From: Acholeplasma sp.
GTDB taxonomy: Bacteria; Bacillota_I; Bacilli_A; Acholeplasmatales; Acholeplasmataceae
Direction of reading: 5' to 3'
Length of the DNA: 38,320 nt
Assembly: GCA_003605085.1 (NCBI GenBank)
Contig: QZKD01000017.1
Span: 1 to 38,320, forward strand
The notes under the pieces are model-generated. The model worked only from the letters and a program-made list of their open reading frames with translations. It was not told where the DNA came from and ran no database searches. Of the stretch, positions 1 to 38,320 are shown piece after piece; within the stretch, counting starts at the first letter, position 1; every line of letters starts with the position of its first letter. The position numbers and the translations under genes were made by a program.

Positions 1-1545
1 GTTGGAATAATAGGTTCGCCATACATCCAATCTTTCACCACGACGGATCCTGCTGCACCTTCGGTCTTAACAAATACAACGATCAAATTAAGCGATTCTC
101 TTTGAACATCAGTCATTAAGCTTAAGTCTAGAGTTACTGTTTGTTCAGTACCATCAGCAACAATCGCTTGTTCTTTATTGACTCCGCCTGGACCTTCAAT
201 CTTGAATAGATATTCATGAGTAGCGACACCAGTAAAGGTAAATACAACAGAATTCTTTGTACCATCAAACTCAAGAAGTACTAATTGTGCGTTATTTTCC
301 CACCAATTAGCTGGAGTTGCGGGATAAGTTAATGTGACATCAGTTTCAGTTTCTACAGCGGTGAAGTTATAGCCAATCCACATAGGTTCTGGAATGACAT
401 ACATCCAATCTTTCACAACAACAGAACCTGCTGCGCCTTCAGTTTTCACGAAGACGATGATCAAATTGAGTGAATCTCTTTGTACTTCAGTCATAGAACT
501 TAAGTCAACGGTAACTGTTTGTTCAGTACCGTCAGCGACGATGGGTTGTTCAACATTGATTCCGCCTGGGCCTTCAATCTTGAAGACATATTCGTGAGTT
601 GCTACACCAGTGAATGTGAAGGTAATTGCAGTCTTTGTGCCATCGAAATTAACGACTGCGAGTTGTGCATTATTTTCCCACCAGTTTGCTGGAGTTGCAG
701 GGTAAGTAAGAGTGACGTCAGTATCAGTTTCTACAACGGTGAAGTTATATCCAACCCAAACTGGGTTTTCAACAACAATAGGTTCGCCATAGACCCAATC
801 CTTAACGACTACACTACCTTCAGCACCTTCGGTCTTCACAAATAATACGATTAAATTTAAACCATCTCTATCTGCGACAGACAGTCCGGATAAATCAATA
901 GTAATGGTTTGTTCTGTACCATCAGCAACGATCGATTGTTCGACATTAATACCTGTGCCTTGTTTTTCAATCTTAAAGACATATTCATGTCCTGATACAC
1001 CAGTGAAAGTGAAATCAACACTATTCTTGGTTCCATCAAAATCGAGGATTGCAAGTTGTGCATTGTTTTCCCACCAATTGGCTGGAGTTGCAGGATAGGT
1101 GAAGGTTGCGTCGGTTTCGGTTTCAACAACGGTGAAGTTATATCCAACCCATTCAGGTTCTTCAACAACAATGGGTTCACCATAAACCCAGTCTTTAATG
1201 ACAACAGTACCATCAGCATCTAAAGTCTTGACAAAGAAGACGATGAGATTGAGTGAAGCTCTTTCAGTTTCAGAAAGTGATGATAATGAAATACTAATGG
1301 TTTGTTCAGTACCATCAGCGACGATGGGTTGTTCTTTGTAAACGCCACCGGTTTGTTCAATCTTAAAGAGATATTCATGACCAGCAACACCTGTGAAGGT
1401 GAATGAAATGGTTTCTTTTGTGCCATCAAAATCTTCGACAACAAGTTGCGAGTTATTATTCCACCACATTGCAGGAGTATCCGCATAAGTGATGGTGACA
1501 TCATTTTCACCATTGACAACGGTCATATTAAAGCCAGCCCATTCG
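1..1545 (-). repeat. Four tandem ~380-390 bp coding repeats
   Basis: The repeats lie inside the lipoprotein gene. Equivalent points (the codons for DW in the unit end) fall near 23, 403, 793 and 1183, giving periods of 378, 390 and 390 bp. The 12-bp difference is a four-codon shorter linker between the third and fourth units in reading order. The two units nearest the window edge are closest in sequence; the first unit in reading order (about 1160-1545) is the most diverged. The visible end GEPIIP suggests that another unit or domain follows outside the window. Confidence 0.85.
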
Positions 1546-1922
1546 GGTGCTGGTTCAACGTAGTCGTCTTCTCTAACGGTTAGTGTACGTGTGCGTTGTC
1601 CAACTACATCACCAACTGTGACGGTATATGTAATGGTCACTGCACCACTCACCGTGGTATCGAGCATATGTGCTGCAGAAATGGTAGCTGTAGAAGTGTA
1701 GGTCACTTGATCTGAGTAATCCACAGCATCATCACCAACGGCGATAACATTACTTAAAACATTAAATTCTGAACCGTAATCAATCATCAAATTATCTTCA
1801 AAGATGAACGTAATTTGAGTTAATTCAAGTTCGGTATCGATAGGTGGTAATTCTTCGTCACATGCGACTAAGAAAAAGCTCATCATCAAAAATAATACAA
1901 TTGCAAATAGATGTTTCTTCAT
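1..1922 (-). CDS. Repeat-containing surface lipoprotein (3' end outside window)
   Basis: An open frame runs from ATG 1922 to the window edge without a stop (about 640 visible residues), so the C-terminus is missing. An AGGAGG ribosome site lies 6 nt before the ATG. The N-terminus is a lipoprotein signal with lipobox LVAC and Cys21. Residues ~35-117 look like a bacterial Ig-like/DUF5011-type beta domain. From ~127 on there are four copies of a 126-130-residue unit sharing the core ATPANWWENNAQL, an FDGTK turn, the strand FTFTGVAxHEYxFKIE and the end VVKDWxYGEPI. The aromatic-rich beta pattern resembles accessory carbohydrate-binding modules of secreted glycosidases, but I cannot name a family. 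A catalytic domain could lie beyond the edge. LacI-type operators upstream support a link to sugar use. Lipid anchoring is well supported; function is open. Confidence 0.85.
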   Translation of the reverse strand, partial: MKKHLFAIVLFLMMSFFLVACDEELPPIDTELELTQITFIFEDNLMIDYGSEFNVLSNVIAVGDDAVDYSDQVTYTSTATISAAHMLDTTVSGAVTITYTVTVGDVVGQRTRTLTVREDDYVEPAPEWAGFNMTVVNGENDVTITYADTPAMWWNNNSQLVVEDFDGTKETISFTFTGVAGHEYLFKIEQTGGVYKEQPIVADGTEQTISISLSSLSETERASLNLIVFFVKTLDADGTVVIKDWVYGEPIVVEEPEWVGYNFTVVETETDATFTYPATPANWWENNAQLAILDFDGTKNSVDFTFTGVSGHEYVFKIEKQGTGINVEQSIVADGTEQTITIDLSGLSVADRDGLNLIVLFVKTEGAEGSVVVKDWVYGEPIVVENPVWVGYNFTVVETDTDVTLTYPATPANWWENNAQLAVVNFDGTKTAITFTFTGVATHEYVFKIEGPGGINVEQPIVADGTEQTVTVDLSSMTEVQRDSLNLIIVFVKTEGAAGSVVVKDWMYVIPEPMWIGYNFTAVETETDVTLTYPATPANWWENNAQLVLLEFDGTKNSVVFTFTGVATHEYLFKIEGPGGVNKEQAIVADGTEQTVTLDLSLMTDVQRESLNLIVVFVKTEGAAGSVVVKDWMYGEPIIP

Positions 1923-2085
1923 TTTTTCCTCCTAAATTTTTAAAAAACATTAATAAAACAAGATGACAAATAATCGATATTTCACAACCCTTCTCTTTCA
2001 ATTTATTGAATGCATAACTAGTGTCATGCTAGATGCTATATCAATCTCGATTTTTACATTTTTAGCGGTATAAAAATCAAAGATA

Positions 2086-2097
2086 GAAAACGTTTTC
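2086..2097. promoter_or_regulatory. LacI-type operator, proximal copy
   Basis: This is a perfect 12-bp palindrome, GAAAACGTTTTC. It sits in an 18-bp stretch (GATAGAAAACGTTTTCGT) that recurs exactly 120 bp away. A central CG with A/T arms is typical of LacI/GalR-family operators, including CcpA-like cre sites. It would lie in the 5' leader of the lipoprotein mRNA. Confidence 0.7.
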
Positions 2098-2181
2098 GTC
2101 AAAACTTATAAAAAATAACGCCCCAGATAGATAGATTCATAAGAAAATAATCTTGCCTTAGACATTATGTTTTACGTCTTG

Positions 2182-2187
2182 ATTATA
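2182..2187 (-). promoter_or_regulatory. -10 box of candidate lipoprotein promoter
   Basis: On the minus strand a consensus TATAAT lies 17 nt after a weak -35 (TTTTCT) that overlaps the operator at 2206-2217. A transcript from here would have a ~250-nt leader before ATG 1922. The position beside the operator is the main support. Confidence 0.5.
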
Positions 2188-2205
2188 ACATAATTATCTT
2201 TGATA

Positions 2206-2217
2206 GAAAACGTTTTC
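2206..2217. promoter_or_regulatory. LacI-type operator, promoter-overlapping copy
   Basis: This is the second copy of the same palindrome and flanks. On the minus strand it overlaps the -35 position (TTTTCT) belonging to the TATAAT box at 2187-2182. That placement fits repression by blocking RNA polymerase, with the copy at 2086-2097 as a looping partner. The regulator is not in the window. Confidence 0.7.
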
Positions 2218-2404
2218 GTATTTTTATTGTGCATATTTAGCATATTTTTAATAAAATTAAAGTCATTTTCCAACCAATCGTATAATTTTATTGAATTGTA
2301 TATGAAGATCCATATCTTGATAACATACCAAACCTTCTTTAAAATATAATTTGTGTTATCACCACAAGCCCTTTAGCCATCTATGATGTCATGTGACTTG
2401 TTGG

Positions 2405-2413
2405 TGATATAAT
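2405..2413 (+). promoter_or_regulatory. Extended -10 promoter for the 2487-3798 genes
   Basis: TGATATAAT is a full extended -10 box on the plus strand with no clear -35, about 75 nt upstream of the 2487 start. The same nonamer recurs before other genes in the window. Confidence 0.6.
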
Positions 2414-2486
2414 AGACATAGATTACTTTTTATCGATCAATGAAATGGAGGACATTCATCTGATCAAGGATGAATAATGATTAACA

Positions 2487-2789
2487 ATGAAAAATTTAGT
2501 TAAATTTAAATTTGAGGAAAAAGAAGGATTTTTGAGTGTGGTGACCTTGAATGGTAGACTCTACACGCTAGCTCAAAAAGATACACCTAAAGTGAAAAGC
2601 ATTGAAGCTACACACACGCTTATGGTTTCATCAGAATTAAAGGTTCCATCCTATCAAAACACACATGTCCACGTGATTTATGATAAAAATATCATTAAGG
2701 AAGTTTATGCTGCCCTTGAAGTAGATAATAATCTATACTTCAAACAACTTGACGATACTCTATGTGTGCTTGAACTTTTTATGGAGTAG
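2487..2789 (+). CDS. Small cytosolic protein, possibly FMN-binding split-barrel-like
   Basis: This 100-residue soluble protein has no signal peptide or membrane helix. Its alternating hydrophobic strands (FLSVVTLNGRLYTLAQKD, then VHVIYDKN and VYAALEVDNNLYF) weakly recall the pyridoxamine-phosphate-oxidase-like split barrel, though it is short for that family and I see no diagnostic motif. ATG 2487 is the first start after an in-frame stop at 2478. Its ribosome site is poor: AAGGA ends about 16 nt upstream. The aldo/keto reductase follows 25 bp later with no terminator between, so the two are probably co-transcribed, which hints at redox metabolism. Function unknown. Confidence 0.6.
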   Translation: MKNLVKFKFEEKEGFLSVVTLNGRLYTLAQKDTPKVKSIEATHTLMVSSELKVPSYQNTHVHVIYDKNIIKEVYAALEVDNNLYFKQLDDTLCVLELFME

Positions 2790-2814
2790 GTAAGAATGCA
2801 AAGGAGATGGTTTC

Positions 2815-3798
2815 ATGAAACTAAGAAAACTTGGTAAAACTAATGCTCTTGTCAGCGAAATTGCTATGGGATGTTGGCAGCTCGGTGGCAAATGGGGTGA
2901 TCCGTTTGATGCTGAACTTGCTGAAAAGACATTAAAAGCTGCAACTGATCAAAAGATCAATTGTTTTGATACGGCAGATGTCTACATCGGCGGAGAAAGT
3001 GAACGTGCGATTGGACGGTATATGAAAGTTTCAGGCGAACACCCGTTTGTGATCACTAAAATTGGCAGGTGGCTAAATCCTCACGTAAAAGAAGGATACA
3101 ACGAAGAAAATCTTCGTCGTTTCATCGATCAGTCAAGAAAGAACCTTCAAGTCGATAGTCTTGATATGGTCTTACTTCATTGTCCACCTAATGAAGTTTA
3201 CTATACACCTGAAGTGTTTGAAATCCTTGATGCGATTAAAAAAGAAGGAAAGATCAAACATTATGGAGTCAGTGTCCAAAAAGTTGAAGAAGCAATGATT
3301 GCTTTAGAATACCCAGGAGTTGAAGCCATTGAAATCATTTTTAACATGTTTCGATTAAGACCCGCAGAGTTATTTTTTAATGAAGCTAAGAAAAAGAACG
3401 TGGGTGTGATTGTGAGAGTTCCTCTTGCGAGTGGATTACTTACTGGGAAGTTCAGTACCAACACAACATTTGGTAAAGACGACCATCGGATGTCCAATCG
3501 TCAAGGTGAATGGTTTGATCGTGGAGAAACATTTAGTGGTGTAGATTATGATACAGGACTTCAAGCTGTGGAAGAACTAAAGAAAGTATTTCCTGATCAA
3601 TCATTACCCATGATCGCATTAAGATGGATTCTTATGTTCGATGCGGTCAGCACCATCATTCCAGGAGCGAGTAGACCTGAGCATATTATCAACAATGCGA
3701 AGGCGGTAGATCTTCCTCCGTTAACGAAAGAACAAATGACCCAAGTAAGACACATCTATGATACATACATCAAAGAACAGGTTCATACCCGTTGGTAA
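2815..3798 (+). CDS. Aldo/keto reductase
   Basis: This 327-residue cytosolic NAD(P)H-dependent oxidoreductase is of normal length for the aldo/keto reductase superfamily. The (beta/alpha)8 signature is clear: the opening MKLRKLGKTNALVSEIAMG, then FDTADVYIGGESE, VITKIGRW and LLHCPPNE. These supply the catalytic tetrad Asp52, Tyr57, Lys82 and His122. The C-terminal part (IPGASRPEHIINNAKAVDL) fits the cofactor phosphate-binding segment. A ribosome site, AAGGAG, lies 9 nt before ATG 2815. It is the second gene of a probable two-gene unit and ends in a strong terminator. The family normally reduces aldehydes or ketones; the substrate cannot be told. Confidence 0.93.
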   Translation: MKLRKLGKTNALVSEIAMGCWQLGGKWGDPFDAELAEKTLKAATDQKINCFDTADVYIGGESERAIGRYMKVSGEHPFVITKIGRWLNPHVKEGYNEENLRRFIDQSRKNLQVDSLDMVLLHCPPNEVYYTPEVFEILDAIKKEGKIKHYGVSVQKVEEAMIALEYPGVEAIEIIFNMFRLRPAELFFNEAKKKNVGVIVRVPLASGLLTGKFSTNTTFGKDDHRMSNRQGEWFDRGETFSGVDYDTGLQAVEELKKVFPDQSLPMIALRWILMFDAVSTIIPGASRPEHIINNAKAVDLPPLTKEQMTQVRHIYDTYIKEQVHTRW

Positions 3799-3815
3799 AT
3801 CATTCAATGACATTC

Positions 3816-3846
3816 AAAACTCTCCCTATTTTATGGAGAGTTTTTT
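3816..3846 (+). terminator. Rho-independent terminator after aldo/keto reductase
   Basis: A 10-bp stem (AAAACTCTCC pairing with GGAGAGTTTT) with a 9-nt loop is followed by more T residues. It starts 18 nt after the stop codon. Confidence 0.88.
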
Positions 3847-3851
3847 ATGAA

Positions 3852-3885
3852 TTGACATCACTTTGTCACAAGGAATGCCTATAAT
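3852..3885 (+). promoter_or_regulatory. Probable promoter of the 3907 gene
   Basis: A consensus TATAAT at 3880-3885 lies 21 nt before ATG 3907. A consensus TTGACA at 3852-3857 is also present, but the 22-nt spacer is too long for a standard sigma-A promoter, so only the -10 is well supported. Confidence 0.45.
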
Positions 3886-3906
3886 GAGAGTATCCAGGGG
3901 GTAACA

Positions 3907-4527
3907 ATGATGAAAAAAGCGTTGATATTCATAGTTATATTATGTTTAGTTCCCACATTGAAGGTTCGCGCAACAGAACCTATGATGCCAGGGACGTTTG
4001 ACGTGATTATTGATTCATGCGAAGGAAACGAGCAACTTCATTTTGATGTGCTGGTAAAACCAGAGGATTATAGTGAAGATTTTGTCTTTGATGCCAACCA
4101 AGTACGAAATGAATTTCAATTGGAATTCCCTAATTATCAAGAATTTGATTTTCTAGTTCAAGGAGAATATATCAGTTATTCAGCTTATATTAATCCATTA
4201 TATTATTACGTACCTAAACCATGTACGTTTCATCTTGAAACGTTGATTGAAGATTATGCAGACATCTATTTTGTTGTTTTTACAGATGAAGGAATGGTTT
4301 TATATCAAGACATGTTTCACATGGACGACTTAGGATATCAGGATAATTATCGCTACTACACATCCATCGTGTACGATGTAGAAAATAACGTAACAAGGTT
4401 AGATACCAACCGAGAAATGACTATCAGTGAGACCTTTTTTATGATCATCTTCGGTGCGGTATTTCTTTTGATCGTTGCGATTTCTATTCCACTTATTCTT
4501 GTATTACGACGACATAGTCAGCATTAA
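3907..4527 (+). CDS. Single-pass membrane-anchored extracellular protein
   Basis: This 206-residue protein of unknown function has a secretion signal at residues ~1-22 (hydrophobic core ALIFIVILCLVPTL, then VRA as a likely cleavage site). An acidic, Tyr/Phe-rich extracellular region follows at ~23-170, with two Cys residues (in SCEG and PCTF). A hydrophobic anchor sits near 177-200, and the tail RRHSQH faces the cytosol, giving a type I topology. The ribosome site is a run of five G at 3897-3901. ATG 3907 or the adjacent ATG 3910 could start. The gene appears to stand alone between terminators. No family recognised. Confidence 0.75.
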   Translation: MMKKALIFIVILCLVPTLKVRATEPMMPGTFDVIIDSCEGNEQLHFDVLVKPEDYSEDFVFDANQVRNEFQLEFPNYQEFDFLVQGEYISYSAYINPLYYYVPKPCTFHLETLIEDYADIYFVVFTDEGMVLYQDMFHMDDLGYQDNYRYYTSIVYDVENNVTRLDTNREMTISETFFMIIFGAVFLLIVAISIPLILVLRRHSQH

Positions 4528-4566
4528 AAAGCCTGCAGTAACCCTTTGAGTCATTAACAGATAAAA

Positions 4567-4614
4567 AAAGTCGAATCCATAGATCAGACTATCATAGGGA
4601 TTCGACTTTATTTT
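4567..4614. terminator. Bidirectional terminator
   Basis: The 12-bp stem AAAGTCGAATCC (4567-4578) pairs perfectly with 4598-4609. It has A residues before it and T residues after it, so it can end both the plus-strand 3907 gene and the convergent DJ-1/PfpI gene. Confidence 0.87.
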
Positions 4615-5119
4615 ATGACAAGACTTTGATAAGAGCCTTTGTTAAGGCTGGCAAATCTTTGGGTGTGCGAGAGGTGATGAGGTGACCATCGATAACGACT
4701 TCCTGATCGAGGTAAATCGCACCTGCATTCTCTAAATCCACACGAATCGAGTGAAAACCGGTCACGTGTTTCCCCTTTAAGTCACAGGAAGAAATCATTA
4801 GCCAAGGCCCATGACAAATCGATACAATGGGCTTTTTTTGTTGATCAAACGACTTAACAAATTCAATGGTTGCTGGACAACGGCGCATATAATCAGGTGA
4901 GAATCCTCCCGGGATGATAATGGCTTCGTAATCATCTGCCTTGACATCTCTACTCGCTTCATCACTTTTCATGGGTAAACCGAATTTGCTTTTGTAGTTA
5001 ACCCCTTTTTCTGAACCGATTAGATCCACTTGATAGCCTTCTTCCTGCATGCGGTAATAGGGATAAATCAGTTCTTTATCATCGTATAAGTCTTCAATCA
5101 GTAAGGCGATTTTCTTCAT
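4613..5119 (-). CDS. DJ-1/PfpI family protein
   Basis: This 168-residue cytosolic protein has the usual PfpI/YhbO/YraA length. The fold is marked by the opening KKIALLIED, the IIIPGG turn at ~67-72 and the nucleophile elbow SICHGPW with Cys102-His103. Glu16 is placed to be the acidic partner of the cysteine. Family members have been assigned protease, glyoxalase/deglycase or stress-protection roles, and sequence alone does not choose among them. AAGAAGGG lies upstream of the ATG. It is monocistronic and shares a terminator with the gene it faces. Confidence 0.9.
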   Translation of the reverse strand: MKKIALLIEDLYDDKELIYPYYRMQEEGYQVDLIGSEKGVNYKSKFGLPMKSDEASRDVKADDYEAIIIPGGFSPDYMRRCPATIEFVKSFDQQKKPIVSICHGPWLMISSCDLKGKHVTGFHSIRVDLENAGAIYLDQEVVIDGHLITSRTPKDLPALTKALIKVLS

Positions 5120-5281
5120 GGGTAAACCCTTCTTTCTTCCTTTAGAGACACAATGGTCTTGATAGATTCATTATAGTGCTTATGTTTCTTAGTTTCAATC
5201 CATACGCAAGATCGCCAGATGATAAGCATTCATCTCAAGATATGGTATGATAAAAATAAACTTCATGAAATGAGTGATGGT

Positions 5282-5812
5282 ATGAAGCGTATTTCGTGGA
5301 TTCATGTGTTCGTATCACTGATTGTTTTCTTAGCATTTATGATATTTGTGTTACCTGCTGAATCGAATAAAAGTACAGAGTTGGGGATTGAACAAAGCCC
5401 AGACACCTCATTTTTCTATACGAAAGAGGAACTCTATTTTATTGCAGATAGTTATGGTGAAGAAGGTAGAGCATTTTATGTCAATCAGCGCTTCACATTT
5501 GATCTTATTTGGCCCATTGCGTATGGATTATTTCTTACGATGACTCTAGCTTATCTGGGGAAAAACGCATCCTCGAAGTGGATTAGGAAAGCATTCTACT
5601 TACCAATAGGATCCGTAGTCATCGATTATCTTGAGAATATCATGACAGCAACTGTCATGTACCGCTATCCCAAAGAAACTATGATTTTTAGCGATCTTGC
5701 CGGATTTGTAACAGCTTTAAAATGGATTTCACTATCACTATCATTTGTAATATTACTCGTTATAGGAGTTATCTACGTAATTCATTCATTAAAAAAGGAG
5801 AAATCATTATGA
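5282..5812 (+). CDS. Four-helix membrane protein, unknown
   Basis: This is a 176-residue integral membrane protein from ATG 5282. In-frame ATGs at 5219 and 5270 are possible, but 5282 follows a GAGTGATGG ribosome-like site and puts a Lys/Arg residue just before the first helix (WIHVFVSLIVFLAFMIFVLP). About four helices are expected, with an extracellular loop of ~50 residues after the first that contains the acidic/Tyr stretch FFYTKEELYFIADSYGEEG. The C-terminus is lysine-rich. Its stop overlaps the next start as ATGA, so the two are co-translated. No family recognised. Confidence 0.75.
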   Translation: MKRISWIHVFVSLIVFLAFMIFVLPAESNKSTELGIEQSPDTSFFYTKEELYFIADSYGEEGRAFYVNQRFTFDLIWPIAYGLFLTMTLAYLGKNASSKWIRKAFYLPIGSVVIDYLENIMTATVMYRYPKETMIFSDLAGFVTALKWISLSLSFVILLVIGVIYVIHSLKKEKSL

Positions 5813-6144
5813 ACAAACGTTTAGTTTTAGGGCTTGCAATCGGTGCATTCTTAGGGATTGTCTGTATTTTGGGAGCATCATTGAGAATGCCTGGAGAACT
5901 TAGTGCTGTTTATCTATTTTCATTTTGGTTTAATCGTTTGCTGATGGGACTAGTGATTGGATTATTTAGCAAGCCTAAAAACATCAAGATAGGGATTCTC
6001 AGAGGGATTTTTCTTGGTGCATTTGTGTCATTTGCGTTTTACAGTGCAACCGAATTCAAAGATCTCATGGGATTTTTAGCAGGTGTTGTGTATGGGATTA
6101 TCATTGAGTCGACGCTTTTCTATTCAGTAAAGGTACAAAAATAA
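5809..6144 (+). CDS. Small multi-pass membrane protein
   Basis: This 111-residue protein has about four short hydrophobic helices rich in Gly and Ala (for example LGLAIGAFLGIVCILGASL and FLAGVVYGIIIESTLFYSV). ATG 5809 overlaps the stop of the preceding gene by 4 nt, and AAGGAG inside that gene gives a well-placed ribosome site. A frame continuing upstream to 5722 is open but lacks a ribosome site. Gene coupling suggests a two-component membrane unit with the 5282 product. Function unknown. Confidence 0.78.
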   Translation: MNKRLVLGLAIGAFLGIVCILGASLRMPGELSAVYLFSFWFNRLLMGLVIGLFSKPKNIKIGILRGIFLGAFVSFAFYSATEFKDLMGFLAGVVYGIIIESTLFYSVKVQK

Positions 6145-6226
6145 GTTTGGACATCGTTTAAAATATTAAGTTTACGGATACCACATTGTCGATTATTGCA
6201 TCTTCCCCATTCTTTTGCAATCGCGG

Positions 6227-6235
6227 TGATATAAT
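6227..6235 (+). promoter_or_regulatory. Extended -10 promoter for the SRPBCC gene
   Basis: TGATATAAT lies 30 nt before ATG 6265, identical to the box at 2405-2413. No convincing -35 is seen. Confidence 0.6.
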
Positions 6236-6264
6236 TTAACTATCTCAAGAAAAGGTTAAACATA

Positions 6265-6678
6265 ATGGAAAAAATAACTGTTCAAGCTATCATTAATAAA
6301 CCCATAGAAAATGTATGGGACGCATATTATCTTCCAGAGCATGTCACACATTGGAATTTTGCATCAGACACATGGCATTGTCCTATGGCCAGCAATGATT
6401 TTGTTGTTGGTGGGAAGTTTAATTACCGCATGGAAGCCAAAGATGGTTCGATGGGCTTTGACTTTATTGGGATTTATGATGAGATTATCGATCATCAAAA
6501 AATGGTCTATCACATGCCCGATAATCGAGAAGTGATTGTTTTATTTTATGCAAAGGGTATGAGTACTCACGTTGAAGTACATTTTGATGCTGAACAAGAA
6601 AACTCCATCGATTTACAAAAAATGGGATGGCAAGCAATTTTAAGTCAATTTAAAACGTATGTTGAAACCTTATCATGA
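6265..6678 (+). CDS. SRPBCC / AHSA1-type START-fold protein
   Basis: This 137-residue cytosolic protein matches the Bet v1-like START superfamily. It has the opening strand ITVQAIINKPIENVWDAYYLPEHVTHWNFA, then GGKFNYRMEAKDGSMGFDFIGIYDEI, and a long C-terminal helix (KMGWQAILSQFKTYVETL) that closes the hydrophobic cavity. Such proteins bind small hydrophobic ligands or act as Hsp90-activator-like modules; no ligand can be assigned. AAAAGG upstream supports ATG 6265. The gene is alone, with its own promoter. Confidence 0.88.
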   Translation: MEKITVQAIINKPIENVWDAYYLPEHVTHWNFASDTWHCPMASNDFVVGGKFNYRMEAKDGSMGFDFIGIYDEIIDHQKMVYHMPDNREVIVLFYAKGMSTHVEVHFDAEQENSIDLQKMGWQAILSQFKTYVETLS

Positions 6679-6769
6679 AATTGAGTGCTCTTGATGTATG
6701 AAGAGGACTGATTGTTAAATCTAAATACATATGATATGATGAGTAAAATATAGAGATTTGAGGAATCAT

Positions 6770-7366
6770 ATGAAGTTTTTTAAAAAACACACTGCTAATT
6801 TAATCACAATGACTAGAGTCATCTTTCTCCCTCTCCTCTATTATTTCGTGGATCAAGACATGCGAGGGGCTTTTTTGATGACGTTTATTCTCGTAGGATC
6901 CACCGACTTTTTTGATGGGCTAGTCGCTAGAAAGTTTCATATGATATCCAAACTGGGGAAGTTTTTAGACACAGTTGCAGATATCCTGTTTTATTTTTCA
7001 ACCGCGTATTTTTTCTATGAATTTTTCCCACAATATTTGATTCCCAATCAGACTTTATTCATCATTTTCTTTGTGTTTTATTTTGGTTCATTTATTGTTT
7101 CTACCATTATTGCGAAAAGACCCATTATGCTACACACGTCTTTACTTAGACTGAATGCTGTCTTTGTGTTTTCACTGGTCATCTTATCGTTTCTCATGCC
7201 TACAACCTATATTCTTTCTGCCATCTTGATTTTATTTATGATTGGATTAACAGAGTCTATTTTGATCTTTATTTTCTTTGGTCCTGTTGATCAGGATACA
7301 AAATCATTTTTTACACTCTTAAAGAGATACTTTGAAGAGTTCAGATTTGAAATTCGTATCGATTAA
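6770..7366 (+). CDS. CDP-alcohol phosphatidyltransferase family protein
   Basis: This 198-residue membrane enzyme is close to the usual length. It carries the complete family signature D-x2-DG-x2-AR-x8-G-x3-D-x3-D: Asp46, Asp49-Gly50, Ala53-Arg54, Gly63, Asp67 and Asp71. These residues bind the divalent metals and the CDP moiety. The family transfers a phosphatidyl group from CDP-diacylglycerol to an alcohol such as glycerol-3-phosphate, serine or inositol; the acceptor is not evident. About six hydrophobic segments follow. GAGG 6 nt before ATG 6770 chooses this start over an in-frame TTG at 6758. A tight terminator hairpin overlaps its stop. Confidence 0.9.
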   Translation: MKFFKKHTANLITMTRVIFLPLLYYFVDQDMRGAFLMTFILVGSTDFFDGLVARKFHMISKLGKFLDTVADILFYFSTAYFFYEFFPQYLIPNQTLFIIFFVFYFGSFIVSTIIAKRPIMLHTSLLRLNAVFVFSLVILSFLMPTTYILSAILILFMIGLTESILIFIFFGPVDQDTKSFFTLLKRYFEEFRFEIRID

Positions 7367-7385
7367 GTGACCTTGTCACTTTTTC
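7365..7385 (+). terminator. Terminator after the phosphatidyltransferase gene
   Basis: A 7-bp stem AAGTGAC/GTCACTT with a 3-nt loop is followed by T residues. It begins at the stop codon. Confidence 0.8.
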
Positions 7386-7458
7386 TTTTGTCGAATCGAT
7401 GTCCTATCAATAAATCATACATACATGTGTTATCATAAAAATAAGAGGTGATTTTTAT

Positions 7459-8376
7459 ATGTCAAAACCCAAGAATCAAATGCGTTATCTCAATGTTGAT
7501 CGCTATTTATTAAACAAGCACCCCATTATTAGTGAAAATGTGAAAGAGCTAGAAGACAAAGTCAAAGCAATTTTAGACCAAAAGATTTCAGGTGTCAGTT
7601 TTAGTCCTTATCTTGAAGGTCAAGATCCCAGTGTAAAATCACTGATCTCCCATCAACAAATTGCAGATCGTCTTGAAATCATTCGCCCCTACACAAAGTG
7701 GATTCGTACGTTTTCAACGACCAATGGTAACGAAGAAGTGCCTAGAATTGCTCATGAAAAATCATTAAAAACACTTGTAGGAGCATGGCTTGATAGTGAT
7801 TTTGAAAATAACGAAGTTGAAATCAATAATATCATTGCTATCGCGAAAGCAGGTCACGCTGATATGATTGCCATCGGTAATGAAGTTCTCTTACGCGAAG
7901 ATTTCGAAGTTGAACAGCTGATCGAATACATAAGACGTGTCAAACAAGCCGTTCCCCATGTCCCTGTAGGGTATGTAGATGCGTATTATATGTTTGTCAA
8001 TTACCCAGAAATTGTGGATGAATGCGATGTATTATTTGCCAATTGTTATCCTTTTTGGGAACATTGTGCATTAGAGATTTCTGTAGAATACATGAAGAAG
8101 ATGTATGAACTTGTCTCTAAAAACGCTAAAGGCAAGCAAGTGGTTATCAGTGAAACAGGTTGGCCAACCAAAGGGGAAACCTATGGAGCTGCACAACCAT
8201 CTTATGCGAATGCGATGCGCTATTTTATTCACACCTTCGAATGGGCTAATAAAGAAAACATTCAACTCTTTTATTTCTCATCCTTTGATGAAGTATGGAA
8301 GATCAACCATGAAGGTGAATATGGTGCCTATTGGGGCTTGTGGGATAAAGACGGCAAGTTTAAATTTGGTAAGTAA
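7459..8376 (+). CDS. GH17-like glycoside hydrolase without signal peptide
   Basis: This 305-residue protein resembles glycoside hydrolase family 17 (beta-1,3-glucanase/transferase TIM barrels). IAIGNEVLLR supplies the acid/base Glu142 and VVISETGWPTKG the nucleophile Glu232. FSFSP-like and WIRTF strands precede them, and the end YWGLWDKDGKFK fits the last barrel strands. There is no export signal or membrane helix, so it should act in the cytosol, which is unusual for a family best known for extracellular or wall glucans. AGAGGTGAT lies before ATG 7459. It is monocistronic between two terminators. A short beta-1,3-gluco-oligosaccharide or an internal glycan could be the substrate; this is inference. 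Confidence 0.87.
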   Translation: MSKPKNQMRYLNVDRYLLNKHPIISENVKELEDKVKAILDQKISGVSFSPYLEGQDPSVKSLISHQQIADRLEIIRPYTKWIRTFSTTNGNEEVPRIAHEKSLKTLVGAWLDSDFENNEVEINNIIAIAKAGHADMIAIGNEVLLREDFEVEQLIEYIRRVKQAVPHVPVGYVDAYYMFVNYPEIVDECDVLFANCYPFWEHCALEISVEYMKKMYELVSKNAKGKQVVISETGWPTKGETYGAAQPSYANAMRYFIHTFEWANKENIQLFYFSSFDEVWKINHEGEYGAYWGLWDKDGKFKFGK

Positions 8377-8388
8377 GTTGAATTACTT

Positions 8389-8418
8389 AATCCTTTCTCT
8401 TTGAGAAGGGATTTTTTT
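8389..8418 (+). terminator. Terminator after the GH17-like gene
   Basis: An 11-bp stem (AATCCTTTCTC with GAGAAGGGATT, one G-T pair) with a TTT loop runs into a T-run. Confidence 0.87.
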
Positions 8419-8422
8419 ATAT

Positions 8423-8453
8423 AAAAAAGGCTGATTCTTGGGAATCAACCTTT
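8423..8453 (-). terminator. Terminator of the CrtI-like operon
   Basis: Read on minus, AAAGGTTGATTC pairs with GAATCAGCCTTT (one mismatch) around a CCAA loop and is followed by T residues. The stop codon of the last gene (8447-8445) lies within the 5' arm. Confidence 0.85.
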
Positions 8454-10025
8454 GAGACGATGAATTTTGTTGGCTGCAATCTTTGCGGTGACAATTGATG
8501 TGGGGAACCCCGATGGGGAGAAAGACCACTGACTGGATTGGAAGATTCTTGGAAAAGGTGTCTTCACAGAACCTGCAATTTTCCATAAGCGATGTTCCAC
8601 GGGGATTTCTCCAGAAAATGACCAACCTGTGATCGCACCTCCAGTGTTATTGAGTCTCGATTCAATCGTGATGGGTGTCGCTTCAAAGTAGCTGACAATC
8701 TTTTCTTTCCAGCCCTTAAGAAGTGTGTCATCAAGAATGTTGATAATAGCATCAGAAAGTGTCTTTTTATAGAAGTTATATAAGCCTTCATCAAGCAACC
8801 ATTTAGCAAGATCATAATTGAATAGTGTGCTAATGATCACCGCTGCCCTACCTTTAGGTGCCAGTGTTTCATCTCTGACAACAGGAACAGAGATTTCATA
8901 CGTTGTCTTTTTCGCGAAGGCGATCAGCCACAGAGCAAGTCTTTCCTTCTTTTTATCAGGTTCGATCTTAGATAGTTCATCCATGAGATCTTTTTCATTG
9001 ACATCAAGAGTGGATAACCCTTTTTCTTTCGGCATGTAGAAGATATGACCAGAAAATTTATCTTTAAAATACTCTTTTGGTAAATCTACCGTGAGAAACA
9101 TTTGATATAAAGAATCATTTCCTTTAGCCTTAGCAATTTTATCGAAAGTTACTTTATAGTCAATCTTTGTATTATCGATGCTACGATACATCGAATTCAA
9201 ATCGCCACACCAAAGGAGTGCATCATAGGGATAAGCGATATCTTTGTGGTAAGCGATTTGATTGGATTCATCGATTCTAGTGACTTCTGATTCGAGTTGA
9301 ATGATACCACCGTGCTGAGTGATAAAGTCACGAAGTGCATGTACAATCGAACGCGTGCCACCTACTGGATAATAATAGTCACTATGCATCTTTAAATAAC
9401 TTAATGCAAAGAATGCTGGAGTATCGGTGAAGAAATGTTGACTAATGGCATCGATAAGATCATTGTTTTGCGTGAATTTTTGAAGATAGACTTTGATAGG
9501 TGTTTTTAATTTTTCGATCTTTCCAATCGTGAAGGTATACTTAAACATCCAGGGAAGGATTTCCTTCATTAAATACTTGCTATCCTTTTTAGGATCTAAG
9601 AAAAGAGGGTTATCGATATCGTAGAGAACTTCCATATATTTAGAGATGCGTTTGATATCATCAAAGATGTGTTCGATTGCATCCTTTTCATCAGGATATG
9701 TTGAAAGAAGAAGTTCTTTATAACTTCCATAGTTGTGTTCAGGATTAATGGAGATGATGTCATCTTTAATTCCCATATCAACGATATTGGGGACAACATC
9801 AATTTTGATCCCCAACTGACGAAGCATAGGAAATAACGTTCCTGAGTTTTCAACACCTCGGATGCCATTATCAAAGATAAAGCCATCGCGTTCAAAACTT
9901 CCCACGAGACCACCTAGTGATTCAGATTTTTCAAGAAGTGTCACCTCATGACCTTCTTTAGCGAGATAAGCTGTAGCGGTAAGCCCTGAAATTCCCGCAC
10001 CGACAACTACGATTTTTTTCTTCAT
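8445..10025 (-). CDS. CrtI/RetSat-like FAD-dependent oxidoreductase (copy 2)
   Basis: This 526-residue cytosolic or membrane-associated flavoenzyme belongs to the phytoene desaturase/retinol saturase-like group. The N-terminal dinucleotide fold is complete: VVGAGISGLTATAYLAKEG, an acidic LLEK end and SLGGLVGSF. The C-terminal FAD segment is recognisable in TPFPRIFQSSQWSFSPSGFP. The middle (DTPAFFALSYLKMHSDYYYP, then GGT) is shared with the adjacent copy. These enzymes add or remove hydrogens in polyene or isoprenoid chains. No phytoene synthase or prenyltransferase is nearby, so the substrate is unknown. AGAGG precedes the ATG. It is the last gene of a four-gene operon, 9 bp after its paralogue. 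Confidence 0.87.
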   Translation of the reverse strand: MKKKIVVVGAGISGLTATAYLAKEGHEVTLLEKSESLGGLVGSFERDGFIFDNGIRGVENSGTLFPMLRQLGIKIDVVPNIVDMGIKDDIISINPEHNYGSYKELLLSTYPDEKDAIEHIFDDIKRISKYMEVLYDIDNPLFLDPKKDSKYLMKEILPWMFKYTFTIGKIEKLKTPIKVYLQKFTQNNDLIDAISQHFFTDTPAFFALSYLKMHSDYYYPVGGTRSIVHALRDFITQHGGIIQLESEVTRIDESNQIAYHKDIAYPYDALLWCGDLNSMYRSIDNTKIDYKVTFDKIAKAKGNDSLYQMFLTVDLPKEYFKDKFSGHIFYMPKEKGLSTLDVNEKDLMDELSKIEPDKKKERLALWLIAFAKKTTYEISVPVVRDETLAPKGRAAVIISTLFNYDLAKWLLDEGLYNFYKKTLSDAIINILDDTLLKGWKEKIVSYFEATPITIESRLNNTGGAITGWSFSGEIPVEHRLWKIAGSVKTPFPRIFQSSQWSFSPSGFPTSIVTAKIAANKIHRLKG

Positions 10026-10034
10026 AATAACCTC

Positions 10035-11630
10035 TTAATTCTTTTGCTTTTTAAGATTCTTTTTCACACGGTCAGCTGAGAGCTTACCCGTAATAACGGA
10101 TATAGGAACACCTGCAGGACTGAATGACCATTGACCCGCTTGATAGATGTAAGGAATCGGTGTCTTCATGGATGATGTTATTTTTGACATCTTATGATGG
10201 ACAGGAATAGGTTTGCTATCATAGGCCCATCCGATGATCGCTCCGTCTGTGCTACCATTTCTCTTTTTGAAGGTGAGAGGTGTTGCACTGAAGGTATCGA
10301 TGACATGCTCTTTGAGTAAAGGATAAATCGATGAAGATAAAATGTCAATGAATGCTTTTTCTGTATATGTTTTGAATTCTTGATAATACCCCTGATCATC
10401 GATATGTTTAATGGTATCATAGTCCATCAATATCGAGATAATAAGTCCAGTTTTTCCATTAGGTGACATCGTCGAATCCCTTAATGCTGGGATGGAGATT
10501 TCATACGTTTGTAGTTGATAATAGGTACTCAAGATGGGTTCGAGCAGTGCCATGCTATCCACTTTGGGAAGAAGCACACGATGAATACCTTGGGTTTGTG
10601 GGGTATAAAAGAAATGCTCACTTGCGATATCACCAAAGTATGTTAATGGAAGATCCACAGTTGCATACACGGTTAAGACAGATTCTGCACCTCGTTTATC
10701 CATAATGACTGATTTCTTTAACTCAACTTTTTTCTTTAACGATTTTTGGTTAATACTAGATATATCAATCGCTTGATAGAGCGTTTTTAGGTCAGATGAC
10801 CAGATGAGGTTCTTATAATCATATCGCACATCATCTTTATCTTTAATGTATTTCTTTTCTGGATCGACAAAGATGATTTCTGTTTTAGTTTTGATGATCC
10901 CTTGATGATCAAGAATATAGTTCGTCAGCGCTTCAGTCAGTTTTCCGGTTCCACCTTGAGGATAGTGGTAATCAAAATAAAGCCCAAAGTAACCTAAAGC
11001 AAAGAACGTGGGTGTTGCTTTAAAGAAATGTTGAATCATCATATCGATCAAAGACTCATTTTGAGTATAACGTCTTAAGTAACCTTCAACAGGAATGGTT
11101 AATTGATCGATATGATAGAGCGTGGGAATGAATTTAAATAGCCAGGGAAGTAAAGTCTTAATGACATAAGATTTATGTTTTTTTAGATCCATCATCATGG
11201 GATTATCAATGCCATAAAGAACATCCATATAACCCAAGATTTGATATATTTTCTTGACGATTTTTTTGATGTCTTTTTCATCATTAGGGAACAATGAAAT
11301 CATCAAGGCTTCGTAATTTTTTATATCTTCCTTAGAGGATAATGTAATGACTTGATCTTTGATGCCTAAGGTTACTTGACTCTTTCGATAATCGATATCA
11401 AGACCTAAATCTCGTATTAAAGGTTTGACGATTCCAGAACTTTCGATCGAACGTATCCCACTATCAAAGATGAACCCTTTGTAGGGAAAAGAATGAACGA
11501 GACCTCCGGTTTCTTCTTGTTTTTCAATAACCAGGGGGTGATATCCATACTTGCATAAGTAGGATGCTGCGGTTAACCCTGCGATACCGCCACCGACAAT
11601 AATGGCATCATACATCTTATCGTCAGTCAT
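10035..11630 (-). CDS. CrtI/RetSat-like FAD-dependent oxidoreductase (copy 1)
   Basis: This 531-residue paralogue of the next gene downstream has the same layout: FAD fold IIVGGGIAGLTAASYLCKYG, acidic VIEK, ETGGLVHSF, the central ATPTFFALGYFGLYFDYHYP followed by GGT, and the C-terminal TPIPYIYQAGQWSFSPAGVP. The two copies align along their whole length but are well diverged, so the duplication is old. Its start overlaps the end of the dehydrogenase gene by 8 nt, and I see no strong ribosome site of its own, which suggests translational coupling. A heteromer or two successive steps on one polyene-like substrate are both possible. Confidence 0.87.
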   Translation of the reverse strand: MTDDKMYDAIIVGGGIAGLTAASYLCKYGYHPLVIEKQEETGGLVHSFPYKGFIFDSGIRSIESSGIVKPLIRDLGLDIDYRKSQVTLGIKDQVITLSSKEDIKNYEALMISLFPNDEKDIKKIVKKIYQILGYMDVLYGIDNPMMMDLKKHKSYVIKTLLPWLFKFIPTLYHIDQLTIPVEGYLRRYTQNESLIDMMIQHFFKATPTFFALGYFGLYFDYHYPQGGTGKLTEALTNYILDHQGIIKTKTEIIFVDPEKKYIKDKDDVRYDYKNLIWSSDLKTLYQAIDISSINQKSLKKKVELKKSVIMDKRGAESVLTVYATVDLPLTYFGDIASEHFFYTPQTQGIHRVLLPKVDSMALLEPILSTYYQLQTYEISIPALRDSTMSPNGKTGLIISILMDYDTIKHIDDQGYYQEFKTYTEKAFIDILSSSIYPLLKEHVIDTFSATPLTFKKRNGSTDGAIIGWAYDSKPIPVHHKMSKITSSMKTPIPYIYQAGQWSFSPAGVPISVITGKLSADRVKKNLKKQKN

Positions 11631-12540
11631 GATTCAATCCGACAAGTTTCATGCTCTGATCATAGACTTGTTTGCCTAAAATGCGATCTCTGGCATGTTT
11701 TGCAGGTACCTCATCAATGGTTAAATTATAGAAACGACCCGAGACATCCTTAAGTTCTGGATCAGCAGCTAAGTAATAGATAGCCTTCGCAGAAATGATA
11801 GGATCTTTTAAGAAGTGTGAAGTCACATGCTTGAAATACCAGCGGTAAAGAGGACCATTGTTGCTGCCAATCGCTGTTTTTACAGCTCCTGGATGACACG
11901 CATTGATCGTCACTCCACTCCCTTTGAGTTGATCATTTAATTCCCAAACGGTCATAAGTTGAGCCGTCTTTGATTGACCATACCCTTTAAGTCCAGTATA
12001 GATACGATGTTTGAAATTAACATCATTTAATTTAACGTTACTGAAGCGATGTCCTTCTGAATTGATTTGAATAATTCGTGAAGGAGCACTTTCTTTAAGT
12101 CTAGGAATTAAAAGTTTAGTGAATAAGAACGTACTCAAATGATTTACGACAAAGCAGAGTTCGATGCCATCTTCATTGAAGAGTTTCTTGGTGCTGTGAA
12201 TACCTACACTGTTGATAAGCACATCAATTTTAGGATAGGTTTGTAAAATATATTCAGCTGCCTTTCTTACATCCTCGAAAGAAGAAAAATCAGCAACAAC
12301 AATATCGACATGAACGTGATACGTTTGGATAAGTTCTTCTTGAATTGGAAGAGCTTTTTCCTTATTTCGGCAAACGATGACCAGATCAGAACCAGCGGAA
12401 GCGAGTAACTTCAATGTGGCTAATCCGACACCTGATGTGGATCCACTCACAACAGAAAGAAGACCCTTCATCGAAGCAGAGGTCTCTTTTTGAGGTAAGC
12501 GACTATTTTTCATAAAATTGAGTTCTTCAGGCCACTTCAT
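11623..12540 (-). CDS. Short-chain dehydrogenase/reductase, retinol-dehydrogenase-like
   Basis: This 305-residue NAD(P)-dependent oxidoreductase has the Rossmann glycine motif SGSTSGVGLA (residues ~32-41), VADFSS for the adenine pocket, and INSVG in place of the usual NNAG. The catalytic set is Ser161, Tyr187 and Lys191 (YGQSK). The CRNKEKA stretch with Arg after the second strand is common in NADP-preferring members of the RDH/WW-oxidoreductase-like branch. AAGGAG 10 nt before ATG 12540 supports the start. It is the second gene of the operon with the CrtI-like pair, so an alcohol/aldehyde step on the same lipid is plausible. Confidence 0.9.
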   Translation of the reverse strand: MKWPEELNFMKNSRLPQKETSASMKGLLSVVSGSTSGVGLATLKLLASAGSDLVIVCRNKEKALPIQEELIQTYHVHVDIVVADFSSFEDVRKAAEYILQTYPKIDVLINSVGIHSTKKLFNEDGIELCFVVNHLSTFLFTKLLIPRLKESAPSRIIQINSEGHRFSNVKLNDVNFKHRIYTGLKGYGQSKTAQLMTVWELNDQLKGSGVTINACHPGAVKTAIGSNNGPLYRWYFKHVTSHFLKDPIISAKAIYYLAADPELKDVSGRFYNLTIDEVPAKHARDRILGKQVYDQSMKLVGLNHD

Positions 12541-12557
12541 TGTATATAAACTCCTTA

Positions 12558-13019
12558 TTATCCAAAAAATACACGCATAAACCAGCGATAAAACCGACGA
12601 TAGATGGGGATTCCATTGTTGATGTCACCCCAGATATCATAATAATCACGCTGCTCGATGATTTGTCCATTGTCATGGATAGTCAAACGGCTGCTACCAT
12701 ACATGGGTGTCGAGGGGAATACGCGAAACTTCATCGTCATGATCCATTCGAACATGATGATGTTATTATTCTTTGTCACATTAAGGATTTCCATATGAAG
12801 ACTGCGGCAACGCTTGGTGAGCCTAGCGCACATCGCTTTAAAGGGGACAATCCCATCAATTTTTTGAATTGAATCTTGAAATTTGATTTCATCGTGATAG
12901 TAGGGAAAAATATGGGACCAATCGGGCTTTCCATCCTTGTTATATGTCTTTGACCACTCGCTATAAATGATATCCACATCCAGTGGTTTTAAAATGGCTT
13001 TTGGTATTTGTTCATTCAC
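12558..13019 (-). CDS. NTF2/SnoaL-like protein (GTG start)
   Basis: This small soluble protein of 153 residues resembles the NTF2/SnoaL fold. An N-terminal helix region holds IIYSEWSKTYNKDGKPDWSH, then come strands with KFRVFPSTPMYGSSRLTI and RDYYDIW, the usual end of the cone-shaped barrel. Members are isomerases, hydrolases or binding proteins for small hydrophobic molecules. The frame is open back to 13112, but the extended -10 at 13065-13057 puts the transcript start near 13050, so 13112 and 13052 cannot be used. GTG 13019, 10 nt after AAGGTAGG, is the best start. It is the first gene of the SDR/CrtI-like operon (17 bp to the next). Confidence 0.75.
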   Translation of the reverse strand: MNEQIPKAILKPLDVDIIYSEWSKTYNKDGKPDWSHIFPYYHDEIKFQDSIQKIDGIVPFKAMCARLTKRCRSLHMEILNVTKNNNIIMFEWIMTMKFRVFPSTPMYGSSRLTIHDNGQIIEQRDYYDIWGDINNGIPIYRRFYRWFMRVFFG

Positions 13020-13056
13020 AGTTATTTTTCCTACCTTTTTTATAATTCTCATGGAT

Positions 13057-13065
13057 ATTATAGCA
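13057..13065 (-). promoter_or_regulatory. Extended -10 promoter of the NTF2-SDR-CrtI-like operon
   Basis: On minus this reads TGCTATAAT, a full extended -10, about 38 nt before GTG 13019. There is no clear -35. It decides the start of the first gene. Confidence 0.65.
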
Positions 13066-13136
13066 TGATTACATATAAAACTTCTAAGATTTAGCATAGC
13101 TAAGTCATCCATGAATGAATGTGTACATAAATAACA

Positions 13137-13145
13137 TGATATAAT
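13137..13145 (+). promoter_or_regulatory. Extended -10 promoter for the esterase gene
   Basis: TGATATAAT on plus lies 45 nt before GTG 13191. It is divergent from the minus-strand operon promoter about 75 bp away. Confidence 0.6.
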
Positions 13146-13190
13146 TCAATTGAGTATCCATGGTGTTTAACATTAAAAGGTGGTGATGAT

Positions 13191-14072
13191 GTGCCAAGTG
13201 TATCAAGCAAGATTCTTTATCAAATCATGAAGTTACTAAAGTTTAACCAAATCCTTAAACGAGATTTAGATCAGCATACGATTATAGGAACATCAAAAAA
13301 ACCACACGCACATTTTAAAAAAGTTGGAAACGTGGACAGGATAGCGATCAGTGATCGAGATGTGTTCATCATTAAACCTCAAAAAGAAGAAAAACAAACA
13401 TGGGTTATCTATCTTCATGGTGGCGCGTATGTCCATGGTTTTCAATCCTTTCATTGGCGGTTTTTAAAGACAATCATGAAGAAGACAGGATGGAATATCA
13501 TCGCACCTGATTATCCTCTATTACCGGAATCCAGCTCAAAAGCTATGTATGCCATGATCCAAGAAACCTATCAATATCTACTTGATCATGAAAATCCTAA
13601 AACCATTCTTTTTATGGGAGATTCAGCAGGAGGAGGATTAGCATTAGGATTTGCTCAGTGGCTCAAGCTAGAGAAAATGAGAACTCCTGATACGATCATC
13701 CTTTTATCACCATGGTTAGATGTCACGATGACAGATCCAAAAATCAAAAATATTGAACCCTATGATCCGATACTCAATGTTGAAGCATTGAGACAAATAG
13801 GATTGATGCTAGCGAGTAATGAGAATCAACAGCATTACCTATTTAGCCCTTTGTATGGCGATTTAAAGGATATCGGGAAGATATTTATTTTCTCAGGAAC
13901 CTATGATTTACTCTATGTTGACGCTCTTTCTTTAAGTCAATATTTAGCTCGAAAAAATATCACGCATCAACTATTTGCTTCAGAATCCATGGTACATACA
14001 TTTATGTTTTTTGGATTACCTGAATCCAATGAAGTGATCAAACTCATTACTCAAGCAATGAATGCGATGTAA
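13191..14072 (+). CDS. Alpha/beta hydrolase, HSL-type esterase/lipase
   Basis: This 293-residue enzyme of the hormone-sensitive-lipase-like group has the oxyanion motif HGGAY (76-80), the nucleophile elbow GDSAGG with Ser145, the acid Asp239 (SGTYDLLYVD) and His269 (MVHTF). DYPLLPES after the fourth strand is typical of the group. It probably cleaves short-chain carboxylic esters; there is no export signal. The start is GTG 13191, 4 nt after AAGGTGGTGAT. The SOUL-like gene follows 28 bp later without a terminator, so they share a transcript. Confidence 0.92.
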   Translation: MPSVSSKILYQIMKLLKFNQILKRDLDQHTIIGTSKKPHAHFKKVGNVDRIAISDRDVFIIKPQKEEKQTWVIYLHGGAYVHGFQSFHWRFLKTIMKKTGWNIIAPDYPLLPESSSKAMYAMIQETYQYLLDHENPKTILFMGDSAGGGLALGFAQWLKLEKMRTPDTIILLSPWLDVTMTDPKIKNIEPYDPILNVEALRQIGLMLASNENQQHYLFSPLYGDLKDIGKIFIFSGTYDLLYVDALSLSQYLARKNITHQLFASESMVHTFMFFGLPESNEVIKLITQAMNAM

Positions 14073-14100
14073 TCTTTATTCTTGAAAGGAGTATTTATCT

Positions 14101-14644
14101 ATGGCACTTTATGAAACAATTAAGTATAAAGTCATTGAAGAAGAAGGGTCTTGTGAAATCCGAGAATATGAGGATATTCTTTTAGCGAGCACCAAAACTA
14201 AAATGAACTCATCCATGGATTCAGGATTTGGAAATGTCTTCAATTACATTTCTGGTAACAACAAAGAACGTCAGAAAATTTCCATGACAACCCCTGTGGT
14301 AAGCTATGAAGAACAAGATCGCTTGGTTACAGGTTTTTATGTTCCCTCATAAATTCAGTAAAGATACCGTTCCTCAACCTGAAGGATCCAGTGTGTTTAT
14401 CCAAGAACTCAAGAAATCATTCTATGCCGTGATTAAATTTCGCGGGTATTGGACGGATAAGAACTACGAAAAGCATGAGGATATTTTAAAGTCTTATATC
14501 AAAGATAAATCGTATGAGATATGTTCACCACGATTCATCTTTCGCTATCAACCCCCATTTATTCCTGGCATTTTTAGACATAATGAAATAGCCTATCAGA
14601 TTACAAAAAACAAAAGAGTTCAATCCGAAGATCATTCGGAATGA
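14101..14644 (+). pseudogene. SOUL-family haem-binding protein gene split by a frameshift
   Basis: Two overlapping frames together encode one SOUL/p22HBP-like protein (~180 residues). Frame 1 from ATG 14101, after a good AAAGGAG, gives YKVIEEEGSCEIREYED and KISMTTPVVSYEE and stops at 14350 after FYVPS. The next frame continues with the rest of the family: FPHKFSKDTVPQPEGSSV, then VIKFRGYW and FRYQPPFIPGIFRHNE, ending at 14644. Removing one C from CCC at 14344-14346 restores a continuous frame. Homologues bind haem or tetrapyrroles. A real lesion, a sequencing or assembly error, or +1 ribosomal slipping at CCC-TCA-TAA are all possible; the downstream part shows no other damage, so the change is recent or artefactual. 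Confidence 0.82.
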
Positions 14645-14654
14645 ACTCTTTTTC
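14612..14654 (+). terminator. Terminator after the SOUL-like gene
   Basis: An 18-bp stem with one mismatch (AAAAGAGTTCAATCCGAA, 14612-14629, pairing with 14635-14652) is followed by T residues. The last codons and stop of the SOUL frame lie in the hairpin. Confidence 0.87.
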
Positions 14655-14665
14655 TTAGATTGAAT

Positions 14666-15019
14666 TTAAACTAAATGTCTTTTCTTTGATAACCAGAACA
14701 AGATTCCAATCAATATTGCTGGAACCCCCAAACTAAGAATGGCACCTATCATATCAAGCTCACCTCTGATCAACATAAATATAGAGTAGAATATGCCTGC
14801 TGCGATAAATATGAATGCACCGACAAGGGGATGTTTCCATGAGATGATAAGCGCAAGGGTTAAAACGAAAACAGGAATATTATGGATTAAAAAACCCGCT
14901 GCGATAAGATACCAAACTTCATCGGATTCAAAAACATCCAATGACAGCATAAACATCAGGAGAATCAATACAATCGATAGAACTCTAGGTGTCCATAAAA
15001 TGACTTTGTTGAGTAACAT
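14666..15019 (-). CDS. Four-helix membrane protein (DUF7670-like)
   Basis: This 117-residue integral membrane protein has four predicted helices: WTPRVLSIVLILLMFMLSL, a second starting at GFLIHNIPVFVLTLAL, then HPLVGAFIFIAAGIFYSIFM and AILSLGVPAILIGILFWL. The PR near the first helix, IHNIP in the second and WKHPL in the loop recall small membrane proteins of the DUF7670 type. ATG 15019 is preferred over the in-frame GTG 15028 because AGGTGAT is placed for the ATG. Monocistronic; function unknown. Confidence 0.75.
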   Translation of the reverse strand: MLLNKVILWTPRVLSIVLILLMFMLSLDVFESDEVWYLIAAGFLIHNIPVFVLTLALIISWKHPLVGAFIFIAAGIFYSIFMLIRGELDMIGAILSLGVPAILIGILFWLSKKRHLV

Positions 15020-15135
15020 AGGAATCACCTACCCTTTCGACCTCATTTTATATCAAATATGAACATTTGTGATAAAGACGATGCATTGTGATTAAAAAAG
15101 GAAACGTTGATGGCTTTATCAAAGTAAAAAAAATA

Positions 15136-15168
15136 AAAATACTGACAAGATGATTTGTCAGTATTTTT
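15136..15168 (-). terminator. Terminator of the 36-codon gene
   Basis: AAAATACTGACAA (15136-15148) pairs perfectly with 15155-15167 around a 6-nt loop. On minus it is followed by a long T-rich stretch. It lies 25 nt after the small gene's stop. Confidence 0.82.
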
Positions 15169-15192
15169 CATTTTCACACATAAAGTATTGGC

Positions 15193-15303
15193 TTACTTAT
15201 CGTATATCTTATTTCTAACTACTTTTTTACCGAGCATTTTTGCACGCTTAATTTGATTCTTCTTAAGGTGCTTGCCTTTGTAGTTTTTTTGCATATTTTG
15301 CAT
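15193..15303 (-). CDS. 36-residue very basic small protein
   Basis: ATG 15303 to TAA 15193 encodes 36 residues, beginning MQNMQKNYKGKHLKKNQIKR. I count 11 Lys and 2 Arg, with only one acidic residue. A complete set of signals surrounds it: TATAAT at 15333-15328 with a TTTATT -35 at 17-nt spacing, an AAGGGGTG ribosome site 7 nt before the ATG, and a strong terminator after the stop. There is no membrane helix or export signal. The charge suggests RNA, ribosome or nucleic-acid binding, or a membrane-active peptide; both are inference. It is divergent from the flavocytochrome gene. I do not recognise a family. Confidence 0.72.
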   Translation of the reverse strand: MQNMQKNYKGKHLKKNQIKRAKMLGKKVVRNKIYDK

Positions 15304-15327
15304 GGTATATTCACCCCTTACCAGCCT

Positions 15328-15356
15328 ATTATATACTTTTGATTTGAGGAAATAAA
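15328..15356 (-). promoter_or_regulatory. Promoter of the 36-codon gene
   Basis: On minus, TTTATT (15356-15351) and TATAAT (15333-15328) are spaced by 17 nt, placing the start of transcription about 18 nt before the ATG. Confidence 0.6.
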
Positions 15357-15361
15357 GAGGA

Positions 15362-15390
15362 TTGATATACTTTCATTCTTTCCCTATAAT
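15362..15390 (+). promoter_or_regulatory. Strong upstream promoter (P1) of the flavocytochrome gene
   Basis: TTGATA and TATAAT are separated by exactly 17 nt, the best sigma-A match in the window. Transcription would begin near 15397, just before the inverted repeat, leaving a ~90-nt leader. Confidence 0.75.
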
Positions 15391-15398
15391 TCCTTGCA

Positions 15399-15435
15399 TT
15401 TCTGAGTAATTATCAATTTAAAAAATTATCAGAAA
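15399..15435. promoter_or_regulatory. Inverted/direct repeat, candidate operator
   Basis: TTTCTGA (15399-15405) is the inverse of TCAGAAA (15429-15435). Inside them AATTATCA occurs twice in direct orientation, 15 bp apart. ATTATCA resembles a half-site of Fur/PerR-type boxes, but the arrangement is not a standard box. It lies between the two promoters of the flavocytochrome gene. Confidence 0.4.
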
Positions 15436-15440
15436 TTTCA

Positions 15441-15468
15441 TTTACTTTTAATCTTTACTTGTTATGAT
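15441..15468 (+). promoter_or_regulatory. Downstream promoter (P2) of the flavocytochrome gene
   Basis: TTTACT and TATGAT are spaced by 16 nt. The -10 covers an in-frame ATG at 15464, which makes that ATG an unlikely start. Confidence 0.5.
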
Positions 15469-15487
15469 GGTAAGCGAAGGAGTTGGT

Positions 15488-16822
15488 ATGATGACACGTA
15501 AAACATTCACATATATATATTCCGGGAGTATCATTTTAAGCATATTTATCCTCAACACGCTCTTGTGGTACTTCCGCTTATCCCAATCATTTTTAAACAA
15601 TAATGCTTTGATTACATCCATATTTGGATCAACGATTTTAATTGGATTTGTGATGGTTTTCTTTCTATCGACACGAAACCCTATCCTAGTTAAACTTTTT
15701 GGAGGATTAGAGACCGTTTATTTCTGGCATCGCTTCCTAGCCATGTCTCTCATCGGCATGATCTTTATTCATCAGACATGGGCAAATGCACAAGGACTCA
15801 TTGTTCTTCCAAGATATTTGATCTTTCCAATCTCATTCAGTGAACTCGGTGAACTTGCTAGAAATGGTCTCATTTTACTTGTCACACTCGCCTTATTTGC
15901 GAAATGGATGAAATATGAACACTTCAAATATATTCATCGCTTCATGATTGTTCCTTACCTCTTTGGACTCTATCATGGGTTTGCGTATTCATGGGTGGAT
16001 CTCTTCTCATTGGATTACCTCTCTATCTGGATGATTGCTACATCACTTGTTGGCATTGGATCCTCTCTTTACATGTTATTATTTTATAAGCATGTCGCCT
16101 TATCAAACTTAGGAGTTATTACGGAAAAGAATTATCTCAATGGTCAAATCATTGATCTTAAAGTTGAAGTGATGAAAGTGTATCGCTTTAAACCTGGTCA
16201 ATTTGCCTTCATTCGTATTCAAGGGAGAAAGATTAAAAAGCAAATACATCCATTTTCAATCTCTGGATCGGATGGCACACATGTCTACTTCACGATTAAA
16301 ACGTTAGGTGATTATACCAAGCAACTCTATGACTTGCTTGATGTGCCATCAGTGATTACCATCTCTCGTCCCTTTGGTCATATGACATTTAGCGATCAAA
16401 AACATCCCCAAGTATGGATTGCCGGAGGAGTAGGCATTACGCCTTTCATCGGGAAAATTCGGAGTTTGGAACCCATTGAAACTCCCACACATCTTTTCTA
16501 TAGCGTGAGAAACCAGAATGAAGCCGTACATATGGATTTATTTGAAGCCTATCAAGCCACACATAAAGAATTTACATTTACACTTGTTGATCAACAAAAA
16601 GATGGTTACTTAAGAGCTACACATCTCCCTCTAGAACAAAATCCCCACATCTATATGTGTGGACCCAAACGGATGGTCGATGATCTACAAAAACAAATAT
16701 CAATCATCAACAAAGATACCCTAATCACCTATGAAGCGTTTAGTTTTACTGGAACACTTGTAGACACTATTCTACAAAAGATAAGAACTCTTTTCAAAAA
16801 ATACCTACCAGCTAAAAAATGA
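15488..16822 (+). CDS. Ferric-reductase/NOX-type transmembrane flavocytochrome
   Basis: This 444-residue protein carries electrons from cytosolic NAD(P)H through FAD and two b haems across the membrane. The N-terminal ~225 residues form the ferric-reductase-like helical domain. Two His pairs (His81/His95 in FWHR and IHQTW; His150/His163 in YIHRF and LYHGF) are placed for two stacked haems. The FAD-binding barrel follows, with HPFSISGSDG, then the NAD domain with WIAGGVGITPF and YMCGPKRMVDDL. The start is ATG 15488, 5 nt after AAGGAG. The natural acceptor is not shown by the sequence: Fe(III), oxygen, quinone or the neighbouring b5 lipoproteins are candidates. It ends in a strong terminator and has two promoters. 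Confidence 0.93.
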   Translation: MMTRKTFTYIYSGSIILSIFILNTLLWYFRLSQSFLNNNALITSIFGSTILIGFVMVFFLSTRNPILVKLFGGLETVYFWHRFLAMSLIGMIFIHQTWANAQGLIVLPRYLIFPISFSELGELARNGLILLVTLALFAKWMKYEHFKYIHRFMIVPYLFGLYHGFAYSWVDLFSLDYLSIWMIATSLVGIGSSLYMLLFYKHVALSNLGVITEKNYLNGQIIDLKVEVMKVYRFKPGQFAFIRIQGRKIKKQIHPFSISGSDGTHVYFTIKTLGDYTKQLYDLLDVPSVITISRPFGHMTFSDQKHPQVWIAGGVGITPFIGKIRSLEPIETPTHLFYSVRNQNEAVHMDLFEAYQATHKEFTFTLVDQQKDGYLRATHLPLEQNPHIYMCGPKRMVDDLQKQISIINKDTLITYEAFSFTGTLVDTILQKIRTLFKKYLPAKK

Positions 16823-16850
16823 AGCACGCAAGATGATTGCGTGCTTTTTG
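16822..16850. terminator. Bidirectional terminator
   Basis: AAGCACGCAA (16822-16831) pairs perfectly with TTGCGTGCTT (16837-16846), with a T-run after it on plus. On minus a T-rich stretch follows after one C. It separates the convergent flavocytochrome and sensor kinase genes. Confidence 0.87.
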
Positions 16851-16851
16851 T

Positions 16852-18201
16852 TTATGATAGAGGAAATATCAGGTGGAACGTCGTTCCTTGACCTTTAATG
16901 CTTTTCACGCTTACCGATCCTTGGTGGAGTAGGACAATTTCTTTGACAAACGATAAGCCAAGACCGATACTTTTATCAACATTAAATCGGGAACTATCCA
17001 CTTGATAAAAGGGATTGAATACATCATTGAGATGTGTTTCTTCAATACCGATGCCGGTATCTTTAACATCGATATGTATCTCATTCGCAGTTTTTGTAAA
17101 TAGGATTTCAATTCTTCCTTGCTCTACATTATACTTGATGGCATTTTGAATTAAGTTCGTAAAGAGTCTTACCATCATTACTTGATTGGCAGAAATGATG
17201 GGGTCAAAGTCAGGTTTGATGACAAAAAAGGTGAGATTTTTTTTGGTCATCATATGTGACATACTTTCGCCTACGTATAAAGCAGTATCATAAAGATCAA
17301 TCGGTTCTAAGTCATCTTTGGTTAAGACGCGCATGCGCGCTAGTTCCAAAAGCTGAGTGACAATACTTTCGAGATGGAAGAGTTGCTGCATCAAGACATT
17401 AAGATCTGATGTTAAGGGTGATTTACCCGCTTTCTCAAGGGTGAGTTCGAGTTGTGCTCGCATGACAGCTAGAGGTGTTCTCAACTCATGAGAAACGTTG
17501 GATGAAAAACTCTTTTCACGATTGATGGATATTTCAATTTGATCAAGCATCTGATTGATCATCTTGGTGAGTTTACCAAATTCATCTTTCGGATTAGATA
17601 CGCCTTCAACACGTTTAGAAAAATCTTTGCTTTGTTCGATATCTTCTGCGGTATGATAGATGGATTTGAGTGGTTTGAAATTTCTACGGATGATGAGGTA
17701 TCCGCCACCCAGTGAAAAGAGAACTAGGATGGGTGATAAGATCAATAAAGTATTAATGACTTGTGTAACAGAACGATCAATGTTCGTGATGTTATATAAG
17801 CCACGAACGACATATTGAGAATCTAAAGCAATGTCGTAATAGAGCCAATCAATTTGGTCGTTATGTTCACGCAAGGGTTCAGAAAAGGTAAAGGGAAGTG
17901 TGGTGTCGAAGAGAGCGGGAGGATTGCCATAGACGATGGTTTGTTCATCATAAATGAGGAAGAGCACGCCATCCTCATAAAACTCAAAATCATCTTCATC
18001 CGCATCCATCTTAATCCCATCATCTTCAATTTCGATATCGTAAGCAGCATGCTGGGTAATTTCAACGATTTTTTGGGTGGCCTCATTGACCAGTGAAGAT
18101 TCACTTAAAGAAACAATGAATAAAATATTGAGTGCGATAAGGATACCAAAGAAAACAGTATAGAATAATAAGATCTTCGCTTTAATGGATCGTTTAATCA
18201 T
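16852..18201 (-). CDS. Sensor histidine kinase with acidic extracellular segment
   Basis: This 449-residue membrane kinase is of the HAMP-HisKA-HATPase type. Helix 1 spans ~9-31, the extracellular sensor ~32-150 and helix 2 ~151-171. The HAMP linker follows to ~225. HisKA holds SHELRTP with His238, and the ATP-binding domain holds NLIQNAIKYN, DTGIGI and GLGLSFVKEI. The sensor region 55-77 has 13 Asp/Glu residues, like the cation-sensing acidic patch of PhoQ-type kinases, so a metal ion or cationic peptide is a reasonable signal (inference). It overlaps its response regulator by 8 nt. It lies between the flavocytochrome and triple-b5 genes, which it may control. Confidence 0.94.
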   Translation of the reverse strand: MIKRSIKAKILLFYTVFFGILIALNILFIVSLSESSLVNEATQKIVEITQHAAYDIEIEDDGIKMDADEDDFEFYEDGVLFLIYDEQTIVYGNPPALFDTTLPFTFSEPLREHNDQIDWLYYDIALDSQYVVRGLYNITNIDRSVTQVINTLLILSPILVLFSLGGGYLIIRRNFKPLKSIYHTAEDIEQSKDFSKRVEGVSNPKDEFGKLTKMINQMLDQIEISINREKSFSSNVSHELRTPLAVMRAQLELTLEKAGKSPLTSDLNVLMQQLFHLESIVTQLLELARMRVLTKDDLEPIDLYDTALYVGESMSHMMTKKNLTFFVIKPDFDPIISANQVMMVRLFTNLIQNAIKYNVEQGRIEILFTKTANEIHIDVKDTGIGIEETHLNDVFNPFYQVDSSRFNVDKSIGLGLSFVKEIVLLHQGSVSVKSIKGQGTTFHLIFPLS

Positions 18202-18871
18202 GATTGACCTTCATCACATAACCATACCCTCTCACTGTATGGATTAGTTTTGTTTGAAATGGATCATCGACTTTTTTTCTTAGAAAACGGATATAGACAT
18301 CAACCACATTGGAATACCCTTCATAATCAAATGTACTACTAATGTTCTCTAGTGATTCGCGAGAGATGACTTCACCTTTATGAAGCATCAAGTATTCTAA
18401 GATGATATATTCTTTTTTGGTAAGTGAGATGGCTTGTTGATTACGGTACACTTCTTTGGTGGTTCGGTTTAACGTAAGATCATCTAAGATGAGTGTTTCT
18501 TGGTATTCATGTTCCTTGCGTCTTAATAAGGAACGGATACGCGCGAGAAGTTCCTCAAATGCGAAGGGTTTAACAAGATAGTCATCTGCACCTTGATCGA
18601 GTCCCGTGACACGGTCTTCAATCGCATCTTTCGCAGTGAGTAGTAATACAGGTTGATGATACGCGTGATTTCTTAGGTATTTTAAAAGAGCGAGTCCGGA
18701 AATGTGAGGGAGCATGATATCTAAGATATAAAGATCATAGGTTGTTGCTTGAATATAGGAAAGCCCTTCTTCCCCATCCTTTGCAGCATCGACCATGTAC
18801 CCTTGAACCGATAATCGTTCTTTTAAAATCGTTCTTAATCGTTCCTGATCTTCCACGATAAGTATGCGCAT
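18194..18871 (-). CDS. OmpR-family response regulator
   Basis: This 225-residue DNA-binding regulator pairs with the overlapping sensor kinase. The receiver domain has the acidic pair Glu7-Asp8, phosphoacceptor Asp51 (LYILDIMLP), the Thr/Lys switch residues (LLTAKD and LVKPF) and the alpha4-beta5 face GADDYL. The C-terminal winged helix ends in YIRFLRKKVDDPFQ, then HTVRGYGYVM. AAGGAGGA precedes the ATG ideally. It is divergent from the triple-b5 lipoprotein gene, whose promoter lies in the shared 146-bp gap, so direct control is plausible. Confidence 0.95.
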   Translation of the reverse strand: MRILIVEDQERLRTILKERLSVQGYMVDAAKDGEEGLSYIQATTYDLYILDIMLPHISGLALLKYLRNHAYHQPVLLLTAKDAIEDRVTGLDQGADDYLVKPFAFEELLARIRSLLRRKEHEYQETLILDDLTLNRTTKEVYRNQQAISLTKKEYIILEYLMLHKGEVISRESLENISSTFDYEGYSNVVDVYIRFLRKKVDDPFQTKLIHTVRGYGYVMKVNHD

Positions 18872-18938
18872 ATGATGTCCTCCTTTATCTTTTTCAATAT
18901 CGTCATAATTCTATTTTAGTACATAAGATTAAAATTGG

Positions 18939-18958
18939 ATGAAAATGATTCTTTTCAT
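18939..18958. promoter_or_regulatory. Palindrome upstream of the triple-b5 gene
   Basis: ATGAAAA and TTTTCAT form a perfect 7-bp inverted repeat around a 6-nt centre. It sits ~22 bp above the -10 box of the b5 lipoprotein gene. It loosely resembles metalloregulator (Fur/PerR-like) boxes; ATGAAA/TTTCAT pairs also occur upstream of 24972. Confidence 0.45.
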
Positions 18959-18979
18959 GAAGTTTTAATGTTGGATTCG

Positions 18980-18985
18980 TATAAT
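18980..18985 (+). promoter_or_regulatory. -10 box of the triple-b5 lipoprotein gene
   Basis: A consensus TATAAT lies 33 nt before ATG 19018. There is no good -35, which would fit a promoter that needs an activator such as the adjacent response regulator. Confidence 0.55.
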
Positions 18986-19017
18986 CAAAGTATCAAGATT
19001 GAAAAGGAGTATAAAAA

Positions 19018-20055
19018 ATGAAAAAATTACTGACTTTAGTATTCATGTTAGGTTTAAGTTTGAGTTTATTTGCTTGTACCAACGACGCTATTAATAACGA
19101 TCAACTCGTTTCACTCATCGATGAACACGTCTTTTCACCCAGTGAACTTGCCCAATATACGGGTGCTAACGGATCAACAGCGTATATCGCAGTAAGTGGT
19201 GTGGTGTATGATGTCACGAATGTATTTGATAATGGCATGCATCAAGGCTTACAATTAGGTGGCACCGATGCGACATCTGTATTTGCAGTAAGCCCACATT
19301 CCCAAGCTTTATTAGCAACACTCCCTGTGGTTGGTGTGTATGATCCTAACGCGACCATCAGTAATCCAACCAATCCCGAAGATCCACAAACGCCAACAGA
19401 AACAACACTTCCTGTATTCACACTTAGTGAACTCTCTGTTTATACAGGAGCCAACGGAAGTACGGCTTATATCGCAGTGAATGGTGTTGTTTATGATGTA
19501 ACCAATGTCTTTGTTAATGGAAAGCATCAAGGCTTACAATTAGGTGGCACCGATGCAACGCAAGCATTCGCATCAAGCCCACATAGTGCATCACTACTAG
19601 CAACACTAACTGTTGTTGGATCTTTAGAAGGTTATCCAACGATTGACAACCCAAGCACACCGACAGATACCACACTTCCAGTCTTTACGTTAAGCGAACT
19701 TTCTGCCTATACTGGAGCCAACGGATCAATTGCCTATATCGCAGTGAACGGTGTAGTCTATGATGTCACCCAAGCATTTACCAATGGTATGCACCAAGGT
19801 TTACAACTAGGTGGAACCGATGCAACTCAAGCGTTCGCATCCTCCCCTCATAGCGCATCCATGCTTGCGACACTTACTGTCGTCGGTTCACTAGAAGGTT
19901 ACCCAACAATTACTGAACCCGCCACACCCACGTATCCTTATGATGACGATGATTGTGACGATGATGACGAATATGAAGACGACGATGACGAATATGAAGA
20001 CGACGATGATGATCACGATGAACACGAAGACGAAGATGAATATGAAGATGATTAA
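19018..20055 (+). CDS. Lipoprotein with three tandem cytochrome-b5-like domains and acidic tail
   Basis: This 345-residue surface protein has signal peptide and lipobox LFAC with Cys20. Three haem-b5-like domains follow at about 39-107, 133-202 and 222-291. Each has the family pattern ELxxYTGANGSxAYIAVxGVVYDVT, the first ligand His in NGxHQG and the second in SPHS. The pairs are His75/94, His170/189 and His259/278, all 19 residues apart. Pro/Thr-rich linkers join them. Residues 309-345 are almost all Asp/Glu with Tyr and two His, plus one Cys (313). Bound haem would make it a three-haem electron carrier on the outer face of the membrane; the tail may bind metal or a cationic partner. AAGGAG precedes the ATG. 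Confidence 0.92.
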   Translation: MKKLLTLVFMLGLSLSLFACTNDAINNDQLVSLIDEHVFSPSELAQYTGANGSTAYIAVSGVVYDVTNVFDNGMHQGLQLGGTDATSVFAVSPHSQALLATLPVVGVYDPNATISNPTNPEDPQTPTETTLPVFTLSELSVYTGANGSTAYIAVNGVVYDVTNVFVNGKHQGLQLGGTDATQAFASSPHSASLLATLTVVGSLEGYPTIDNPSTPTDTTLPVFTLSELSAYTGANGSIAYIAVNGVVYDVTQAFTNGMHQGLQLGGTDATQAFASSPHSASMLATLTVVGSLEGYPTITEPATPTYPYDDDDCDDDDEYEDDDDEYEDDDDDHDEHEDEDEYEDD

Positions 20056-20061
20056 TTAATG

Positions 20062-20095
20062 AAAAAGGTCTAGCTGATTAGCTGGACCTTTTTTT
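20062..20095. terminator. Bidirectional terminator between b5 genes
   Basis: A stem of AAAAAGGTC-T-AGCT with AGCT-G-GACCTTTTT (one T-G pair) has a short loop and runs into Ts; A residues on the other side serve the minus strand. The stop of the MsrQ-like gene (20072-20070) lies inside it. Confidence 0.83.
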
Positions 20096-20705
20096 CACGA
20101 ATACGCAAGATTTTTAGCACAAGATAAGTGACAAACAAAAGATGGAATAAAATACTGTTTGGACTAAGGGAGATATAACCATTAGAAGCATCAATGAAGA
20201 CATCAAATCCTAGATGAAAATAAATCATCAAATAAGCTACATAGGCAAGTTTATGAAGTTTTTTCCAACGGTCGGGACGAATCTTCTTTCGAATGGGCAT
20301 AAAAGAGCTTAAGGTTAGTGGGATCATAATGATTCCTGCAATCAATCCTGAGGTGTTATACCCGCCAAGAGCAAGCGATAAACGCTCAATTCCATGAGGA
20401 AGGAGGAAGATAAATCCCATAATGGCAAGATCTCCTCTGACAAGAAGAATCTTCTTATAAGGAACCCAAGTCTTTTTCATCACACCAGCGAACATAATTA
20501 GAATAAAAAATGCGAGTGTAAGATGACCTCGATCGATGATAAAAGTTAGAAGTGGAATATCAACAAATAACACGAGTGTTGCAAGAAGTAAAGATCCTAT
20601 GATAAACCAACGTGCTTGTTTATGAATCCATTTATTATAGAAATGAATGAGTGCGTAAATGAGTAATGCAAGGATGATGGAAAGATTCGCAGTTAAAAAC
20701 GTCAT
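20070..20705 (-). CDS. MsrQ/YedZ-like haem membrane protein
   Basis: This 211-residue protein has about six helices and resembles the ferric-reductase-like/MsrQ (YedZ) group. The hallmark IRPDRWKKLHKLAYVAYLMI, with a further His 13 residues on, is the family's second haem-binding helix (His151 and His164). His61 and His104 lie in other helices. MsrQ passes electrons from the quinone pool or flavin to a periplasmic MsrP partner. There is no MsrP here; instead ATG 20705 follows a b5 lipoprotein gene by 2 bp, so that lipoprotein is the likely electron partner. It has no flavin or NAD domain, unlike the 15488 product. Confidence 0.8.
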   Translation of the reverse strand: MTFLTANLSIILALLIYALIHFYNKWIHKQARWFIIGSLLLATLVLFVDIPLLTFIIDRGHLTLAFFILIMFAGVMKKTWVPYKKILLVRGDLAIMGFIFLLPHGIERLSLALGGYNTSGLIAGIIMIPLTLSSFMPIRKKIRPDRWKKLHKLAYVAYLMIYFHLGFDVFIDASNGYISLSPNSILFHLLFVTYLVLKILRIREKKVQLIS

Positions 20706-20707
20706 CG

Positions 20708-21058
20708 CTATTCTCCGGTGACGAGAATACCTATTTTAGGTACACGAGACATATTCTCGATACCATGGGGTGAACTGTTGATGATTTCATCGGTTAAATC
20801 TTGACCTGCAGAATATCCATTATGACCACCATTTGTCCAAAAGGATGAATCTGTTACGTCATAGATATATCCCTGAACAGCAATATATGCAGGTTTACCA
20901 TCTTTTCCGTCGTAATAGCTAAGTTCTTCCAATGTAAGTTCAATAAGTTCTTCCCCATCATTGGTTGGAATGGGTGTCTCTTCATAGGTTTCATCTGTCG
21001 TGCACGCAGATAAACCAAAGACAAATACTAGCATCAATAACCATAGAAAATGTTTCAT
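20708..21058 (-). CDS. Single-domain cytochrome-b5-like lipoprotein
   Basis: This 116-residue exported protein starts at ATG 21058, 7 nt after AGGAGG; an upstream in-frame TTG (21079) precedes that site and is not used. The lipobox is LSAC with Cys19. An acidic linker leads to one b5-like domain at ~40-112: ELSYYDGKDGKPAYIAVQGY, first ligand His79 (NGGHNG) and second His98 (SSPHG), with the same 19-residue spacing as the three-domain lipoprotein nearby. It also has the Trp of common stand-alone b5 domains (SSFWTNG). It is the first gene of a two-gene operon with the MsrQ-like membrane protein, implying electron transfer between them at the outer membrane face. Confidence 0.9.
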   Translation of the reverse strand: MKHFLWLLMLVFVFGLSACTTDETYEETPIPTNDGEELIELTLEELSYYDGKDGKPAYIAVQGYIYDVTDSSFWTNGGHNGYSAGQDLTDEIINSSPHGIENMSRVPKIGILVTGE

Positions 21059-21136
21059 TCTATACCTCCTATTTGTCAATAGATTATCATATGTGGGAAA
21101 AAGAGGCTAAAAGAATGCTTTCTAAAAAGCGAACAA

Positions 21137-21163
21137 AAAAGTGTTGGGTTTGCCAACACTTTT
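21137..21163 (-). terminator. Terminator of the phn operon
   Basis: Read on minus, AAAAGTGTTGG pairs with CCAACACTTTT around a 5-nt loop, followed by T residues. It lies 10 nt after the stop of the last permease gene. Confidence 0.87.
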
Positions 21164-21172
21164 ATCATGCAT

Positions 21173-21994
21173 TTAACGCTTTCCGTAGACAAGACGCTTT
21201 CTTAAAGCTGCTGAAGAGAACTCAATGACCATGACGACAATAATGATTCCCCAAAGGTAAGCACCAGCATCTTGATATCTAAAGTTCCCGATGGCTGCTT
21301 GAAGTTCAAAACCTAAACGACCTGCACTGATCAAACCAAGAATAATCGCGTTTCTGACATTGATGTCAAACCGGTAAAGAGAATGGGAAACGAAGTTTGC
21401 GAAAAGCTGAGGAACAATCCCTGCTCTTAATTTTTGCATTTGGGTTGCACCTGTAGAATCGAGTGCTTCCAAGATGCCTTTATCCATATCTTCTACAGTC
21501 TCTGTATAAAGTTTAGTGATCATACCCGTAGAAGTAAATCCAATCGCGAGCACACCTGCAAACACCCCAGGACCTACCACACGAATGAAGATTAACCCAA
21601 TAACGAAGAATGGCATCGTACGAATAAAGACGACTAAGACACTGACTAAGAATGCCACGAAACTATTGGTGATGTTTCTGCTACCCACAAAGCTTAGTGG
21701 AATCGCTACAGCGGTTCCGATAATGGTACCGAGGAAAGCGACCATGACAGTTTCATACATCAAATAAGGAACATGATAATTCTTCAATGAAAACAATTTT
21801 TCCCATGAAGGATTGGCAAGCCCTTGGAACATACGGATGACAATTTCAACCCCTGATTCACTGATCAGTGGTCCATCAAATGTGGGAATACTCCAGATAA
21901 ATAAGGCGATGATACCGAAGGCTAATAACAATTTAAAAAGCAACGTTTTGGGACGATGATGATAAACGTGCAGGACTTCTTGACTGTAGTTCAT
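21173..21994 (-). CDS. phnE: Phosphonate-type ABC transporter permease (second copy)
   Basis: This 273-residue PhnE-type permease has about six helices. The family hallmark near the C-terminus is present: RAGIVPQLFANFVSHSLYRFDINVRNA, followed by GLISAGRLGFELQ, which contacts the ATPase (EAA-like loop from about EALDSTGATQMQK). It starts 1 nt after the stop of the other permease gene, so translation is coupled. It should pair with that permease to form the membrane channel for phosphonate, phosphite or phosphate. Last gene of the operon. Confidence 0.92.
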   Translation of the reverse strand: MNYSQEVLHVYHHRPKTLLFKLLLAFGIIALFIWSIPTFDGPLISESGVEIVIRMFQGLANPSWEKLFSLKNYHVPYLMYETVMVAFLGTIIGTAVAIPLSFVGSRNITNSFVAFLVSVLVVFIRTMPFFVIGLIFIRVVGPGVFAGVLAIGFTSTGMITKLYTETVEDMDKGILEALDSTGATQMQKLRAGIVPQLFANFVSHSLYRFDINVRNAIILGLISAGRLGFELQAAIGNFRYQDAGAYLWGIIIVVMVIEFSSAALRKRLVYGKR

Positions 21995-21995
21995 C

Positions 21996-22871
21996 TTAGG
22001 CCAGCTTCTTTCTTAAATATCTTGATAAACTTTCAACCAAAATAATCACAGCAAATAGCACCAGAAGAATCATCCCAACATCTTCATACTGACGCCAACT
22101 GATCCGGTCGGAAAGAAGTAATCCAATCCCACCGGCACCGACGAACCCAATAATGGTCGCGCTGCGCAAATTGATTTCAAAGTTATATAAAACAATCGAT
22201 AAATAATTTCCCAAAACCTGAGGTAAAACGGCAGTACGAATGGCTTGAAGTTTATTAGCCCCTGTCGATTCAATCGCTTCATATGGAAGCATGTCGACAG
22301 TTTCAATGATTTCATAAAGCATTTTCGAAACAATGGTAAAGGTGAAAATCGATAACGCGATAAGACCAGCCATCGCACCCATACCCACAATGAACATAAG
22401 CATTGCTGCATAAACGAGTACTGGAATCGTACGAATGAGTGACATGATAAAGCGAATCGGATTATAAATGATGGATTTTTTGACGATATTTGATGAGGAA
22501 AAGATGGCTACGGGAATCGCGAATAATGAACCGATGAGTGTACCACCAACCGAGAGTTGAATCGTCTCAATTAAGGGTTCCCACATGCGAGGTAAGAATG
22601 AAAAATTTGGATTGATGAGTTCAGAAATAATGCGCCACATATTATCCAAATTAGAGAAAAATTGGATTAGATCGATGTCAGTTGCAATGATGGCTAAAAC
22701 GAAGACAATGGCCAATATGAGTACGATATAGGCGGTGATTGGATAGGGCTCAACAACTTCGAATGTGCTGGTTTTATGGGTGCGAGCTTCTTTAGAAAAG
22801 TAAGGTGAAAAAACATCCTTAAGGAATGCTTTAAACTTACCCTTTCTTAGAGCTTTATTTTCCATACTCAT
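21996..22871 (-). CDS. phnE: Phosphonate-type ABC transporter permease (first copy)
   Basis: This 291-residue PhnE-family permease has a longer basic N-terminal cytosolic segment than its partner, about six helices, and the ATPase-contact loop YEAIESTGANKLQAIRTAVL, then YNFEINLRSATIIGFVGAGG. The start overlaps the end of the ATPase gene by 4 nt (ATGA); ATG 22865 is an alternative. Two different PhnE proteins in one operon are common in Gram-positive phosphonate-type importers and imply a heterodimeric channel. Confidence 0.92.
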   Translation of the reverse strand: MSMENKALRKGKFKAFLKDVFSPYFSKEARTHKTSTFEVVEPYPITAYIVLILAIVFVLAIIATDIDLIQFFSNLDNMWRIISELINPNFSFLPRMWEPLIETIQLSVGGTLIGSLFAIPVAIFSSSNIVKKSIIYNPIRFIMSLIRTIPVLVYAAMLMFIVGMGAMAGLIALSIFTFTIVSKMLYEIIETVDMLPYEAIESTGANKLQAIRTAVLPQVLGNYLSIVLYNFEINLRSATIIGFVGAGGIGLLLSDRISWRQYEDVGMILLVLFAVIILVESLSRYLRKKLA

Positions 22872-23650
22872 AAGACAGCAACCTTCTTAAACATAATATC
22901 ATCTTCGGTGAGTTCACGATCATAGATCATCTTTAAAATATCTTCAGTAATGGCACTTGAAGGACCATCAAAGACGATTTCACCTGCTTTGATACCGATC
23001 ACACGTTTGACGAACTTGAGTGCCACGTCCACGTGGTGCATGTTCGCGATAATCGTGATGTTATATTCTTGATTGATACGTTTAAAGTCTGTCATAATCA
23101 TGTCTGCAGTGACAGGGTCTAAAGATGCTACAGGTTCATCGGCTAAGATGATGGTAGGATCTTGAGCAAGGGTGCGCGATAGGGCAACACGTTGCATCTG
23201 ACCACCAGAGAGCTGATCTGCACGGATAAACGCTTTATCTAAAATACCGACTTTATGAAGTGCTTCTAGAGCATCAAGATGGTCCTTTTTGGAGTAATAT
23301 CCCAAAATTGAAGCTAAAAAGCCTTTATCAGCAATTTTAGCAGCGAGCACATTTTTGATGACTGTGGTTCTTTCCACGAGATTAAATGACTGGAAGACCA
23401 TACCAATTTGTCGGCGGAATTTTCTTAAGGGAAGTCCTTTTAAGGATTCATCGACTAAGACCTCATTGACAATGAGTTGTCCTGATGTCGGTTCAATCAT
23501 TTTGTTGATAAGACGTATTAATGTGGATTTACCGGCTCCACTTAAGCCGATAATCGCGACAAACTCGCCTTGTTTAATTTGTAAAGAGACGTTTTTGAGA
23601 GCAACGGTTCCATTGGGATACTGTTTGCCAACATTGTTAAAATTAATCAT
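22868..23650 (-). CDS. phnC: Phosphonate-type ABC transporter ATP-binding protein
   Basis: This 260-residue cytosolic ATPase has Walker A GLSGAGKST (residues 35-43), the Q-loop MVFQSFNLVERTTV, signature LSGGQMQR, Walker B IILADEPVASLD and the switch His (ANMHHVD). Length and motifs match PhnC, the motor of the PhnCDE importer. AGGAGC lies before the ATG. It is separated from phnD by 90 bp holding a perfect hairpin, and overlaps the first permease gene. Confidence 0.95.
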   Translation of the reverse strand: MINFNNVGKQYPNGTVALKNVSLQIKQGEFVAIIGLSGAGKSTLIRLINKMIEPTSGQLIVNEVLVDESLKGLPLRKFRRQIGMVFQSFNLVERTTVIKNVLAAKIADKGFLASILGYYSKKDHLDALEALHKVGILDKAFIRADQLSGGQMQRVALSRTLAQDPTIILADEPVASLDPVTADMIMTDFKRINQEYNITIIANMHHVDVALKFVKRVIGIKAGEIVFDGPSSAITEDILKMIYDRELTEDDIMFKKVAVL

Positions 23651-23673
23651 ATTCGTGCTCCTAGATGAACATA

Positions 23674-23698
23674 GAAGGCTAGTGTGTTACTAGCCTTC
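23674..23698 (-). promoter_or_regulatory. Intercistronic hairpin between phnD and phnC
   Basis: A perfect 10-bp stem (GAAGGCTAGT with ACTAGCCTTC) has a 5-nt loop. There is no T-run on minus, so it is more likely an mRNA-stabilising or attenuating element than a full terminator. It would let the binding protein be made in excess over the transporter. Confidence 0.65.
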
Positions 23699-23740
23699 AT
23701 GCTCAGAATTTTTAATGACGTTAAGAATTAAAATTTTAAA

Positions 23741-24760
23741 TTAATTACCAGATACGATAGCTTGTGCAATTCTTGCTGCTTCATAGTCTTCATCGGTAAC
23801 GATTGCATAACCTGTATGGCTATAGACAGCAAATACTGCTAAACCATCTTCAGTAGCGACTAATTCCATGAAAGCGGTTTGTAAATCTGCCTTAAGTTGA
23901 GAATTAACAGTTTGATTAGATACGGCGATGGTGTCATTGAAAATACCTGGAGTTACGATGATAACATCGGTTTCTTCCCAAATCGATAAGTCACGACCAT
24001 ATCCACCTTCACCATCTAAAATCCATTCGTCAGCATAATCTCTTCTTGCATCGGCATAAAGAGAAACGACGTCATAGGTTCCAGCAGCTAAACCAGCAAG
24101 TGAGTTACCATAACCACCAGTAGGTGCTTGGTTGGTTAAATCGGTGACTTTCTTTTCAAAGTTTTGGAATAACCAAACAGAAGGATAGACGGTACCAGCG
24201 GAAGATGTTGCGCCTTGAACACCCCATTTAGCACTGTTTAAATCTTCCCAAGTTAATGCTGTGCCAGCATTGACCTTGTTAGCAAGTTCTCTACCTTTAG
24301 TAGATGGACCAGCAACGATAATTGAACGATAATAAGTGACTTGGTTATCAACTGGAAGTGTGGGTAGATCATCATTCCAATCTTTAGCGTTTGCAGAATC
24401 TTTGTTCAAACCATTTCTGGTTGCCGCTAAGATAACATCAATGTTGCCATCTTCTGAATAGAGCGCATAGGTTCCACCAGGTAAGAATGCGATATCTGTG
24501 GTTCCAGCATCAAGTGCTTCACCAGCTGCTTCATAGGTAGCAGAGACTTCAACTGTGACGGATTCGAGTTGATCGTAACCCATTTCTTGAAGTTTTTCAA
24601 GAAGCATTGTTTCAAGAGGTTCAACATACTCTAAAATCTGCGCTGGGTCTCTTGATGGGACGAATGTAATCTTTAATGCTGTGATGTCTTTTCCATCAGA
24701 ACATGCAGCTAAACCGAATACTGATACTACGAATAATAAAACGAGTAACAATTTCTTCAT
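23741..24760 (-). CDS. phnD: Phosphonate/phosphite/phosphate-binding lipoprotein
   Basis: This 339-residue surface lipoprotein has lipobox GLAAC with Cys20 and belongs to the PhnD/PtxB type of periplasmic-binding fold. It has the opening strand ALKITFVPSRDPAQI, AGTTDIAFLPGGTYAL, a hinge segment at YYRSIIVAGPST, WGVQGATSSAGTVYPS and GTYDVVSLY. These Ser/Thr-rich loops bind the phospho-anion in the family. The ligand cannot be chosen from sequence, and no C-P lyase, phosphonatase or phosphite dehydrogenase is in the window. First gene of the operon. Confidence 0.93.
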   Translation of the reverse strand: MKKLLLVLLFVVSVFGLAACSDGKDITALKITFVPSRDPAQILEYVEPLETMLLEKLQEMGYDQLESVTVEVSATYEAAGEALDAGTTDIAFLPGGTYALYSEDGNIDVILAATRNGLNKDSANAKDWNDDLPTLPVDNQVTYYRSIIVAGPSTKGRELANKVNAGTALTWEDLNSAKWGVQGATSSAGTVYPSVWLFQNFEKKVTDLTNQAPTGGYGNSLAGLAAGTYDVVSLYADARRDYADEWILDGEGGYGRDLSIWEETDVIIVTPGIFNDTIAVSNQTVNSQLKADLQTAFMELVATEDGLAVFAVYSHTGYAIVTDEDYEAARIAQAIVSGN

Positions 24761-24831
24761 AACTTTATTCTTCTCTCCTCTTATTTTTTAACATGCGATA
24801 ACTATTTATAGTTAGGACATATCTAGTTTTT

Positions 24832-24859
24832 ATTATAACCGTTTTTTACATGATGTAAA
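24832..24859 (-). promoter_or_regulatory. phn operon promoter with palindrome over the -35
   Basis: On minus, TTTACA (24859-24854) and TATAAT (24837-24832) are spaced by 16 nt. The -35 is one arm of a perfect inverted repeat TTTACA-TGA-TGTAAA (24845-24859), a good operator candidate. A second palindrome, TAACTATTTATAGTTA (24799-24814), lies in the leader. Confidence 0.65.
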
Positions 24860-24889
24860 CTATCAAAACCTGATAAATGCAAAAAAATG

Positions 24890-24904
24890 ATGAAATACTT
24901 TCAT
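24890..24904. promoter_or_regulatory. Palindrome ATGAAA-TAC-TTTCAT
   Basis: This is a perfect 6-bp inverted repeat with a 3-nt centre in the phnD/5'-nucleotidase gap. The same hexamers recur inverted at 24931-24947. A shared regulator is possible. Confidence 0.4.
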
Positions 24905-24930
24905 TTCATAGGGTTTTTATTGTTATCTTG

Positions 24931-24947
24931 TTTCATGTATAATGAAA
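24931..24947 (+). promoter_or_regulatory. -10 box within palindrome, 5'-nucleotidase promoter
   Basis: TTTCAT-GTATA-ATGAAA is a perfect inverted repeat that contains TATAAT at 24938-24943, 29 nt before ATG 24972. A protein bound here would block RNA polymerase. Confidence 0.5.
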
Positions 24948-24971
24948 CTAAAGTAAAGTGAGGCAATGCAG

Positions 24972-26492
24972 ATGAAGACACTAAAAATCGTCTATACATC
25001 CGATACGCATGGGAGATTAACCTCCTATGATTTCATAACTCAAGCACCAGGACCTTTTGGATTATCACGACTTTCGTCTTTTCTCAATCAAATAGAAGAC
25101 CCCTTTTTATTATTAGATAATGGTGATTTTCTACAAGGGTCACCTCTTTTAGACTATGCTAGAAAAAACAGTCAAGAAAATCCTGTTGCCACAATGTTTA
25201 ATGCCATGAAGTATCCTTATGTGACCGTAGGAAATCATGATTTTAATTTTGGGCTAGATGTCTTACGTGATTTTGAACATCAATATCAAGGAATGATTCT
25301 TTGCGCGAATATATATAAGGATGATAAACCGTATTTCACACCGTTCGTTATCCATGAAATAGAAAGTTTTAAGATCGCCATTATCGGTGTGACAACAGAA
25401 TATATTCCTTTTTGGGAGAGAAAAGAAAATATCGAAGGTCTTGAGTTTCGAGATGTCGTTCAAACGGTGAAAGATATCATTCAAGAACGAAAATTAAAAG
25501 AAAGAGCCGATTTAATTGTCGTGCTCTATCATGGTGGCTTCGAAAAGGATATGAAGACCGGTGAACCTTTTGGAAGATTCACTGTCGAGAACAAAGGGTA
25601 TGAACTCTTTAAGATTAAAGAAGTTGATCTTTTGCTTACGGGACATCAACATATCTCACAAATTCATGAGAAAGAAGGACGAATTGCCGTTCAAACCTCC
25701 CATAATGGTTTTGAGGCTGGAGTGATTGATGTCACGTTTGAGAATGAAAGACCGTTACTTCAAGCACAACTACTCAAACTGGCGAATTATCCTGTGGATA
25801 TCAACAAGGAATTACTCCTTTCTCCACTGATTGAGAAAACCAATCAATACTTAAGTCAACCGGTAGGTATGATGAGCACCGATATGACGATCATATCCCC
25901 GCTTTCTGCTCGAATCACAAAGCACCCATTGTTTCAATTGATCAACGATGTTCAAAGGGCATACACGAACGCGGAAATATCTTGTTCATCATTACCCAAT
26001 GATACAAGAGGATTACCAAAACAAGTGACATTAAGAGATATCTTTTTAAGTTTCCCGTTTGAAAATGATCTCGTCGTATTAGAGGTAACAGGAGAACAAC
26101 TCATAAGGGCGCTTGAACAAAACGCGACCTATTTTACGATCAAAGATGATGAAGTCGAGATTAACTCTAAGTTCTTATTTCCTAAAGTGGAACACTACAA
26201 TTATGACGTATATGACGGGATTGAATATACGATTCATGCAGATCAACCGATAGGTAAGAAAGTAAGTGGAGTTCGTGTCAACGGGAAACCCATCGTATTT
26301 GATAAAGCATATACACTCGCATTAAATTCGTACCGAGCCACAGGCGCTGGTGGCTTTGATGTGTTTCAAGAAGCGAAGATCATTCATACCTATCCGGTAT
26401 CGTACGTCGATATGATATCGAATTATATTCAAAATCATGACATGTTAATAATAAATCTCGTAGATAATTTTCGGATCGTTAAAGGTAAATAA
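24972..26492 (+). CDS. Cytosolic UshA/YunD-like 5'-nucleotidase
   Basis: This 506-residue metallophosphoesterase is of the 5'-nucleotidase family. The dinuclear metal site is intact: Asp11 and His13 (SDTHG), LLDNGDFLQGSP, VGNHDFNFG, LYHGG and LLTGHQH. The C-terminal nucleotide-binding domain holds GGFDVF and the aromatic clamp region. ATG 24972 is preferred over 24966 because AAAGTGAGG is then 8 nt upstream. There is no signal peptide, unlike periplasmic UshA; B. subtilis YunD is a similar cytosolic case. It should release phosphate from nucleotides or related esters. It is divergent from the phn operon, suggesting a shared link to phosphorus supply (inference). Confidence 0.92.
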   Translation: MKTLKIVYTSDTHGRLTSYDFITQAPGPFGLSRLSSFLNQIEDPFLLLDNGDFLQGSPLLDYARKNSQENPVATMFNAMKYPYVTVGNHDFNFGLDVLRDFEHQYQGMILCANIYKDDKPYFTPFVIHEIESFKIAIIGVTTEYIPFWERKENIEGLEFRDVVQTVKDIIQERKLKERADLIVVLYHGGFEKDMKTGEPFGRFTVENKGYELFKIKEVDLLLTGHQHISQIHEKEGRIAVQTSHNGFEAGVIDVTFENERPLLQAQLLKLANYPVDINKELLLSPLIEKTNQYLSQPVGMMSTDMTIISPLSARITKHPLFQLINDVQRAYTNAEISCSSLPNDTRGLPKQVTLRDIFLSFPFENDLVVLEVTGEQLIRALEQNATYFTIKDDEVEINSKFLFPKVEHYNYDVYDGIEYTIHADQPIGKKVSGVRVNGKPIVFDKAYTLALNSYRATGAGGFDVFQEAKIIHTYPVSYVDMISNYIQNHDMLIINLVDNFRIVKGK

Positions 26493-26576
26493 ATATAATA
26501 ACAACGAGCAAATCGCTTTCTATAGAGTAAAAAAAGATAGAGAGCACATAAACCAAAGAAGAATGGGGTGTTAAAG

Positions 26577-27383
26577 ATGCTCATTCATTGCGTGGATTTT
26601 CAAGCTAAAGATACATCGTTTCCCAAACGCTTACCGTTTTATGGAAAATCGATTTCTCTACAAAGTTCAGTAACTTTTTTTGTGGGGGATAACGGTTCAG
26701 GCAAATCGACATTACTTGAATTGATCGCGGAGAAACTTCGATTAATTCGTATCTATCAACCCCAAAAAACCTATGAGAAGCTCACAGCTACCATTGAACA
26801 AGTAATGGATACGTTTACCATCGCCTACACCACACGCCCCAAAGGGGTCTTTTTTGGAGCTGAAGATTTTACATCTTACATCCATTCCCTTGAACAAGAA
26901 AAGATGCATTCGAACATCGAACTTGAGCGTGTGGAGCGTGAATATCAACACAAATCGGTGTTTGCTAAAAGTCAAGCGCGTATGCCTTACGCAAGAACCC
27001 TAAATGACATTGAGCAATTGCATGAAAATGATTTATTGCGGGAATCGCATGGCGAAGCATATCTTGATTTCTTTAAATCGAGAATAAGAGATCATCATCT
27101 CTATCTTCTTGATGAACCAGAAACACCCTTATCGATTCAAAATCAATTTGCTCTCATGATCATCATTAAAGATGCTATCAAACGAGGGTGTCAATTTTTG
27201 ATTGCCACCCATTCTCCCGTGTTAACAGCATTTCCTGATGCTGTCATCTATGAACTTACGGATAGCAATATCCAAGTAAGACGCTATGATGAATTAACTT
27301 TTGTTCAAACGATGAAGGATTTTCTAAACCATAAGGATCGTTATTTACATCGATTATTTGATGATGACTTAAAGAATGAATAG
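26577..27383 (+). CDS. AAA family ATPase (COG3910-like)
   Basis: This 268-residue soluble ATPase has an ABC-type head without transporter features. Walker A is GDNGSGKST (37-45). SHGEAYLDFF replaces the usual LSGGQ signature, Walker B is LYLLDEPETPLS, and the switch is ATHSPVL. This pattern is seen in stand-alone AAA_23/COG3910 proteins, often linked to repair, retron-like or toxin contexts, though no such partner is present. ATG 26577 follows GGGGTG by 6 nt; an in-frame GTG 26568 lies within that site. It follows the nucleotidase gene by 84 bp with only a weak -10 between. Role unknown. Confidence 0.9.
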   Translation: MLIHCVDFQAKDTSFPKRLPFYGKSISLQSSVTFFVGDNGSGKSTLLELIAEKLRLIRIYQPQKTYEKLTATIEQVMDTFTIAYTTRPKGVFFGAEDFTSYIHSLEQEKMHSNIELERVEREYQHKSVFAKSQARMPYARTLNDIEQLHENDLLRESHGEAYLDFFKSRIRDHHLYLLDEPETPLSIQNQFALMIIIKDAIKRGCQFLIATHSPVLTAFPDAVIYELTDSNIQVRRYDELTFVQTMKDFLNHKDRYLHRLFDDDLKNE

Positions 27384-27437
27384 ATAATGTTTTAAATGAT
27401 GTCTTCATGATTAATGAATACGGCTTCACTAAGAGTG

Positions 27438-27446
27438 TGATAGAAT
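27438..27446 (+). promoter_or_regulatory. Extended -10 for the PTS operon
   Basis: TGATAGAAT lies 50 nt before ATG 27497, after a gene-free stretch. There is no clear -35 and no obvious operator. Confidence 0.45.
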
Positions 27447-27496
27447 AAAACGTAGAAGTCATGGAAGATCATCATCTTGATTACAGGAGGAATTAT

Positions 27497-27826
27497 ATGC
27501 CTAAAATCATTGCTGTCACATCATGTCCCACCGGGATTGCTCATACCTATATGGCTGCAGAAATGCTTGAAAAAGCTGGGAAAACTTTAGGAATCCAAAT
27601 CAAAGTCGAAACCAATGGTCTCATTGGTGTTGAAAATAAACTCTCTGAAAAAGATATCATTGAAGCGGATGCTGTGATTGTTGCTGCAGACGCAAAGGTC
27701 GATATGAAGCGATTTCACGGCAAGCCTCTCATCGAAGTGAGTGTGAGAGAAGGAATTAAACACGCGAACGAATTGATTCAGGATGCGATAGAAAATAAGT
27801 ATCCTATCTATCAGTATAAAGAGTAA
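27497..27826 (+). CDS. PTS fructose-type EIIB component
   Basis: This 109-residue cytosolic phosphocarrier matches the fructose-family IIB domain: IIAVTSCPTGIAHTYMAAEML with the phosphorylated Cys10, then ETNGLIGVENKLSEKDI and ADAVIVAAD. It passes phosphate from an EIIA to the sugar during uptake. AGGAGG lies 6 nt before ATG 27497; a longer frame from 27461 has no ribosome site. It is the first gene of a three-gene operon encoding EIIB, EIIC and an HPr-like protein as separate polypeptides, unlike the fused FruA of many bacteria. Confidence 0.93.
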   Translation: MPKIIAVTSCPTGIAHTYMAAEMLEKAGKTLGIQIKVETNGLIGVENKLSEKDIIEADAVIVAADAKVDMKRFHGKPLIEVSVREGIKHANELIQDAIENKYPIYQYKE

Positions 27827-27838
27827 ACATGGAGTGCT

Positions 27839-28873
27839 ATGAAACCATCTTCGTTTTATAAAAACTTAATGAGTGGTGTTTCACAAATGATTCCTTTTGT
27901 TGTTGCAGGAGGGATTTTAATCTCGCTTGCCTATGTATTTGATGCGGCAAGCGTAGGATTAGAGACATATGGTACCAATACGGTTTTAGCTAAGTTTTTA
28001 TATGATACAGGTCAAGTTGCTTTTATGTTTATGCTACCTGTCTTTGCAGGATTCATTGCGTTTGCGATTGCGGATCGTCCAGGACTTGTTCCGGGATTTG
28101 TCGCAGGAGCGTTAGCGTATACAGGTGGATCTAGTTTTCTAGGAGCATTATTAGGTGGATTTGCAGCTGGATACATTATCGAACTCTTGAAGAAAGCATT
28201 TGGATTTCTTCCCCGTTCGTTTGCACAGATCAAACCCGTCTTAATCTTTCCACTACTTTCCACTCTGCTTATCGCATTAATCATGCTAGGAATCAATATT
28301 TTTGTGACACCCATGACCAATCTTTTAAAAGATTTTTTAGAGGATTTGAGTGGAACCAGTGCGATTATTGTCGGACTGATTGCAGGTGGCATGATGGCTA
28401 TCGATATGGGAGGTCCCATCAATAAAGCCGCGTATGTCGTTGGTGTTGCCTCAATTACTGGAGGAACATCAAGTACACTCATGGCTGCAGTTATGGCCGG
28501 TGGCATGACTCCCCCTTTAGGGATTGCTTTAGCGACACTCCTATTCAAAGATCGTTTCACCAGACAACAACAGATCGCAGGCAAATCTAACTGGATTATG
28601 GGAGCTACCTTCATCACTGAAGGAGCGATTCCATATGCAGCAGCGAATCCTAAAAAAGTCATTCCAGCTATCGTCTTAGGATCTGCTTTAGCAGGCATGA
28701 TTTCTGCGAGTTTAGGTGTTTCAGTTCCAGCACCGCACGGTGGACTCTTTGTCGTCTTTATTATGGAAAATTGGTGGGGCTTTTTAATTGCTCTTACTTC
28801 AGGCATGAGTTTAACCGCACTTTTACTTAAGATATTACTACCTAAAGCACACGAGGAGAATGAAAATCAATGA
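27839..28873 (+). CDS. PTS fructose-type EIIC permease
   Basis: This 344-residue membrane permease is full length for a fructose-family IIC. It opens with the typical YKNLMSGVSQMIPFVVAGGI and also shows RPGLVPGFVAGALA, MAIDMGGPINKAAY, ITEGAIPYAAANPKKVIP and VPAPHGGLFV. These line the substrate and gate region. About nine to ten helices are expected. GGAG precedes ATG 27839. The sugar is probably fructose, mannose or a related ketose or polyol; the sequence does not decide. The stop overlaps the HPr-like start (ATGA). Confidence 0.94.
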   Translation: MKPSSFYKNLMSGVSQMIPFVVAGGILISLAYVFDAASVGLETYGTNTVLAKFLYDTGQVAFMFMLPVFAGFIAFAIADRPGLVPGFVAGALAYTGGSSFLGALLGGFAAGYIIELLKKAFGFLPRSFAQIKPVLIFPLLSTLLIALIMLGINIFVTPMTNLLKDFLEDLSGTSAIIVGLIAGGMMAIDMGGPINKAAYVVGVASITGGTSSTLMAAVMAGGMTPPLGIALATLLFKDRFTRQQQIAGKSNWIMGATFITEGAIPYAAANPKKVIPAIVLGSALAGMISASLGVSVPAPHGGLFVVFIMENWWGFLIALTSGMSLTALLLKILLPKAHEENENQ

Positions 28874-29130
28874 CAGTATTATCCTATACCATTAAAAGTG
28901 AAGAAGGCCTTCACGCGAGACCAGCAACGGATTTAGTACGTTTAGCGACAACCTTTAAGGGCACGATAGAGATTGAATACCGGATTCGTGTCAATATGAA
29001 ATCGATGCTCATGGTTTTAAGTTTAGGTATATATCAAGGAGAAACGTTTACGATTTATATGAATGGTGAAGATGAGCATCTTATGAAAGAAAAAATTGAA
29101 GAAGTCCTTTTAAAAGAAGGATTGATCTGA
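28870..29130 (+). CDS. HPr-like phosphocarrier protein
   Basis: This 86-residue protein has the HPr fold and length. GLHARPATDLVRLA carries the active His15, and MKSMLMVLSLGI holds the regulatory Ser region (Ser46 equivalent), followed by GETFTIYMNGEDE. Placed in a PTS operon after EIIC, it could be a dedicated FPr-like carrier rather than the general HPr. No EIIA or enzyme I is in the window. Its strong terminator closes the operon. Confidence 0.92.
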   Translation: MTVLSYTIKSEEGLHARPATDLVRLATTFKGTIEIEYRIRVNMKSMLMVLSLGIYQGETFTIYMNGEDEHLMKEKIEEVLLKEGLI

Positions 29131-29134
29131 CGAT

Positions 29135-29162
29135 AAGGACTAGATTTTTCTAGTCTTTTTTT
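29135..29162 (+). terminator. Terminator of the PTS operon
   Basis: AAGGACTAG pairs with CTAGTCTTT (one G-T) around a 6-nt loop, followed by seven or more T. It lies 5 nt after the HPr-like stop. Confidence 0.87.
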
Positions 29163-29177
29163 ATGCACTTATACCTC

Positions 29178-29206
29178 TTGTTTACGCGTTTGAAAGATGT
29201 TAAGAT
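29178..29206 (+). promoter_or_regulatory. Promoter of the 1204-residue lipoprotein gene
   Basis: TTGTTT and TAAGAT are spaced by 17 nt, ending 36 nt before ATG 29243. It is a moderate sigma-A match. Confidence 0.5.
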
Positions 29207-29242
29207 TAAAGTAAAGAAACGTATCCCCTAGAGGAGGATCAC

Positions 29243-32200
29243 ATGAGAAGAATACAACACATAGGAGCGATTGTTTTCGCTCTATTTATGGTTTTTTTGT
29301 TGGTAGGTTGTATCGAAGAAGAACGCACCATCGTCAATGTCGAGATCGATCCTTTATCCATCGCAGAAGATTTTGACGTTTCAGACTTCTCCATTTCAGA
29401 TTTGAAATTGATCGTGACTTTTTCTGATGAGACAGAAGAAACGGTGACAGTCACAGAAGCCATGATTTCAAGTGCGGATCTAGCCATGCTTCTGTATCGC
29501 GGTACCTATGAGATAACGATCAATTATCAAGATCTTACGGTAGAATTGACGTTGGTTTTGCATGATCAAGTGACGGAAACGATCCTTTTTGGATATTATG
29601 AATATGCCACGATCACCTTAGGATTTGTCGGAACATATGAAGCATGGATCGATTCCATAACAAGTCAAGGAACACTTCAAATACTTAAAGCAGAATATAA
29701 TGCTCAAAATGAAGTGGTTCTTACCTTGTCTAACATGCAAACAGTGAATCTAGGGCAGATGATTACCGAAACCTATGAAGTGACTTTTTATGATAAAGAT
29801 GGCAATGTAATCGCGTTGATTGTTGTACCAAGAGGGGGTTCAGCGATTCCACCTGCAGGACCAGAAGTCCCCGATTATACCTTTATCGGATGGGATGGTG
29901 TCTATCAAAATGTAATGAGCGATGTCATCGTCTATCCGATTTATCAGAGAAACTATACTGAGATTACGGTCGATGATGCCGATGAACTCATCATCTCGAT
30001 CGACCGATTAGAACACGCCCAATTTGAAGTGGATCTCGATTCTATTTTCTCGCAAACATCAGAAACCATGGGTCAACAGGAATCAAGAACGCTGTCATCT
30101 ATTTTAAACACAGCGACTCAAATGGATACCGATCCATTTGGTCCTGATTACTATATTCCCCACAACTACTGGCAACACATGTTTTACCATGAGAGTCTTT
30201 ATGAACAACCCGCGATCATCGATGGATATCATGTCATCACACAAACACTTACGACCTATAGTGATCATGCCTTAAACAATCTCTATGAAACGACCGAACA
30301 AGTCACTTCTCACGCAAGAGAGCGTGCGGATTGGGCAGTGGAGTACATTACTGTCGTGGATACATGGGTCAATGATGGTGATTTTAAATATTTATTGCAC
30401 TATGATGAAGTTTTAGATCGTGTAGAACTCTATACCATTTGGAATTATGAACCACTTTCGATTACATCCTATGAAAAGATTTATGTCTTCTATAACATCA
30501 ACGGTGAAGAAGTCATTGAAAGCTGGGTGTATCAGATCTATTCTGATCCTGCAGAACCAGGGTATCCAGGTGTGATGGGGTATCACAATTCTGTGGGTGG
30601 TCGTGATTTTAACTATTACGCAGTATGGCTTGATGAGTCTTATGAGCCCAATCAGATGCACCACTTCCGCGGGATTAACATGAATGAAGAAGGGTATTAT
30701 GAGTATTATGATAATGATTTGCACATGATTTCAGGAGATTACGGTTGGTATACCATTCAACCTTATATTTATCCTAACTTAGAAGAAATCGTGTATGTCG
30801 ATCAACCCAACATCACGCTTTATTCACCAGATGCATCAAGCAATGTCATCACCATCTTTAAAAACTTTGATTCAGGATATCAAGTAAGTCTTTATTTACC
30901 CGCCATGAATGGGGTAGAAGCACTCCTCGTGGAAGAGGGCGGGATGTATCAAGAAAATCAAGATTCTCCTGCAACACAAGCCATGCTCACCGAAAATGGA
31001 TTTACAACGATGCCTGATTGGTGGGTTGTTGAAAATCATAATATAGAGATTATGAAAGGACTCAGAACAAGTCAAGGGACTTTCTATGAAGAACATGGCA
31101 TTCTTTCAGGAACAGTCACCTTACAGTTCATCAATATCGATATCGGTAGCGAAGGATTAAGAGATTACGATTATTATTACAATCGCTTTGGCGTGGCGAT
31201 ACTCTACATTGATGTGGATACCATCGAGGATGTCGTGACTGAATTAACCGCTTACCTCGAAGAGATAGGTTTAAGCTATAAGTATGGGGATACCGCATTG
31301 CTCTTTGAAGAGATGGGATATGTCTATGCAAACTATGAAGCACTAGGTCAAGACGTGAGGGTCACTAATTATACGCTATGGGGACCTGAAGCGATGTATA
31401 CCGATTATGAGACGTATCTCTCTGCTGTTGATGAGATCGTGAGTAATCTCGAGATTCGTGATGATTTAATGGCGATGGAAGAAACCTTTAGTCTCATCTC
31501 CATGTCAGAAATGCCTGCGAAAACAGATTTAGATAGCATTACGTTTATTCGTACAGAAAATGCGATTGTGGGTGCATTAGAGTTAATGGGGACTTTTTTA
31601 TCCACAGATCAATTAACGGCGACACTTTCTCGCTCACCCCTCTTGCAAATCAATAAATCCTATAGTCTGTATTACGGATTAATGATTGGTGGACGGTTGA
31701 TTGAACTTGCCCATACGACACCCCAGGTGTTTACTGGACAAGATTTAAGTTTCTCAAGTGACTTTAGGATAGATATCCCCTTGGATCTGGTCATCGGTGA
31801 TTATCAACTCGTCGTCTTCTTTGCGAAAAATACCGAAGATGGATTCATCAGAATATCCAATATCATGCCTGCACCTGTGGGCGATTTCATGGGTTTCGAG
31901 TTTTATCTTCTATATGATGAATTTACGGAAGAGGCGATCACATTCAAACCCATCTATGTAGATGGATCAGTCATCTTTAGTTTTTTTAAAATCGACGCAT
32001 TTTCACCTAAGGTCTATATTAAGAACAATGAACCCTTTGAAACGACCTATGAAGAGTATGAATTCCATGGACTTCAAGGTCGTATTGATGCCACGTTGAT
32101 CGCACCTTTTTATGCACAGGTGAGGGATCTTATTAAAGCTTTATATGTTATGGACAATTTTGATGGAGAAATGGAACTCAACGAAGAAAACTTTAGTGAG

Positions 32201-32857
32201 TATGATGCAAAAGTATCAGTGCTTCATGCATTATTAGAAGAGGGATGGAGGATCACGGTTATTGATGAAGCGGGTAATGTGACTGATATCACGTTAACCA
32301 TTCAATTTGGTTATGTTGCAACCTTTATGGCTGATGAAGTGCTTGTTGATAAAGCGATTCAAGTTCCAGGTGGTACGGTGGTACCCCCTGTTGCCCCCGA
32401 GAAGAAAGGACATACCTTTATTGGTTGGGGAACTGGTGATTTCATCATGAATGAAGATCGAACCTTTACCGCAGTCTATGAGGTCAACACCTATACGATT
32501 ACTTGGACATATTTAGATGATGTTGTTGGAACGACAGAAGTCGTTTATGGTGATAACTTAGGTTTATTTGAAATGCCCACATTAGAAGGACACTTCTATC
32601 AATGGCAGATCTTCTATGAAAGCATGCCCGATATGGATATCACCATCCAAGGGAATTATTACAAGCACACCTATACCGTAATCTTTTATCTTGATGGCAA
32701 CGTTTATCAAGAAGTCAATTATCAATATGGTGATCCGATCATTTATCCTATAATTACAGCTCCTGAAGGATTCCATTTCAGTGGATGGGATCCCATCCAT
32801 GAAACGATGCCATCCATAAGTTTCTATACCTATGGGTTAATTTTACCAAACGAATAA
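29243..32857 (+). CDS. Very large surface lipoprotein with Ig-like and InlB-type repeats
   Basis: This 1204-residue exported protein has lipobox LLVGC with Cys23. Residues ~30-112 resemble a group-3 bacterial Ig-like domain (DLKLIVTFSDETEETVTVTE). Residues ~180-245 form an InlB B-like repeat (VTFYDKDGNVI, then YTFIGWDG). A large Tyr- and Asp/Glu-rich central region (~250-1030) shows no motif I recognise. The C-terminus holds three more InlB-like units (ATFMADEVLV with HTFIGWG; ITWTYLDDVVGTTEVVYGD; VIFYLDGNVYQEVNYQYGD with FHFSGWDP). Such repeats are protein-interaction spacers on surface adhesins. AGAGGAGG precedes the ATG. It is monocistronic; a surface binding or adhesion role is inferred. 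Confidence 0.9.
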   Translation: MRRIQHIGAIVFALFMVFLLVGCIEEERTIVNVEIDPLSIAEDFDVSDFSISDLKLIVTFSDETEETVTVTEAMISSADLAMLLYRGTYEITINYQDLTVELTLVLHDQVTETILFGYYEYATITLGFVGTYEAWIDSITSQGTLQILKAEYNAQNEVVLTLSNMQTVNLGQMITETYEVTFYDKDGNVIALIVVPRGGSAIPPAGPEVPDYTFIGWDGVYQNVMSDVIVYPIYQRNYTEITVDDADELIISIDRLEHAQFEVDLDSIFSQTSETMGQQESRTLSSILNTATQMDTDPFGPDYYIPHNYWQHMFYHESLYEQPAIIDGYHVITQTLTTYSDHALNNLYETTEQVTSHARERADWAVEYITVVDTWVNDGDFKYLLHYDEVLDRVELYTIWNYEPLSITSYEKIYVFYNINGEEVIESWVYQIYSDPAEPGYPGVMGYHNSVGGRDFNYYAVWLDESYEPNQMHHFRGINMNEEGYYEYYDNDLHMISGDYGWYTIQPYIYPNLEEIVYVDQPNITLYSPDASSNVITIFKNFDSGYQVSLYLPAMNGVEALLVEEGGMYQENQDSPATQAMLTENGFTTMPDWWVVENHNIEIMKGLRTSQGTFYEEHGILSGTVTLQFINIDIGSEGLRDYDYYYNRFGVAILYIDVDTIEDVVTELTAYLEEIGLSYKYGDTALLFEEMGYVYANYEALGQDVRVTNYTLWGPEAMYTDYETYLSAVDEIVSNLEIRDDLMAMEETFSLISMSEMPAKTDLDSITFIRTENAIVGALELMGTFLSTDQLTATLSRSPLLQINKSYSLYYGLMIGGRLIELAHTTPQVFTGQDLSFSSDFRIDIPLDLVIGDYQLVVFFAKNTEDGFIRISNIMPAPVGDFMGFEFYLLYDEFTEEAITFKPIYVDGSVIFSFFKIDAFSPKVYIKNNEPFETTYEEYEFHGLQGRIDATLIAPFYAQVRDLIKALYVMDNFDGEMELNEENFSEYDAKVSVLHALLEEGWRITVIDEAGNVTDITLTIQFGYVATFMADEVLVDKAIQVPGGTVVPPVAPEKKGHTFIGWGTGDFIMNEDRTFTAVYEVNTYTITWTYLDDVVGTTEVVYGDNLGLFEMPTLEGHFYQWQIFYESMPDMDITIQGNYYKHTYTVIFYLDGNVYQEVNYQYGDPIIYPIITAPEGFHFSGWDPIHETMPSISFYTYGLILPNE

Positions 32858-32877
32858 GTGTTACATCATCAACGTAC

Positions 32878-32900
32878 GAGGTGAGAAATCACCTCTTTTT
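32878..32900 (+). terminator. Terminator after the large lipoprotein gene
   Basis: GAGGTGA pairs with TCACCTC around a GAAA tetraloop, followed by five T. Confidence 0.88.
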
Positions 32901-32913
32901 GTTTGATGATCTA

Positions 32914-32922
32914 TGATATAAT
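32914..32922 (+). promoter_or_regulatory. Extended -10 promoter of the four-paralogue array
   Basis: TGATATAAT lies 32 nt before ATG 32955 and directly after the terminator. It is probably the promoter for the membrane-protein run up to 35614, since no terminator occurs before 35628. Confidence 0.6.
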
Positions 32923-32954
32923 AAAAATTGACATCATTTCATTCGGGGGAATCT

Positions 32955-33362
32955 ATGAAACGAATCTATATTATTGGATTAATGATTACACTTTATCTCA
33001 TCTTTCAACGTTATGTGTTTATCTTTCCAGCGGTATCGATTCCATGGGTGATTAAAGACATCTTTTTAAGTTTATTGTTTGCGCACCTTTATTTAGGGGG
33101 ATCATATTTAATGATGGTGATTCCAAGGGCTATTTTCAGCAAACGATTAACTGAATATTTTTTTACTTTCAATTGGATACTCTACAGTGCGATTACCCTC
33201 TTTTTCCTCGGTTATTATCTTTACCATGTGCAATCAATCACTGAAAACCTCATGTGGATCTATGGGTTAGCGATGATCATCACTGGTGGAATTTTGGAAA
33301 CTGCAGTGTATCAGCATGATCAATCATTTGAAGGAAAAGAAGATTTAAATAAAGCGAAATAA
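32955..33362 (+). CDS. AHxYLG-motif four-helix membrane protein, copy 1
   Basis: This 135-residue membrane protein is the first of four tandem paralogues. Helix 1 begins KRIYIIGLMIT, helix 2 contains LLFAHLYLGGSY, and helices 3 and 4 end in MIITGGILE. The start is ATG 32955, 5 nt after a run of five G; the frame opens at 32928 but has no ribosome site there. The shared marks of the family are IGL in helix 1, AH(L/I)YLG in helix 2 and GxxxE/D at the end of helix 4. The buried His could bind a cofactor or metal, but one His per chain is not proof. The family is not one I recognise. Confidence 0.82.
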   Translation: MKRIYIIGLMITLYLIFQRYVFIFPAVSIPWVIKDIFLSLLFAHLYLGGSYLMMVIPRAIFSKRLTEYFFTFNWILYSAITLFFLGYYLYHVQSITENLMWIYGLAMIITGGILETAVYQHDQSFEGKEDLNKAK

Positions 33363-33423
33363 TGCATGGTATGAAAGAAATTGACTGGGTGGTAAAAATC
33401 AAGTCATGCGCTAGAGGTAGCCT

Positions 33424-33891
33424 ATGAATAAAAAGAAGATCTATCTAATAGGACTTATAATTACTACAGTATTCATGATTGTCAAAATCATTTTTGTTAT
33501 AGGAGAAGCAAGCATTGTTTGGATCATCAGCAACATTCTTTTGGGCTATGTCTTTGCTCATCTTTATTTGGGTTTCTCTTTTGCATTTATGAATCTTCCA
33601 AGACATTACTATCAAGATTGGTATATCAAGCACCAACAATGGGGAGGTTGGGTGGTGAGCATCGTAATGATGGGGTATGCAACCATCAGTTATTTTTTCA
33701 GCATCCATGAAGTCACGAAAGCTGGATTTCTTACCTATGGTGTTGTCATGCTAGTGATCGGTGCTCTATTAGAAGTGAGAAGACACAAAGAACGGATAGA
33801 GGAAGAAGAACTTAAATACAGTGAAGAAGAACCAGTCGATAGGTTTGAAAAGAGATTACTCGAAGGAAAAGATCAACGAAATAAGTGGTAA
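33424..33891 (+). CDS. AHxYLG-motif four-helix membrane protein, copy 2
   Basis: This 155-residue paralogue has KKIYLIGLIITT, YVFAHLYLGFSF and MLVIGALLEVRRHK. It has a longer charged cytosolic tail (~25 residues rich in Glu, Lys and Arg) than copies 1 and 3. AGAGGTAG precedes ATG 33424. It follows copy 1 by 61 bp. The third helix region has an added RHYYQDWYIKHQQW loop that could be membrane-surface aromatic. Function unknown; the tail may contact a soluble partner. Confidence 0.82.
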   Translation: MNKKKIYLIGLIITTVFMIVKIIFVIGEASIVWIISNILLGYVFAHLYLGFSFAFMNLPRHYYQDWYIKHQQWGGWVVSIVMMGYATISYFFSIHEVTKAGFLTYGVVMLVIGALLEVRRHKERIEEEELKYSEEEPVDRFEKRLLEGKDQRNKW

Positions 33892-33912
33892 AAAAATATA
33901 GGGGGAATTATC

Positions 33913-34323
33913 ATGAAAAAATGGTATTGGATTGGACTTGGGATGACGACATTATTGATGGGCATCCATTTCATCGTTGTCAGAGAGGATTTATCAGTAA
34001 CATGGGTTTTAAGGAATCTCGCAGTCACCTACGTATCGGCACATATTTACTTAGGTTATGCGTATTTATCACTTCATCTAGCAAGAGGATGGAGCTATCG
34101 CGGAATGCGTCCAAGAGACATCGAAGCATGGGTACTAGTGCTCGTCTTAACGGGAGGTGGGTTTTATTTCTATATCCTGAATGTCAGCCATATCAACATG
34201 AGTGATGCTTTTCAAAACAGTGATTTTACGCACGGTGCAGTCATGTTTTTGATGGGTGCTGTGATGGAATCTGTACGCCATAACGCAAAAGAGCGTGGAG
34301 CAGTTTTTAATCAAAGCTTATAG
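33913..34323 (+). CDS. AHxYLG-motif four-helix membrane protein, copy 3
   Basis: This 136-residue paralogue has KWYWIGLGMTT, YVSAHIYLGYAY and MFLMGAVMESVRHN. It has the basic loop RGWSYRGMRPRD between helices 2 and 3 and a Met/His-containing outer loop (HINMSDAF). Five G at 33901-33905 form the ribosome site, 7 nt before the ATG. It starts 21 bp after copy 2 ends. In this copy Ser replaces Phe just before the conserved AH. Confidence 0.82.
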   Translation: MKKWYWIGLGMTTLLMGIHFIVVREDLSVTWVLRNLAVTYVSAHIYLGYAYLSLHLARGWSYRGMRPRDIEAWVLVLVLTGGGFYFYILNVSHINMSDAFQNSDFTHGAVMFLMGAVMESVRHNAKERGAVFNQSL

Positions 34324-34345
34324 AATGTCATTTAGGGGGGGCTAT

Positions 34346-34777
34346 ATGAAAAAAATTTATGTCATCGGATTATTGATCACCATCGGTTTAATTGGACTTC
34401 GCATCGTATTCTTACGCGAATTCATCAGTGTTTCCTTCATTGCCAGAGAAGTTCTCGTAGGTTTGTTATTTGCCCATATTTATCTTGGCCTCAGTTATGC
34501 GGGAATGAATTTGATTCGCCTTATCTTTCAAGAGTGGTTTGCTGAACTTCGCATCATTGGATTTTGGTTGAGTAATATAGGCTTCACGGGTTATCTAGCG
34601 TACTCATATATAAAAACAATTCACATGAATCATTGGATCTGTTCAGCACTTTCAGGTTTCGCCATGATCATCATTGGACTTATGCTTGACTATCATCAAC
34701 AAAATGTCATCGAATACAAGATTGATAAAAACGCAAAAGAGATTAAAGATGAGGATTTTAAGATACAATTTAAGTAA
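34346..34777 (+). CDS. AHxYLG-motif four-helix membrane protein, copy 4
   Basis: This 143-residue paralogue has KKIYVIGLLIT, LLFAHIYLGLSY and MIIIGLMLDYHQQN, where Asp stands in the Glu position of the other copies. The charged tail is lysine-rich. The start is ATG 34346 after a run of seven G (34335-34341); the frame is open upstream to 34295, but that ATG lies in copy 3 without a ribosome site. It is the last copy; the next genes are unrelated membrane proteins 23 bp downstream, probably on the same transcript. Confidence 0.82.
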   Translation: MKKIYVIGLLITIGLIGLRIVFLREFISVSFIAREVLVGLLFAHIYLGLSYAGMNLIRLIFQEWFAELRIIGFWLSNIGFTGYLAYSYIKTIHMNHWICSALSGFAMIIIGLMLDYHQQNVIEYKIDKNAKEIKDEDFKIQFK

Positions 34778-34800
34778 GTAAGAAGACAGAGGATATAACA

Positions 34801-35310
34801 ATGTCCAACGAACCCAAAATAATTCAGAAAAAGCCAACCATCTTCACATTCTTTGGTATGCTTGGACTCAATCTCGTGTCCTCGTTTTTGCTTTTTAGTT
34901 CAACCTTGATTGCATCCTTATCGATGATTTTTCTCTATGGTAAACAAGGGATCGCAGTGACTGCTGTCAAAGCGATATTAGCGGCTGTATCCATCTTCTT
35001 AAAGATCTTCCCCATTCAAAAGATGTTAAGAGAGATCAGAAAGATCGAAGGTGAAGAAGGTGATGGAGAAAAGAAACCTGTACCCTTATCTTTGGTAGCC
35101 TTCTTAGGTCTTGACGTTTCGGGATTGATTTACATATACTATATTTTAGAGTCCCCTGAGTTCTTCTTAACTATCATTGGTGGATGGATTATCTTAGCGG
35201 TGTTTGGTGCACTGATGTCATATCGTGCGGCAGTTCAATTCTTTTATCATCAAGAGGATGAAGAAGAGGAAGAGACCGAAGAAGATCCATTCAAATATGG
35301 AAGAAGGTAA
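34801..35310 (+). CDS. Membrane protein with acidic C-terminal tail
   Basis: This 169-residue integral membrane protein has about four helices in two pairs (LNLVSSFLLFSSTLIASLSM and VKAILAAVSIFLKIF; then SLVAFLGLDVSGLIYIYYIL and FLTIIGGWIILAVFGALMS). A central cytosolic loop, KIEGEEGDGEKK, separates the pairs, and the tail is a run of Asp/Glu before KYGRR. AGAGG precedes the ATG. It follows the paralogue array without a terminator and is 4 bp from the next gene. No family recognised. Confidence 0.75.
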   Translation: MSNEPKIIQKKPTIFTFFGMLGLNLVSSFLLFSSTLIASLSMIFLYGKQGIAVTAVKAILAAVSIFLKIFPIQKMLREIRKIEGEEGDGEKKPVPLSLVAFLGLDVSGLIYIYYILESPEFFLTIIGGWIILAVFGALMSYRAAVQFFYHQEDEEEEETEEDPFKYGRR

Positions 35311-35314
35311 AAAA

Positions 35315-35614
35315 ATGAATATTGAAAAAAGAAATGCCATGGTTTTAGGGATCATCGCATTCCTCCCCATGCTCGTCATCCCAACCATGTTACTCATCAT
35401 GGTCTATGAAAATACGAACTATCCCTATTTAGCACAGATGATGTTTACCTATGTCATTGGAGTGACCGTGACTTTATATCTTTATAGGTGGGTATTCGGT
35501 AAATTTAAAAACAAAAAAATTACCTTCAATCAAACGATTGGATGGATGATCATAGCCCAGTTACCCATCGCCATTAGCTTACTCATTATTTTAATTGCAT
35601 TTCCTTTTAATTGA
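35315..35614 (+). CDS. Small three-helix membrane protein
   Basis: This 99-residue protein has three predicted helices (AMVLGIIAFLPMLVIPTMLL, MMFTYVIGVTVTLYLYRW, and TIGWMIIAQLPIAISLLIIL). ATG 35315 follows GAAGAAGGT, which lies in the last codons of the preceding gene, so the two are coupled. The frame is open back to 35225 but would then overlap that gene by 86 nt. Last gene of the membrane-protein run. Function unknown. Confidence 0.75.
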   Translation: MNIEKRNAMVLGIIAFLPMLVIPTMLLIMVYENTNYPYLAQMMFTYVIGVTVTLYLYRWVFGKFKNKKITFNQTIGWMIIAQLPIAISLLIILIAFPFN

Positions 35615-35627
35615 AGCGAGGCATAAA

Positions 35628-35664
35628 AAAGAGAACATATTCGGTGGAATGTGTTCTCTTTTAT
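35628..35664. terminator. Bidirectional terminator
   Basis: A 15-bp stem (AAAGAGAACATATTC with GAATGTGTTCTCTTT, one G-T) has a 4-nt loop, A residues before it and T residues after it. It ends the membrane-protein run and the convergent amidotransferase gene. Confidence 0.88.
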
Positions 35665-35678
35665 TAGGGATTTAAAGA

Positions 35679-36335
35679 TTATTTTATAAGTTTAATGAAG
35701 GTATCAAAGATTTTTTGTGAGATGGGATCACTAGGTGTCATCTCAGGATGCCACTGGACAGCAAAGATGGGAAGTTCTTTATGATAGACAATCTCAATGG
35801 TGCCATCCTCATGGATACCTAAGGCATCAAGGGATGATGCCAAATCTTTGATCGCTTGATGATGATAACTGTTGACAGATATCTTAGAATCCACATCAAA
35901 ACGACGATCTTTTTTCATATGGATCTGATGGTTTTCTTTAATTGAACCATGTCCTTTCATGTCTTGCTGGAGGGTTCCCCCTAAAAAGACATTTAAGGAC
36001 TGATGACCTCGACAGATTCCTAAAAGAGGTTTTTTATGTTTGATCGCATAATGGATGACATCACGGTCGATGGTATCCAGTTCATCATGAACATCCTTAG
36101 ACAATCCTTCTTCATTAGTTTCACCATAAGTTTTAGGATTTAAGTCCCATCCACCCGTCACTAAGAAAGCATCACAGAGTTGAAAGATCTCTTCTTGATG
36201 GGGATTCTTGAAAGTAAGCATAAGGGTATTCATCCCACGCTCGGTGAGACGTTCTACGTACCGTGTATTGACGAACTGTTTTTGGACTCCTGTTTCATAG
36301 ATGATTCTTGGGGTAATACCGATGAGTTTGGTCAT
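35679..36335 (-). CDS. Class I glutamine amidotransferase / gamma-glutamyl hydrolase (peptidase C26)
   Basis: This 218-residue cytosolic enzyme resembles PuuD-type gamma-glutamyl-GABA hydrolases. The opening KLIGITPRI, FLVTGGWDLNPKTYGE and the nucleophile GICRGHQ with Cys108 are clear, and the triad is completed by His196 and Glu198 (QWHPE). SYHHQAIKDL matches the substrate-pocket segment of the C26 family. It probably cleaves a gamma-glutamyl amide; polyamine breakdown genes are not present, so the substrate is open. AAAGGAG lies 9 nt before the ATG. Monocistronic. Confidence 0.92.
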   Translation of the reverse strand: MTKLIGITPRIIYETGVQKQFVNTRYVERLTERGMNTLMLTFKNPHQEEIFQLCDAFLVTGGWDLNPKTYGETNEEGLSKDVHDELDTIDRDVIHYAIKHKKPLLGICRGHQSLNVFLGGTLQQDMKGHGSIKENHQIHMKKDRRFDVDSKISVNSYHHQAIKDLASSLDALGIHEDGTIEIVYHKELPIFAVQWHPEMTPSDPISQKIFDTFIKLIK

Positions 36336-36364
36336 AAGAGAGACTCCTTTATTGTATCGTCTTT

Positions 36365-36373
36365 ATTATAGCA
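36365..36373 (-). promoter_or_regulatory. Extended -10 promoter of the amidotransferase gene
   Basis: On minus it reads TGCTATAAT, 29 nt before ATG 36335. It is identical to the box of the NTF2-SDR operon. Confidence 0.6.
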
Positions 36374-36399
36374 TTATTTAAAAGTGAGGATATCTATTG

Positions 36400-36405
36400 T
36401 ATAAT
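36400..36405 (+). promoter_or_regulatory. -10 box for the AI-2E family transporter gene
   Basis: A consensus TATAAT lies 34 nt before ATG 36439, divergent from the amidotransferase promoter about 30 bp away. No -35 is evident. Confidence 0.5.
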
Positions 36406-36438
36406 AGAGATTACAGGAATCAGTGAAGGGGGTACCCT

Positions 36439-37737
36439 ATGAACAAATCATGGTTATCAAAAGAACGACTCATTCAATATCTACTGATCATTAGTATCAT
36501 CACAGTCTCCATCATTGGTCTTTATGTGTTGCAGTTACTGACCAGAGATGCACTCTTAAAGATATTTAACGCGATCAACAATGTGTTGATTCCTTTTGTC
36601 ATCGCATTCTTTTTAAGCTTTATTATTGGACCTTTATCGACATGGATGCATGAAAAACTTAAGATCAAGCGATCTTTAGCCATTGTCTTCGCCATTCTGA
36701 TTGGAATCATCTTTATTTTAGCCATTTTAGGGATTGCTATCTATTTTATCGTGACACAATTATCAGCGGTCTTGAATAGTTTGTTACTACTGATTGATAA
36801 TACGAGTCTTGAAGGGATCATCAATGATGTCATCGCACTCATCACTGATTATTTTGCCAATAGTGATATCACTGACATCATCGATGAGATGAGTCAAAAT
36901 GGAGCTTCTGTTGAAAGAATTATTTTATTAGCAGGATCTTTACTGGCATCACTTACCCGCTTTACCTCATCTTTTGTGAGTGTGATCATGGTCTTTGTAT
37001 TAACCCCTGTATTTATGTTCTGGTTAGTCAAAGAAAAGACCTTGATCTTTACCACATTATCCAAAGTAGCACCTAAGGGATTCCGTCCTCATGTCGTTGA
37101 GTTAGGAAAACGTAGTGATGTCGTCATTCGTAATTACTTTAAAGGACAAGGACTGATGATGCTTATCATCTTTGGATTCTTCTCTGTTACTTTAGGAGCT
37201 TTATCGTTTTTTATTCCTGATTTCCCTTTCTATTACGCGATTGTATTTGCAACCCTGATGGGACTCTTTAATATCATTCCTTACATTGGAGCATGGCTTG
37301 GGGTCTTAGCACCGATTATCTTCTTGTTAACCAAGCATTTAGAGATGCAACAATCTCTTCTTGGTGGCAATATCTTCTTAATCGCGATTGTTATCGTGAT
37401 CGCATTACAACTCATTGAACAAGGGTTAGAAGGAAGCATTATTCAACCCAATGTCTTAGGGAAGCAAGTGCATATTCATCCACTTGCTATTCTTTCAGCC
37501 TTACTCTTCTTTGGTGGTGTCTTTGGCTTTGTAGGTGTTCTCTTAGCGGTACCCCTAACAGGAACCATTAAAGCGGCACTTGAATACTTTGGTGAAATCA
37601 ATGATGAGAATGAAAAGAAAGAAAAGATTCTCATAGAAGAAGAAAAGAAGAAGGGGGAAGTGAAAGAGAAAGTCACGACTCCCCCTAAGAAAAAATCCAT
37701 TCTTGGTGGAAAACCAAAGAATGGAGATCAGAAATGA
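36439..37737 (+). CDS. AI-2E family transporter
   Basis: This 432-residue membrane protein of the AI-2E exporter-like family (PF01594 type) has about eight helices. The typical features are an N-terminal helix pair, a long soluble loop (~110-165), FVLTPVFMFWLVKE, KGQGLMMLIIFGFFSVTL, LFNIIPYIGAWLGVLAPI, then EGSIIQPNVLGKQVHIHPLAILSALLFFG and FGFVGVLLAVPLTG. Members have been tied to autoinducer-2, sodium/proton or small-molecule export, and the substrate here is unknown. The cytosolic tail (~45 residues) is very rich in Lys and Glu. Five G at 36428-36432 serve as ribosome site. The stop overlaps the next start (ATGA). Confidence 0.93.
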   Translation: MNKSWLSKERLIQYLLIISIITVSIIGLYVLQLLTRDALLKIFNAINNVLIPFVIAFFLSFIIGPLSTWMHEKLKIKRSLAIVFAILIGIIFILAILGIAIYFIVTQLSAVLNSLLLLIDNTSLEGIINDVIALITDYFANSDITDIIDEMSQNGASVERIILLAGSLLASLTRFTSSFVSVIMVFVLTPVFMFWLVKEKTLIFTTLSKVAPKGFRPHVVELGKRSDVVIRNYFKGQGLMMLIIFGFFSVTLGALSFFIPDFPFYYAIVFATLMGLFNIIPYIGAWLGVLAPIIFLLTKHLEMQQSLLGGNIFLIAIVIVIALQLIEQGLEGSIIQPNVLGKQVHIHPLAILSALLFFGGVFGFVGVLLAVPLTGTIKAALEYFGEINDENEKKEKILIEEEKKKGEVKEKVTTPPKKKSILGGKPKNGDQK

Positions 37738-38162
37738 GAAGAGTATCGTTTTTTAAAATCTTATATCATGATTATGCAGCATTTGGGACCTTTTCGGGGA
37801 TGTTTATTGGGATAATTGCACTGATCTATGGACTATGGATGAAAGATCAAGTAGCTCAGATCATTGGGGGCGGATTGATTGTTGTTTTAGGCACTTTGTT
37901 TTTGTATCGACTTATAATTATTTTAAGACTCTTTCGTGAAGGTGAAGAAGTGAAAGGTGTCATTATCAATAAATGGTACTATCGAGATCGCGGAAGAATT
38001 GACTATCGTTATGCGGTTCAAGGTGAGATCGTCACCTCAGGTTGGGCGATTATGAGAAATAAAGTGAATCGTCAATTAGAAAAAGATATGGAAGTAACCA
38101 TACTTATCAATCCTCACAAACCGAAGCAATCCATCATCTTATCTGTCTTCGAAGTAAAATGA
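37734..38162 (+). CDS. Small membrane protein, DUF3592-like
   Basis: This 142-residue protein has two helices (~19-35 and ~41-63) followed by a soluble beta-rich domain: EGEEVKGVIINKWYYRDRGRIDYRYAV and later MEVTILINPHKPKQSII. The pattern of two helices plus a small domain with a YxYxV strand and an NPxxP end is seen in DUF3592-type proteins; the match is by eye. Its start overlaps the transporter stop by 4 nt, so it may assist that transporter. Confidence 0.78.
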   Translation: MRRVSFFKILYHDYAAFGTFSGMFIGIIALIYGLWMKDQVAQIIGGGLIVVLGTLFLYRLIIILRLFREGEEVKGVIINKWYYRDRGRIDYRYAVQGEIVTSGWAIMRNKVNRQLEKDMEVTILINPHKPKQSIILSVFEVK

Positions 38163-38171
38163 TATCTAGCA

Positions 38172-38199
38172 TTTAACAATAGAAGAGATTGAGTATAAT
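38172..38199 (+). promoter_or_regulatory. tRNA-Leu promoter
   Basis: TTTAAC and TATAAT are spaced by 16 nt. The -10 ends 11 nt before the mature tRNA 5' end, so the leader is very short. Confidence 0.6.
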
Positions 38200-38210
38200 G
38201 ATATGTACGT

Positions 38211-38293
38211 GCGGTCGTGGCGAAACTGGCAGACGCGCTGTCTTCAGGCGGCAGTTCTTCGGAGTGAGGGTTCGAATCCCTTCGACCGCACCA
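38211..38293 (+). tRNA. tRNA-Leu (anticodon CAG)
   Basis: The acceptor stem GCGGTCG pairs fully with CGACCGC (38283-38289), followed by discriminator A and an encoded CCA. The D-arm has the TGGC..AACTGGCAGACGC form typical of tRNA-Leu. The anticodon stem CTGTC/GGCAG encloses TTCAGGC, giving CAG at 38245-38247. The T-arm is GAGGG-TTCGAAT-CCCTT. The variable region is of class II type but short (TTCTTCGGAGT). It reads CUG codons. Confidence 0.95.
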
Positions 38294-38320
38294 TGATTTT
38301 TACCAATTATATTCATCAGA

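Follow-up and report, generated by a model that had tools for sequence, protein, structure and literature searches.

The flavin-based extracellular electron transfer system of Listeria exports NAD(P)H electrons to lipoproteins, and in this it resembles the modules proposed here, which differ in that no FMN_bind match lies on the contig and in that the donor would be an NADPH oxidase (NOX) or an MsrQ-like protein. In the flavinylated MsrQ-like systems, as far as the sections available describe them, a PF01794 membrane haem protein is likewise combined with an extracytosolic cofactor protein, an NAD-binding domain is often present, and multi-cofactor versions are proposed for longer-distance transfer (PMC8238504). 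The carrier there is ApbE-attached FMN, whereas here it is a b5 haem domain, and the term 'cytochrome b5' is absent from the available text of that paper and of its 2024 follow-up (PMC11334425). The third system is the bacterial NADPH oxidase SpNOX of Streptococcus pneumoniae. According to the accessible parts of its literature, SpNOX is a constitutively active enzyme that can reduce O2 in vitro (PMC5676040, PMC11564096), cytochrome c is reduced directly and a protein acceptor has been suggested (PMC11564096, PMC5676040). The same sources call the physiological acceptor unknown, and the authors consider its ferric reductase activity possibly not physiological. The word 'lipoprotein' does not appear in the SpNOX literature searched.

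The window, that is, the whole stretch of DNA analysed, is 38,320 nucleotides long. Its host is a relative of the wall-less acholeplasmas. A sequence-only reading of the window had named five kinds of protein, and all five are encoded there as open reading frames (ORFs), each confirmed by Pfam (Table 1). That they make up one five-gene system did not hold: NOX, the two-component system (TCS) and the multi-b5 lipoprotein have a common promoter box, whereas the b5-MsrQ pair has none (upstream box score -8.0 bits) and recurs alone in many contexts. We therefore rejected the single system and describe two adjoining modules. Module B combines an NADPH oxidase of the SpNOX type with a TCS and a b5 lipoprotein that has three domains and an acidic tail, and module A consists of a single-b5 lipoprotein and an MsrQ-like haem protein.

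Table 1. Positions of the two modules and their features in the window.
Feature	Position	Strand	Evidence or remark
Module B	15435-20055		
Predicted RR box and -10 of NOX promoter	15435..15468	+	ATTTCATTTACTTTTAAT-n10-TATGAT
SpNOX-like NADPH oxidase (NOX)	15488..16822	+	Pfam Ferric_reduct, FAD_binding_8 and NAD_binding_1 (ORF from 15464)
Terminator-like hairpin	16821..16847	both	consensus scan match only; between convergent NOX and HK
Sensor histidine kinase (HK)	16852..18201	-	Pfam HisKA/HATPase_c; HAMP below its cut-off
OmpR-type response regulator (RR)	18194..18871	-	Pfam Response_reg and Trans_reg_C; 8-bp overlap with HK
RR-direction repeat copy	18912..18945	-	TTTTCATCCAATTTTAAT; consensus match
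b5-direction predicted RR box and -10	18952..18985	+	TTTTCATGAAGTTTTAAT-n10-TATAAT
Three-domain cytochrome-b5 lipoprotein (multi-b5)	19018..20055	+	Pfam Cyt-b5, three stretches, E 5.8e-24; lipobox-type Cys
b5 domains of multi-b5	19135-19341, 19420-19620, 19687-19890	+	Pfam
Asp/Glu-rich C-terminal tail of multi-b5	19933..20052	+	acidic residues 31/40
Module A	20070-21058		
MsrQ-like haem membrane protein	20070..20705	-	Pfam PF01794 (Ferric_reduct alone), E 5.4e-7
Single-domain b5 lipoprotein	20708..21058	-	Pfam Cyt-b5, E 8e-8; 2 nt upstream of MsrQ-like gene

The NOX gene probably starts at 15488 and not at 15464, because the ATG at 15464 overlaps the predicted -10 box and an AAGGAG precedes 15488. 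The protein matches SpNOX over residues 24-428 (PDB 8qt6, E 2.9e-66; 8qt6/8qq7, E about 1e-66) and has the SpNOX-type architecture, in which a transmembrane ferric-reductase domain (FRD) carrying two His pairs is fused to an FAD/NAD(P)H dehydrogenase domain. The four haem His (89/103/158/171, numbered from ATG 15464) are invariant in all nine module NOX proteins and keep the 14- and 13-residue spacings of SpNOX, whose haem ligands were taken from the available part of PMC11564096. Unlike SpNOX, NOX is tied here to the multi-b5 lipoprotein by gene order and promoter box. Directly upstream of NOX, the window has a SOUL haem-binding-domain gene, which is one ORF in genome G011.

The multi-b5 lipoprotein carries the His pairs 75/94, 170/189 and 259/278, and the ligand His are invariant in the A1/A5 alignments for those of its domains that are aligned there. 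Confidence in its predicted structure is modest (mean pLDDT 66.8, pTM 0.36), and a domain of this model matches the archaeal b5 structures 6nzx and 6vz6 as well as mammalian b5 in fold comparison. With a Pfam match over cut-off, axial His kept and a matching fold, the domains are cytochrome b5 (PF00173) and are presumed to be loaded with haem. Their closest solved relatives, in sequence and in fold, are 6nzx (Hadesarchaea) and 6vz6 (M. burtonii); unlike these, the b5 proteins here are secreted and lipid-anchored, and that of module B also has its domains in tandem and an acidic tail. In the part available of a review, 6nzx appears as a haem-b cytochrome (PMC7096707). Arrays in related loci hold 2 to 6 b5 domains. 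The acidic stretch was found in 11/11 complete multi-b5 proteins linked to an RR, versus 0/7 without an RR in view.

The TCS had been seen as lying in between the other genes; it does, though not as an incidental neighbour but as the likely regulator of NOX and multi-b5. The box consensus TTTTAAT-n4-TTTTAAT-n10-TATAAT stands upstream of multi-b5 in 13/13 regions and of NOX in 8/8, a set that leaves out L135, where the contig ends, and L137, in which the genes are ordered differently. In the 13 RR/multi-b5 intergenic regions, two near-duplicate pairs included, the b5-direction box keeps 16-19 of 20 consensus positions, and in each of the 11 non-duplicate regions it scored above 300/300 shuffles with a leave-own-out matrix, which omits the tested species and retains further lineages from the wider group to which it belongs. 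The best matches of the RR-direction repeat cover 12-14 of 14 positions in all 13 regions. Scored with a matrix from RR/multi-b5 intergenic regions of other lineages, the NOX box of the window reached 17.4 bits, a value met by 0/300 dinucleotide shuffles and ranking third of 76,574 window positions, whereas seven other promoters of the window scored 2.1 or less. Under leave-own-out scoring, the NOX-upstream site was best or second in its own locus in 6/8 loci, third in the window and fourth in L131, and its score was reached by 0/300 shuffles in 7/8 loci and by 2/300 in L131. The window also holds a 17-bit box at 1969 on the minus strand.

The shared promoter box suggests that NOX and multi-b5 probably form one regulon, with the RR as the presumed box-binding protein. 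A genome-wide regulon was rejected on the basis of three of the seven sites that match the box pattern with 2 mismatches or fewer: two are those of multi-b5 and NOX (2 mismatches at NOX), and the other 1-mismatch site, C1:47492, precedes unrelated ORFs, which we take to be YceD and L32. When up to 3 mismatches were allowed, 61 sites matched, versus 22 for the reversed pattern used as control, and most of these are probably noise. Inspection by eye shows that the membrane segments of the HK are separated by a short run rich in acidic residues (IEDDG...DEDD..F), present in 12/12 aligned kinases.

We then asked how far this arrangement is conserved. NOX, TCS and multi-b5 recur together in at least 8 named loci outside the genus. 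NOX/HK are convergent and RR/multi-b5 divergent in L130 (the same genome as G022), L131, L133, L134, L135, L136 and L138; the genes are co-directional in L137, and in G011 the set is split over two contigs. For L127 and L129, the neighbouring genes fall outside the contig. In a class sample of 395 genomes, 20 of the 49 b5 genes have an FRD match no more than 5 kb away, far beyond the 0.33 expected by chance when phylogeny is ignored. These counts were hand-grouped, with adjacent extra b5 frames (G144, G273) folded in (20/51 if separate), and span 19 genomes and three family labels. The FRD counts are lower bounds, because PF01794 misses some NOX (L131, L137). The proposed pairing of transmembrane haem proteins with lipid-anchored b5 proteins is thus kept well beyond this genome.

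Nonetheless, the remaining 29/49 b5 genes of the class sample are away from any FRD match, which counts against a NOX-b5 reading. Among the relatives (80 of 127 kept, with a b5 ORF from 75 of those 80), b5 stands beside NiFe hydrogenase genes instead in 22/75 named loci. L126, L128, L132 and L079 have multi-b5 and TCS with no NOX nearby, and a profile search of their genomes (G426, G427, G428, G043; completeness given for one of the four) detected no NOX of full length, suggesting that multi-b5 can have another donor.

In module A, the single-b5 gene probably starts at ATG 21058, where Met is nearly invariant in the alignment, and not at TTG 21079 (ORF 20708-21079). Its Cys and both His (86/105, numbered from TTG 21079) are invariant in 18/18 proteins, as are Arg90, His104, His151, His164, His61 and His188 of the MsrQ-like protein in 16/16. 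As in MsrPQ, Arg replaces the inner TM3 His of NOX, which we take to be the E. coli MsrQ pattern. The fold resembles the transmembrane domains of STEAP and NOX5 (Foldseek probability 0.98-0.99; E 0.02-0.07); a sequence-level PDB match (E 0.05) was discarded as meaningless. In contrast to MsrPQ, the protein is far under the cut-off of the NCBIfam MsrQ equivalog (22.3 versus 130 bits), and an MsrP-type molybdoenzyme (PF00174) was matched in 0/37 genomes, with 9/14 control genomes positive. The tandem of the two genes recurs in 16/61 genomes with near-zero gaps and in many different contexts. The genus has spare MsrQ-like genes, which we did not count as part of the system, no b5 gene being seen beside them. 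Two other genomes of the genus have an FMN-binding domain in the place of b5, next to an MsrQ-like protein or fused to it.

A contrast with the flavin-based system of Listeria had also been drawn. FMN_bind has no match on the contig (C17), where the carrier is thus not of the flavinylated MsrQ-like kind, but the contrast is weakened by five FMN-binding matches elsewhere in the genome and by the two genomes with an FMN-binding domain in the place of b5. Ferrochelatase was matched in 0/37 genomes; therefore haem needs import or another route, and the host probably scavenges it. Pfam named no haem transporter on the selected neighbour genes.

We read the gene content and its conserved arrangement, the shared promoter box, the conserved ligand residues and the lipobox-type Cys as follows; haem loading, the direction and partner of electron flow, binding of the RR to the box, the metal acceptor and the signal sensed are inferences. 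It is reasonably likely that the haems of NOX or of the MsrQ-like protein take NAD(P)H electrons across the membrane and pass them on to b5 haems at the surface. In module B, NOX would take hydride from NAD(P)H onto FAD, pass single electrons via the inner and then the outer membrane haem b, and deliver them to a lipoprotein anchored in the membrane, whose b5 domains, two to four in number, would hold bis-His haem; this protein would replace O2 as acceptor or come before it. The multi-b5 would carry the electrons toward its own acidic tail. This tail probably collects a positively charged acceptor, for which Fe(III) or some other metal ion is the simplest choice. The HK, with its own acidic extracytoplasmic stretch, and the RR would switch on NOX, multi-b5 and themselves via the TTTTAAT-repeat box. 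In module A, the MsrQ-like protein may serve the single-b5 lipoprotein as MsrQ serves MsrP, electron delivery from MsrQ to MsrP being the precedent in the MsrPQ literature available. The fuller reading, a TCS-controlled, haem-b-only conduit for extracellular respiration or metal reduction, in which NOX is the route, b5 acts like multihaem c, the poly-Asp/Glu tail docks metal and haem is probably imported, is put forward tentatively, as a possibility short of an even chance. It would cover acholeplasma relatives and other Firmicutes, and the tandem, non-covalent b5 domains could also parallel the multi-flavinylated proteins.

As an alternative, we considered that the organism cannot make haem, that its surface b5 lipoproteins capture haem like tandem NEAT domains, that NOX or the MsrQ-like protein reduces it for release and that the TCS senses it. 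The ferrochelatase result in 37 genomes, the SOUL-domain gene next to NOX and the arrays of 2 to 6 b5 domains would fit haem acquisition. However, electron transfer is the typical role of b5 domains that have two His ligands, and relatives of these b5 genes are coupled to genes for NOX-like or MsrQ-like proteins or for hydrogenases, so that we regard haem acquisition as unlikely.

Oxygen handling, in which NOX reduces O2 or makes superoxide and multi-b5, as an electron sink or scavenger, keeps superoxide low or supplies peroxide reduction, appears quite unlikely. The in vitro activity of SpNOX speaks for it, as does the finding that this genome, which is 85% complete, has no match to cytochrome bd subunit I, but O2 reduction needs no acidic-tailed multi-b5 partner, and SpNOX mutants of the proposed O2 site kept activity, according to the available SpNOX text. 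The residue pattern of the MsrQ-like protein, its tight coupling to b5 and the MsrQ-MsrP precedent would fit envelope redox repair or protein reduction, with b5 lipoproteins feeding an unlinked surface enzyme. Given no MsrP-type match in 37 genomes, and no conserved enzyme gene among the neighbours of module A listed or scanned, we hold this to be improbable.

No description of the NOX/multi-b5 pairing was found in the literature searched, whose scope left out subscription papers and most preprints. 'Cytochrome B5' appears in expression data of two electrogenic Gram-positives, with no system described in the parts available (PMC7552438, PMC9769522). The multi-b5 surface lipoprotein is a specific candidate for what bacterial NADPH oxidases hand electrons to. 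In a group that gave no ferrochelatase match, b5 haem suggests a third kind of extracellular electron carrier, beside c-haem and covalent flavin. In four Trichococcus loci a NOX-like gene (Pfam: L163 only) and a b5 lipoprotein gene share 4 bp, and the cultured T. patagoniensis, T. pasteurii and T. flocculiformis carry this related NOX-like/b5 pair.

All proteins named in the sequence-only reading were borne out by open reading frames and Pfam. Its flavocytochrome is a real protein, better described as a bacterial NADPH oxidase (NOX): residues 24-428 are homologous to SpNOX (phmmer E 2.9e-66). Four histidines are invariant in 9/9 module homologues, and their spacings of 14 and 13 residues equal those of H69/H83 and H129/H142, given as SpNOX haem ligands in the portion consulted of PMC11564096; in the phmmer alignment itself, the second His is displaced by one residue. 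The five families, expected to co-occur, do have conserved neighbourhoods, but as two separate modules rather than one set: module B, with NOX, a histidine kinase (HK), a response regulator (RR) and a multi-b5 lipoprotein, and module A, with a single-b5 lipoprotein and an MsrQ-like haem membrane protein (b5-MsrQ).

Coordinates of the modules and of associated features
Feature	Contig or locus	Position	Strand
RR-box match	window	1936-1969	-
SOUL haem-binding-domain gene	window	14101-14644	
Module B	window	15435-20055	
NOX start, re-called	window	15488	
Module A	window	20070-21058	
Phosphonate-type ABC transporter (PhnD-like, PhnC, two PhnE)	window	21173-24760	
SOUL gene, one 171-aa ORF	G011, L085	4162-4677	
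MsrQ-like and FMN-binding protein genes	G013:C86, L086	5276-6255	
FMN-binding/MsrQ-like fusion	G009:C38, L097	5436-6422	
Protein with multiple b5 domains	L139	577-2175	
540-aa frame with five b5 matches	G129:C1	1372882-1374321	

We scanned one genome per species (GTDB 220) with the multi-b5 alignment. Among the best 80 of 127 relatives, an RR gene adjoins the multi-b5 gene at no fewer than 12 loci, at least eight of which also carry NOX (L130, L131 and L133-L138; the contig end cuts NOX in L135, and gene order differs in L137). At L125 the contig stops within HK, and the same genome has NOX beside an HK fragment on another contig (L085). No NOX was in view at L126, L128 or L132, and a NOX profile search of their genomes and of G043 returned FNR-type domains or nothing, with no full-length NOX. 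Because 8 of the 12 loci have NOX and four genomes lack a full-length one, NOX usually, though not always, accompanies the two-component system and multi-b5 protein. The scan also found a near-identical multi-b5 region (96% identity) in the uncultured Acholeplasma MAG CALMNM010000006. The SOUL gene of the window lies over two overlapping frames, which could be a true frameshift or an assembly error.

In 13/13 sequences (two near-duplicate pairs included), the divergent RR/multi-b5 region contains repeats that resemble TTTTAAT or TTTTCAT, spaced at 11 bp and present in both orientations; a -10-like hexamer, poor in L126, follows 10 nt downstream of the b5-side repeat. When the matrix omitted the species under test, the b5-side box outscored 300 of 300 dinucleotide shuffles in all 11 non-duplicate regions. 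The same matrix placed a site immediately 5' of NOX in 8/8 loci; within its own locus this site ranked best in G011 (where multi-b5 is on a different contig from NOX), second in G022, L133, L134, L136 and L138, and fourth in L131. Its score was reached by 0/300 shuffles in seven loci and by 2/300 in L131. In the window it was third among 76,574 positions, with almost the same score as a site at 1969 (-), and seven other window promoters, that of b5-MsrQ among them, scored -10.8 to 2.1. Only seven sites in the whole genome lie within two mismatches of the pattern, two being the multi-b5 and NOX sites. The NOX start was re-called because the -10 overlaps the first ATG and AAGGAG precedes the second ATG pair. 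No module gene is evident beside the match near 1969 (17 bits).

At the C-terminal end of the window multi-b5 protein, 31/40 residues are acidic. A stretch of 8 to 41 Asp/Glu occurs in all 11 complete RR-linked multi-b5 proteins, a count that leaves out the truncated L130 protein (3). L127 and L129, where the contig does not reach the neighbouring genes, also have one; no more than four Asp/Glu occur in any of the seven multi-b5 proteins for which no RR was in view. The polypeptide extends beyond the tail in five proteins, with PepSY_like assigned by Pfam in L079, L126 and L131 and a PepSY_like-type region by visible similarity in L128 and L132. By eye, the sensor region of 12/12 aligned kinases includes an acidic stretch. 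The tail and the kinase stretch may serve in docking and sensing of metal cations.

The nearest structures to the window b5 domains, by sequence and by fold, are archaeal b5 6nzx and 6vz6, the former entered as a haem-b cytochrome in the accessible part of a review (PMC7096707). In each of the four window domains the two ligand histidines have a spacing of 19 residues, and both are conserved across alignments; the lipobox-type Cys is invariant in 18/18 single-b5 proteins. The multi-b5 model has a pLDDT of 66.8, so the relative placement of its domains is not reliable. The L139 protein has six b5 domains by our own profile and five by Pfam.

Across 61 genomes, the window's included, b5 was present in 20 and Ferric_reduct in 23. 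The single-b5 gene lies directly upstream of the MsrQ-like gene in 16 of the 20 (all but G022, G033, G043 and G048), with a gap of at most 3 nt or an overlap and varying surroundings. In 16/16 MsrQ-like proteins His104, His151 and His164 are kept and Arg90 replaces the inner TM3 His of NOX, which we take to be the E. coli MsrQ pattern. The model resembles the transmembrane domains of STEAP and NOX5 (Foldseek probability 0.98-0.99, E 0.02-0.07); no Foldseek match had E <0.001. The phosphonate-type transporter adjoins module A, and G011 (L069) has a diverged set on the same side, opposite strand. Among 395 genomes sampled from the class, b5 occurred in 42, Ferric_reduct in 53 and both in 29; 20 of 49 hand-grouped b5 genes (20/51 with two adjacent frames split) had a Ferric_reduct match no more than 5 kb away, against 0.33 expected at random. 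At 75 loci with a b5 ORF from the best 80 of 127 relatives, 16/76 b5 genes had a match to the NOX or MsrQ profile no more than three genes away, and in Trichococcus a NOX-like gene and a b5 lipoprotein gene share 4 bp at four loci or more.

FMN_bind matched in 31/37 genomes, with 5 matches in the window's genome; MsrP matched in 0/37. Two genomes without a b5 match, G013 and G009, have respectively an MsrQ-like gene (frame with one stop) followed by an FMN-binding protein gene, and an FMN-binding domain fused to an MsrQ-like protein, carrying ITGATHTSEG and IAGATHTSEG, presumably flavinylation-type motifs. Because of these pairings, it appears that within one genus this type of membrane protein is accompanied by either a b5 or an FMN domain, an apparent cofactor swap. 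Ferrochelatase was found in 0/37 genomes (8/14 control genomes match). Cytochrome bd subunit I was found in 3/37, with no match in the window's genome (1.72 Mb, 85% complete; the window is its contig C17). Three same-genus genomes without a b5 match have it (G008:C21, G013:C80 and G018:C19); a few kb further downstream, each of these contigs encodes FMN-binding proteins, whose lengths range from 505 to 953 aa.

We lean towards a route in which NAD(P)H electrons leave the cell by way of haems in the membrane and are passed to b5 haems at the surface. In the sections available of three SpNOX papers (PMC5676040, PMC11031084, PMC11564096), O2 is perhaps not the physiological acceptor and cytochrome c is reduced directly; those of PMC11564096 suggest a protein acceptor. 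A flavinylated MsrQ-like counterpart is described in the part consulted of PMC8238504, and our literature search found no paper joining cytochrome b5, extracellular electron transfer, lipoprotein and ferric reductase. We therefore place the system, as a variant of its own, within extracytosolic electron transfer based on the ferric-reductase domain, outside both MsrPQ and the Listeria system.

NiFe hydrogenase subunits lie within two genes of b5 at 22/75 loci from the best 80 of 127 relatives: L173 and 21 others (e.g. L162, L188, L204), in Bacillus/Clostridia relatives. These b5 proteins have no evident signal peptide, the second ligand motif is CH, not PH, in three sequences examined, and the L173 gene comes after hyp genes.
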